A program made the translations under genes and the position numbers. This document shows positions 1-64,000 of a DNA stretch of 64,000 bases, piece after piece. Positions within the stretch are counted from its first letter, which is position 1. The number at the start of each line of letters is the position of its first letter. Below the pieces are notes generated by a model. That model ran no database searches. It saw only the letters and a list, made by a program, of their open reading frames with translations, and was not told where the DNA came from. The DNA comes from Isoetes taiwanensis (taxonomy: Eukaryota > Streptophyta > Lycopodiopsida > Isoetales > Isoetaceae): contig JAJEKV010000003.1 in the NCBI GenBank assembly GCA_021234155.1, positions 24,834,874 through 24,898,873 of the forward strand. The letters run 5' to 3'.

Positions 1-72
1 AAATCCTCAAGCCCGTTAGGTTTTGTTAGAGATGGCAAGTCAGAAAGGGACGAGGCATCTGGCAGGCCAGAA

Positions 73-954
73 ATGGCCAAAACAGGCCAGAAAAAGGGCC
101 CGCTGACAAGATCTGCAGCCGGATCACCAGTTCCGGACTCTGTCACAGAACCCCCTGTTCCGGAATCACATGCCACCGGACCCATAAACCCTGGAACCCA
201 TGAATCAGAAAAAGGAGATGGTACATCGGATGGTAACAGAGGATTGTTGCAGGAAATGATGGAGGCAATGCAAGGCAGCATGAAAACCATGCTATTGGAT
301 TTCAAAAAGGAATTCATGAGAGAGTTTATGGGAACAGTAATGCAAGATATGTTAAGGGAATTGAAACAATCTCTGGCAGTAGACTTCAAACAAGAACTGG
401 AGAGAATCAAACAGGAAAATGAAGTGATGATACGAAAATTAAGGGAGGATATGGATTCAATGCAAAAAGAAGCTATGTGTGTGCAGCAAGGGAAAAACGA
501 AATTGATGGAGAGGAGAATGTGGAATCCACTGCCATTCAGGAACTGCAGCAGCAACTAACAAGCTTCATAGAAGAGCAAGACAGGAGGAATAGAGCATTA
601 AATCTCAGGTTAATTGGGTTACCAGAAGAAAATAATGAGCAAACAAAAAAGGTTGTGGAAAATTTTCTGGAAACAAGAATGCAGATTGCTTCTGCTGGGA
701 TAACAGAGGCCTTTCGAGTAGGCAAAAAGGCAGATTGGAATCGCCACATAGTCATAAAGTTTCGAGAGAAGGAAGATAGATTGAATGTGCTCAGAAAACG
801 ATCTGTTCTGAAAGGCCAGAGTGTTTGGATAAATGAAGACTTGACAAAAGAACAGTATCTGACCAAGAAAGAAGAACTGAAGAAGTTTAAAGAAGCAAAA
901 AGTCAGAACAAACAAGTCTTTTGGAGACGAGGACGAGCTGTTGTAAATGAATAG
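73..954 (+). CDS. LINE ORF1 protein, L1-ORF1p-like nucleic-acid chaperone
   Basis: 293 residues, intact. Residues 1-55 are Pro/Ser/Gly-rich and probably disordered. About 60-185 is Met-, Glu-, Lys- and Gln-rich with heptad character and is predicted to form a coiled coil. About 175-235 carries RNRALNLRLIGLPEE and later HIVIKF, which resemble the RRM-like core of L1 ORF1 (transposase_22 type). The basic C-terminus (about 245-293, ending FWRRGRAVVNE) resembles the ORF1p C-terminal domain. ORF1p-family proteins trimerise through the coiled coil, coat the element RNA and act as chaperones. The stop overlaps the ATG of ORF2 (ATGAATAG), a layout that could permit termination-reinitiation. The family assignment rests on motif order and has not been checked by a database search. 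Confidence 0.75.
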   Translation: MAKTGQKKGPLTRSAAGSPVPDSVTEPPVPESHATGPINPGTHESEKGDGTSDGNRGLLQEMMEAMQGSMKTMLLDFKKEFMREFMGTVMQDMLRELKQSLAVDFKQELERIKQENEVMIRKLREDMDSMQKEAMCVQQGKNEIDGEENVESTAIQELQQQLTSFIEEQDRRNRALNLRLIGLPEENNEQTKKVVENFLETRMQIASAGITEAFRVGKKADWNRHIVIKFREKEDRLNVLRKRSVLKGQSVWINEDLTKEQYLTKKEELKKFKEAKSQNKQVFWRRGRAVVNE

Positions 955-3900
955 GAGGAAGAGACCATCAGGATTGCTCACCAAGGTACGTAGTATGTCT
1001 GTTGTTCTTCAGCAAATAGATTTGATTTGTTTTGTAGAAACTTGGGAGCATGAGCAGTATGATACTCCCGATATAGTTGGGTTTCATAAAATTTCATCAG
1101 TTTGGAATGCAATAGGAGATACAAGCTATAGAGGCAATGGAGGAATAGTCTGTTATGCTAGGGAGGAGATTTCTCACAGAATCAGAGAGATTAAAATGAA
1201 CTCCCAACAGTACTTGTGGATAGAGATTGTGGGCCAGAAACCAGTATACATTGCCAGTTGCTATTATGCACCGATTCACAAAAAAGCATATGATAATAGA
1301 GATGCTGACCGGACAGATCCGTTATTCCAACTAGAACAGGACATCCTTCAATTTTCAGAAAAGGGAGAGGTAATAGTGATGGGAGATTTCAATGGCAGGA
1401 CATCTAACAGGCAAGCGGCAGTTCTAAAACAAGAAGGCGATCCACTTTGGATGGATGAAATGGACGAAGAAGATAATAAGATTGCTGGCTGGCTCAGAAG
1501 ATAAAGCTTATACAACACAAATGGGCAAATATTTGCTGGACATGTGCAGCGGTTTAGAGCTGAGAATTCTGAATGGGCTGGACAGATTCCCGGGATCAAG
1601 AAAATGTACTTGCAGGGGTAAAAGTGTAGTTGATTATGTTATCTGTGGGGAAGATACAGTTAGAAGAATAAAATCCTTGCATGTTTGGGATCAACAACCC
1701 GAATCTGACCATGTACCCGTGTCATTTCATCTGACTATGGATATATGTCCAGGGAAAAATCAGCAAGACCGCAAGTATAGTATTAGATTAGACCGCAAAA
1801 GATCAAGTAAATACAAGGAGATTTGCGAGTCAAGATTATATGAATTGAGAGATGTGCAGAATGTATCAGAACTAGATAGTCTTATCCAGAACATCTTATT
1901 AGACTCAGCTAAGAAAGTCTTTGCTCATGGGAGGAAAGCGAAAGGAATGCCCTGTAATAGTTGGTTTGACAAAGAATGTAAGGACAAACGAAAGCAATAT
2001 TTGATGGCATGTGAGGAGAATAGGAAGCATGAAAAGAAAACCTATGTTGCCTTAATCAGAAGGAAAAAGAGGGAATTCCTCAGGTGTAGACAAGAACAGC
2101 ACGCTATAGATCTGATCAGGGAGCCCAAAGCATTTTGGAATAGATTGAAAAAGAAATCACCAGAGAACTTTGAGATTGGAGCAATGGAATTATTCCGCCA
2201 TGTGCAGAAGCTGTATCAGCAGGACGATATAGAAGCAACAATACGAATGGAGCAGCCAACACTTGTGCAGTTCATCACTGAGGAGGATGTGATAAAAGGA
2301 CTAAGTAAACTCTCTAATGGCAAAGCAACACAAATGATTTGGTGGCAGAAATGTTGAAATGGGCAGGGGATGGGTTCATAATGCCTATCACACAGGTGTT
2401 AAATGCTGCAATAAGGGATGGTTTTCCCGAAACATGGCAAGTAAACCGGGTTGTCCCCATACACAAAGGAGGAGACAAGACAGACATCAACAATTACAGG
2501 ACGATTCTGGTTGGTAGTATTTTTTCTAAACTTTTTGCATCTATCTTAGAATCCAAGTTAAATGAATGGACGGAGAAGAAGGATTTGCAGGCTAAGGGAC
2601 AGGCTGGTTTCAGACCTAAGAGGTCTACAATAGATCATTTGGTGCACTCAGAGCCATTATGGATGCAGTCAAAGGTAAGAAAAAACCTTTATACTTGATC
2701 TTTGTAGATTTTAGTAAAGCTTTTGACTTGGTGCCTAGGGAGCACTTGTGGGAAAGAATGAAACAACTAAACATCCCAGTTGAATATCGTGATGCAACAA
2801 AAAGAATATATGAGAAGGTAATTGTGGAGCTGTCTTTTCCTCTTAATACTGAATGTAATACTCAAGCTATGAGTAATGTAGGGGTGAAGCAGGGTTGTCC
2901 ACTATCCTCCACGTTATTCGGTCTCTTTATAGATGGACTGGAGAGGTGTATTCTAGACAATGGAGGCACAGGAGTGAATATAGCTGGATATATCCTTGCT
3001 CTTCTTTTATACGCAGATGATGTTGTACTTTGTTCAAAGGAAAAAGCAGGGATCCAGAGACACCTTAAAGTGCTGGAAGACTTTTGTGATGCAACAGGCA
3101 TGAGGGTGAATATGTCCAAAACCAAGATCATGACAGTTGGGTCTCGGCGGAATTATAGGGGAGAGCTAATAGCATCCACGGATAGCTATAAATATCTTGG
3201 GCTCATAATAGATAAGACTTTTAGATGGAACAAATGTATTGAGCAGCGAACAAATGGAGGTTTGAAGGCATTGTATGCCATGCAACGAAGTTGTGGGAAG
3301 GCCTTTGTTCAGAATTTGAATATGAAGAGAATGCTCTATAAAGTATTGGTCCAATCAGTTGTTCTATACGGCTGCGAAGTCTGGGGGCCAGGTCTGCCTA
3401 ATTGCCTATGGGAACAAATAGAGAAGATACAGAAACGGTTTTTGTGTACGGAATTAGGTGTGAAGACTCAAACCCCGTACCATATGATGCTTGCTGAGTG
3501 TGGAATGATCCCTCTAGAAGGTGAAGCGCTCGTTCAAACCCTCATTTATTTGAAAGAGACGCAGGAATTAGACGAAGATAGGCTGCCCCACTTGGCTATG
3601 CTTGAAAGTAAAGAAAGAGGCTGGTATAAAAATATAGCAGGATGGCTTACAAAATGGGGTATGAAACTAGAGGAGTGTCCTAGAACAGAAATCCGAGCAT
3701 GGGTAATACAGGGACTTCAATTGGCAATCTGGAAAGACCCAAAAACAAAAATGGCAGAATATCGTTTAGGCATGAATCCGAGACTCCAAAAGGCCAATTA
3801 TGTGGATAGTGATATGTCTTTGGCCAAACGCAGGGCAATAGCACGCCTGAGATTAAGCTCTCATCGATTGCACATAGAAGAGGGGAGATGGAAAAAAATT

Positions 3901-4197
3901 CCCAGGGCATATAGAACATGCATAGAAGATGAATCACATGCGCTTTTACGATGCCCAGTGTATGAAGGTTTGCGTAAGAGGTATGGGATTGAAGGGGTGG
4001 ATACCCTAGATATTTTGTTTCATATGTCACCTTCGACCTTGGGTAATTTTATCCTAGATATGCTTGAGATGAGAAGACTGCATATAGCTAGCATAGATTC
4101 ATTATTGCAAAGTAATGACAGAGAGAGTGAGCTAGGTGAATGTAGCGATTGTGCTTCTATCTGTGGAAGCATATCGGAAAGCTGGTTTGATGTTTAA
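947..4197 (+). pseudogene. LINE ORF2: AP-type endonuclease and reverse transcriptase, frameshifted
   Basis: The protein is spread over four overlapping frames (947-1504, 1455-2357, 2339-2698, 2659-4197), so at least three indels break it. Endonuclease motifs are visible: FVETWE near 1036, GDFNGRTSNRQ near 1381, and SDHVPV near 1704. Reverse transcriptase motifs follow: NRVVPIHKGGDKTDINNYR near 2440, QAGFRPKRSTIDHL near 2600, FVDFSKAFDLVPREHLW near 2701, GVKQGCPLSSTLFGLF near 2881, and the catalytic YADD at about 3010. The C-terminal part (3300-4197) has the long helical tail of LINE ORF2 and a weak Cys/His patch (CIEDESHALLRCPVY). The first N-terminal endonuclease strand is poorly conserved, so the true start is uncertain. 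Confidence 0.88.
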
Positions 4198-4219
4198 AAG
4201 TTTATACTGAACGTCTGAT

Positions 4220-4233
4220 AGACCTGATGGTCT
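4220..4233 (+). other. LINE 3'-UTR hairpin
   Basis: The arms AGACC and GGTCT (loop TGAT) are followed by CAGTAGACG and an A-rich stretch before the microsatellite. The same block occurs at 36931, 39543, 47981, 48375 (-) and 62602 (-). LINE reverse transcriptases of several clades recognise 3' hairpins of their own RNA; that role here is inferred. Confidence 0.6.
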
Positions 4234-4264
4234 CAGTAGACGTAATAATACAACATTTCATTTC

Positions 4265-6744
<2,480 letters not shown>

Positions 6745-6772
6745 CTAGTAACGGTGCCCGGCGTTGCCGGGC
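6745..6772 (-). mobile_element. Helitron-type 3' terminus (minus strand)
   Basis: Read on the minus strand, a GC-rich hairpin with 7-bp perfect arms (GCCCGGC-AAC-GCCGGGC, 6756-6772) is followed 7 nt later by a terminal CTAG (6745-6748) and a flanking T. A 3' hairpin about 10 nt before CTRR, inserted next to T, is the hallmark of rolling-circle Helitrons. The element would extend to higher coordinates. Its 5' TC end was not found with confidence and no Rep/helicase coding was seen, so it is probably non-autonomous. Confidence 0.65.
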
Positions 6773-9772
6773 GTAAATACTTTTTTTATATAGGTAGCCA
6801 TGGAGTTGTAGATATCTATTCAGCGTCTTAGTATTTTAAAAATGAAATGGGAGAAGGGAGATGATGTTAGGTAGTATTAGAACGAAATTACTATATGTTC
6901 TTACGCATTACAATGGTTTCTAGATTTCATAAGGATATGATTATTACCTATTTCGTCAAATTATATTGATCAAATAGCTTTGTATCACTAATATTTCACA
7001 TGTTGGCAACTATAGCTATCTTGGAGCATCTACCCAGTTTGTAGATGAGCAAGGGCATGCTTTAACATTCGCATAAAGAACTTGCATGAAATAGCATAAC
7101 AACCTGAAAGGGCAAATCCTTTGCTCTAGTTTCTCTATACTATTATATTCTATTCATGAGAGCAAGACGCCACTGTGCATTTTATCAATTGGCCAAATGT
7201 ACGATGTCATCAACTGGAACATGCAAGATACATCATCATACAATATATAGTGTCATTACCTGGATATGCTCGAGTTTGACAACAGGTGCAAGAACTTCGC
7301 TTTCGTAGAAAGAGATTGCCAAGACGCATAATATACTTTTTAATGTCCATATATTAGAAAACTCCAACATCCTAAATGTGTTTGTTCTTAAGCACATGGT
7401 GAATGATGTCTTTTTTGTTGATAATATTACTTTGAACATTTGAAAATTAAAGGTTAAGGAAGCATTATGACAAAAGATAAGTTTTTTTATTAGAAAATAG
7501 ATGTAATATAGATGAATAAATGAATTTATATGGAGTAAATGGGGACATACAGAACATGGTATAGAGGCATGGAACATGGACGTTTGGAGCATATTTTGAT
7601 ACCAAGAAGATATTAGGCAAAACTGGAGAAACTCTATCTAATTGAACCATTTCTATCACTCCTATCAGAAACATAAGGAAATCCACATGTATTGGAAAAC
7701 ATGCAAGCATCTTCCCTTTTCTCTATGATATTCTTGAATAGGTCTCCTATACAACTTGCAATTGTGAAAGATAATTAGGTTTCTTTTAAAGTCAGTTATC
7801 AACAAAGGTTTTAATATGTTTATTCAAACTATAGTAGATATAAATATTCAAGTTGCAAAAAGTTGCAACATGCATATTGTTTATCTCCTTCGAAGCTTTT
7901 TACGTTGTTATGAGGTCTGCCAAGTCATGCTTGTGTTAGCAACAGTCACGATTTGCTAGTGTCAGTCCAAAGCAAGCAGAACTTGTGGATGAGAACTTCA
8001 ATTTAACACAAAGTGCTTTAGAGAATCTCAAATAGCATAGGCATAATAAGACATTTATAAGCATTAATAGTGCACGTATTCAAAGATGGAATATCCAAAA
8101 CATGCGTACTCACAGTTTTAACACAAAATGATATGTAATCTGTAAAGGATAGGCTACAAAATGATATGCCATTTGTAAAGGATAGGCTACGATTGAATTC
8201 AATTCATGTGAAGATAGAATTTGCTCCAAGCAAGTGTGTTGTCATTGTTGCAAAACAAAGCCAATAGCAGCTACTTGACAAATAAATAAAGTTCAGACCA
8301 TTGAGCAAATCAATGATTGTTCATTCTTTTTGTTTCGTGCTCTTTGCTTTCAGCAAAGAATAAAATGAAAGAATTAGACAAAGCAGATATTTCAGGAGTC
8401 ATCTTATTTCCAATACCTTGCTAAACGAATGTGTGTTGCATGGCTGCTATTCTGTCTTGGTAAAAACAACATATATGCTTTGTTGCAGCTTTGTAGTGAC
8501 TTGCAATGATCAACAAATTAGGTAGGAAAAACTTTTGAGTTTGACATGCGCTTTATATGCATGTTCCTTCTTTATGCAGATGCACTCTTGAAACACGCAG
8601 ATACAACAACCAAAATCAGATCGGGGATAAGTACAAATTAATAAGTTAATGCAAGGGACTTAGCTGGTCTAAACAGGTTATGCTAGACAACATGAAGAAA
8701 ATGCATATGAAAATGCATGATGTATATGAAGATGTGGTATAGAGAGAGAAGGTTCGACTATGTGTAGTGAACTTTAAGCTTTATTATGGACTATGATAAT
8801 GCGTTGCAGATGCAGACGTGTGGGTTTGGATGTAGATATGTGAGTTTGGATGTTTGAATTGTTCTTGTGTATTTCGATGATGAAGTAGGATCTCATAGTA
8901 TTTCCTATTATAGAAACTCTATTATATCCAATTCTATTCTATTATAAAGACATAGGCATATGTTATGTAATACATTGTGGAGACATTGATTGCACTAAAT
9001 GGTCTCCTCTCTTAGGTTCAATGTCCAAGTAAATTACAAATCAACTCAAGATAAGTCTTGTTTAACGTAGTACAATCACACAATGTGCATACATTTGTTC
9101 ATCATGCTTAGTCTTTATATAGTTGCTGGAGACGGTCGCATGCTAAGTGACATTCTCATGCAACAAAAAAAATGTATATTGAATTCTCCACACATAGTAT
9201 TGCATACACTATTGAGTAAGATAATGGGAGCAATGACCTAATGGCCGATACACATTAAGGAGGAAGAATGTTCTGCATGTCAACAGTTAAATTTTTTTCA
9301 AATAAGAGAACTGAAAAGAAAATGTCTCAAACATACAAAAAGCAGGAAACCAGGACCTCAATGCATAAATTGGCTCATGTTATTAGAAAAAAATGCGTCT
9401 ATAACGTCACAATTACTCATAAATATGAACCTCAGCTCTTGATATTTGAAACATGGATAAATTATACCAAGAGGCCCATCTTGTCACCGAAAAGTGAGCA
9501 TCACATCCAATATTGTATGCATCATGTACAAAAAGATTCTTTGATATGTATGTTTGTACTAAAAAAGCTAATAACTTCCTGAGACCAGCACATTTTTGCA
9601 AAGTAATGCCATTAGCTTCTTCCTATCAACTCTACTTGTGCTCTTATAAAATCCTCCTGAGAACATAGCAAAAAGACATTAGTTGGCAACTGCCAACAAA
9701 AAAACCATTGGACCATGACACCTCTGAAGGACTCCAATTACCATGTTAAAGTATGGTAAAATTTGATGGATT

Positions 9773-9872
9773 GCTAAATAGCAGACAATATTTAATGAAA
9801 TGAACAAATCAATTCCTCATTTGCTAAATAGCAGACAATATTTAATGAAATGAACAAATAATTTTCCTCATT
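9773..9872. repeat. Tandem duplication, 50-bp unit
   Basis: Two adjacent copies start at 9773 and 9823. Each begins GCTAAATAGCAGACAATA and they are identical for about 40 bp before diverging. The block is non-coding and lies in the Helitron-bounded interval. Confidence 0.9.
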
Positions 9873-10916
9873 TTTAACAATTTTACAACATCCAAAATAT
9901 CAATGCTCCCGTTGCATATTATTGTGGCAGCACTAATACAAAAATACGAAGTTCATTGTCACTATCAGAAGTCAACTTACTCATTTCATTTGATGCATTA
10001 GTTGTAAAGCAAGTCCCTGGATGTATTGCTTATTTTACCAATTTCACATGACCAGCAGCTGAAATATCCATGTTATCCTTGCAAAGTGTTGTGGCAGCAC
10101 TTCCGCCTAAAATATAAAGAGCATTGTCACTATCAAATCTCCCTACTCACTTCATTTCATGCATCTCATTACCTGTAAAGCAAGTCCCTGAAATGTAAAA
10201 GCCGTAGAAAGTACATGCCCTTCGTATGCAAGGGTTTTGAGATATAGACAGTTTAGAGTGCCTGACAGTTTTTGGATCCTGTTAGTTGCATTCCTCAAAA
10301 CCTCAGATCCATGGTAGAAACTTTAGATTTGAGAACATGAACATATCTATAGAGATGAAGGTTAAAGTTATAACTTAAAAGTAGCATTGTAAATGAGACC
10401 TATTTAGAGTTGTTATGCTAGATTCATAGTCCGAAAGACATACAAAAGCAGAGTCAATATCTTAAAAATGACGTTGGGAACATGGCATGGTCAAAATTAA
10501 AAGTAACGTTGTAAGTGAGACCTATTTACAGTTGTTACGATAGAGTCACAGTCTGGAAGACATGCAAAGCAGAGTCAATATCTCAAGAATGAGTGCACAC
10601 ATAACGGTCTGAATAATAGAAAATCCCAAACCGTGTATGCTATGACACCATCCAGATAACATAGGATATCTTAGATGAATAAGAGAAACACATCTAGCAA
10701 ACTTGTCTCGAGAAACACATTGATAAATCAAGGACATTCATCATCTTTGGGATAGAAGCTATATTTTGTTTACAGTGTCGTGCATCCTAGCAAAAAGTAG
10801 ATCTAAATACAATCTTATGTGCTGGAAATAATATGGACAATCTTAGATATCATGGAGATGCTAGACTATTTATCCAAGTTCTGTAGTTCACAATACTCTC
10901 GATACACTTTACAGTA

Positions 10917-11222
10917 TGTGGCCATCTTTCCAATAAGAGGCAATTGTAATGAGCCTTGATAGATTAGAGAGATTGAGGTTCCAGCCAGCATCTAATAACA
11001 TCTAGGAAATGATGCTCAGAAGAGAAACAACTTAAGATGAGAGATTGGAAGAAATTGCAATTCGTAACATGTGACCATCTTTTCATGAGAGGCAATTATA
11101 ATGACTCCTGATAAATTAGAGGGACTGAGGTTCCAGCCAACATCTAACATCATCTAGCAAATGATGCTTGGAAGAGAAGACAGCTTAAAAGTAGAAATTG
11201 AAAGAAATTGCAATGCGTACCA
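10917..11222. repeat. Diverged tandem duplication, about 153-bp period
   Basis: The segments from 10917 and from 11070 align along their length. Both carry AGAGGCAATT and GAGGTTCCAGCCA, and both end near GAAATTGCAAT. Divergence is clearly higher than in the 50-bp duplication, so this duplication is older. Confidence 0.75.
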
Positions 11223-14200
11223 TAAGCATAGCATGAACACAACAATATAAACTTACTCAACACTGCATTGGACAAAGTATATTCAGCTTCAATGTTGCAC
11301 ACCTTGCATTCATTATAAGCAAACGGTAGGACCTGGGTGAAGCACCAAAGTAACGTGGAACAAACATGTTGAAAATGCAGATAAAATACCCATTCAATCA
11401 AATTCGCTCACCTGATGTCAAACTTGGCCTGTCTGCGTGATTGCTACAAATGAGATTGTTCTGTTAGAGAAGAGTTCAGTTTGAACTGATGCAATAAAAT
11501 GGAGGCTGAATATTATGCATACAAAAATCTAAGTTTGAAGCTCCACATCTTCAACGACAATGTTCTGATGGAAAAACATTTAGCAATATTCTGATGGAAA
11601 AATATTTGGAGCAATAGGATCTGCAAGGTTCAACAAATAGAAGAGCACAAACCATGGTGCAATCAATATGTAAAAATCCAACATTCAAAGCTGATCTACC
11701 TTAAGCCCTGCTAATAATCAAACAGATTAGAGAGCCTGCACTCACACGCAAAGCAAATTCTTGGTCTCTCACTAAAGTTCTCTAAAGAATTTAACTCCGT
11801 GATGATGCGATGGATATTATTGAGCATGAACAAATGCCCATTAGATAAATAGAGCACAAAGGATTCTATCATACATTAGTAAATAAATAGAAGCTGCAAG
11901 CGGCCAAATAACAATTAGAAGATTTAGCTTGACCTTGTGAGGCTTTTAATCCTATTAAGGAAAAACAAAACATCTAGTAATGCAAAGCTTCTTATTACCA
12001 GATCGATTTGACCCCTGCCAACTGGTGCAGCGAGATCAAGATAGAACACTAATCTAAATCCGTATGAAGCAGCAAAAGAAAATTATCACCTGATGCAATA
12101 GGTTTCAATGAAAGTAAAGACCAAGTTGAAAACCAAAGGTCTAAAACTCCAAATAGTTACTCCTACATGCTGTTTTGCCAGCGTTAACTACATAACAAAA
12201 CACCGGTTTGTAAGATAAAAGAAGAAATGCAGCCATCTGACGTTGAAATTGCCTCAGGGCATCCAACATTTGATGGAAGTCAAAAACATGGTGACACAAA
12301 TTCAGATCCACCTACTTGAAGAAGGAAATCAAATGCGAAATTAAAAAAATGATCCATATGGGCAACATGCATGCTTCGACGGCTGCAGCAGGAAGGGATA
12401 GTGCATCCGCCGAAGCCTCCGAATGGATAAGGCAAAGGAAATCCTATCAGTAAACATATCTCAACACTTACGTTCTTGTATAAAGCTTGTATCCAGTGCA
12501 AGCTCCTAGATAGTGCAAACTTAGCTCCTAGACTGTGCAAAAGTTCGTACACGAACAGATTAGGGCAAAGATCTCACTTGAAAAGCGAAGCTCACTAATC
12601 TCACTTGAAAGAGAACGAAATCTGAATCAAAGTTCATATGAACGAAATCTGAAACGAAATCAAATTTCATATGCCAATCTCACTTGAAAAACGAACTTGA
12701 ACGAAGCGTTTTGTTGGCCGTCCACCGTCCATCCTCTGCCTTATCTCTTCTTTGCAGCATGCAGGCCTCCATCGCCACATGCACTCATACCTAATCCGGT
12801 TAGCCTTCAGCGTCGGAAAGCAAAATGAATCGTACTCCAATAAAAATTCGTGTTTTTTGGAAAATCGGATTTGTTTTTCAGACGACGAAAATCCCAAAAC
12901 CTTAGGAAAATCAGCTAAGAAAAAAACCAAAAAAGTTTTTCTCCAGGCCGGAAAATCCAAATTTAAACAATAGATAACATGAAACAGTCACGTTTGAAAA
13001 TGCCTATTCTGAAATTTTTAGAAGATATACATGCCACAGAGCAATAATGTTTGATCCCTGTTTACATCGGCTTTTGCATATCTATATTCTATCAATCAAT
13101 TTTAGCAGAAAGCAAGCAATTTCAAAAAGAGAAGAGGCCAAAGTATCTGTCTTCCTGTGGTCTTGTTTCTTAATCAGCCAGAATAATAGAAGGGCACCTT
13201 GAAGCTGGCTCCTTTTAAATGCCCTGATTGCCTGTTTGATTCTAGCACAATTTATTGACACGTTTATAAAATCACAGAATGCATTACCTTTAGTATCACG
13301 CTGGCCATAAATACACAATAGAAAGTATGCAGTACTTGCAAGTATGATGCCCACAAATTGTCATTAAATAGTGTGCATGGCATACGGTTGGGTCAATGCT
13401 TGCTGATGCGGGGCGCTATCATTCATTGATACTTCTGATGCTAAGAAACATTTTGTACTTATAAACATGCTGATGCATGCATTCTTACAAAAGTCATGTG
13501 TTAATTCACAAAGCAAAATGTTAAGCTTAGTTTTAACATTATATTTATGAAGTTGAAGTTCCTTGAATTTAACGAAGGTGCATCTCTTGGACAGTTTACA
13601 ATTATGTTCGATCTTGAGGTTTGTTAGATTTGATCTTGAGGTTTTGCCCCACCCAACACATGAGCCACATAGACAAAAGTTGTTCATCGACTCAATAGTT
13701 TTCAGAGAATTTATACAAAATAGAATGGTGCTTTTAAGTTGATGTTCTTAAAGAAGCATGTGCACCAAAGTAATTTTTGAATCATCATTTTCGGTGTGCT
13801 GGTGGAAGTTCGGGATAGAAGAGATAATCCATTGAGATATAATGTAAGGACATAAAGGAAAGATTGGTCTTAGAAACATCCTTTTTATCTCTAATCACAA
13901 GAAAAAGGGTAAGATAACTGTGAATTCTGCACAAGGTCTAGCTTGCAAATCCACCTCTCACAAAAGTATTGTCACCATGCGATATTGTTGAAAAGATGCC
14001 CATCATAGTCAGTTAATTGAATATGCAAAACATCTACAACTAATAGTGTCCTAGCCAATATTGAACTACACAAACATGTATTGTTGTTGTAGACCTGAGG
14101 CAAGTCGCAGATCAGGAACTTTAAATAATATTATCCTAGCTTAAGGAACTAAGACAGAGGAGAGGGAAATTTTGCCGAAATGCAGTTTGCAATGGGTTTT

Positions 14201-14362
14201 GACTGCACTAATAAATTAGTGATTGAATAAAATAAACCTATTAATTGGTGATAGAAGCTTAACCAGGTTGCTATGGAAAAAATTGTAGCTTTTTTATTCT
14301 AACCTTATATTTTGGCCACGATGCAGACTTTAGAAATTTAAAAACTATTACATGCATCATAT

Positions 14363-14488
14363 GAATTGCAGTGTAGTTGTGGTCGTGCCCAAGTGTTAAA
14401 TTGTGCCTAATCAATGTTCTTACGTGAATTGCAGTGTAGTTGTGGTTGTGCCCAAGTGTTAAATTGTGCCCAATCAATGTTTTTATGA
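14363..14488. repeat. Tandem duplication, 63-bp unit
   Basis: Two units (14363 and 14426) begin GAATTGCAGTGTAGTTGTGG and differ by a few substitutions. They are non-coding. Confidence 0.85.
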
Positions 14489-14930
14489 CACATGGGCATT
14501 TATTATTTTATGTTCGAAATAAAGCCAAGAATATTGACCATGGAGAATTTATGAATTTATTACAAAGTTTGAACCTATGAACAATGCTGTATAGATGTTT
14601 TCAACTCCGTTTTATCTATCTATACTTTTTACATTCTAATCCCTTGAGGGCCCTTAGCATTTAAGATCACACAAACTAATATGGACACTAGGGAGGATCA
14701 TACAATCTACAATAATCATGAGATTCAAAAAGGTGAGATAAAATTAATACAATGAATTTGCCTAAATTTGTCCAACTAAGATACTACTTGCATTGTAAAT
14801 ATGACAAATTAAGGTACTAGCATTAATAAATGCTTTTGTCAACTTAAGATATTAGCAAGCATCTTTGCCTTTTACATTTTCTAACTTCTGCACCATCTTT
14901 ATAAGTTTTTGGATCTATGCCCGACGAAAA

Positions 14931-15018
14931 GCCCAGCAACGCTGGGCACTTTTTCTAGTATATCATAAGGGTAAAAAGCAACGCTGGGCACTTTTTCTAG
15001 TATATCATAAGGGTAAAA
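14931..15018 (+). mobile_element. Helitron-type 3' terminus (plus strand), terminus duplicated
   Basis: A hairpin with 7-bp arms (GCCCAGC-AAC-GCTGGGC, 14931-14947) is followed 7 nt later by CTAG (14955-14958) and a T. The last 42 bp are repeated once in tandem (14935-14976 and 14977-15018), so a second CTAG falls at 14997-15000. The second copy lacks the first hairpin arm. The terminus is a close inverted match to the one at 6745-6772. The element would extend to lower coordinates; its 5' end is uncertain. Confidence 0.7.
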
Positions 15019-15048
15019 AGGTGAACCTGAAGGGTCTTTACATACACG

Positions 15049-15194
15049 CGTGCCTTAAGAAAGCATGGACTAACATCATCGAATATGACCTAGGAACACA
15101 TGCTAGTATTTTTGGTTCATACGTGCCTTAAGAAAGCATGGACTAACATCATCGAATATGACCTAGGAACACATGCTAGTATTTTTGGTTCATA
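15049..15194. repeat. Tandem duplication, 73-bp unit
   Basis: Two nearly identical 73-bp units (15049 and 15122) begin CGTGCCTTAAGAAAGCATGG. They lie between the Helitron terminus and NUP107, less than 300 bp before the start codon, so they may fall in the promoter or 5' leader. Confidence 0.92.
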
Positions 15195-15476
15195 TATGAC
15201 TCCACTTACCAGATGTAACCCTAGATCAAATTCAACAACACATGACAACTGAATTTGAGCCCATTATAGAACGTAGAAGTACTTGCTCCCCATACATTGC
15301 CACATGATGAGCTCGAACTGTATCTAAACTGTTTCAGCTCATACATCAATCAGAAGAGTTTTCGTCACTTGGCATCACTCAATTCAAATATTGCAGAAGA
15401 ATTTTTGTTCCTCGAAACATTCGTTATATTTAGAGATTGCTTAACCCCTGGGCGGGAGCTAGAGAGGAAGAAAATC

Positions 15477-18400
15477 ATGGACACCCAGGACCCCATTCTC
15501 GACGACGAGCTTTCTTTCCAGACACCGTCGGAACGCCAACAATACAGACGATACAGGTAAAGAATCTTCACGAGTCCCGGTAAATTTTAGTTATGTTTCC
15601 CTAAACCCTAAAGCTTAAACCCCATAACTTCATGACATCCATGTGAATGGCTTTCCTATAAACATCATTCGAAACAGACATGCATGCTGACCATGAAGGA
15701 AGTTAGACACTGAAGACCTACAAACAGCATAACGCTATGGGACAAATGCAATACTGGGAACTGTATGAACATGAATCTCATAGGGTCCCTGTTTGAAAAC
15801 TGTTTGAAAATAGCTGCAAAGAACAGAAGCTGTAGTTCAAGTATTAAGCAGAGGCAGAAGAGTGCGATAAATAGAACGCAATAATGAGCAAGAAAACAGT
15901 CAAATGCATGCTGCTTCATTCATGATGCCAATGGCGAGGTCTTTTTAGCTCAAACTACTGAGTCTAAGGGTGTAATACACAGTTTGCTCCTCAGTGAATT
16001 GATACCTCATGTTTCTTCTGAGAGATCTGTGAGGAACAAAGTGATGAGACAAACAACTGGAAATCCTCAAGTGTAACAAATGATCTTTTATGTAGTATTA
16101 GATATGTGAGACGTTTCACAATTGGCATTTTATGTTGTCTATTTGGATATGTATGTTCTATAAAGATTTGTAACCTTAGAAATGTTTCTGGTTCCCAACA
16201 TTGTTTTCTTAATTGCAAAACAGAAAGCGGCACTTAATTTCTGATTCACTCCTAGCAAAAGATACAAAGAGTGCATTTATTACTGAAGAGAGTCTCGTGC
16301 AAGAAGAAAGTCCTAATGCAGGGATTGATCAGAAAGATTATCCTTTGCATCTGAGCCCAGGCTGGAGTTCAGAGGTTGATTATAAAACAAGTTTAGCGAA
16401 ACCAGGTCTGACACCATCCAAACAGAGGTTCGCACATGGAACTGCAGACACACCACCCAGGTCACAAAGTTTGGCAGTGAAAGCTGTGAAAGAGGTTATT
16501 TTTTAAAAGCTCTTGATTTTACTAACCCCTTAATAGTCATTTGATCCTAAACATAAGTTTCTTGCTGCCTGCAGGAGCAGGATGAATTTACTGATAGTGC
16601 AGAGCTATCCTTTGAACGTTTTGGGTTGACCTGGGATTCAGCAGTGCATGGTAAGAGAAAACAAATGCAATGATGCTCGTTTGCATCAGTTTTTAGTTAC
16701 TTTAGGAAATTAGGCAAACAAATGGCAACTGTCCTGATGACAGATTTGATGGTTTGTAGGGTTTGTGTCTCCATCAGAGCTTATACAGCAATTTGAAGCT
16801 ATATGTCGGGATCTTGCAGAGATGGTCAGGTCGGTTATCTTTATGCGATTTTATTTAATGTTCGTGTATGTATGTATGTTTTTTTTGTTTTTCTTAGAAT
16901 AATTCCTGTTTCAAATGAAGGGACGAGGCAACAGATTGTCATCGCATCACAGAAGATAGGATCATGAGGCAGAAATCCCAAATTCTTTATTCAGAAGCGG
17001 CATCTTGGTGTCTTCTGTGGCATTTGTATGGCAAAGGTGCAATAGTCAATCTATTCTATCTCACTGGTTTTGTTTAGCGAAATACCCCTTGTAGTAACTA
17101 TCAATGCTTACACTAATCTTATTTCTTGCTTTGCTTTGAACGCATCTTGTTGTCTTCTGTGGCATTTGTATGGCAAAGGTGCAATAGTCATTCTATTTTA
17201 TCTCACTGTTTTTGTTTAACGAAATACCCCTTGTAGTAACTATCAATGCTTACACTAATCTTATTTCTTGCTTTGCTTTGAACGTGTTTGGTAGATGGTC
17301 ATTTGAGGTGTACAAAACACCTATAAAGGTCTTTGCTGGTCTAAGAGTCAATTGCTGGAACAGATCACTTTTTTATGGAATGATCAAGTAAAGCTACATG
17401 CATAGAGACGAGAAACATATTTATCGTCATTGGTGGAAGACTGCTTGGGTCTATAAGACCAATACAAGTTTGATCAGCAAACAAGTAGGGGCAAATGGTA
17501 TAAGCAATAAAAAAATAAAATAAACTCAAAATACTCTTTAGCAGCTGGAACAAAGTATAAGATTATATTCGTTGGGTCTAGTTATCTTTGCGTAAACTGC
17601 CAAGAAGCGAGAACATATAGTTTCTTAGAAGACCTAACTTGTCCTAATAAAAATCTATCTTAGCAGGTATGTTGTAAAAGTATTTATGATACAGTGTGTT
17701 GAATAGTTGCGTAGTCCAATTTAGTTTTGAATAATTTTCATAAATATTGAATGGTTTATAACATAAGGATCAGAATTTATAAAGATGAAAATGGACATGC
17801 TTACAGGCAGTGAGGAAATGGATTCTGAGGATGCATTTATGGTACGAGGTTTGTAATAATACATCCTTTTTTCATTAGTCAGATGAAAAACTTTTAGCCT
17901 CTATTGCAGTCTCCAGCTACATCATTTCAACAAGCATACAAGTTCATCAAGGCAGATCAGAATGCACAATTATGTTTGCGCATAGTTCACTGGCTTGAAG
18001 AGTTGTCTTCAAAAGAACTTGAGTTGGAGAAAAAGGTATTTAATTTTATACTTTTTGTTGATTATTCTATATTTTGTCAGTCATGTAGTCAAAAGAATGT
18101 GCAGCTTAGTTTGTAACTTTTAGGAGACATAGACTTTAGGAAAATATGACATGGCGTCCACAATCAGTTAACAAAACGTCCGCCACCAAAAAGCACATTA
18201 CATGAAAGTAGGTCATGACTATAAGTAGTCATATGAGCTGACGTGGCATCATGCCACGTCACATTAGGGTTACATTAGGGTTTCCTTCTTCTAACACCCC
18301 TTCTGAATACTGTAACACATGAATGTAACAGCGGAACATCATATCAAGGGTTGACTTGTAACTTTTGCATGCCCAGCAGAAACTTCATCTGTTTAAGCCC

Positions 18401-21400
18401 TGAGCCTGTAAGTGGTTTAGTCATCCCATCAGCTAGTTGACTTGAAGTTATACAGTATTCCACATCCAAAGTAGACTGCTGCATTTGTTCCCTGACAAAG
18501 CACAGCTCAGTATCATGATGTTTAGTGGGATGATGGTACTGTTCATCCTTGAGAAGATCTATGGCTCCAGAATTATCCACTAACAGCTTAGCCTTTGAAA
18601 TGGGAACTTTCAACTCTTGAAATAATTGTAATAACCACATCATTTCCTGCGTTCCTGTAACCAAGGCTTTTATCTCAGCTTCTGTGGTGCTAAGACTTAC
18701 TGAAGTCTGCTTTTTAGATCCCCAAGTAATTGGACTAGCTCCAAGCATAGAGATGTATCCAGTATGTGACCGTCTGTAATCAAAATCGGTTCCAGCATGA
18801 TCAGCATCCGTGTAAAACAGTAGATCCATATTGTCCTGTTTTCTATACACTAGACCTTCAGTCATAGTAGCTTTAAGATAAGCAAGTATTCGTTTTGCAG
18901 CTCGCCAATGATTTTGCTTGGGGGATTGCATGAACCTGCTTACTTGACTAACAGCAAAAGTAATGTCTGGCCTGGTAATATTGAGGTAGATCAAAGATCC
19001 AACAAGCTGTCTGAAGAGCGTAACATCACAAGAAGGTTCCTGAGAATTCAAAGTAAGTTTATTCCCCTGCTCATATGGACTGGAAGCATCTTTGGTATCT
19101 TCCATGTGAAACCGCAGTAATAAATCCTTGATGTATTTCGTTTGAGTGAGGTGAAGATATGTAGAGTGCTGCCAAACTTCAATTCCTAAACAAAAATGTA
19201 AAAGACCCAAGTCTGTAAGCTCAAAGGAATTACCAAGATCAGCCTTCAACTTCAATATTAGCTCCGTAGCATCTCCTGTGATGATAACATCATCAACATA
19301 TAGAGTAAGAATACATGTCCGACCATCATGATACTTGTAATAAAGGCTAGGGTCCTTATGAGATCTCTGAAATCCTGCAGCTAACAGAAATGCATTGATT
19401 TTATGATTCCAGCACCTCGGAGCTTGCTTCAACCCATACAAACTTCGTTTGAGCTTGCAAACTAAGTGTTCTTGTCCTTGTTGAACAAAACCAGCAGGCT
19501 GTTCCATGTAAATGGTCTCCTTCAAATCCCCATTTAGGAATGCACTCTTAAAGTCCATTTGCCATATTGGCCATCCCTTGGCAGCTGCAAAAGCTAAGAC
19601 TGCACGAATAGTGTCCATCCGAGCTACAGGGGCAAAAACATCGGTATAATCATAGCCAAACTTTTGATTATAACCTTTTGCGACTAAACGCGCCTTATGC
19701 TTAGCTACAGAGCCATCTGAATTGAATTTAGTGCGAAAAACCCATTTGCTGCCAATGACATTATGGTGGGATGGACGAGAAACCAAATCCCAGGTCTGCT
19801 GCTTAAGTAACATTGAAATTTCACTTTCCATGGCAGTAATCCATTCTTTATGCTTGGCTGCTTGTTTAAATGTTTGGGGATCTTGATGCTCTTGGTATTT
19901 AGCCATCAAAGCGAAATTGCATGTAACATTCTCTGGTGGTAAGCCAGCCAATCTCCTAGATCTTCTTGGAGATACCATAGGATCTGGAATAGCAGGAATA
20001 GATGCCAAAGAATAATCAGCATCCAAAGAATTTGAGGAAAAATCGCTCTCATATAGAGGAGAGGAAACTCCCTGGCCTACAAATGGAATGCCATGGTGAT
20101 CATCTTCTGGAATTAGCAAATGTGTGGAATCATCAGCAGTGTCAACAGCAAGAGGTTGACTGTCGGATGCTGAATTCTGTTCATGAGCAGCAGACAATGA
20201 GGGTACATCAACAACATTAGCTGGTGTCACTGGTGTCAGGGGTCTTGAATTGGCATATTCAAAAAGATGATGCAGCAACTCAAGTTGAAATGAAGATATA
20301 TCAGCCTTATCTTCCTTGTATTCGGCATCCTCAACAAATTGTACACTTCTGGAAACAAAGACTTGCTTGTTTTTAGGATCAAAAAATCTCCAGCCTTTAT
20401 TGTTGAGAGAATATCCCACAAAAATACATTTAATGGCCCTGTCAGATAGTTTTCCAGCCTTTTTGAGTTTTTCCATAGGTATAGCAGCATAGGCAAGACA
20501 GCCAAAAATGCGAAGATGATCTACACGTGGTTTCTTACCATAAAATGCCTCAAAAGGTGTCATGTTTGGTAATGCCTTGGTGGGTGCCCTGTTTGCTATG
20601 TAAACTGCGGCATGAAGTGCTTCTCCCCAAAATTTCAAATTCAGATGTTTATATGTGAGCATCGACCGAACCAAATTCTGTAGAGATCGATGTTTTCGCT
20701 CAGCTACTCCATTTTGCGAGTGAGCAAAGGGCACAATCAATTGCCTATGAATGCCATTAGCTTGACAAAAAGCATCAAATTCCCCATTCACGTACTCAGT
20801 GCCATTTTCTGTCCGGAGCTCTTTAATTTTGCTGCCCATATGCTGCTGAATGAAAATAACAAAATCTTTGAAATAAGAGAATACCTGATTTTTAGTTTTC
20901 AATAGAAAGACCCAAGTGAATCTTGAAAAATCATCTACAACAATGAAAAAATATGCTGCTCCTCCATATGATATGACAGGCATATAACATAGATCAGAGT
21001 GAACAATTTCTAATGGTTTTTCTGCCCTGTCTTGTGCATGATCCGGATACGGTGCTTGAGGTTGCTTGGCAAGATGACAAGCTTCACATTCAATATACTT
21101 GGATGCTAAATTTGGCAGTCCTTCAACCATAGCCAACCGAGTCAACTCACCAATGGCTTGACCACCCATGTGAGCAAATCGTGCATGCCATAAACTCTCT
21201 GCAGTCATATCAGTAACAATGAAACTAGTGGCATATGACAGTGGCTGAGCATCCATAGTATATAATCCTGCTTTATTCAAGTGACCAGTCAAAAGAATCC
21301 CAAGTTGAGCAGGAGATAACAGTTCAAAAGGACTCTTCATGGTGATGTAAACTCTCTTATTGCCAAAAATAATGGTCATTCCTTGAAGATCAAATTGAGA

Positions 21401-24400
21401 AACAGAAAGCAAATTCGTGAGAAGAGTAGGAAGATAAGTGACATCTGGAACTTCAATAATAACACCATCATTGGACTTTAAATGAAGTTCCCCTTTGCTG
21501 AACGATTGACATGAATTACCATTGCCAACAGTAACTTGAACTGACTGATCAATCTGAGGATTAAGCAAGAGACTTTCATCTCCTATAAGATGCTTAGATG
21601 CTCCTGAATCTAGCATAAGAAATGGTGAGGGCATGCCACTATGGGTTGCAACATTGAGATTTGAAGTTCCAAGGATCAATGGAAGTTCTGGAGCATAACT
21701 AAGAAATTGCTCATCATCATGAGCAGCAGTAGTAACAGTCAAATCAAGATGAATACTCACCTCAAATGTTTTCTCAAAAACGTGCTCAATGTCAGGAATT
21801 ATTTGAGTGTCATATGGCAAAGATAGGTCCTCCAAATTACCAGTAATGGCCATACCAAGATATTCATGAGAGAATAAAGGTGACAACACTGTTGACCCAG
21901 AGAATGCATGGTGTGTTGGTGTGGGAGTGGAAGTGGAAGTAGACGTAGAAGTCCCTGTTCTTGTAGATTCTAACCACTGCTTGAACTGTGGACATCTATT
22001 TCTGAAATGCCCAAGCAAAACAGATAATATTAGATCGATCCTTAACTGGCTTATCTCCTTAACTGGCTTATCTGGATGTTTGTATCTTTCTGTTTGCTTA
22101 AGTTTAGTAGCATCTGCCACAGCTAAATTTACCTGAGCTAACTGAAGTTGAGCTTGCTGTACCTTATTAGTATCTTCCAATTCTTCTTGAACAAGCAGAT
22201 TCTGTACTTCTGTAAATGTAAATTGAACTCCCTTTTGTGAGCATGTCTTAATTGAGCCAATAATGTTTTGAAATCTGTCCCCCACACCTCTGAAGATCAA
22301 GATTATCAGATCTTGTTCATCAATCCTTCCTCCTGCTCCAATGAGTTGTTGCTTCAGGGATTTGAGTTTAGACAAGTAGGCTTGCACATTGTCACATGTT
22401 GCCAGCTTCAACTGCTCCATTTCCTGCTTGATTAGGGACTGTTTTGCAAGACCAGTGACTACACATGAAGATTTGAGATATTTCCAAGCTTCCATAAAAG
22501 TTTTGCACTCCTTGAGTTGCAATCTAATCTCAGAATCAACCAGAGATTTCAAATGATCCAAAGCTTCTTCATCTTCATCAGGATTTGTATCTGGATCCCA
22601 TCCTGGCTTCAAGACCTTCTTTAACTTGAGGAGACCTAGATAAATCTCAAAAAATTCACTCCAGGAGACGTAATTGGAACCATCCAGTATTGGATTCTGA
22701 GTGATTTTCCATGGATCAGGTCCTCCCATGGCTTTGAGACAAGAAATACTAAATCTGACTGTGATTTAAGAAGAAACTGTAACAAGTCTGTCACCAGCTT
22801 GCACCAACAAAAAACTAGCCAAATCTTGCTGAAAAACTCGCCAGATCCAATCAAGATTGACGTCAATAGGAAGCTAAGGGCATTCTGCTCCAGATCCTAA
22901 AAGCACTCAGCAAAATTCGTAGTGGCAAGCAAGAATTTCTCCGACCCGCCTCTCAACATATCTTCCGTAAACATGGCTCTGATACCATTTTAGGAGACAT
23001 AGACTTTAGGAAAATATGACATGGCGTCCACAATCAGTTAACAAAACGTCCGCCACCAAAAAGCACATTACATGAAAGTAGGTCATGACTATAAGTAGTC
23101 ATATGAGCTGACGTGGCATCATGCCACGTCACATTAGGGTTACATTAGGGTTTCCTTCTTCTAACAGTAACTAATATGTTTGTCCACTTTTGAACATAAG
23201 CGCAAGGGCTGGTACGCAGGATCATATATTCATGGTCAAGGGGTATGGCACCAGACTCAGCATGCAATCAGGAAAAAGATTGGGCAAGCAACACTAGTTC
23301 ATCATCTTGATCCAGATGCCCCTACTCGTGAAAATGCACGAATACATCCAGAAGATCAGGTTAGGATGTGTACCCATGCATATTCATTAAAAGGTTTACC
23401 TTATATAATTACCATTTCTTACAAGCAGAAGTTGGAAGAGAACCTTTTAGAGGATGTATGGAAACTTATTCGTGCTGGCCGGGTTAGGGAGGCTCAAGAG
23501 TTGTGTCGTGTTGCTGGCCAGGTAAGATAATGAAAGACTTGTCCAGCTATACATTATGCATGTTAACTAAATTTGTGTGGCTTAGGCATGGAGAGCTGCA
23601 AGTCTTGGTGGGTGTGCGGTGATGGGCTGTGCTCCATCTGTGGAGATGTGGCGGAGTCATGCAATGGATCGTGCCTTGCAGGCAGTTGAGCTTGAGAGTG
23701 GATTTGCTCACCAACGACGCCTTTGGAAATGGGCTTGCTTTTGTGCTTCTGAGGTACACCAAATCATGTCACCACTCATGCCCTTGAGGTTGTTGATTAT
23801 GAAAAGATATTCAAGCTTCATATAAGAACGAATGCAAAGAAGATCCAGAAATACAGCCAAGTCTACAACATATAGGAGCATTCTTGTAGTTGAAAGTGCT
23901 AGTCAAACCAAATAAGAATGAAACAACTAAAACTTAGTGATAGTCTGTATCCTGAGTTCATTAACGCACGAAAAAACGCTGTGATTTTTTATACATGCAT
24001 ATGGTCCCCTTTCGTCTGTTGCCATTTTCTCAGTGCCCCTAGCCCGTCCTTTTCTTATTACTGGTTAATGGTGCTGGATCAAGTACGAAAGGACATAGCC
24101 TTGAGATCAGTTCTTTAATCCACCTATAACATAGACCAATAGACCAATAATAATGCTTTGAGGATATAGGGCTTGCTGTTGTATTCACCATTTTGATGGG
24201 GATTGATCACATGACAAGAATAATTTATATGAATATCTATAAAATCTTCTACCTCTTCTGTTAATATACTAGCAATAACTGAACATATAGACATTTGGAT
24301 GCCAAAGATACTAGGTTGATCTTTCCATTTGCGACAACAATTTTTTTCGCCTAAAAGCTAGGCTTATGCATGCATGAACCTTGAATATATGCATTCTTTA

Positions 24401-27400
24401 TCAGCTTGAGATTGTGGCTAGTCGTGCAGTTAGACCTAAGGTTGAGTGCTCTTAAGAGGATTGAGAATGTGTCATATGGATATAATTGAGTCGGAGGAGC
24501 GTTTCATTTTCACATGCCCAGCATTCTGGGGAAGATTCCATTGCCTCTTTGAGGAACCTACCTACCTCCCAAAATTCATTAGATTTGAGGACCAGAAATG
24601 TATAGCACTATTCCTCTATCGAATGACTGATCTGGGGAGAGAAATGATCCTACACAAAGGCAGATCACTCTCTTTTTCATTGAATGAGCTAACAGCAACA
24701 AATGGAGGTCATATTTTCTACCTGGGCCATCTAGCTCTACCCAAAAGGGGTATCCCGAGAAAATTAAAGCGAGCAACAAAGAAGAGACATAAACAGTTCT
24801 TTATAAGAGAAAACCGACATCACCTCATTCTTTTTCATTGTTCATAGTGTACTCGCATATACTATGAGAGCGAGAGCAATGAGGAAGAGAGAGAGCGTGA
24901 GGAGATTCGTATTGCTGAGAGCAGTGTTGAGAGCAAATTTTGGTGCAAGCAGGCAAAGATTACGTAACATTATGCTATGCAGCTGAAGTCAGATTTACCT
25001 TGAGGAAAGGTAAATATCAGTTCAATCTGTTGCAGAGGAGTTAGATCCCTGTATTTGACTGTAAAATGTGCCGGATCTTGCACTTTGAGTGAATCTTTCC
25101 AATTTTAATTGGATCCTGTAATTTGGGTTGGATTTGGGCCGCATATCTGTCATTTGGATTGGATCTGTGTTGATTTCTCTAATTAAATTGGATATCTATA
25201 ATTTCAAGAAAGATGGCAGTATTTTATGATCCATGGAAGTTGACTCCCAATCCGATGCGTGATGGCTCCTGCAGGTTATTCTCAAGCCAGGATGGTCCGC
25301 CACAACTGATGCCAATCCTGCTCTTGTTGATGAGCAGGCTCTAGATCACTGTTGGCATTATTGTTCCTGATATAAGGCACCAGCTCTCTGGATTTGCACC
25401 ACTCTGCCTATTACATCATAAGAGGACCTTATCTTTTCAGGCCTAACAGCAACTTATGAGGTTTTGTGACCAGATGGACGGCTCCCCAAAGAAAAGGAAA
25501 CTTCATGATAGCAACAACTAAGAAAGTAGCAGCGAAAAGAAGCAAAAGAAGAGAAACAAGATAGGGTTTAAAATGGGCCAAATGCTAATGTTATTCCTTG
25601 GAACATCAAGGATGGTGACTGGATCAGCTTCCTTTGCCTTAGCATTTAACTTTTAGTATCTTGGAGGCTTTCACCCGCCTTTTCGTTTCTTTTTGTTGTG
25701 TCTCGAGATTTTGATAGACTAGCAATAGGTTTGAAAACTACAATGATATGAAAGGAATAAGCGACTAATCCAGTTTTGTAATGTCAGAAACTGGCTGAGA
25801 GTGGTGGTGGAAGGTATGAAACAGCTATTTTTGCTGCACAGGCTGCAAATCTGAAATGCATCTTGCCAGTTTGTAATGATTGGGAGGTAATGTGAGATGC
25901 TATTACTATTGTATCATTGCTTTTGTTTAGTTTATCAGTAGTATTTCCTTTCTTGATATATGTAAGTGAAATTCTGTACGACACCTTATAGTCAGCTTGT
26001 TGGGCCATTGTACGCTCGTGGTTGGATGTTCAAGTGGAGATGGAACTTGGTCATATTCAGGCCAATCAGAATGAATCTGCAGTTGATATGAGCATTGAAG
26101 CTAATTTGGGACCTGAGGCTTGGCCACAACCTGTTGTTGATCAACAGCCTCGTGATCTGTTGGGAGTATTTCAGAAACTTACTTCAAGGTTTATTGCTGT
26201 TTATTTTGTCATTTATGTGATATCAACAAGATATACCATCTTATTGAGTTCAACCCTGTCATAGCGACCTAGTACATGATAATGTCCGTAGAAGCTGTAA
26301 GGAGCAACATCGGTTGGTTCAGGTATATATTCAATATTTGGGTGACAGCGCTCTGCTTCTGCACCATAATATCCCTTTTAAGTATTTTGTATACCCTTTG
26401 GTTTTATAAACATGTGTGTATTGGCAGATGGATCTTGCACTTGGAAATATTCCTCATTTGCTCGACTTGCTAAAGTCCTGGGTGTTGCCGTCTCAAGATG
26501 GTGGAAATGTGGGCAGGTGCAATAACTGGATCTCCTTGATTTTTCTTCTTACTTAGAAGCCTTTTGCTTTTTATAATAAACTCCATATACCCTTCTCTTG
26601 CTTGAGCCTTTATAAATTCCTCTCAGTACCTTCTTCTCTTGATGCCTAAACAACTTTCTGTTTTTTGCAATCTTCTTTCCAAACAACAATCATTTATAGT
26701 ACCTTAATACAAAGTATGTTCATGTTAAAAGTGACATGGATACAGTGATTTTAAATGCAGGCTTCTTCACATAAGAATGGATTCCCTTCTCTTTTATATC
26801 TAATATGCTTTGGATAATTTTATAGTAATAAAAACTTCCACAATTTGAAACAAAGGGATGCGATGTCTGTTGAAAGGCCGCCTTCAAGGTTGCCCAAAAC
26901 TGGCCTGAATAGATGCAGACCTTTAAATTTAGGAACTGGTTGATGAAGAGATGTGGAGAAATGCACGTAAGGGTACATGCATAGTGTATTCTTTGGAAGT
27001 ACTGTATTTTAACTTGTCACGCTTGTTGTGTCTTTAGGCCAGGTGGACATCCGCAAATGATACGATTTTCTGCACACCTAGTTCTGCTTCTGAGGTCCAC
27101 TTTACCAGAAGATTTGAAGCAGCAGTTTAAAGAGAAGCTTTTTCTTATTGGCGACCTTGTGCTGAACACGTATTAGCATTCTCTTTTTATCAAACATCAG
27201 ACGAATTAATTTGGACAATTGATATGTAGAAATGAAATGTTGCTACTTAAAATTACAGGTATGCAATTTATCTTTTTACTTGGGGAAAGGAAGAGCTTGT
27301 TGGAGCTTATGCCTCACAGCTTGCACCACATCTGTGCATTGAACTCTTTGTGCACATGATGGATCTTCGACAAAATGATAGGTACAAGAACTAAAAAACT

Positions 27401-30400
27401 TGTGAGGCTTTTCCTCGAGGCCATTTTAATATGTTTTTATTTATACAGCGACTTAGTGAAGCGCAAAGTTTTTTATGCTGCTATGGAGTATCTTCCCTAT
27501 TTGTCTGAGGATTCTTCAGTTGGTTGCGTATCTAAAATTTTTGACAGGTATAGTAAATTTTTGTTTTCCTTGTTTGTTCTTGCATGCCCAGTTATACCTG
27601 GATTAAGAACAATGTCTGTGTATGTGCATTTCATCTGCTTTGTATATTCATGGGCAGATTTCTAGATCAGTCCCGTGAGGTCAAGCGTGCAATAAAAACT
27701 GTGAAGGATGAAGAACAAGCTGATTATCAACAACTGGCTTTGCAAAAGGCTAAGGCTGTTCAGTGGCTTTGTTTTACTCCACCTGCATCAATACCCAATG
27801 CAGATAGGCTAAAAGCGGAGTTACTTGCCCGTGCATTGAAGCATAGGTATATATATCCTCTCTGCGATGTACATTAATATACAGGTCATAGCTTCTGGAG
27901 CTTATTCATTGCTTCTGTGATTCAGCAATACCTTGTTCCGCGAGTTCTGTTTGGCATCACTATGGAGGAGCACAACGGTTCCTGTTGGTGCTCATGTATT
28001 GCTTGGCCATCTCGCAGAGCCTTTAAAACAAGAGTCTGAAGCCGTATTTGCACTTGATCAAGAGGGTTTGCAAGGAAGCTTCCAAGAGTTTGAGGACTGG
28101 GTATACATTCTACTGTTTCTCACTTTGAAAAATTTACCAGCTTGTGCAGAATTTGCGGTCTAACTGTGCTATGGAATATGTCAATGCTTGCATCCTTCTG
28201 CATAACTTTGATAACAGTCAACAAAGATTTGTCCATGATATGTGAAAGCTCTGCAGCTTGTTTGCCTGATAGGGTTGTGCTTAAAACACAAGATCTAATC
28301 ATATTACACAGGACTGGCAGTAGGAATCCATGAGGGATAGGATCCAATATTTTAGATAGCAAGTTTGAGGCCATGAAAAACGTCAGTTGCCCCTGTCAGA
28401 CATGGTGACAATATTGTGATAGTAGTGTGTAAAAAGACTTCTTACTGGATGATGGTTCTGCATTGCATCTTTCCGACGATGTTAATTTTCTCTGAGATGT
28501 TCTTGGTTTGAAATTCTCTTTCTAATATGGATACTGTGTCTACAGAGGGAGTTCTTTGCTTGTGATGCACTCTACCGTAACTGGTTAAAGAGTGAGGAAA
28601 TTTCGTCTGTTGAGGAGGGGGTAAAAGCAGTATCAGCTGCCCAACAAGCTCTCGAGGCAACCCTTATGTTGTTGAATCGTATGTATACTTGTGAAATCAT
28701 GCTTTCATATGCATTTATGCTGTTGGGAGAAAAAATACCTGAGCATTATTTCTGATACTCTCCTTCGCTCTTACTGCAAATAATCCATTAGGAAACAAGG
28801 GCATGTGGTTGGCATTGGACGCATCAAATGACCACCAGGATGATTCAGTTGAATGGCTGGAGATGAAGGTTACTGCTGTGGTACTATCAGCTGATGCATG
28901 CTTTTTGCCACCAGATGCAACTATATGTACTGCATTAACTGGTGCCTTCTACACTTGTGTGGAAGAAGTAATCACTAATCAAAGACAGCTATCTGTGAGT
29001 TCTTAATTTTGACCTGAGTTGCCCTTGTAGTTCAATTACATTCTCTCTCTTTCTTTGTTTCGTTGATATGGTATGCATACAATGCTTTGTTAGATATATG
29101 CTTGCATATTACCTTTTCACCATGATGCAAAATATACTTTGATCTTTTTTCGCTAAAGCACACCGACAGAGATAAATAAAGGCTAGCATTTGCCCTTGAT
29201 ACAATGGCAATACAAGCAAGGGGTCCATTTGTCCATCTATATGAAAGGCAGAGATGCTGCGCAGCAACTATGGTCTTTGCCTTATGTGCCTGTTAAATGT
29301 GAAGCTTTCCTATCTTGTTCATTATTAAACCAATTTGGGCTAAGGAATTTATGAATTCTTTGCTTATCTGTTTGTGCGCAATTCAATGTGTTTCATTTCT
29401 TATAAAATTTGTTTTATGATTTATGAAATTAACCACTTTTATGGGGACCTGCATTCCTTTCAGGTGAATGTAGTTATCAATACATACAATCCCAGCTTTG
29501 TGGATATATTTGTTCGTTGCTTAGCAATTGAGGGGGATGGGTTTGGATACACTGCACATGATGGTGGATTACTCAGCACTGTTGTTGTAGCTGGAATTAA
29601 AGGTAAGCTTTAGATGCAGTATTTTTATGTTATTTAAACTGGAAATCAGTTCTTTCTACAATCTGTACCAGGTGAGCTTCAGCATTTTCAAGTTGGTGTT
29701 ATGCTGGAAGTTCTGCGCCTTGACGCATGGACCATAAACAGGGATGGTGCTAGGGAACCTGCAGATTATATTGTAAGAGGCCTTTGTCGTCGTTGCTGCC
29801 TGCCAGAGCTTGTTTTGAGATGCCTGCAGGTGGGCTTTCTTTTGAACTTCTATATATGTTTGTGTTCCTTACCTCGTTAAAACCATTCACGACTGCTACA
29901 TCAGTAAAGGACAATTCTTTTGCTACTTAAATGAGCGTTTCCTGTATACATAAAAACATAAAAAGACAGTTTGGAACAGCATAATGACCACACTAAGGTG
30001 TGTTTGAACAGGATTGGCAAGAAAGCAATGGAAAAATGTTGAATGTGTATAAAACGGTTCCTAATTAGCGAGTTAGGTATAAAAATGCAAACACCATATC
30101 CTATCATGCTAACAGAAATAGGAATGCTACACATTGGAAGGGAAAGCCCTTTGCCAGTTTCTTTTGTACATAGTGAGGGTGTAAACTATGTCTACCAATA
30201 GGTTGCCTTTTATTGCACTGCAAGAATCCCAGCAAACTGGTTGGTAGCATCGCCTTGGATGATCTACCCTACAAATGCATTGGCTATCCGTGAGCTGGTT
30301 ATAGCCGAGATGATTAGCAAGCTGTGGGCAAATGCTCAAGGAAAGCTGGACTATTATAGAAAAGACATTAATCCCATGGTCATGTATGTTCCACAACAAT

Positions 30401-31219
30401 ATCTTTTGGATAGCTTATCTGTTGCATCCAGACATCAGATTTGTAGGATGAGGGTTAGCTCCCATCGCCTACACAGTGAAGATGGTTTGGAATCCAGCGG
30501 TCCAAAAGAACGTGCAAGGTTGGAGGAAGTAGAGGATGCACAGCTCTTTTGATTGCATGTCCAGCTTATGAAACCATTAGAAGACAACATGATACAAAGC
30601 AAAACACTCAACTAATGTTTATATGTTTTTACAGATGCCCACCAAAAGTAGCATCTTCAATTAGAGATTTGTGGCAAGTAAGAGAGGCTCGTTTGAGTCA
30701 TAACCTAGGCATTTAGTGTCCATATAAGTTTGTTTTGTAATTCTTTGCGTCTCCTAGATCACAAGATCTTTATAAGATTGTGAATATACTTATCTTTATA
30801 TTTAGGATAGAAATCATTCAAATAACATCATCAGCCTTCCCTTCAAGGATGTCTTTATGAAATTTGTCTCATGTTTATGGATTAAAGACTCCTTTCTTCA
30901 TCCTTCAGTTTCTTGTGAACAGTTTTTACTTCTAAAGGTACAATGGTATATGTTTTCAGATAAAGGCTTCATTGGCAAATGCTCTGGTAGAAGAGGATGA
31001 CGATTATGATGTTCTAGAGCTTGTTGCATCCAGCAGCATCGGCTTGCATTATCTCTTCAGTCAGAGGCAGCTACAGGTCTGATTACGTGTAAGTAAGAAT
31101 TTTCTCACTGAAAGCTGCTTAACTTTATTATGTTTGTGCAGGAGCTCTTACTTCTGGAAAGAGAGCAGACTATTTGTAGCATGGAAGCTAGAGAGAACGA
31201 TCTCCGAATGATGATGTGA
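15477..31219 (+). CDS. NUP107: Nucleoporin NUP107, outer-ring (Nup107-160/Y complex) scaffold, 25 exons
   Basis: The spliced ORF is 3186 nt (1061 residues), in frame at every junction with GT-AG introns. Exons: 15477-15556, 16224-16494, 16575-16650, 16760-16829, 16921-17036, 17807-17841, 17910-18035, 23201-23359, 23426-23521, 23586-23753, 25788-25886, 25992-26188, 26265-26322, 26428-26516, 27038-27169, 27259-27381, 27449-27547, 27658-27846, 27926-28100, 28546-28678, 28792-28994, 29464-29602, 29672-29829, 30960-31076, 31142-31219. Recognised by plant Nup107 blocks: SFQTPSERQQYRRYRKRH at the N-terminus, LIRAGRVREAQELCR, LQAVELESGF, RRLWKWACFCASE, QPRDLLGVFQKL, VQWLCFTPP, VGAHVLLGHLAEPLKQ, and YIVRGLCRRCCLPELVLR near the end. 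Length matches the plant family (about 1.05-1.1 kaa). The protein is an alpha-helical stack that binds Nup133 and Nup96 in the Y complex. The start at 15477 was chosen because the family begins just before the acidic SFQ...YRRYR block; an in-frame ATG at 15297 has no family-like sequence after it. Splice sites are predicted by eye. Confidence 0.93.
15603..15611 (+). promoter_or_regulatory. Telo-box in NUP107 intron 1
   Basis: AAACCCTAA lies about 47 bp after the exon 1 donor. Telo-boxes near the 5' end are common in plant housekeeping and cell-cycle genes and bind Myb-like factors. Function here is inferred from the motif and position only. Confidence 0.4.
17001..17284 (+). repeat. Tandem duplication across the exon 5 / intron 5 boundary of NUP107
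   Basis: Two 142-bp units (17001-17142 and 17143-17284) differ at about seven positions. Unit 1 contains the last 36 bp of exon 5 and its donor (GCAAAG|GTGCAA). Unit 2 repeats both the coding stretch and the donor inside intron 5. The second copy has no obvious acceptor of its own, so it is a decoy donor; the usual junction to exon 6 (17807) keeps the frame. Confidence 0.95.
18118..18296 (-). repeat. 3' LTR of the copia element
   Basis: 179 bp, identical to the copy at 22988-23166. It holds a perfect inverted repeat with 10-bp arms (GACGTGGCAT/ATGCCACGTC, one-base spacer, 18240-18260) and a second with 7-bp arms (ATGACTA/TAGTCAT) around 18214-18231. Confidence 0.97.
18297..18304 (-). other. 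Polypurine tract of the copia element
   Basis: On the minus strand, AGAAGGGG directly precedes TGTTAG, the start of the 3' LTR. It is the expected plus-strand primer site. Confidence 0.85.
18344..22729 (-). CDS. Ty1/copia gag-pol polyprotein
   Basis: 1461 residues in one frame. In order: gag with a UBN2-like domain (about 5-235; DPWKITQNPILDGSNYVSW, VLKPGW); a remnant zinc knuckle (GHFRNRC only, about 240-250); aspartic protease (FLMLDSGASKHLIGD, about 370); GAG-pre-integrase with HHCC (HARFAHMGG ... CEACHLAK, about 510-560); integrase core (DDFSRFTWVF, RTENGTEY about 640, NGVAERKHR); a copia-type reverse transcriptase (WQMDFKSAFLNGDLKETIY, LYVDDVIITG, about 1000-1250); and RNase H (DADHAGTDFDYRRSHTGY, STTEAEIKAL, KHHDTELCFVREQ). 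Two key sites look altered: the first two knuckle cysteines are missing, and the second integrase acidic residue is Glu where family members have Asp. The frame is otherwise fully open. Confidence 0.96.
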   Translation of the reverse strand: MGGPDPWKITQNPILDGSNYVSWSEFFEIYLGLLKLKKVLKPGWDPDTNPDEDEEALDHLKSLVDSEIRLQLKECKTFMEAWKYLKSSCVVTGLAKQSLIKQEMEQLKLATCDNVQAYLSKLKSLKQQLIGAGGRIDEQDLIILIFRGVGDRFQNIIGSIKTCSQKGVQFTFTEVQNLLVQEELEDTNKVQQAQLQLAQVNLAVADATKLKQTERYKHPDKPVKEISQLRIDLILSVLLGHFRNRCPQFKQWLESTRTGTSTSTSTSTPTPTHHAFSGSTVLSPLFSHEYLGMAITGNLEDLSLPYDTQIIPDIEHVFEKTFEVSIHLDLTVTTAAHDDEQFLSYAPELPLILGTSNLNVATHSGMPSPFLMLDSGASKHLIGDESLLLNPQIDQSVQVTVGNGNSCQSFSKGELHLKSNDGVIIEVPDVTYLPTLLTNLLSVSQFDLQGMTIIFGNKRVYITMKSPFELLSPAQLGILLTGHLNKAGLYTMDAQPLSYATSFIVTDMTAESLWHARFAHMGGQAIGELTRLAMVEGLPNLASKYIECEACHLAKQPQAPYPDHAQDRAEKPLEIVHSDLCYMPVISYGGAAYFFIVVDDFSRFTWVFLLKTKNQVFSYFKDFVIFIQQHMGSKIKELRTENGTEYVNGEFDAFCQANGIHRQLIVPFAHSQNGVAERKHRSLQNLVRSMLTYKHLNLKFWGEALHAAVYIANRAPTKALPNMTPFEAFYGKKPRVDHLRIFGCLAYAAIPMEKLKKAGKLSDRAIKCIFVGYSLNNKGWRFFDPKNKQVFVSRSVQFVEDAEYKEDKADISSFQLELLHHLFEYANSRPLTPVTPANVVDVPSLSAAHEQNSASDSQPLAVDTADDSTHLLIPEDDHHGIPFVGQGVSSPLYESDFSSNSLDADYSLASIPAIPDPMVSPRRSRRLAGLPPENVTCNFALMAKYQEHQDPQTFKQAAKHKEWITAMESEISMLLKQQTWDLVSRPSHHNVIGSKWVFRTKFNSDGSVAKHKARLVAKGYNQKFGYDYTDVFAPVARMDTIRAVLAFAAAKGWPIWQMDFKSAFLNGDLKETIYMEQPAGFVQQGQEHLVCKLKRSLYGLKQAPRCWNHKINAFLLAAGFQRSHKDPSLYYKYHDGRTCILTLYVDDVIITGDATELILKLKADLGNSFELTDLGLLHFCLGIEVWQHSTYLHLTQTKYIKDLLLRFHMEDTKDASSPYEQGNKLTLNSQEPSCDVTLFRQLVGSLIYLNITRPDITFAVSQVSRFMQSPKQNHWRAAKRILAYLKATMTEGLVYRKQDNMDLLFYTDADHAGTDFDYRRSHTGYISMLGASPITWGSKKQTSVSLSTTEAEIKALVTGTQEMMWLLQLFQELKVPISKAKLLVDNSGAIDLLKDEQYHHPTKHHDTELCFVREQMQQSTLDVEYCITSSQLADGMTKPLTGSGLKQMKFLLGMQKLQVNP
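22975..22987 (-). other. Primer binding site (initiator tRNA-Met)
   Basis: On the minus strand TGGTATCAGAGCC begins at the base after the 5' LTR. TGGTATCAGAGC is the standard plant copia primer site complementary to the 3' end of initiator tRNA-Met. Confidence 0.92.
22988..23166 (-). repeat. 5' LTR of the copia element (promoter LTR)
   Basis: 179 bp, identical to the 3' LTR. The ACGT-core palindrome lies at 23110-23130 and would sit in the U3 region. No clear TATA box was identified. Confidence 0.97.
24446..24850 (+). mobile_element. LINE ORF2 C-terminal fragment in NUP107 intron 10
   Basis: A 133-codon open frame includes MCHMDIIESEERFIFTCPAF followed by a hydrophobic helix-rich stretch. 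The CxM..E..FIFTCPAF spacing matches the Cys/His end region of LINE ORF2 seen at about 3930 (CIEDESHALLRCPVY) and in the 48.6-48.9 kb LINE. It is a 5'-truncated relic, not a host gene. Confidence 0.6.
25228..25400 (+). mobile_element. Ty1/copia gag remnant in NUP107 intron 10
   Basis: Translated on the + strand, DPWKLTPNPMRDGS then, after a deletion and frame change, VILKPGW and DEQALDH match the start of the gag in the 18-23 kb copia element (DPWKITQNPILDGS, KVLKPGW, EEALDH). A later frame gives VPDIRHQL, like VDSEIRLQL. The relic is old and in sense orientation, from a related but distinct copia. Confidence 0.7.
30241..30620 (+). mobile_element. LINE ORF2 C-terminal fragment in NUP107 intron 23
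   Basis: The open frame 30241-30552 contains CRMRVSSHRLHSEDG, which matches ARLRLSSHRLHIEEG at about 3840 of the first LINE. It continues to a further frame with CMSSL. It is a truncated relic on the gene's sense strand. Confidence 0.65.
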
Positions 31220-34200
31220 TTGTTGTCTCATTTGTAAGTAGTAAGTATTGAATTAGAAATGTACAAAGGTATCATGCTCAATGTTGACGAAGCTGTGTTA
31301 ATCCTTGATTCCTCATATCTATTAATTGTTGATTATATTATTGATTAGAGAGTGATAGTATGATGTCCATCTAGAAACCTTAGGACCACTGCATGATTCG
31401 CTCATTTATTGGCCATAACAGTTATGCCAGAGGTTGATTAGGAAAATAGATGAAACTTTTAGTATCAACATAATGTGGAAAGGAAAGTGGATATCATTTG
31501 TCCGTAAAGTGGATGTTTAAAACAATGATACAGATTTGCATACTTCCTTATGCTCAAACTAATGATACAAATTTGCATACTTCCTTTTATCGGCAATATT
31601 GTTTCCTGGGTTGCTCGAGGGGAAACCCTAGGGTGAGGGGGGTTTTGAATACTCTGGAGATTTGCTTTTGATAGATGCTGAAGTATTCTTTGTGGAGGGT
31701 CGGGATCCATGTTGGGCTGTAAACCAGAGAGGACGTTCGTGGATAGAATTGTGCCATGAGTGAGATGGTTTGGCTAGGGGCGAGTAGATGGTTTGGGTAG
31801 GGGCTTGAAAGGCAGGTGAAATTGGGCAAATCGAGATGTGAAGTGCAAAACATGGGGTCTTGTCTAACCTAGAGACTAAGCATGCTGTCGAGCAGAGAAG
31901 TTGAAGAGCGCCTTTGATAAACCCAATGCCCTGCAAGACCGTAACTAGCAAGAAAGCTAGTCGATAGAGTAACATTATGCATGTAGAGCCAGTGCTTATC
32001 CGAATCATCCCAAAGAGGAAGAATCATCTTGTCTATGAGAGCTGATGGAAGAAAAATGATCACTTTCTGAGTGCCTACTAACTAGCGATCCACCTACCTG
32101 TAAGAAAAGATGTTGCTGCTTCTTTATGGTGATTAGGTATTCCATGCTGCTTTGCAGCTGTCCAGATTTGCTTGTTCCTCGTTAATTTAGAAAAACAATT
32201 GTGTTGATATCTCATTTATGTGATGTAGTCATAATTTCATATATGATATAATCACATTGGATACTGCCAAAGATTAAGCAAAACTGTAAGATGGACGCAG
32301 CACCAGGTTTGACATTTATGGCTGCACTTGGAAGTGGGTAGAAGGTTCTTGCAACCAGTTTTGAAATGAAATTCCCACTAATGTAATGGTGATATGATAT
32401 TGCAGATATTGAAAGAGAACTTGAAGTTAGCAAGCAAGACAGCGCATTTTCTGAATCAGTTAGAAGGAATTGGTTGTGACGTGATTAAAGTTCATGTGCG
32501 TAGCTTCTGTGTTTTAGAATCAAGCTCATGCTCGAGAATATTTTGCCAACAAGAGGGGTAAAGTTTCAGCTTAATGGAACTCAAATCATAAAAATTGCTT
32601 CCATTTTTGTTAGCTCTGTAGGAGGATGCTCTTTCCTACATGAGTAGCTGTTGAACCATGTGTAAAGAAGCATCCTCAGCTCATTGTCGAATATCATGTG
32701 TCAATCTCACATTTGTGGATAGCCCATTTTGTTACAAGTCGTACACCTCGTAAACATGACGGAGAAATTTATAGGCAATGTTTGGGATGAGCATTTCTGG
32801 GCTACAGGCGGTCAGATTCATTGTATCAGAGAATTAATTCATACTTTCAGCTTTAGAAAGCTCATTTAGTTCCTTTTTTTTTTAATGTGTAATATAACCA
32901 TAGACAAAAACACCAAGCTTCAAACAGTAGCAAGGTTGGATCAAACCATTGCCATGGGTAAGGGGCAAATTTGCAACCTAAGAGAAAATGTCATGTACAA
33001 CTTATGATGACATAAACATAATTGACATGAGTCTAGAACACCTAGAAAATATATGCTTTTTGGGATGCATAAATATGTCATGAGAGTTAAAGCTATTCTT
33101 TCTTATAGTGATTCAAAACCTAAATGGATATGACTATGTTGAGCATGTCCTACAACTTGCTTTTAGTGTTTCCCTCCTTCAGGTACATTTGGCACTGGGT
33201 CCTCTTAGGCAATATCACTATTATCGGAAAAATGAAATATCGAATGCTAAATATGGCATGTCGTTTATCAACCTTCAAGTAAAAGCAAAAATTTGATTGC
33301 CGGAAAGCATGAACCACCATTGAAACGATGGGTGTGCCTTAAAAATCACCTCAAATAAGCATCTATATAGCTCATCTCTTATATTTCTAAGAAATGAAAT
33401 CTTTTATCTACATGGGTGAAGGCCAGATCCGTTTGCCCTTACCCAAATCTTTGTATTGCTTGAGAAATTGATAACTCAATGAACAAGCTCCTCTGAGCTT
33501 AGTCTAAGCAGTGTACGGTCCGGCCTTGCCTACCTGTTTGTCTGTCTAGACTAAATATATACATAAAGCCGTCAATTAAAAAAAGAAGCAGAGAAATGCA
33601 AAAGGATGAATATGATATCCAAGGGATGTACAACAGTCATTGCTGGGTTAAAAGAGTAAAAGGACTTGAATAAGGAAGAACCACAATGCCGTTCAAGCCG
33701 CATTGCCTGATCTAGACCATCCTTATACAGGCATGATTTGCAATATGCAAAAAACTCAATTGGACATTTTGAAGTTCAATCCTCGGGCCAACGCCTCACT
33801 TTTTCGATCTTTGGTTGTCACAACATCTTCATTCTACAATGGAGCTAATGAGGATGGAGCCAGAGGGGACGGGCTTGACGTTTTTAGATAATGGAAATGG
33901 AGGAGCATTAGTCATCTGTATGTGCAACCACTTGGACAACAACCCCGAAGGAAGGGTGGTTGTGAGAGAGTTATTGGAATTTTTCCATAAAAAAGGGATG
34001 GGTTGCATGTCACTATAAACACCATTTAAGTATATTTTTTTGTTGGAGGGTGTTTGAATATATTTGAAAAAGATATGGATTATATGCCACTATATTGTCA
34101 GAAATATATGTCCTTTTTAGGGTATCTGCTAAAGGGTTTTTAGCTATCTTAGGAATGTAGAGGGTATAAACCAAATTGTATATAAGTGAACACATTGCAC

Positions 34201-35050
34201 CGATAAAAAAAAACTTTAGTCTAGGGTTTTACAAATTTTGATCTCTTTATAATTCATCAATCTGAAAAGGATTAGTTGTGTCCAGCCTAATATATATATA
34301 AGAAAGACTAGATGCAAAAGAATCAAAGTGGAAAACTCGAGCTAGAATTCATGACTAATGATATGATAAGAACCAAGGCAATGATAGTAAGGATTTATTG
34401 TGGGCATGGAATGGGAAAGTCAAACATAGAAGTCATATGATATGAAACGAAGCAACTTTTTATCAATGTTAATCAGCATGGTGGTGATAATATTCTGTTC
34501 TTGAAGAATTGTGATTGGGAAAGATGTCTGGAGTGCATGGGGTTGCTCGGCCTAGGGCTCTACACTCATATTAACAGAGTATTAACTAGAAGCAATAAAC
34601 ACCAACAAGGATACATGCCAGAATTGACAATGAAGGATGTGAGGCCAGTGGGAACATGCAGTAAATTGTTCTAGGCGAACTTGACTGTGACTCTATTGCG
34701 TATTAAACGGGAGCAAGTCATGGAAACGGGAGCAAAAGAAATATTCCTCAAATATTCCCTTTTTGGTAAAAAAAAGGGAGGTATATTGAGGCTAAAAAAA
34801 AAGACATGAATTTATATCCCCCCAAAAAAAAAAAAAAAAAAAAAAAAAAAAGGTGGGTCCCTTTTTTTTTTGCACAAAGTGAGAATTGGCTACATCATAA
34901 TGACACTTTTTTACACAGTTAAGTTTTCCTTAAAATGTACTTTTAGAATGAACTCATGTTTTCAGTGAATATAGCTTTTAATTGAAAATAGAAGTGAAGT
35001 GTTACTTGAAATAGTAGGAGTTACAATGTTTGAAGATGAAATCTTTATAT
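31220..35050. other. Intergenic downstream of NUP107, no gene recognised
   Basis: This stretch includes the NUP107 3' UTR; no unambiguous AATAAA signal was picked out. An acceptor-like site at about 32405 (TTGCAG|ATATTG) begins a short open stretch and could be a 3' UTR exon or chance. A perfect GCTTAG/CTAAGC hairpin lies near 33500 and poly(A)/poly(T) runs near 34785-34870. No ORF here resembles a known protein. Confidence 0.55.
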
Positions 35051-36930
35051 TCACATGCAAAATTTATAATCTTTGATGAGAGCGGGATCAAGCATATCGT
35101 CATATTCATTTATATCTTCTTCATCACCTTCACTTCTTTCGCTGCCACTTGAGAAAGTGCTTGAGTTATCTTTCTCATCACTATCAACAAAGGGCGAAGC
35201 ATTGTTACCGCTGCTCTCTTCTTTCTCGTAGTTACAAGCCTTTTTCAGCAAATTGATCATCCTTTGATATAAATGATCGCTAGATTTAGTTTGAAGTCAT
35301 AATACAATAGGTAAACTTCTTGTAGGTTTAGCTTATCCCTACAAATTACTTTTTTTGGCCTTTTTTGCCTTCCCTTGATTTCTCGTTTGTAATTCATACC
35401 TTCCTTCAAAAGCATTTACTGAACGTGTAGCAAGCCAGTGAATCTTGAGTTTAGTTACTAAGCCTTCCTCTTTAATTGTGTCAGTAACTTTTGCTATCCA
35501 GAAACATCGCCTTTTTTCATCTTCCTCAGTTGGAAGAACAATGATATTTTTTGCAACCCAGAGGCTCATTTTTGCATCTTGGTCCGAGGTACATGATCTG
35601 GCCCTTTTTTTCCCTTTGTTTGGGTCTGATTAGTTCTGAAGTTGCTGGAAGGGTGTGAGGCCACTCAAAAGGTTCTTGCAACTGCCTTACACTCAGGTTT
35701 TCATTCACAATCTTTTGTTCTAGAATGAAACTTCTCCAGTACATTTGGTCTTCTTCTATGAAGTACTTAAAGCCCAAGAAAATTCCATTTTCAATGGCTT
35801 GTACAGATTACACTCGAGTACTTTTCTTTTCCTTTGACTGTTTTGAATGCCTTAACACTAGAGTCATCACATGATGTACCAGAAAAGGTGCATTTGCACT
35901 GTTTGCGTTAAAATTCACATAAAATCAGGGGTTCAATAATCAGTCAAACCCTTCTTATATGTTAATATATGGCAGTCATGTTGCATGGGAAAAATACCTA
36001 AAAATCTATTGGTCCCCATTCATGAAAGTTACACTTAGGTAAACCCAAGGGGGTCAAGTCTGTTTCGCTACATGTTTAGATAAAGTAAACCTGTCTCGGC
36101 AAGACAATTTTTATGATTTTTTTCATTATTTTTGTATTTTTCTACACGAGTTAGAGAGTAAGACACAAAAAACTGCACCTCAATCCGAGGTCTGAGAAGG
36201 GGGATAGGGTTGTTTGAAAATGACAGGGTCAAAACTGCTGCTTGTCTTCTGTGAACCAATACTGGTTTCCAGAAAGCTGTTTCCAAATCAAATCTCTAAC
36301 TTTTGTAGGAAAATGAATTTTGATCCAAAATTTTGAATATAAGTATTAGACAACTTGCTTTATCTAAGAAAAATGTCCATTAGCCTTGATGATGAGGTTT
36401 TGATTTTCTTTTATTTTTTCAATTACAAATGAATGATAACTTATGTCTATATAGGAGTAAAATGATTCAAAGTCATCCTCAAAAAAATCATATTATGAAA
36501 GGTTACCACGATATGGAATCACCCCAAAAACAAACACGTAAAAAAAGCATAGCGTTTGTTTTCAAGAAATCAAGAAAGGTTCGTATTACCTGAGGACCAT
36601 TACCGGTCCACCTTCTTTTTAAAATTAAGAACTCCCTCATGTTAATCAATTTCAGTTTCGATTGCAGGATATAAGCACCTCATGAGCTACTCTATTCATT
36701 AAAAATAATCAATGCTCCTGATCTTGAGGTTTAGCATAAACTTTCTAGTGTTCATTCCAAGTTATCTGTTAGAGTACGCATTCCATGGATTTCATAAACC
36801 TATGTATTGAATGGTGAACTCAAAACTTGTATTTTTTATCTTCTCAAGTTGTGGAAGCAATGCAAAAGAATGAAAAACAAATATAAAAAGCTAGAACTAT
36901 GAAAAATAAAGATAGACTGCTATGTCTGTT

Positions 36931-36990
36931 TCCCATAACCCGATTGGGTTCCGTGGACGTTAAAATTTTCTTCCTTCCTTCCTTCCTTCC
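36931..36990 (+). mobile_element. LINE-type 3' tail with (TTCC)n
   Basis: CCCATAACCCGATTGGGTTCC then GTGGACGTTAAAA leads into five TTCC units. The block matches the tail at 62602-62636 (-) closely. No coding lies upstream, so it is a severely 5'-truncated LINE or a SINE sharing the LINE tail. Confidence 0.65.
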
Positions 36991-39542
36991 TGGTCCACAT
37001 GGCTTATGATCATTCAAGAAGCCAGAACATCCTCATCTTAATTAGTTGGTTGCTAGAATTGCATTATTTAATGGTAAAGTTGAAGCACAAGCAATCTCCA
37101 CTCATCCTTCCAAAAATTATGTTAGAGAAGGTAGAAAATCACCATATCATTGTATAAGTGACAAATGAACAATAAATAAAATTGGTAATCATAATTAGAG
37201 AGATTTAATTCTATACCCAATTCGTTAATTGTGGACCATAATGGTCCATGCCCATTTATATTCAAATCTTACATATAATAGTATGTTATTTTTAACATCA
37301 AATTGGAGATCTATGTTGCCAATGAAGCTTGAACCCATAAAAATTATAGTCTATCATGAAAGACAAGCTAAAGTTACTATTATTATACCTAAAGTAGGAA
37401 CTCTTAAGCAGCAAACATGTGTACTAAGTTTATGATAGTAAAAAATAAGAAGATTTCATCGTGTGTTTTGCACTAAGACGATACAAACTATATTTTAAAC
37501 TTCTATTAGATGTTTCGTCAATCATGAGTTGAAAAAAAATACTATCTTGCTTTAAAATATGGCAAGCCTTAGTACAAACCAGAAATGGTCCATGTCTATT
37601 TTAAATCAAATCTTGTACATAATATGCTACTTTAACATGAAATTCAAGATCTATGTTGCCAAGGAAGGGTGGCATTCATAAAAAATATTGCCTACCATAA
37701 AAGATGAGTTTTTTGTATTATTACCTTAGCTAAACTCTAATTTTGTGTAGTGGCAACCACTTCTAAATGTAAAGAATACATGGTTATTCACCATATTTAA
37801 GTTCATAAAATTCTTTATTATGAATGTATAAGTGGAATGAATGGAGTGCATCATTTATTGCCCTTAGAAAGCTTATATATGAGTTTAGTTAAACCACGTT
37901 AGTTCTATTTTTGTCCTGGATTCTGTATCGAATCTTCTTTAGTGAAAATTGGGATCAACATGACTTATAGACACTTCAAAAAATTATTTGACTATAGCTC
38001 TTAGAGTTGACAACTTATGGCCACAAGTCTTACGTCAAAACTTGTTATAGTAAAGGAGAAACAATTCACAACCTCAAACAGTTTTTTTGAGCTAAAAATG
38101 GTTTGACGACTTCATATAATGCCATCTAATAGCAACGAAATATGAAAACATGCAAATCAACATGTTTTATCATAAAACGTCAATTACTTTCAATTTTAGA
38201 AACGTTTGGACCCCTTTATGCTAGAAAGTTTGAAGAATGCAGTTCTGGCCTGGCGTAAAAACTGCTGAATTCAATGAGGTTTGGGCAATCACCACAACAT
38301 ATCAGTAAATCTATTGGTCATGAAATTCTCCATGGCCATAAAGAATCGAGTGAAGATTCCAAAAGTGGTGGTATCTTGTGAAATGGAAATTTCTCTTGTT
38401 AGATACCTGGGTTTAAGTGGCAGAGGGTATGCTGGACCAATTCTGGTGGATGAACCCAGAATAGTTCCAGTAACAACTCTAGTGTTAAAGGAATTTATTC
38501 TGCGCATTATAACAAGCTAGTGTCTGAAACAAATTTGATGAGGCGCAATCCCTCTGGTGGGCTCTAGTATTTAGTTGTAGTGTACTTCTTTCCTTGAACA
38601 AAACTCTCTCCATTCTTCAAGAGATGTGATGTTGAAAAGTAAGGTCATTAAACTTGTTCACAGCTTGTTCTCTAGCAATACGTCGGAAGAAAACAAACTC
38701 TCTAAAGTCAGTAGTCTCCTTTAGAATCTCGACTATTGGTGTGGGAGTGTAAGTGTCTTCAATGATTCGAACTAAACTTGGAAGGCAAAAAGTTTTCCTC
38801 CTTCGAAGACGCATATAAAATCTGCTGAACATCTGATCAATTTGATCATGACTGTGGCCTACAACTAGAAATCCAAGCTTCGCTCCTAAAGATCCCTATC
38901 TCCACGAGCATAACACAATAAGCAAAGAGTGTTTGATTTTCGTTTTTCCTAGTAGTGTTGTCAAGTTGGAGGTAGAGCACTGGTGGTAATTATTCTTGCT
39001 CACACAACACCTTGTTAAAAAAATATAATTATGAGATTTGTGTAACCATGCAAGTTATATTAAGAAGACGTTGCACTTCAGACTTCCTTCGAAGACCATT
39101 GCCTCCACGAGGTGGACCTTCAAAAAACATTCCTCTGGTATATCTTTTAGAATATTGAGAAAATCGGGTAGAGTTGCTTTTTTCTGGTCCATAGCATCAC
39201 TTACAACAGAGTGTACTGTAGTGGATGCTCAAGAGCTTTTTTTTCTGTGCTTAGCAAGCTTTCCTCTCTTGGCTATTTCTTGTTCACAGTGTCTAGCAAG
39301 GTTTTGTTGAACAAAATCTGTTAAAGAACCTTAGTCGGAGTAATTATCTCAAAGAAACATGAGAAATATAAGCTCTAACTTACTTATTTCGATCTTTGTC
39401 TTTGTAGTTTCTTTTTTACTCTTTAATTTTTTACACCTTGAGCACATAGACATCATATGTATACGATGAATTTATATTAGACCAAAGGTATCTTTCTTTG
39501 TGATGTTGTCTGTGAAATGATACATGTTACTGTTAGGCAACT

Positions 39543-39666
39543 TTTTACATGTCTCCGTGGACGATAAAAACTCTATTCTATTCTATTCTTTTTACATGTC
39601 TCCGTGGACGATAAAAACTCTATTCTATTCTATTCTATTCTATTCTATTCTATTCTATTCTATTCT
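39543..39666 (+). mobile_element. LINE-type 3' tail, duplicated, with (TTCTA)n
   Basis: TGTCTCCGTGGACGATAAAA occurs twice at a 47-bp period (from 39543 and about 39590). Each copy is followed by TTCTA repeats; the second tract runs about 39618-39666. The core matches the tails at 36931 and 62602. Confidence 0.75.
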
Positions 39667-40389
39667 AAAGTAATTCTCCATCTAAGATACAACAACTAGG
39701 GTGTGCATTGTTATAACTCTTCTAGGCCCACAGTGATAATCGATTGCAAGATTTTTTTCCAATCTTTTGTGTATTTGAGACATTCTGGTGGCCTTCAAAC
39801 GGTGGACAACCATACGCATTTTTGGAAAACTTGTTCACGATTGATGTAATGTAAAAAGGCCTGATGGTCTGGTCTTACATGATAAGACAAGTAGGTATTT
39901 TGGTCAGCCAATGCCATAAAATTGTAGTTATCTCTAACCACACATAGCTTAGTCATGTTAAATACGGTAACACAACCCAATAAACAGCATGTAGATTTTA
40001 GTTGTTTCCTCATCTTTTGCTCGTCCATCAAGTTCCTCCTTCTTACAGAAGAACATGCTCTCAAGCTAATGTCAACCTTGAATTTCTTGGAAGATTGACT
40101 GGAGAACATGCAATATCTTCTATTATCACCTTCATCCTCCGAGGATAAATCCATTGTAGGAGTAATCTCTACTGTAGGAGTAACGCCCTCTGTCCATAGT
40201 GGACTGCTTGAAGAAGAAAAAAGACCACATGAAGATGTTTCCGGATAAGGCAAAGGCAAAGTATAAAAGGTTGGTTTAATGGTGAGCTTTGGCCTTAAGT
40301 ATTGGATTTAATTTTTTGAAGTGTCTTTCATCATTTGCATCTCAGGTGATTATTCCATTGCCATTATATTCTTAGATTCTTATCAAGCA

Positions 40390-41085
40390 CGAACGCCATC
40401 TTAGAATTGCCTTGTATAAATTGAGAAGGCATGGGCTTTTTGTCTAGTTCCCAAAGTGTAACTTTGTTACTACGGCATATTATTTCTGCAGATGGAATAT
40501 CAACTAATCCATTTAAGTTCAAAGTTTTTATGGAATGGCCAGCCCCCAGATATGTTTTTGAGGTAAGAAGTTTTCTTGGGTTGGCAGGATATTACAGAAT
40601 TTTGTCAAGGACTTTTGCAAAGCTAGCAGCGCCTTTAACCGATCTCATCAAGCATGAAACAGTTAGTGATTGGGCCAAGCATTGGCAAGATAAGGTTCAT
40701 AGATTAAAGTATGTGTTAACCACAAAACATGTCCTTACATTGCCAGATCTACAAAAGGACAAGTGAGTGGTAATGGAAGGGAGTAAAATAGTTACGGGAT
40801 ATGTTATAATGCAAGATGGAAGAGTCATAGGCTTATGATTCCAAGAAATTGCATGATGTTCAGCAACGTTATCCTATGCATGACCATGAATTACTCGCAG
40901 TAGTGAGAGCCTTACGACATTACCTGTTGGGGAGGAGTTTTCATTCAGATATTGATTATCAAAGTCTCCAAGAAATTTTCACATAGTGACATCTTAATTT
41001 CAAACAAAGGCGATAGACAGAATTTCTTGAGGAGTATAACTTTGAAGTTCAATATAAGCCGAGAAAGCATAATGTAGTTGCAGCA
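40390..41085 (+). pseudogene. Ty3/gypsy pol remnant (RT thumb and RNase H)
   Basis: The frame 40431-40766 contains GISTNPFKFKVFMEWPAP and VRSFLGLAGYYRILSRTFAK followed by AAPLTDLIKHE, diagnostic of the RT connection/RNase H region of Ty3/gypsy pol. Later frames give KLHDVQQRYPMHDHELLAVV, ALRHYLLG and FLEEYNFEVQYKPRKHN (RNase H and its end). Stops and frame changes occur near 40766 and 40985. The integrase that should follow is absent; sequence passes directly into a polypurine tract. Confidence 0.85.
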
Positions 41086-41108
41086 GAGGGGAGGGGACGT
41101 CATGACGT
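41086..41108 (+). other. Polypurine tract and probable gypsy 3' LTR start
   Basis: GAGGGGAGGGG (41086-41096) is followed by ACGTCATGACGT, a perfect 12-bp palindrome with two ACGT cores. The position right after pol fits the plus-strand primer site and LTR edge. The LTR would run into the 41.1-41.5 kb region, but its far end and partner LTR were not found. Confidence 0.45.
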
Positions 41109-41579
41109 TTCAGTATTTTGTGAATGCTAATTGTACAAATACATTTGTATTACATATTTTCAAATATGTTATATATTATGCCACGTGCATCATTTTTCAA
41201 TATAATTTGTGTATATTCAGGAAATTTATCGCGGCTGCTAGGGTCGCTACGAGTATCTCTCTTTACAAATTCAGCCATATGCATCTAATGTGGACCGTTT
41301 GATCAAAGGGGAAAGCTGCAATCTTAACCGCCGTATGTAGGTGGGAAAATGCAAGGAAGGCACAACAATCAAACATACGATCTCAAACGTTGGTTAGAAT
41401 GTGGCATATGATCTTAGCCGTTTGTTTAGAAATTCCATAGCAAATGAGGTGGCACAAGCATCAGCAAATATTGGGAAGTGTGTGATGAGCCTATTATAGA
41501 GAGAAAATTATTTCATCTTTGTGGTTATGAAAAAAGGAGCGGAGCATTCAAGTATATAGGATTCTTATTAAAAAAAAAA

Positions 41580-42434
41580 AAGCTGTTTTGATGACGCGGC
41601 AAGCACGGTGCATTAGATGTAACCGAGTGAGGATACTCGTAATCGAATCAGATGTGACCAAGTGGGCAGAACAGATGGCCGACACGTTGGATTATTGTAA
41701 GTCTATGTCGGGAGTGCACTTGTCTGTTTCTACGCATATAAATGGAAAAAAGACAAATTTGCTCTGCAGCAGGATTCGGGATTCAGATGTGTGTCTTATA
41801 CACCAGTGTTAACTTTCTGACACCTTGATCTCTTCCTCAAATTTACAGCACGTTTTATTACCTTATCTACGAAGACGAGGATTCTTGATTCCAAAAGACT
41901 GCAAAAGGGCAATTGTATCAGAATACAGATCATCTTAAAGCAACATCAACTTTTCCAGCTCTTGCAACTAACCTGTGATACCGTAACTCAGAAAATAATA
42001 TAGAAATGATAGAAAGCGATTCAATTTTGTGTTCATTTGCTGACAAAAATTTATAACTAGATTATGATAATCCGTTGCCTCTTCATAGATATGATGCAAA
42101 AGAAACAGCAAGTCTTGAAGTCCAATCTTGGCTGTTGGGCGACAAGATCTATAAATAAAGTATGATAATCCAACTTAGACATGAAGGCAAAAGGAACAGC
42201 AAACCTTGAAACTGTATATAAGACAATATATGCCACTGTTAATGCTTTCATAGACATGGCAAAAGACTGAACCTGCCATTCATCTGTAAAACAATTTGGT
42301 GATCGGGAGGAGGTTCTTATCTTCCTTTATTAGAACCAATCATGAGTAGCTGAATTATTCAGATCAATTTCATATAACTTGTGCAGCTCTAGCTCCATTC
42401 TATTGGTTCGAAGCAAACTTATATCCAGCTTAAA
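41580..42434. other. Short intergenic / MCTP 3' flank, no gene recognised
   Basis: AT-rich, with a poly(A) run at about 41571-41581. Sequence next to 42435 should contain the 3' UTR of the minus-strand MCTP gene. No other feature seen. Confidence 0.5.
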
Positions 42435-45272
42435 TTACAAAATCCTGTCTGCATATGAAGGCAGTCTTCTGAAAAAGTTGAGTGGCACAGGCGGCAATTT
42501 TTCGCGAAAGCGAGGATGGCGCAACACAAAGAGGCCTACAAGAATAGCAACCACCCTAAAAGGAGTGACATAGAGAAGAATAGCAGCAGCCAAACAGAAG
42601 ACAATAAAAACAGCTGTAGCTCTTGGATCTCTCCAGCTTAACAAAGCGCTCAATCTCTCCCCCTGTGATGCAAGATCTCCAAGAACTGTTTGTATCCGGC
42701 TTGCCACAATTCGCAGCCTATCATACCTCATTTTCACAACATCAGGGCTTCTAGAGGTGAGCACTGTGTCAAATTCCTCGTCCAACTCATCAGGATCAAC
42801 ATGTTCAGCTTGTGATATTCTAGCATCCATGTGAGGAGGTAATCTAGGGCGATATCGATAATGCCATGCCCCGATCAAAAACATGTATAAGAAGAGGGTG
42901 GGAAGAATCAACTCAGGATACCAGACAAGAATAAGGAATAAGAAGTGCACAAGCACAGTAGTGACTGGATTCTTCCACTGGCAAATATCATTGAACCATT
43001 TTGTCACAGCTATGACCCCTGACAATACTCCCATCATTCGGTAATAATTTACTTTGCTGCGCCTCATGCTCCACATGTTAGAATCAGTATCCAACATAAA
43101 TCGCACAACTTCTTCGCGCAATGGTGGTTCAGACCTGGTAAGTCTTGATGAGACAATCCCAATAGCTGCATCTCTCAACTTGTCTAGCTGTATGACCCCC
43201 AAAGGATAAAGATAGTGCATCTTTGGAAGAGGCGGCTGAAAATACACCTGCATGACATTTAAAAAAGAAGTGCAGGAAAACCTCACTGCTAGCTCAATTT
43301 CCCCCATTTTCTTCACTCCAGAACGCTGGAGAACCAGAAGAGGATATGAATGGGTGTAGACTCTATCACTTTCAAGAGTTGAAAGACGGATCCGAACCTT
43401 ACCAACATAGGTATCCCTGGCTCCAGTTGCTTTTGCTGCAAGATCATCCTTAGTATGGCAGTTATCAAACACGCCAATTGTAAGAACAGTACATGGATCA
43501 TGAACTTCCCAAGTGTATTGCTCATTCCATCGTGGAGTAAAGGAATCCATAATGGTACGAGTCCGTACCCATTTCTGGCCATACTTTGCTACGCAATATG
43601 CATCAGTAGTTCCTTTTCCATCTTTGACTTTCAGAGGTACTAGAGCTTTAGCACCTATTATACCCAATTCTAGAAGTCCCAGGGCTGGCTTCCAAAGCTG
43701 CTTTGCAGTGGGTCTCACATCACTAATGTGATGTGTTGATTCATCCATAACATGGTACCCACCATCAAAACACAGCCGAAGGTGGATCCTCCCTCTGAAA
43801 GGCTTCTCTCCACTTTTCTCAAGATTGTGCCAACGTGATAAGACATTTCTATGATCCACTCTCCTTTCTATGGTTGTGAGAGGTATTTTCACAATTCCTA
43901 GAATTTCCTCCTTGTTAGGACCAACTCTATCTTCAACTGTAAGAACAAGAAGTTCGTCAAAAGGTTCTGCCGCAACAAACATCAAATCATCATTCCAAAA
44001 AGGGCTGGGGGTCTTATTAGCTGGTGCTACTCTTGTTCTCATCTGCTGACGACCAAGTGTTGCCTTCACACTTATATCAGGAAACCTTGTCTTATCTGTT
44101 ATCACAAGGTCTTGAGCTTCTATCACATTGACTCTAAGATACCACAGCTTTGGAGACATATATACCTTTGATCGGTTATGCAAATGACCTCCTGTCTCAT
44201 AGTGCCATGATTCTGCAAAAGCTTCATCAGCCTGAGTACCCCACCATACTGCTACCATGACCTCTCCCTTTACATCACTGTCCCATTTCCTGCCATCTAA
44301 TGTGTACCACTGAGGAGCCAGGGGACTCTCTGGAGGAACACGGGTTGAGATTTCAGACAACTCAAATACAACTCTTCCCAAAAAATCATCCTTGCCTATC
44401 TTATCAGCATCATACAACAGGAGCTCCACTACAGGACCTTGAATCTTCTCTTTTCCAAATGCAAAAACCTGATTCCACACTGGGTTAGTGGTTTTCTTAC
44501 AGACTTCTGTCTTTGCAGGGCCCCCTTCCCCAACTTTGATTATAACATAAGGATCACTAGTGCCACCAGCATCTTTGGCCGCAAGACCTCTTGCCTTAAC
44601 AACTCTGACATACAAATATCGCATTTTTTCAACCAAATCATAAGTCAAGGTTTTCTCACCTGGCATAGGCCCCAATGCAGGATTTGTATTTTTGAGAGCA
44701 AACTCTGTAGCAGGAAGCACAGACGGAGGAATTATCACCTTCTTAGGTTCACCTCCAGTTACATCTTTTTTGATAATAGTCTCTCCTCCTCCACCTTTGC
44801 TTCCTTTGTCTGCACCTTTTTCTCCATCCTTGGCTTTGCCGGCACCCTCATCTGCATACCAGATCTTAAGCCGAAGTTCCCCTTTGATGCGTGAAAACAT
44901 ACCCCTTTTTTCCAGAGAATGATTTACAATGGCTTCCTCCCCTTGCTTCACAAAACTGCTGCCATGAATCTTCACTCGACCCAGAAAAGCATGTTTATCT
45001 GGGCCATCACTGTAGATTTCGATCTGTAATGTGTCCATGCCCATGCTTGAAGCGTCCACCGGAAACTCGAACTTCTCATTCCATGTTGGGTTTAAATCCT
45101 TCTTCTTAATCTGGGTCTTCCGCCTCTGCCCATCATACAGAATGACGCAGTATGGATTCGCCGAGCCGTGCCCATCCTTGGGCATCAAATTGTGAGCGCT
45201 TAGAACTTCCACATACAGTTTTCGCCCCATCTCTATTTCCCCTTCAAAACTATCTCCGCATTTATGGACCAA
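42435..45272 (-). CDS. Multiple C2 domain and transmembrane region protein (MCTP family, FTIP/QUIRKY-like)
   Basis: 945 residues, single uninterrupted ORF, as is usual for plant MCTPs (about 750-1080 aa). Four C2 domains: about 17-115 (LYVEVLSAHNLMPKDGHGSA), 218-325 (YLYVRVVKARGLAAKDAGG), 378-485 (YLRVNVIEAQDLV) and 537-650 (LELGIIGAKALVPLKVKDG). Conserved Asp pairs for calcium binding are visible in the second and fourth (KDAGGTSDPY, KDGKGTTDAY); the third has ITDKTRFPDI and is less canonical. The C-terminal PRT_C region (about 790-945) has hydrophobic segments near 785-820 and 885-918, expected to form the ER-membrane anchor. Plant MCTPs tether ER to plasma membrane at plasmodesmata and help move proteins such as FT between cells. 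Start M at 45272 is the longest; an internal Met 14 residues on, just before GRKLYVEV, is an alternative. A 5' UTR intron is possible (acceptor at about 45297, donor near 45463). Which subgroup it belongs to cannot be settled here. Confidence 0.93.
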   Translation of the reverse strand: MVHKCGDSFEGEIEMGRKLYVEVLSAHNLMPKDGHGSANPYCVILYDGQRRKTQIKKKDLNPTWNEKFEFPVDASSMGMDTLQIEIYSDGPDKHAFLGRVKIHGSSFVKQGEEAIVNHSLEKRGMFSRIKGELRLKIWYADEGAGKAKDGEKGADKGSKGGGGETIIKKDVTGGEPKKVIIPPSVLPATEFALKNTNPALGPMPGEKTLTYDLVEKMRYLYVRVVKARGLAAKDAGGTSDPYVIIKVGEGGPAKTEVCKKTTNPVWNQVFAFGKEKIQGPVVELLLYDADKIGKDDFLGRVVFELSEISTRVPPESPLAPQWYTLDGRKWDSDVKGEVMVAVWWGTQADEAFAESWHYETGGHLHNRSKVYMSPKLWYLRVNVIEAQDLVITDKTRFPDISVKATLGRQQMRTRVAPANKTPSPFWNDDLMFVAAEPFDELLVLTVEDRVGPNKEEILGIVKIPLTTIERRVDHRNVLSRWHNLEKSGEKPFRGRIHLRLCFDGGYHVMDESTHHISDVRPTAKQLWKPALGLLELGIIGAKALVPLKVKDGKGTTDAYCVAKYGQKWVRTRTIMDSFTPRWNEQYTWEVHDPCTVLTIGVFDNCHTKDDLAAKATGARDTYVGKVRIRLSTLESDRVYTHSYPLLVLQRSGVKKMGEIELAVRFSCTSFLNVMQVYFQPPLPKMHYLYPLGVIQLDKLRDAAIGIVSSRLTRSEPPLREEVVRFMLDTDSNMWSMRRSKVNYYRMMGVLSGVIAVTKWFNDICQWKNPVTTVLVHFLFLILVWYPELILPTLFLYMFLIGAWHYRYRPRLPPHMDARISQAEHVDPDELDEEFDTVLTSRSPDVVKMRYDRLRIVASRIQTVLGDLASQGERLSALLSWRDPRATAVFIVFCLAAAILLYVTPFRVVAILVGLFVLRHPRFREKLPPVPLNFFRRLPSYADRIL

Positions 45273-45296
45273 AGATGAAAAACGCTCGCTTCCTGC

Positions 45297-45463
45297 CTGT
45301 CCAAAAACAACAAAAAGAAAAATTTCTCACAAACCGACTTAAAATGCAAGCAACTACGGCAATAATCCTCTATAAAAATGCGATCATAACTTCAAAACCC
45401 ATAGTGAAGCTGCAAATATGAAGCATTGCACGGCTATTGATGGTAGAGGCCGAGAAAACTAAC
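45297..45463 (-). other. Possible 5' UTR intron of the MCTP gene
   Basis: On the minus strand TTCGTAG|GTTAGTTTT at 45464/45463 fits a donor, and a T-rich TTTTTGGACAG|GCAGG at 45297/45296 fits an acceptor 25 bases before the start codon. Transcript evidence is not available. Confidence 0.35.
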
Positions 45464-45699
45464 CTACGAAGAAGAATAGCATCCAAAACCGATCGGCAGA
45501 AAATTTACATCATCCGCTATGGTTTCCAAAGCATTTTAGCTCGAAAAACAGACTAGCGCAACTGGATCAAGAGCACGGTTTGAGATCCGAAGCTTAGAAG
45601 CACAGGATGGACCTGAGACTAAGAATCAATGGAGCTCCTTCGTAGTAGGCTCCACAGTGACGGCGTCGTCTTCCTCTTCTTCCGAGAAAGAAAGAGTTT

Positions 45700-48330
45700 A
45701 GAGGGAGGAGCGGTAAAAAGACGATTTGACTGCTCATTTTTGCTTTTTTACCGTTTAGCCTTGTAGGAAGTTTTCGTAACAATAAAAATTCTTGACATTG
45801 TTTTCTTTCCTTTTTTTTTGGAATAAAAGAATTTGAAAATTTTAAGACTTTTATCTGGATTTCTTTTTCGTAACTAGCCTAGTAAAATTCTTGACATATT
45901 GTTTTCTTTTTCTTTCTTCTGGGAATAAATGAGAAAAAAAAGATAAAAGAAAAAAAATGGTAATGTAGTCTGATTTTCTCAATGTTGTATTGTGCGTTAT
46001 GATAATGTTGGTGTTGTGTGTGTATCACGGTTTCTCAGGATCTTATATATACTTATTCCAAGTTTAGTCTTAGTTGTTCTTCTTTCGTTCTCGAATTCCA
46101 TATGAATTGACCTCTTGGGCCCTCATGGCACTGTCGAATCTACTACCTACCACGAAGAATGTTTTGTTCCTGGGTTCCAACTTTCTACAGCCCCAAAACT
46201 GTAAGCTACACGATGAGAAAGGTGCTCCTTTGGTGTTGAGGTGCTCCATTTTGTCGGCTAAGAAAATGGCCAAGTAAAAAGGCTTCATGTTTCCTTTTAT
46301 CAATTCTTCTCTTTCACATACGAATGGTAGTCTATTTCATATCATGCCAAAACTAACTACTAGAAGAATGCCTCGAGAAGAAAGATCCTCCCCCTGTGTT
46401 GTCTAGGATCAATTCAACACATAATTCTACCAAATGAAAGGCACAAAAAAGCAAAACAAGCCAAGAAAACAAAGGCATGTTCTCCCTCTCTGACATGCCT
46501 ATGTATTTGTAGTTCTTTGGTTTTAGTTTGTCATTTATCGTGCTGATATGCTTCCATGCTACACATGAGGATTTTAAATCATTATAAGAGAGTAGGTACA
46601 AGAGAATAGTTCTTCTGGATCACAAGAGTCCCATTGGAAGAAGCTACTTGCCATTTAGGGCCAGAGATCGTCAGGCTCAAAGCAGAGCCCAATAGTGACA
46701 TATTTCCCTTCCATGTTGAGACACATAATGCATAGCTCCCAGATAAAATCTTCTATTTTCAAGGATGATATGATTGAAAGGCATATCGCACTTTTCAGTA
46801 GTCATTTGGTCGGTGACACAAGGTAACATCCGCTTCGAAGATGCAACTTACCTTACAAATTTAGAGTTCTAAAAGTTGTCTTCTAGCCATAAACCAATGG
46901 CCTTAACTTTAGGCATATATCACATGAACACATTAACACCTACCTATATTTTATAAATAACAATATCCAACTATTCATCTTTAGACGTAAAACAAAAGCC
47001 CACTTTGTGACACGTCCATCTAGTTTAATGATTATCCATTTATTGGCAACGAAGATCATGAGATCAAGTGTACAGATCCCTAAAATATGCACAGATTTAT
47101 GTTTGCAAAAGCTGGCCTCCACCCTAAACCTTTTGGTAGAATGTTAAAATAACAACATTCGTTTGGTATTGAGGTTATGAAGCTTCCGCTGTATCTGGGC
47201 AAATATCACATGCATGTTCCAGTTATGTTAAATTAAGGTTTCAACGACTCTAAAAGTTAATGCATGAGCATGAAAAGAGCACATACTGATAAATATACTA
47301 TTTGATTGCTTGAAGCCCAATTCCTCCATATCCAAGTAAGGCATCTTGTACTTAGTAAACATGTTTGCAGTAGTAACTTAGTAAAATGAGAAAACAGAAC
47401 CATGTGTTTGGTAATTGGTAATACTTTCTTTATTGTGTCATGTGGTTCACTATCAATATTTGTCCTACAAAGAGGTTTACAAGCAAGATATGCTCCACAA
47501 AAAATTTCAACTTCAAGTTCATTATGCAAGTTTTAATTGAATGGATTGCTTTTTAGTAGTAGATAATGCTTATTTAAAAAACTACGGTGGTCCCTTCCAT
47601 CCTTTATTCACAAGAAATTCGTGATATAACCCACCATTGCTCGTCCATCAACATGCCTTTTTGCTATAGAGTACATTTAATACAAAGCAACACTTCGAGT
47701 AAAAGAGGACCAAAATTATATTTTTTTACAAGAGACCGACAAAATATATATTATTCTATTAAGCACTTGATTTATTATAAAGCATTTGTTAAACATCTTT
47801 TTCAGGACACAAAGACACTAGTAGCATATGGTGGAAGCGTGAAAGTAACCAAGATATTTAACTAGACAACACCATTTCAAAGATTGAACATTGGACAAAG
47901 GTAAGATTCCAATGCAATCTCGAGAATTGAATATACGATAAATACAAAATTATGGATCATTATTGATGTAGCTTCGTAAAGACCCTATGGTCTAGGAGAC
48001 AAAAAAAATGCATAGTAAGTCTACCTCTATAGGATGAGTTGAACAAAACAAAATACTATTTTGAACCATTTCACGATTTATGTATGTCAATCCCATTTCC
48101 CCCCTTTTTTTTGAAGGATGAAAAGCAAACTTGTTAATCACATGTAAAGATTACAAGATGTGCAAGTCTCATCTAGTTGTACAAGCACAAGACAATGCTC
48201 TCAAAACACGAACCTGAAGCATTATGTACTCACTCTAGCATAGGAGACTATTGATAAGAATTAATTTGAAGAAACTTAATTCAAATACGATCTCTCACTT
48301 CTTCCCTGAGGGAGGAAGAGTTATAAGCCA
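45700..48330. other. MCTP upstream region and intergenic DNA, no gene recognised
   Basis: AT-rich, with scattered short ORFs that resemble nothing known. The MCTP promoter should lie in the first several hundred bases; no convincing TATA element was singled out. A LINE-tail-like block occurs at 47981-48008. Confidence 0.5.
47981..48008 (+). mobile_element. LINE-type 3' tail-like block
   Basis: GACCCTATGGTCTAGGAGAC followed by A8 resembles the hairpin end of the first LINE (AGACCTGATGGTCTCAGTAGAC). No coding sequence lies upstream. Match is partial. Confidence 0.4.
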
Positions 48331-48349
48331 TCAATATCTTAGCCTGGGC

Positions 48350-50730
48350 TATAGCAATAATAGAATAGATAGATAGAATACATCTTATGTCCTTGTGGCC
48401 GTGAGGTCCTTGGACTTATGTAACATTGGTGAACCCACTCCCAATGAGGGTCGCTACTAGCTGCAATGCTTATGGATCTTATAGCCATCATTTGGGTCGT
48501 TTATTAGGTGATCATTTTTTACCAGCGCACCACTTTTATTGACATCTGGGTCATGCAGGTGAGCGTCGATATAATAAGCTTTGAGCCATACTTTGCGATA
48601 TTCATTGATATATATTATTGTGCTATCAAATTATTATCCCTTTTTCTTCTTCGTACATGTTGGTGTCTCTTTATCATCTCATTAATTGCATCTGTCAGAT
48701 CTATGAAGGTATTGCTCTGGGCCATTAGTGTCGCTATCGACTCTCCCCATTTGATTCTATTATACTTCGTCCTGATATTGTTGTATGCCTGACATTCTCT
48801 CACCATGTGTTTATCATCTTCAATTGCCCCCATGTCACAGATCATGCAAGTTCGATCTCCCTGTTTATTCTCCCTCACCTACCCTTTCCTATCCTTAGAT
48901 CATGGTTTTCCATCCTGAATCTTGCTATCATGTCTCTCCTAGCCTTTTCTATTCTGCTGTATTTCTCTGTTCGGATTGAACACATCTAGTAGCCATTGTG
49001 TTTTCGGTAATATTCTTTTTCTTAACCAAACTTCTGTTGCTTCCTTTATCCACGTCCTCCCATTTCCCATGTTGCAGTATGAGTTCCATACCCAAGGCTC
49101 ACGTCCATTGTGCAACTTACCCTGAACCATCCCTGCCCTGAAATAAGGTGATGTCTGGCGGATTCTTGTATTGGTATGGTCGATAGCTTGTTTAGGTTAT
49201 TTGCACCATTGTCCTTCAACAGGTATTGAATAGTTCGTTCCCATGTCCTTACTTCCATCAGTCTTTCTCCTGTCTCAAACACCATGGTTGCTAATGCTGT
49301 GTTTGATCTAACCTTGAATTTCTGATTATGCCATTGTCTCAAGATTCCCTCATGTTTTTCCCATTTCTCCTCTGCTAGCCCGGGCCCCCATGCCTCTGAT
49401 CCATACAGTTGTGTGCTTGCTACCATTGTACTGAATAGATATGATTTAATGTCCCGGTCGATCACCCTGCTCCTATTACAGTAATTTTTCATCAGATAGA
49501 AACTACTAATCGCCACTTGGAACCGCGAATCTGCCCCTTTTGACCATTTCCTAGTACCATAAGTGTCGTATCCTAGATATTTGTACTCTGCTGTTTCCTT
49601 AAGTTCTGATCCCAGATATCTGATTGGCTTGTGGCCTACCTTGGCTCCAAACATCACTATCTTTGTCTTGATGAGGTTTACCGTGAGCCCTATTTCAGTA
49701 CAAAATTCCTCCAGTATGGTCAACATCTGACACATTCCTCTATTTTTTGTGGCCATCATAGCATTATTGGTACTTTGGTATTCCCCAAGCTTGGGGTGCA
49801 TTCACATGTCCTTTCTTTTCCACCATAAATTCCTGCAACATCTATGTATATTCCAAATAATGTGGGTGAGAGGGGGCAGCCCTGTTTTACCCTCATTTCA
49901 CAGTCAATAGTGTTGCCTTCGTCTTCCATTTTTGCATATAGCCTCTGATATAGATGGGCTATAGATCCAACCAGTCCTTCTGGTGCCCTTAACCCTATCA
50001 ATCTTTGTATCAACTTTTCTCTCGATACTGTATCGAGTGCCTTTTTGAAACCTACAAAGCAGCATATCATCTTCGTTTTTCGGATCCTAGCTTGCTCGAT
50101 TAATATTCTGAACGTTACTAAGTGATCTGTGGTGGAGTGATCCGGCCTAAATCCAGCTTGCCCTTGTGCCCTTAGTTGGCCTGTTTCTGCCTTGTCTTTC
50201 AGCTTATGGTCTAGGACTTTGCAAACGAATTTGCGAATATGGAGCTAACCATAATCGTTCTATAATTCCCCGGCTCCTCGGTGCTACCCCCTTTGTGCAG
50301 CGGTATTACCCTATTGTATTTCCATCTCTCTAGCATCCCTGCATGTACTATCATGTTAAAAATCACTGTTATCGGATCTATGATCTCTATTCCTAAGCAT
50401 TTCAACATTTCTGTCGTGAGTGCATACAGGTTTGGCGCCTTATTATTGGCCATTTTCTGTAGTGTTGCCCCACTTCTTGAGACGTAAAACATGGGTCATG
50501 TCTTTCTTTTGGTATTCTTATTGTCGCTGCCCATGTTTTGTATAATCTGCCTAAGTATTATTCCGAGTCTATCCTTTCCTTTCTCATCCCCTTTTCCTGC
50601 CATGTCCCTTTCCTTCCTTTCATTTGTGACCAGAATCTCTTCGGCTATTTTTTCAGCATCCCGGCGAGATCCCATTACCGGTATGGTAGGTTCGCGTTCC
50701 TTTTCGCTTTTAGCATCTATAGTAACCTAG
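48350..50730 (-). mobile_element. LINE of the first lineage, 5'-truncated and degenerate
   Basis: The minus strand carries the endonuclease-RT linker, RT and C-terminal tail of a LINE ORF2 in several frames, ending near 48375 with GGACCTCACGGCCACAAGGAC and a TATTCTATC-type repeat (48355-48380), similar to the tail of the 1-4.4 kb LINE. No target-site duplication was found. Confidence 0.85.
48615..50492 (-). pseudogene. LINE ORF2 reverse transcriptase fragment, broken
   Basis: In order on the minus strand: MANNKAPNLYALTTEMLKCL and NRVIPLHKGGSTEEPGNYR (50492-50211); then GQAGFRPDHSTTDHL in another frame near 50130; CCFVGFKKALDTVSREKLI and MRVKQGCPLSPTLFGIYID (50070-49756); FCTEIGLTVNLIKTKIVMFG and YKYLGYDTYGTRKW (49801-49046); and a Cys/His end motif CMICDMGAIEDDKHMVREC (48878-48615). 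The catalytic YADD box expected between the last two RT blocks is missing: the junction near 49760 reads IML then a stop. Multiple frameshifts make it non-functional. Confidence 0.85.
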
Positions 50731-51620
50731 ACGTAGATGAGGGTGCGCAATGGTAGGAATAAGGGATAAGAGTGAGTGATGCGCAATAGTGACCTCTTGC
50801 TCTCGCTCCTCAGATCATCCTAGCCTTATCGATGGTCTACTCACAATTCTCAGTACAAAACCTCTCAGCACCATCAACACCAGTACCATACAAGTCCCAC
50901 AATATTACAATGGCATGGTGCAAAGGATCGTCCGAATTGTCGTCGATGCAACACTAGATTCATATAATTTTTATGTAGGCTGCAGATCAAAAAGTAGATG
51001 CCTCAAACGACTATAATAGGCTGGCAAACAGAGAGACAGATAGATCGAAGGTAGGTGGGGGATGTGTGTGTTGTTGGGGGGGGGGACAGGCAACCACGCA
51101 TGGATTGAAATCCAAACCACGCTTCCAATCAAACAGAAATTAAGATTGAGATTTAGAAAAAGCAAATAAGTAAATGCTTAAGCCAAAGGCGGACAGGTGG
51201 ACAGTCAAGGGCAGGCACCAGGGAGAGGGGAGGGGGGATGAAATCCAAAGATTGGGATTTAAAAAGAGCAAATCAATGAATGATTAAGCCCTGCCAATAC
51301 ACCTTTGAAAGAAAATGCTAGACCAAAAATTTATTACATATACTAGAAAACAATCAAACAAAAACCAATAAGTTCTGCCAAAGAAATGACGACCTCATTT
51401 ACGATCCAATAAAGGCATTTCAGAAACCATGTCATTAGTGCTTGCAAAATACCCGTCCCAAACTAAAAATAATATTGAATTATTCTTACTTATGTACCAG
51501 CGTCATACCCTCTCCTTCAATAAATCACGTACATAATAAGGTTATCGTACAAAATCACATGAAAGGGGTCAGCAAATGTTATGCATGCTTGGGTGTAATA
51601 AAACTAAGCGTTGGATGATT
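50731..51620. other. Intergenic, no gene recognised
   Basis: AT-rich DNA with a G-run near 51076-51086. No ORF here resembles a known protein. It separates the two LINE lineages. Confidence 0.5.
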
Positions 51621-51641
51621 AACAAGTTACCAAGCACTAAG
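51621..51641 (+). repeat. Target-site duplication of LINE copy A, left
   Basis: A 19-21 bp direct repeat (core CAAGTTACCAAGCACTAAG) matches 53088-53108 exactly and brackets copy A and its A-rich tail. Confidence 0.95.
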
Positions 51642-53087
51642 GGTAAGATACAGGCTTTGGATAAGATTGTTCGAAATTTTGTGTGGGGCGGGGATGATGA
51701 AGGGGCGGTTGTTAAAGTGGCTTGGTGGAAGTGTCTCCGCCCCCGGGAGGATGGGGGCTTGGCCATTCTGGATTTAGCGCTGTTGGTCTCCAAGTTTGTT
51801 TGGAGCATTCTGCAGGATGGAGCATCTTCTCCTAGTGCGGCGCTGTTGTTGCAGTCTCTTCGCCATTGTGTGGCATTTGGGAAGCCGTCTGTGCATGTGG
51901 AGTTGCCCTGGGCACTGTTGTATGGTCTCCGGCCTTTCCCACATGCATCCCCTTTTCTCACAGGAGTGTTGCGGGCTTGGGATCATGTGCGTGTGCTCTT
52001 CCAGCTAGATTATGCCTCAGTTTATCACCACTCTTCTCCTTTCTTGTGGGTTCCTTTACCCCCTAGCAAGACTTGCCCTTGGTCGCCATTGTGCATGCTC
52101 GGACGCAGTTCGCGTTGGAGGCGAAGCTGTTGCGGCTCACCTTGGAGGATTGGTATTGGGATGGTCGGCTAGCCGTGTGGGAGTTCTTTTCGAGCTCGCT
52201 TTACCGAGGGGGCAGGACCGGCTATCCGGGAGCACGTGGGGGGAGTATTCCGCTACACATACCTATAGTCCCTCGTGATGATGTGGTGGTGCAGGTTTGG
52301 AAGGTTCATCCGGATGTTGTGCCTTCTTGCTTTGTGCAGTCTTTCTTACCGGTCTTTGGCTATTCATGACACACCGCCCCTTCGGGCAAGTGGTCTCTGC
52401 AGCCTTCCGGGTTCTCGATGGCGCCGGTTTGGGCGTGGACATGGAGCTCACTTCCTCCACCGAAAGGTTAGGGTGCTTCGCGTGGCGGTGGTGCACCGCC
52501 AGACGTGAGTGAATGCCCTTGTGAGTCGGTTTTAGGCGGGTGTGAGCCCCTCTCGCCCCTTGTTGTGGCCTTCATCGTGAGGCTGTGGAGCATTATGCGG
52601 TTTTATGCCCTCACTTGCGGGCTACACGGGATTGGGTTAGGGCTCTGTTTCGTGAGATTGACTAGCCAGTGATTCGCTTCATGTGTATCCTGGTGCTTGG
52701 CCGCTCTTGCGGCAGCAAGCCTTGCATCTGTGCGTGGCTTGGTTGGTGTGGCTGATTTGGAAGTGGCGGCGGTTGTGGATCTTTCAGGGGATTCAGCAGC
52801 CTGCAGCCTCTCTGATTCCTCGACTCAGGTACAAGCTATTTCAAAGCTTTCTGGTGTTTCCGGGAGTAGTAGAGCGGAAGTTTGCCATTTGGCGGGACTT
52901 CTTGGGTGTTGTAGATGGTGATGGTCAGTTTGTACAGCAGTAGAGTTGCAGTTTTTCTGTGAGTTTGTTGTGGAGTGTCGAGGTATCGCTGTCTCTTTGG
53001 GGCAGTTCTCCTTCCTCCTCACTTGCTTTGTAACATTACCATTCTTTTAATATATTGATGCCACAGTTCTTCAAAAAAAACAAAAAA
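51642..53087 (+). mobile_element. Plant L1-type LINE copy A, 5'-truncated
   Basis: The 1446-bp insertion carries the ORF2 C-terminus: KIVRNFVWGGDDEGAVVKVAWWKC and LRPREDGGLAILDLAL in frame from 51642, then zinc-binding RT tail (zf-RVT) pieces (SIPLHIPIVPRDDVVVQVW near 52235) in shifted frames. It ends with the family 3' end (ATATATTGATGCCACAGTTC then A-rich). It is more GC-rich than its surroundings and degenerate. The open frame 51576-52172 begins in flanking DNA by chance. Confidence 0.93.
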
Positions 53088-53108
53088 AACAAGTTACCAA
53101 GCACTAAG
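53088..53108 (+). repeat. Target-site duplication of LINE copy A, right
   Basis: Exact repeat of 51621-51641, directly after the A-rich tail. Confidence 0.95.
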
Positions 53109-53479
53109 TGCAATTTTTATTTCCATGGGAAATTTATAACATATGGTGTTAGATTGCCAAATCAATTTGCATGTGTAGCTTGATTATAAGGACTGATTCA
53201 CTTTCTAGCTCCAACTGAATGTCAGGAAGCTAATGATGTTAACTCACATCCCGCAGTAGATGGTCTTGTTCTACACAATGATGCATAGGTCTTTAAGGAG
53301 AGCCTTAACTTGTACCATGCAAAGATTTTTTTTTTTTTGAAGAACTGAGACACTTATATTAAAAGAATGGCAATGATACAAGACGAGTAGTGAGGAAAAA
53401 GAATGCCCCGAAGGGACAAAGACACCTCAGCACTCCATACTAAAAAACTAGAGTGTAAACTTCCAATCGCCTCTAGTAA

Positions 53480-56400
53480 TCACTGTACAAACTCCCCATT
53501 CGCATTTACAATGTGCAAAATATCTCGCCAGATACAAAACTTTGTCTCCTCCAAGCCAGTAAACACAAGAAAACTTTGGAATAGCTTATGTCTGAGTCGT
53601 GGAACTAGAGAGGCTGCAGGTTGCTGAATCCCTTGAAAAATCCATAAACGACGTCGTTTCCAAATCAACCAATCCAACCATGCCTTACACAGATGGAAAG
53701 CCTGCTTCTTAAGAGAGGACCATGAAGCTGGAAACACATGAAGAAGTATCTTCTGGCTACACATCCTGATCCGGAACAATGCTCTGACCCAATCCCATGC
53801 AGCTTGCAAACGTGGGCACAAGACTAGACAACGTTCAATGGACTCTCGATGAGAGCCACAGTAGGGGCAAAGACGGAGCGCCAACAAGAACCCTGGAGCT
53901 TCAGTGCCCACTTGTCAGAAGGAGGTGAAGTATCATGAATAACCAATGTCCGGTAACAAGAACGAACAAAACATGACTCATCGACCCCTGAATGAACCTT
54001 CCAAATCTGAAAGACCACCCCTCCCTGGAGGAGAACAGGAATATGCAGTGGAATACAGGAGGCCACTTGCTGCCAGATAGCTCGATCACTGCTCTTAAGC
54101 CGAAAGTGGGCCTGAAAAAACTCCCAAGGAGCCAGTTGGCCATGCCAATACCAATCCTCTAAGGTGGAGACTGCAGCTCAAGTCCAACAGGCCTGTGTCC
54201 GAGCGTGCAAGCTGGCAGCCAAAGGCAAGTATGTCGGAGGCAGAGGAACCCACAGAAAAGGAGAAGTGTGACGAAATACTGATGCATAGTCTACCTGGAA
54301 AAGCACTCGCACATGTTCCCAGGTTCGCAGTACACCCTTGAGAAAAGGTGACGCGTGTAGATACGGCCTCAGATCGTAAAGCAAGGCCCAAGGCAACTTC
54401 ACAGGGATAGATGGCTTGTGAAAAGCCACACAATTCTGGAGGGACTGTAAAAGCAATGCTGCACCTGGAGAGAACACCTCTTCGTGGAGAATACTCTAGA
54501 CAAACTTGGAGACTCACCTTAGAATGCAAAGCCAAATCTAGGATTGCCAAACCCCCATCCTCTCGAGGAAACAAAGTTTCAGACAATTCTATGCAATTCC
54601 TAAACCTTGCATTCTGGAGCTAACATAACAGACGCTGTGTATACGTGGGTGCTAAAGCACTGACTTAGCTACAGTAATCCTGCATGCCATCGACAACTTG
54701 CTACCCTTCCACCAATTCAGGTGCTTATATAGTCCCTGCAAAATCTCATCCCAGACACCGCCCATAGAGATATCACCCCCAAAAGGAATGCCCAGAAGTC
54801 TGGTACATGCATTCACTGGGAGTACCTTCCAAGGGAAGAGAAACAAACAAGTTGGAGGTGGCGTCTCCAAAGCCCACAGAGCCGAACACTTTCCCCAATT
54901 AATTAAGAAGACAACCAGAAGCCAAGGAAAATGTATCCAGCAAACCCTTAACATTACGCAAATTGCTTTCTTCTGCTACCACAAAGAGGAAAGTGTCATC
55001 TGCAAATTGATTACAAATCTGCTGACTGTCGTTTTGCATCCGAAGACCCTCTACCACTCCCTCATCTACTGCAGTCAAGAGCAATTGTGATAATGCCTCC
55101 GCCACCATGGTAAACAAAAATGGGGCCAGAGGGCAGCCCTGGCGGACTCCTCTTCCCATCGAAAAGAACGGGGAGGGTTCCCCTGGCACACAACCATAGC
55201 TCGTGCGGACGTGTGAAGCTTCATAACTATTTCTGTAAAACGTAGACCACAACCCAAAGCCGAAAGCACACTAGACAAAAACTCCCAGCGCACACTGTCA
55301 TATGCCTTCGCAAAATCGAGCTTCAGATAAACAACTCCCTGACCTGTTTTCCTAGCCCAATACAAGCCCTCATAAGCTGCAGCAATATTAGTTAAGATGT
55401 TTCTTCCTGGGATGAACCCGGACTGAACCTTGTTAATAGAGGATGCTAGAACCAGTTTTCTTATACACAGAGGAGAGCAAAGAAATAGGCCTCCAATCAT
55501 TGATCGTGGATGGCTGTTTTACCGTAGGGATCAGGGAAATGCAGGCGGTGTTAAGAATTTTATTTATTTCATGAGAGCGAAGCAAGTCAAGATAGACCTG
55601 ATACACTAACTCTCCAACCCATTTCCAATAAGTCTGAAAGAATTCCACAGGCAGACCATCCAGCCCAGGACACTTATCCTTAGCCATGCACATACATGCA
55701 CCCTCTAAATCTTCCTTGGAGAGTTCCTGTTCTAAACTATTACACTGATGGTGCAAGATAGATGGCTTATCAGCAGCCAAAACCAGATCCTGCATTTCTT
55801 GCTCGTATGGAAACGACTGCTTAGCAAAGAACATTGAAAAATGGTCGTGCACATACCTTTGGAGATCAGCAGGATCCTCCAATTTACGACCATCTGACAA
55901 AGTAAGGGATGTCATTGATGCTGCATACTGATGCTGCCTTGCTGCCCTAAAGAAAACCGAAGAGCTCGTGTCTCCTTGTTTCAGCCAAGTCCGTCCAAAC
56001 TTCACCCGAGCTTCCTTAACTTTGACCTGCTCTAGAGATATGATCTGCTGCAGTATGGCATTCTTCTCCAATGCCATCAGAAGATTGTGTCCGAACCTGC
56101 TCCAACTCTCTATAGAGTAAGTGGAGTTCCTGTCGCTCCTGCTGAACTCGTTGCCTACCAAAAGCCTTAGCAAAACGTTTAACCCTAGCCAATGCTGCCA
56201 CCATGCCTGCCATTCCACTCAGAGAGGAGAAGGCCCGACAATGAGACGAGAAGACTTCATTTGTCAAGAAGCGGGTGTTCAGACGAAACACTGTTCTGGA
56301 GGGTTTGGGGGTAGAAGTATTCTGGCTACACAACAATTGAGGATAATGATCTGAAATGGAGGTGGAAAGAATGTTGCTCCTATGCAGAGTACTTCATCCA

Positions 56401-57043
56401 ATGTGCGAGGGGAGGCATAACATCTAGCATGCCTGGCATAGGCCCGCCCCTCCCCGATCTGCCTATTGCACCATGTGAAAGACAAATCTCCTTCCACCTC
56501 TACCATAGCCAAATCCTGCAACAATCTAGACCATTGGTCCCTCTCAAAACCCTGCACAATCTGCGCACCAGGGCCAGAGCGATCCGCTGCCTGCTCTACC
56601 ATATTAAAGTCTCCTAGTAGCAACCAGGCTACTTGCAAACCACCAAGATTCCTTATCTTGTTTCTTATTATGGCTCACAGAGCACCTCTCTGAGATGGCT
56701 GGTTTGAGGCATAGACATTCACAATCCCCCATTCATGCCCTCCCTCAAGCCACTTAATAATTGCCCAATGATCATACTTATCTGTTGCGGAGTACGTAAC
56801 ATTAACATTCATTTTCCAAGCAATAAGAGTACCCCCACTAGATCGCCCCGAGGAAGAGGCAATGGATGCAAAATGTCTTCCAACCATATCCATCAATTGT
56901 GTCATATCTCCCCGGTGGCACTTATGCTCCTGAATACAAACAATATCAGGATGAAGCTGACGAAGCGCCAAAGAAACTCTAGCCCTCTTACTACTGGAGG
57001 ACCGCAACCCCCTCACATTCCAACTGAGAATTGTCCTATTCAT
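53480..57043 (-). pseudogene. LINE copy B ORF2: endonuclease, reverse transcriptase, zf-RVT
   Basis: The start MNRTILSWNVRGLRSSSSKR fits the plant L1 endonuclease; GDFNMVEQAADRSG and LSFTWCNRQIGEGRAYAR follow (56638-56279). RT blocks: DKCPGLDGLPVEFFQTYWKW, INDWRPISLLSSVYK, SGFIPGRNILTNI, LDFAKAYDSVRWEFL, GVRQGCPLAPFLF and the catalytic FADD (QICNQFADDTFLFV). The tail has PREDGGLAILDLALHSK and the zf-RVT domain with CPYCGSHRESIERCLVLCP. At least six frame changes interrupt the roughly 1.2-kb-codon protein, so it is a pseudogene with all domains recognisable. Confidence 0.92.
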
Positions 57044-57059
57044 CCCACAACATCTTGTT

Positions 57060-58806
57060 CCTCCTCTCGCGAGGGGGCGAAACCTGCGGGCCTTCTAGAG
57101 CCAATGGATTGACCTCCGAGATGCGGTCTACCTCATCAGCCCAACTCTCCAATCGAGAGATCTGGTGAACAACTTGCCTGGCTTCTTGCAAACGGAGGCC
57201 ACCCTTCAGTTGAGACTGGCTCTCTAGTCGGGGCTCGAACACTACCACCTCCAACACTACGACCATCCCTACCACTCTCAGAACCAACACCTCCAAGCCT
57301 ACCAGCATCATCACTATCCGGGGCTCGGACATCAGTGCTAGTACCCTTAAGAGGTCGGTCATCCCCGCCACCGCTACCCCCTCCGAGCGGGCCTCCACTA
57401 TGGCCACCCCCATTATTGCCTCTACCTAGGGTTCGAACACTACCACCCCTAGCATTGCCACTCGTGGGAGGATCATAGTTACCTCCGCCTGGGGTTCAGA
57501 CAATATCATCCCCGACTCTGCCATATGGAACTCCACCTGTGATATCTGGAACACTGACACCTCCAGCACCTGGGCCTTGGTCACAATTGCCTCCTCCAAC
57601 AACAAGACCATCTGGGATTCGGCCTCCAACCGGGGCTCGATCACTACCACCCCCATGACCACTGCACTTTAACACCTCTAGCCGGGTTCGATCACTACCA
57701 CCCCCATGACCACTCGCAAGAATACCTCTAGCTGGGGTTTGAGCACTACCACCCCCATGAGGATCATCACTATCAACCCTACCAGGAAGAACGATGGAAG
57801 GGAACATGCGCTGAATCTCAGGACCATTCAAAAGCTGCAGTCAGAAATGAAAATGCCAAGAACCACTACGGACAGGTATAGAGGCTGCAGAACAGGCAAG
57901 GCAACGTATATCCTAGGTGCCTGAACAATGGAATGAGCTAAGTGAACCCCAATACCATTTGCCATAGACACCAAGAACTCAGGAACCAACATATCTGGAG
58001 GCAAATCCATGATTTGAAACCAACATGGAATTTTTACAGCTGTCAAAGAGCTCATGGACATAGCTGGAGTATAGAACTGATACAGAACATATGCCTCACC
58101 TAAGGCATCAACCCCTCGACTAACCAACTGGCGCACCGAGGACTCAGCCTCGAACATAACGAGGAAAAAATTATTAGGCAAGAATTTCAAAGTCTGGTAC
58201 TTGGGCAAATCAATCCGCCTCAAATGTCTAGAGAGCCATGAGCTAAACCTTCGTGTGTCCAAAACTATCCCAGTGAAGTACTCTAGTACTGCAAAGGAGA
58301 CCAAATTCTCTATAGTCTGAACATGTCGAGCATGGTCTATGTCTATCCAAGGATCTGCTGGAAGCACTGCTCGTAAATCAACTGAATAATGATCATCCAC
58401 AAACTTCATAGCCTCTTCCACCCGAGCACTCCTATGGTCAGGCACCTTACGCTTAATCCAGTCTGAAATGCCTGGACGAGTGAGACGGGCTACTGTGTCA
58501 TTTGTCCTCCAAGCTGGACATGCAGTGTTGGCAGTTTTACTGTTTCAAGTGGCGGCATGCTTGAAGGAATATTAGAGTTACTGGCACACAATTTTCTGAA
58601 TTCTCTGAACTGAATTGAAAGGAAGAGCAATTGATATACCTATCTCCTGAGGGTGACTCTAAAAGAGCCTGCATATCCCTCAACAATTGCCTTTGGGGTT
58701 CAATATCCATAGCATTAATTGCTTCTTTCTCACCTCATATTAAATTGAATGCCTCTCCTTGTGAACCAAGATTTGCAGTTAGTAAATCCTCAAATGATTC
58801 TGACAT
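57060..58806 (-). pseudogene. LINE copy B ORF1: DUF4283-type RNA-binding protein with Gly-rich repeats
   Basis: It begins MSESFEDLLTANLGSQGEAF (58806), reaches a stop, then DIEPQRQLLRDMQALLESP. The core frame to 57828 has PGISDWIKRKVPDHRSAR, RIDLPKYQTLKFLPNNFFLV and KIPCWFQIMDLPPDML, with the WFQI.DLPP signature of DUF4283. 57830-57100 encodes a Gly/Ser/Arg-rich linker built of imperfect GHGGGSDR-type repeats in shifting frames. The zinc knuckle typical of this ORF1 family was not identified. Assignment of the first exon-like stretch to ORF1 is inferred from spacing. Confidence 0.75.
57226..57770 (-). repeat. Internal minisatellite of LINE ORF1
   Basis: Recurrent blocks such as GGGTTCGAACACTACCACC and CACTACCACCCCCATGACC (plus strand) are spaced irregularly at about 35-80 bp and encode Gly/Ser/Arg repeats. 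Copy-number change here probably causes the local frame changes. Confidence 0.7.
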
Positions 58807-59014
58807 GCTTGCCTCCTGTGATCTGGAATTTTTACATGAGATATAAGTTTACTTCATTGATGCTAGCTCTTCTGTAGTCCCTAGCAATGAAACATGAAAC
58901 TACTTTGGACTTCATTTTGCTGAGCATATTGCAAATTTGGTATGGGCATGATATTCTTCCTATGCCCTTCGGGGCATATTCCGGCACATATAACCATTAT
59001 CTAGTTATTCAATA

Positions 59015-60168
59015 GTTGTATGGTCTCCGGCCTTTCGCACATGCATCCCCTTTTCTCACAGGAGTGTTGCGGGCTTGGGATCATGTGCGTGTGCTCTTCC
59101 AGCTAGATTATGCCTCAATTTATCACCACTCTTCTCCTTTCTTGTGGGTTCCTTTACCCCCTGCGCACTTGCCCTTGGCTGCCACTGTGCATGCTTTCGG
59201 ACCTTGAGGAGCCCGTTGGAAGTAGCTCTTTGTGCTCACCTTGGAGGATTGGTATTGGGATGGTCAGCTAACCTTGGTGGGAGTTCTTCGAGCTTCGCCG
59301 CTGAGGAGGCGATGTGGGGCTATCACGGGAGCGTGGCGGGGAAGTATTCCGCTACACATACCTATAGTCCCTCGGGATGATGTGGTAGTGCAGGTTTGGA
59401 AGGTTCATCCGGATGTTGTGTCTTCTTGCTTTGTGCGGTCTTCTTACCGGTCTTTGGCTATTCATGACCTTTGCCCCGCCGGGCAAGTGGTCTCTGCGGC
59501 TTCCAGGGTTCTCGATGGCTTTCGGTTTGGGCGTGGACATGGAGCTCACTTCCCCCACAGAAGGTTAGGGTGCTACGTGGCGGTGGTGCGTATGTCGGGG
59601 TGAATGCCCTTGTGAGTCGGTTTAGAGGGTGTGAGCCCTCTACGCCCTTGTTGTGGCCTTCATCGTGAGGCGTGGAGCATTGTCTAGTTTTATGCCCGCA
59701 CTTGCGGTACTGCTGGGATTGGGTTAGGGCTCTGTTTCGGGTGAGATTGACTAGCCGGCGATTCTTCATGTGTATCACGTGCTTGGCGGCTCTTGCGGCA
59801 GCAAGCCTTGCATCTGTCGCGTGGCTTGGTTGGTGTGGCTGATTTGGAAGCGGCGGTTGTGGATCTTCCGGGGGATTACTGACTGCGGCCCTCTCGATTC
59901 CTCGACTCAGGTACAAGCTATTTCAAAGCTTTCTGGTGTTCCCGGGAGTAGTAGAGCGGAAGCTTGCCATTTGGCGGGACTTCTTGGGTGTTGTAGATGG
60001 TGATGGTCGGTTTGTACAGCAGTAGAGTTGCAGATTTTTTGTGAGTTTCTTGTGGAGTGTCGAGGTATCGCTGTCTCTTTGGGGCAGTTCTCTTTCCTCC
60101 TCACTTGCTTTGTAACATTACCATTCTTTTAATATATTGATGACACAGTTCTTCAAAAAAAAAAAAAA
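59015..60168 (+). mobile_element. Plant L1-type LINE copy C, 5'-truncated
   Basis: Homology to copy A starts at GTTGTATGGTCTCCGG and runs through the zf-RVT region (SIPLHIPIVPRDDVVVQVW) to the family 3' end and a poly(A) of about 14. Possible target duplication AATAGT (59011 and 60167) is short and uncertain. Small indels break every frame. Confidence 0.9.
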
Positions 60169-60395
60169 TAGTGAAATATTTAAGTTCCTGTAGCAAAGGC
60201 ATCAATTGCAAAGAATCAATGTGCCAGACCTATATTCCAAACTGCCTAGTTGCTTTACATAAAGCATGGCCGTTTTCTGTTTGACTGGCATATCAATATT
60301 GGGGTTACTATTGAAACACCGTAGCACTTAATAATATTCACTTCTTCATTATAGGTTGTAAATTATAAATATTTCAACTTCAACTGTGTAACTGT

Positions 60396-60410
60396 AACCT
60401 TTGTTTCATC
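60396..60410. repeat. Target-site duplication of LINE copy D, left
   Basis: AACCTTTGTTTCATC, repeated exactly at 61419-61433. Confidence 0.93.
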
Positions 60411-61418
60411 ATTTTTTTTTTTTTTTTTTTTTGAAGAACTGTGGCATCAATATATTAAAAGAATGGTAATGTTACAAAGCAAGTGAGGAGGAAGGAGAAC
60501 TGCCCCAAAGAGACAAATGATATACCGACACTCCACAACAAACTCACGAAAAAAAACCGCAACTCTACCACTGCATAAACCGACCATCACCATCTACAAC
60601 ACCCAAGAAGTCCCGCCAAATGGCAAACTTCCGCCTCTACTACTCCCCGAACACCGTAAAGCTTTGAAATAGCTTGTACCGAAGTCGAGAATCGAGAGGT
60701 CCGCAGTCGCTGAATCCCCCCGAAGATCCACAACCGCCGCTTCCAAATCAGCCACACCAACCAAGCCACACGACAGATGCAAGGCTTGCTGCCGCAAGAG
60801 CCGCCAAGCACCGTGATACACATGAAGCAAAGAATCTGCCGGCTAGTCAATCTCACCAAACAGAGCCCTAACCCAATCCTGTGCAGCCCACGCAAGTGAG
60901 GGCATAAAACCGCATAATGCTCCACAGCCTCAACGATGAAGGCCACAACAAGGGCAGAGGGCTCACACCGCCTAAACCGACTCACAAGGGCATTCACCCC
61001 GATACGGCGGGTGCACCACCGCCACGTAAGCACCCTAACCTTCGGTGGAGGAAGTGAGCTCCATGTCCACGCCCAAACCGAAGCCATCGAGAACCCGAAA
61101 GCCGCAGAGACCACTTGCCCGGAAGGGGCAAGTGTGTCATGAATAGCCAGCACCCGGTAAGAAGACCACACAAAGCAAGAAGGCACAACATCCGGATGAA
61201 CCTTCCAAACCTGCACCACCACATCATCCTGAGGGACTATAGGTATGTGTAGCGGAATACTCCCCGCCACGTGCTCCCAGATAGCCCGGTCACTGCCCCT
61301 CAGGCGAAAGCGAGCTCGAAAGAACTCCCACGAAGCTAGCTGACCATCCCAATACCAATCCTCCAAGGTGAGCACAGCAGCTCGCCTCCAACGGGCCTGC
61401 GTCCGAGCATGCACAGTG
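60411..61418 (-). mobile_element. Plant L1-type LINE copy D, 5'-truncated
   Basis: A 1008-bp minus-strand insertion starts (5') at the sequence matching 52088 of copy A and ends in a poly(A) (T21 at 60412-60432). It carries the ORF2 zf-RVT end (SIPLHIPIVPQDDVVVQVW). The long frame 60587-61438 (283 codons) is this relic, not a host gene. Its exact 15-bp target duplication marks both ends. Confidence 0.94.
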
Positions 61419-61433
61419 AACCTTTGTTTCATC
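61419..61433. repeat. Target-site duplication of LINE copy D, right
   Basis: Exact repeat of 60396-60410. Confidence 0.93.
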
Positions 61434-62560
61434 TTCAACTGTGCTACTGTGACTTATGTTTCATCTATTTCCCATCTTTGAATTTATCAATAACAACTTC
61501 TTCTAGATTCAAACATTATAACATCATAAAATGTGCTTCAGGTTATTAACTTGGTAGTTACTGTAACATGCTCATACAATTTGGGCTACAACACACACCC
61601 ATTAAATCTAAATGGTACACATACCATTTAAGAAACTATGGTGTATAGTATTGGAGAACTTGAATTTTAGAAGCGTAGATTAGTTAATGTCCTATGCGAG
61701 TAATATAATTAGATGGAAAATAGCTTATAGCGGTTTTATGCTACATATTCGAAGGCATCTTACGATGATTATTGTTCTCACTTAGTCTTGTTGCTTGGGG
61801 ATGCTTCTAAAAGAACTTGCTCTTGTGGGAAAGTGACTTGAGGATTGGAATAAGGCAAGATGAATATAGCCCTATTGATGTAAAAAAGTCTTTCTCAGTA
61901 TTGGAAGCAATATTCTAGCTATCTAGAATATTCTAGATATAACTATGTCTTTTGCAAGCTATCTTTTGCACTACATGCAAATGGATCAGAAATTGAAGTT
62001 TTTTGCAAGAAATTGCTAGAAATAGAGTCTTATTTATACCTTGCTGGTGTCCTAATTTCCCAATACTATACTTAAAGTGATAGAGGTGATTTATATACTG
62101 GACATATGCTAACCTGTGCAGGTTGTTTGTTTGCTTATACTTGCATTATTGAAATTTTGAAGGAATGCCAGAGTGCAAGCTCATTCTAGACCAAAGTTAT
62201 TATGAGGTTTTCCATCTCCAGACAATGAATTTTGGACTAAGACTGGAGGCTTATTTAGGACAACAGTGAAGACAACCACTGCATAATTGAGATCTACGGA
62301 TGTTTTGCAGGTAATGCTACTTATATGGCTTTCATTGCACAGCTCATTATTTGGAACATCATTGAAGGCATGAATTTGGCGTTCAAGTTCCCTCTAGATC
62401 TTGGCTATGCGTAGCTTAGGCAACATATAAGAGTCATACATTGTTCAGAGGCTCTGCAAACTCATGCTTGCACCTAAGTTCTCTACACAAAGCTACCATC
62501 ATGTGGTTGACTTATAGCTTAGTCTTGACCTATGAGATAGGACAAACTTGCACAACCAAC
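61434..62560. other. Intergenic, no gene recognised
   Basis: AT-rich DNA without a supported ORF, RNA gene or clear repeat. Confidence 0.55.
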
Positions 62561-62561
62561 T

Positions 62562-62640
62562 ATACAATAGAATAGAATAGAATAAAATAGAATAGATTTT
62601 TTAACGTCCACGGAGACCAATAGGTCATGGGACCCATACA
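62562..62640 (-). mobile_element. LINE-type 3' tail with (TTCTA)n
   Basis: On the minus strand CCCATGACCTATTGGTCTCC then GTGGACGTTAAAAAA leads into TCTATT repeats (62562-62598). The core matches 36931-36965 and 39543-39620. The upstream sequence (to about 62780) is non-coding, so this is a short truncated copy or a SINE. Confidence 0.7.
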
Positions 62641-62779
62641 ATGGGCTAGTACAATCATTACTACTAGGATTAAAAAACCCCTGCCTTGAAAGGTTTTTAA
62701 GGGAAAAACCTTTGCAGTAATGATGATATTAGACAAACGGAGATAATGACTACTGAGGGCCATAAGGGCATTCTTAAAT

Positions 62780-64000
62780 AGATGGGGCCATAAGGGCTTT
62801 GTATTGGCATGTATTACCTAAACTATGGATTTGTTGGATATATTATACCTTTTGTTGCACTATAAAAAAGTAGTTTCACCAAGGGACACGCAAAATAAGC
62901 AATCAGACCCTTGGTACATTTATCATGCTCTGTGCAATCCAATGCAATAAAGATTGAATGTTATAAATGGATTTAGAGGTAAAGTAAAAGATAAGGTAGA
63001 TGTGATGGGAGCATACACAGTCCAATAGTGAAAAATTAAAATACACCAAATCTAGAGCTTCTTAGCTAATTCATAAGCAAGGAAGAAGCTCCAAATTTTA
63101 AGAATGCATCTTCTTCTAGCATTACCAAAAGTCTCTTGTCCACGTTCATCAACTATTTGTTATCTTGAGTCAGAGAAAATTGAGATAAAAAAAAATGTAA
63201 CTACTCTCAAGACGTTTAAAATGCTTGCATCAACTACTTGCTGCGCCGAGCTAGAGAAAATTGAGATAAAAAAAAAATGAAACTGGTTTCAGGACATTTA
63301 AGATGCTTTCACTCTGGCAATAATTTGTATAATGTAGACTATGTACCTCAGAATAATGCAAACTAGCTCCTCGATAATAAGTCCGCAAAGATAGTGGTAC
63401 TTCCTAGTTAATCATGCTTTGCGCAAGTACAACAACAGATCTACTTGTATAAAGAAACAAAAGGGATTTACATTCTGTTGTTTTAGACGCATGTAATGGC
63501 TTCTCATATTAGGTTGTATGCAATCATGTTTTCATATTGATCCTTTGATTTCATCATCCTGTACAAGGTAGCATATAAGTGCAATAAGTCATAAGGCTTT
63601 TGGATATTTCATCTCTAAAAAGAGCTTTGGCACGCACAATGTTCTTTGTAGTTGTAGTTCTGTGTTCACAATATTTAGGCTATTTGCAAGAGTTGCAGAT
63701 TTCAGGAACCCTGTTGGGGAAGATACTTGAGGCTAGATCTTTTACACTTCCTAATTATACATGCATTCTCCGTTAGTATTAGGATGGACAAGAGAGAAGG
63801 CTCAATAATGGCTTCTAAGTTTTCCTTGGATTTTAATGATTCCAAGAGATTGATGAAGGCATTCAAGGCCAGATCTTTTACAAATTCATGCCTAGTTCTT
63901 TAGGATTAGGGTGGATGAGAGAAGGTTTTCCTTGGTTTCCTTGTTAAAGGATCTGAATCAGTAATACTTTCCTAGCTCTTGTCTAGCCTTTGTTGATCCA
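62780..64000. other. Intergenic, no gene recognised
   Basis: AT-rich. Two diverged pieces sharing GAGAAAATTGAGATAAAAAA occur near 63172 and 63253 (about 80 bp apart). Another pair sharing GGCCAGATCTTTTACA-like words lies near 63735 and 63868. Nothing else was identified. Confidence 0.5.

Follow-up and report, generated by a model that had tools for sequence, protein, structure and literature searches.

Most new full-length copies of the copia element ONSEN (ATCOPIA78) within Arabidopsis genes are removed as introns, according to PMC12112155, which also describes partial exonization for 7 insertions. Among the 8 homozygous insertions of that account, 3 intronic ones were spliced out whole, and one antisense insertion led to chimeric transcripts. 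The locus described here likewise carries a full-length copia element inside a gene, the gene for the nucleoporin NUP107. It differs from the ONSEN cases in being a natural insertion in a lycophyte, placed 29 nt from a splice acceptor. The rice genes with intronic heterochromatin that depend on OsIBM2 (PMC7145194) likewise contain a transposable element inside a gene intron. The insertion was not described in the literature that was searched by titles and the beginnings of abstracts, and it may still be reported elsewhere.

We analysed a window of 64,000 nt from the genome of the quillwort Isoetes taiwanensis (contig JAJEKV010000003.1, positions 24,834,874 to 24,898,873); all positions below are counted from its first nucleotide. 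The hand-built model of NUP107 on the plus strand comprises 25 exons from 15477 to 31219 with a total of 3186 nt, encoding 1061 amino acids without an internal stop and with a single terminal stop. An exon 24 placed at 30202-30239 in the first model disrupted the reading frame and was therefore removed. Exons 7-10 match PF04121, the Nup84/Nup100 domain, and their best match among solved structures is NUP107 in chain L of PDB 9sob (8.8e-60), which we take to come from a plant. Domain and structure thus agree, for these exons, on a NUP107 orthologue. The alignment to 9sob chain L runs across the junction of exons 7 and 8 without a gap and thereby supports the native acceptor at 23200. An alternative acceptor at 23206 was rejected; it has a PWM score of -3.7, and its use would delete two residues aligned to 9sob_L.

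The first-pass annotation had placed an antisense copia element in intron 7, 29 nt before exon 8, and had the intron grow from 111 to 5165 nt. Both statements hold: coordinates, the pair of GTAAC duplications and the gene model agree with each other, and joining the flanks with a single GTAAC gives a pre-insertion intron of 111 nt. The same annotation regarded the locus as a natural test of how a very short intron tolerates such an insertion. This part we do not follow, because 7 of the 23 other NUP107 introns exceed 350 nt, one of them measuring 2034 nt, so that a long intron in this gene is nothing unusual. The median length of all 24 introns is 105 nt, the shortest having 64 nt and the longest 5165 nt.

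The element is a Ty1/copia LTR retrotransposon of 5049 nt (18118-23166) on the minus strand, hence antisense to NUP107. It is bounded by two direct repeats that are 100% identical and by a target-site duplication, and a primer-binding site and a polypurine tract adjoin the LTRs (Table 1). The integrase lies upstream of the reverse transcriptase, the latter is of the RVT_2 type and the gag is copia-like, as is characteristic of Ty1/copia. The short LTRs and the size of about 5 kb suggest that it may belong to the Ale lineage. The TG...CA ends, usual for Ty1/copia and not defining, are absent from this copy and from the other 11 full copies of its family, all of which have TG...AA instead. LTR ends other than TG-CA are known, with TG-TT, AA-CA, TG-GA, TA-CA and TG-TA listed in PMC5659011.

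Table 1 Features of NUP107 intron 7 and of the inserted copia element (window positions).
Feature	Position	Strand	Remarks
NUP107 exon 7	17910..18035	+	gene model, 9sob alignment
NUP107 intron 7	18036..23200	+	5165 nt now, 111 nt before insertion
Left target-site duplication GTAAC	18113..18117	.	flanks element
3' LTR	18118..18296	-	179 nt; sense termini TGTTAG...CTAAAA
Acceptor-like AG, left junction (TTTTAG/G)	18122..18123	+	PWM 5.5
Polypurine tract AGAAGGGG	18297..18304	-	adjoins 3' LTR; read directly
Primer-binding site TGGTATCAGAGC	22976..22987	-	adjoins 5' LTR; read directly; presumed match to initiator-Met tRNA
5' LTR	22988..23166	-	179 nt; same sequence as 3' LTR
New branch-like CTAAC from LTR end	23161..23165	+	A at -37
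New acceptor-like AG	23166..23167	+	A from the LTR, G from the duplication; PWM 6.9
Right target-site duplication GTAAC	23167..23171	.	ends 29 nt before exon 8
Rebuilt branch-like CTAAT	23171..23175	+	A at -27 from exon 8
NUP107 exon 8	23201..23359	+	gene model, 9sob alignment

The LTR was searched for in the 1.66-Gb assembly, yielding 40 scored matches of 53 candidates. Seven of these 40, with identities of 79-81%, stayed outside the fetched sample. The sample consisted of 20 stretches, eleven with two LTRs and nine with one, giving 12 full copies together with the NUP107 copy. Perfect 5-bp target duplications flank ten of the 12 (all except those labelled L019 and L020), and the termini in sense orientation are exactly TGTTAG...CTAAAA in ten as well; L018 ends in CTGAAA and L019 starts with TGAAAG. 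Nine copies combine both features. Since the two terminal variants retain TG...AA, these ends are shared by all 12 copies, and the frequency of duplications and exact termini (10/12 each) indicates that the boundaries of the element are those of the family. Three of the single LTRs (L021, L022 and L023) also possess target duplications and look like solo LTRs, whereas no such duplication was found at the other six.

One further family member, L017, is also located antisense between the exons of a gene, here for a dynein heavy chain, with DHC_N2 encoded on one side and the end of DHC_N2 plus AAA_6 on the other. A dynein heavy chain gene is in keeping with a plant whose sperm swim. L023 lies next to a kinase-like stretch without a Pfam match. 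By eye, and among the matches listed, the flanks of L010, L011 and L012 resemble other copia elements. We therefore do not claim a bias of the family toward genes.

The gag-pol reading frame of the NUP107 copy is open over 1461 amino acids (18344-22729, minus strand). Its Pfam domains are, in order, copia gag (residues 51-185), Pol_BBD, gag_pre-integrs, rve (570-667), SH3_retrovirus and RVT_2 (978-1219). Among the 12 full copies, a frame of this length is unique to the NUP107 copy; the frames of L012 and L015 have 1392 and 910 codons. The element had been called intact, which is correct for the open frame but not for the proteins it encodes. Compared with the other 11 full copies, a private substitution affects one of the acidic residues in the catalytic site of the integrase. 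In gag, two further private changes, a 17-nt duplication and an 11-nt deletion, lie near each other and preserve the frame, at the cost of the first half of the CCHC zinc knuckle. A private 4-nt deletion is located just before the polypurine tract. Integrase damage occurs elsewhere in the family, at the same catalytic residue in L019 and at another one in L012 and L016. The protease, reverse transcriptase and RNase H motifs of the NUP107 copy are preserved, and the motifs it lost are still present in other sampled copies. With an open frame and an incomplete set of catalytic and nucleic-acid-binding motifs, the copy can be described as open but probably defective; an open frame alone does not make an element intact. 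Its integrase and gag are probably impaired, judging from these motifs. The proteins of a sister copy would then have served for its integration, or the changes would have been acquired at the last reverse transcription or afterwards.

Regarding the age, the first-pass annotation had concluded from the identical LTRs that the insertion is young. Youth is supported, although by other evidence. LTR pairs without substitution or gap are found in three of the 12 full copies (the NUP107 copy, L012 and L015), and 0 differences over 179 nt set a 95% upper bound of 0.64 My at 1.3e-8 substitutions per site per year and of 3.35 My at 2.5e-9, both being rates of flowering plants. Identical LTRs as short as these therefore date an element badly. 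Both observations would suit an older insertion that is fixed in the species, with LTR identity due to shortness or to gene conversion. We regard such an age as very unlikely in view of the private substitutions. We counted these over the 4793 alignment columns in which no more than a single copy of the 12 has a gap and obtained 2 for the NUP107 copy and for L015, 4 each for L010 and L014, 8 for L012 and 11 to 457 for the others. One of the two is the integrase change described above. The terminal branch of the NUP107 copy is 0.0006. A less strict filter, admitting the 5032 columns in which three or more other copies are represented, left the count at 2, and it was 3 when five or seven copies alone were compared; closer copies outside of the sample could lower it, but never raise it. 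Two substitutions over 5049 nt correspond to 0.030 My (upper bound 0.096) at the higher rate and to 0.158 My (upper bound 0.499) at the lower. The flanks 23201-23690 and 17760-18117 gave a single match each in the assembly; therefore, no other haplotype, empty site or duplicate of the locus was found there. Genetic diversity is expected to be low in I. taiwanensis, as stated in PMC8566536.

The native splice sites of intron 7 were scored with a PWM derived from the other 23 introns of NUP107 alone, which discriminates poorly. The donor reaches 6.8 and ranks 12th of 24, while the acceptor, with -0.2, is the 4th weakest. Before the insertion, CTAAT with its A at -27 was the best branch-like match of the intron, and because the target duplication rebuilds it, as had been proposed, the same motif is present afterwards. 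Calling it the likely branch site goes further than the motif allows. CTRAY between -15 and -60 occurs in six of the 23 other NUP107 introns, compared with 4.0 in mononucleotide shuffles, and the looser YTNAY in 21 compared with 19.2, which makes CTRAY a weak guide in this gene; we rejected it as a strong predictor of branch sites. CTAAT, a flowering-plant motif applied here to a lycophyte, is thus a plausible branch site at best. The LTR-derived CTAAC and the new AG, composed of LTR and duplication, had been overlooked in the first-pass annotation.

This new AG at 23167 could compete with the native acceptor. It lies in the pyrimidine-rich context TTTCCTTCTTCTAACAG and its PWM score of 6.9 is far above the -0.2 of the native site. 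Transcripts spliced there would be 33 nt longer, and the addition opens with an in-frame TAA directly after codon 258, so that the protein would end after residue 258 of 1061 and the allele would be hypomorphic. Within the 67 nt upstream, YTNAN is found 56 nt away, with two AGs in between, and 3 nt away, which is too close, and nowhere else; this placement argues against use of the AG. The score itself comes from a matrix of 23 introns, in which seven AGs inside the element and one at 18080 (8.0) rank even higher, the latter belonging to the old intron and hence predating the insertion. We consider partial use of the junction acceptor unlikely.

Other signals within the element might act as well. 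Throughout the enlarged intron, 219 of 352 AGs score at least as high as the native acceptor, and 3 of 264 GTs at least as high as the native donor, itself included. A cryptic acceptor at 18331, past the left LTR and its adjoining polypurine tract, which is a run of pyrimidines when read in the direction of NUP107, scored 2.2 and was discarded. Antisense splice sites or polyadenylation signals could produce chimeric or truncated transcripts, as in the chimeric isoforms that PMC12112155 describes for an antisense ONSEN insertion in SOC1. On the gene strand, the element offers 210 acceptors and 2 donors at or above the native scores as well as three AATAAA motifs. The corresponding numbers are 233 and 6 on its other strand and 172-210 and 3-8 in five length-matched control stretches. 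Splice signals on the gene strand are therefore no more abundant in the element than would be expected, and donors are rather scarce. For HERV9 and HERV-K, young antisense ERVs in human, PMC1794541 reports no splicing events. An outcome with chimeric or truncated NUP107 transcripts appears improbable to us.

Taken together, the locus is likely explained by a recent, ordinary antisense integration of a copia element in NUP107 intron 7, with the whole intron being spliced at its original ends. The splicing machinery would remove a single intron of 5165 nt, still using the donor of the old intron and its acceptor at 23200. We infer this because the last 29 nt of the intron are untouched, CTAAT is rebuilt and CTAAC is added upstream, and because no AG before 23200 is suitably spaced from both motifs. 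Counted against it are the weak native acceptor and the 219 AGs that score as well, one of them on the junction itself. The insertion leaves the coding exons of NUP107 unharmed, and its effect on the gene is probably neutral to mildly lowering, through slower transcription or splicing or through local methylation. In sum, this is an ordinary insertion, if a tidy one; its geometry had been read correctly in the first pass, and its intactness, the certainty of the branch site and the uniqueness as a test had been overestimated.

Only the junction goes beyond routine: one signal is restored there, and two new ones arise whose predicted effects are opposite. A bolder reading is that the weak acceptor became a switch between two acceptors, with the AG 33 nt upstream leading to the TAA stop and CTAAC favouring the old acceptor, and with the balance setting the dose of NUP107. 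We regard such a switch as a long shot. If it were true, the same module would come with any antisense copy of the family whose target duplication, read along the gene strand, starts with G. The plain integration that we favour and the junction acceptor make a yes/no prediction for RNA reads, which should contain either the native junction or the 33-nt longer one opening with a stop.

The locus is thus a clean example, from a quillwort, of a young LTR element placed within a 3' splice region. Antisense human ERVs, as described in PMC1794541, are likewise LTR elements tolerated in introns, but they are retroviral and mammalian, and the evidence there is statistical rather than from one site. 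The Rosaceae copia families TGTT and AACA of the Ale lineage (PMC5659011) likewise have ends other than TG...CA and many young copies; the ends of the NUP107 family, TG...AA, differ from both. In the pepper CCS gene, an inserted copia element supplies splice-junction sequence and alters the transcript, according to PMC7475241; that gene, unlike NUP107, is intronless, and the evidence comes from RT-PCR.

The gag part of the open gag-pol frame (18344-22729) of the copia element in NUP107 intron 7 carries two indels, of 17 and 11 nt, that are absent from the other 11 sampled full copies of the family. They lie within a span of about 80 nt and leave the frame open; both may stem from a single complex reverse-transcription event. 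Among the genomic stretches matching the LTR of this family, L014 and L020 probably descend from one insertion, duplicated together with the surrounding DNA, because their 15-nt 3′ flanks are identical. The copy in another such stretch (L017:1808-6755) is a second family member lying antisense between gene exons, here of a dynein heavy chain gene.

Features located in the window and around the L017 copy
Feature	Position	Details
Reverse-transcriptase/zf-RVT matches	2659-4197; 60587-61438	RVT_1; zf-RVT under its curated cut-off
Tandem duplication, 142 nt	17000-17283	Copies 96% identical
Inverted-arm 23-mer TGACGTGGCATGATGCCACGTCA	18239-18261; 23109-23131	Element sense; one per LTR
Open frame, 945 aa	42435-45272	C2 domains; plant phosphoribosyltransferase C-terminal domain
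Dynein heavy chain gene parts	L017:3-728; L031:832-7273	Around L017 copia copy

Within NUP107, the tandem duplication takes in the last part of exon 5 together with the exon's donor site and reaches into the first part of intron 5, which therefore contains a second copy of the donor. Elsewhere, the domain matches suggest non-LTR elements near either end of the window, and the 945-aa frame has the domains of an MCTP-type protein.

The 23-mer in the LTRs of the window copy consists of perfect 11-nt inverted arms around a single central base. Half of the 12 full copies possess it complete in both LTRs and three further copies in one LTR only. It resembles bZIP/ABRE-type sites.
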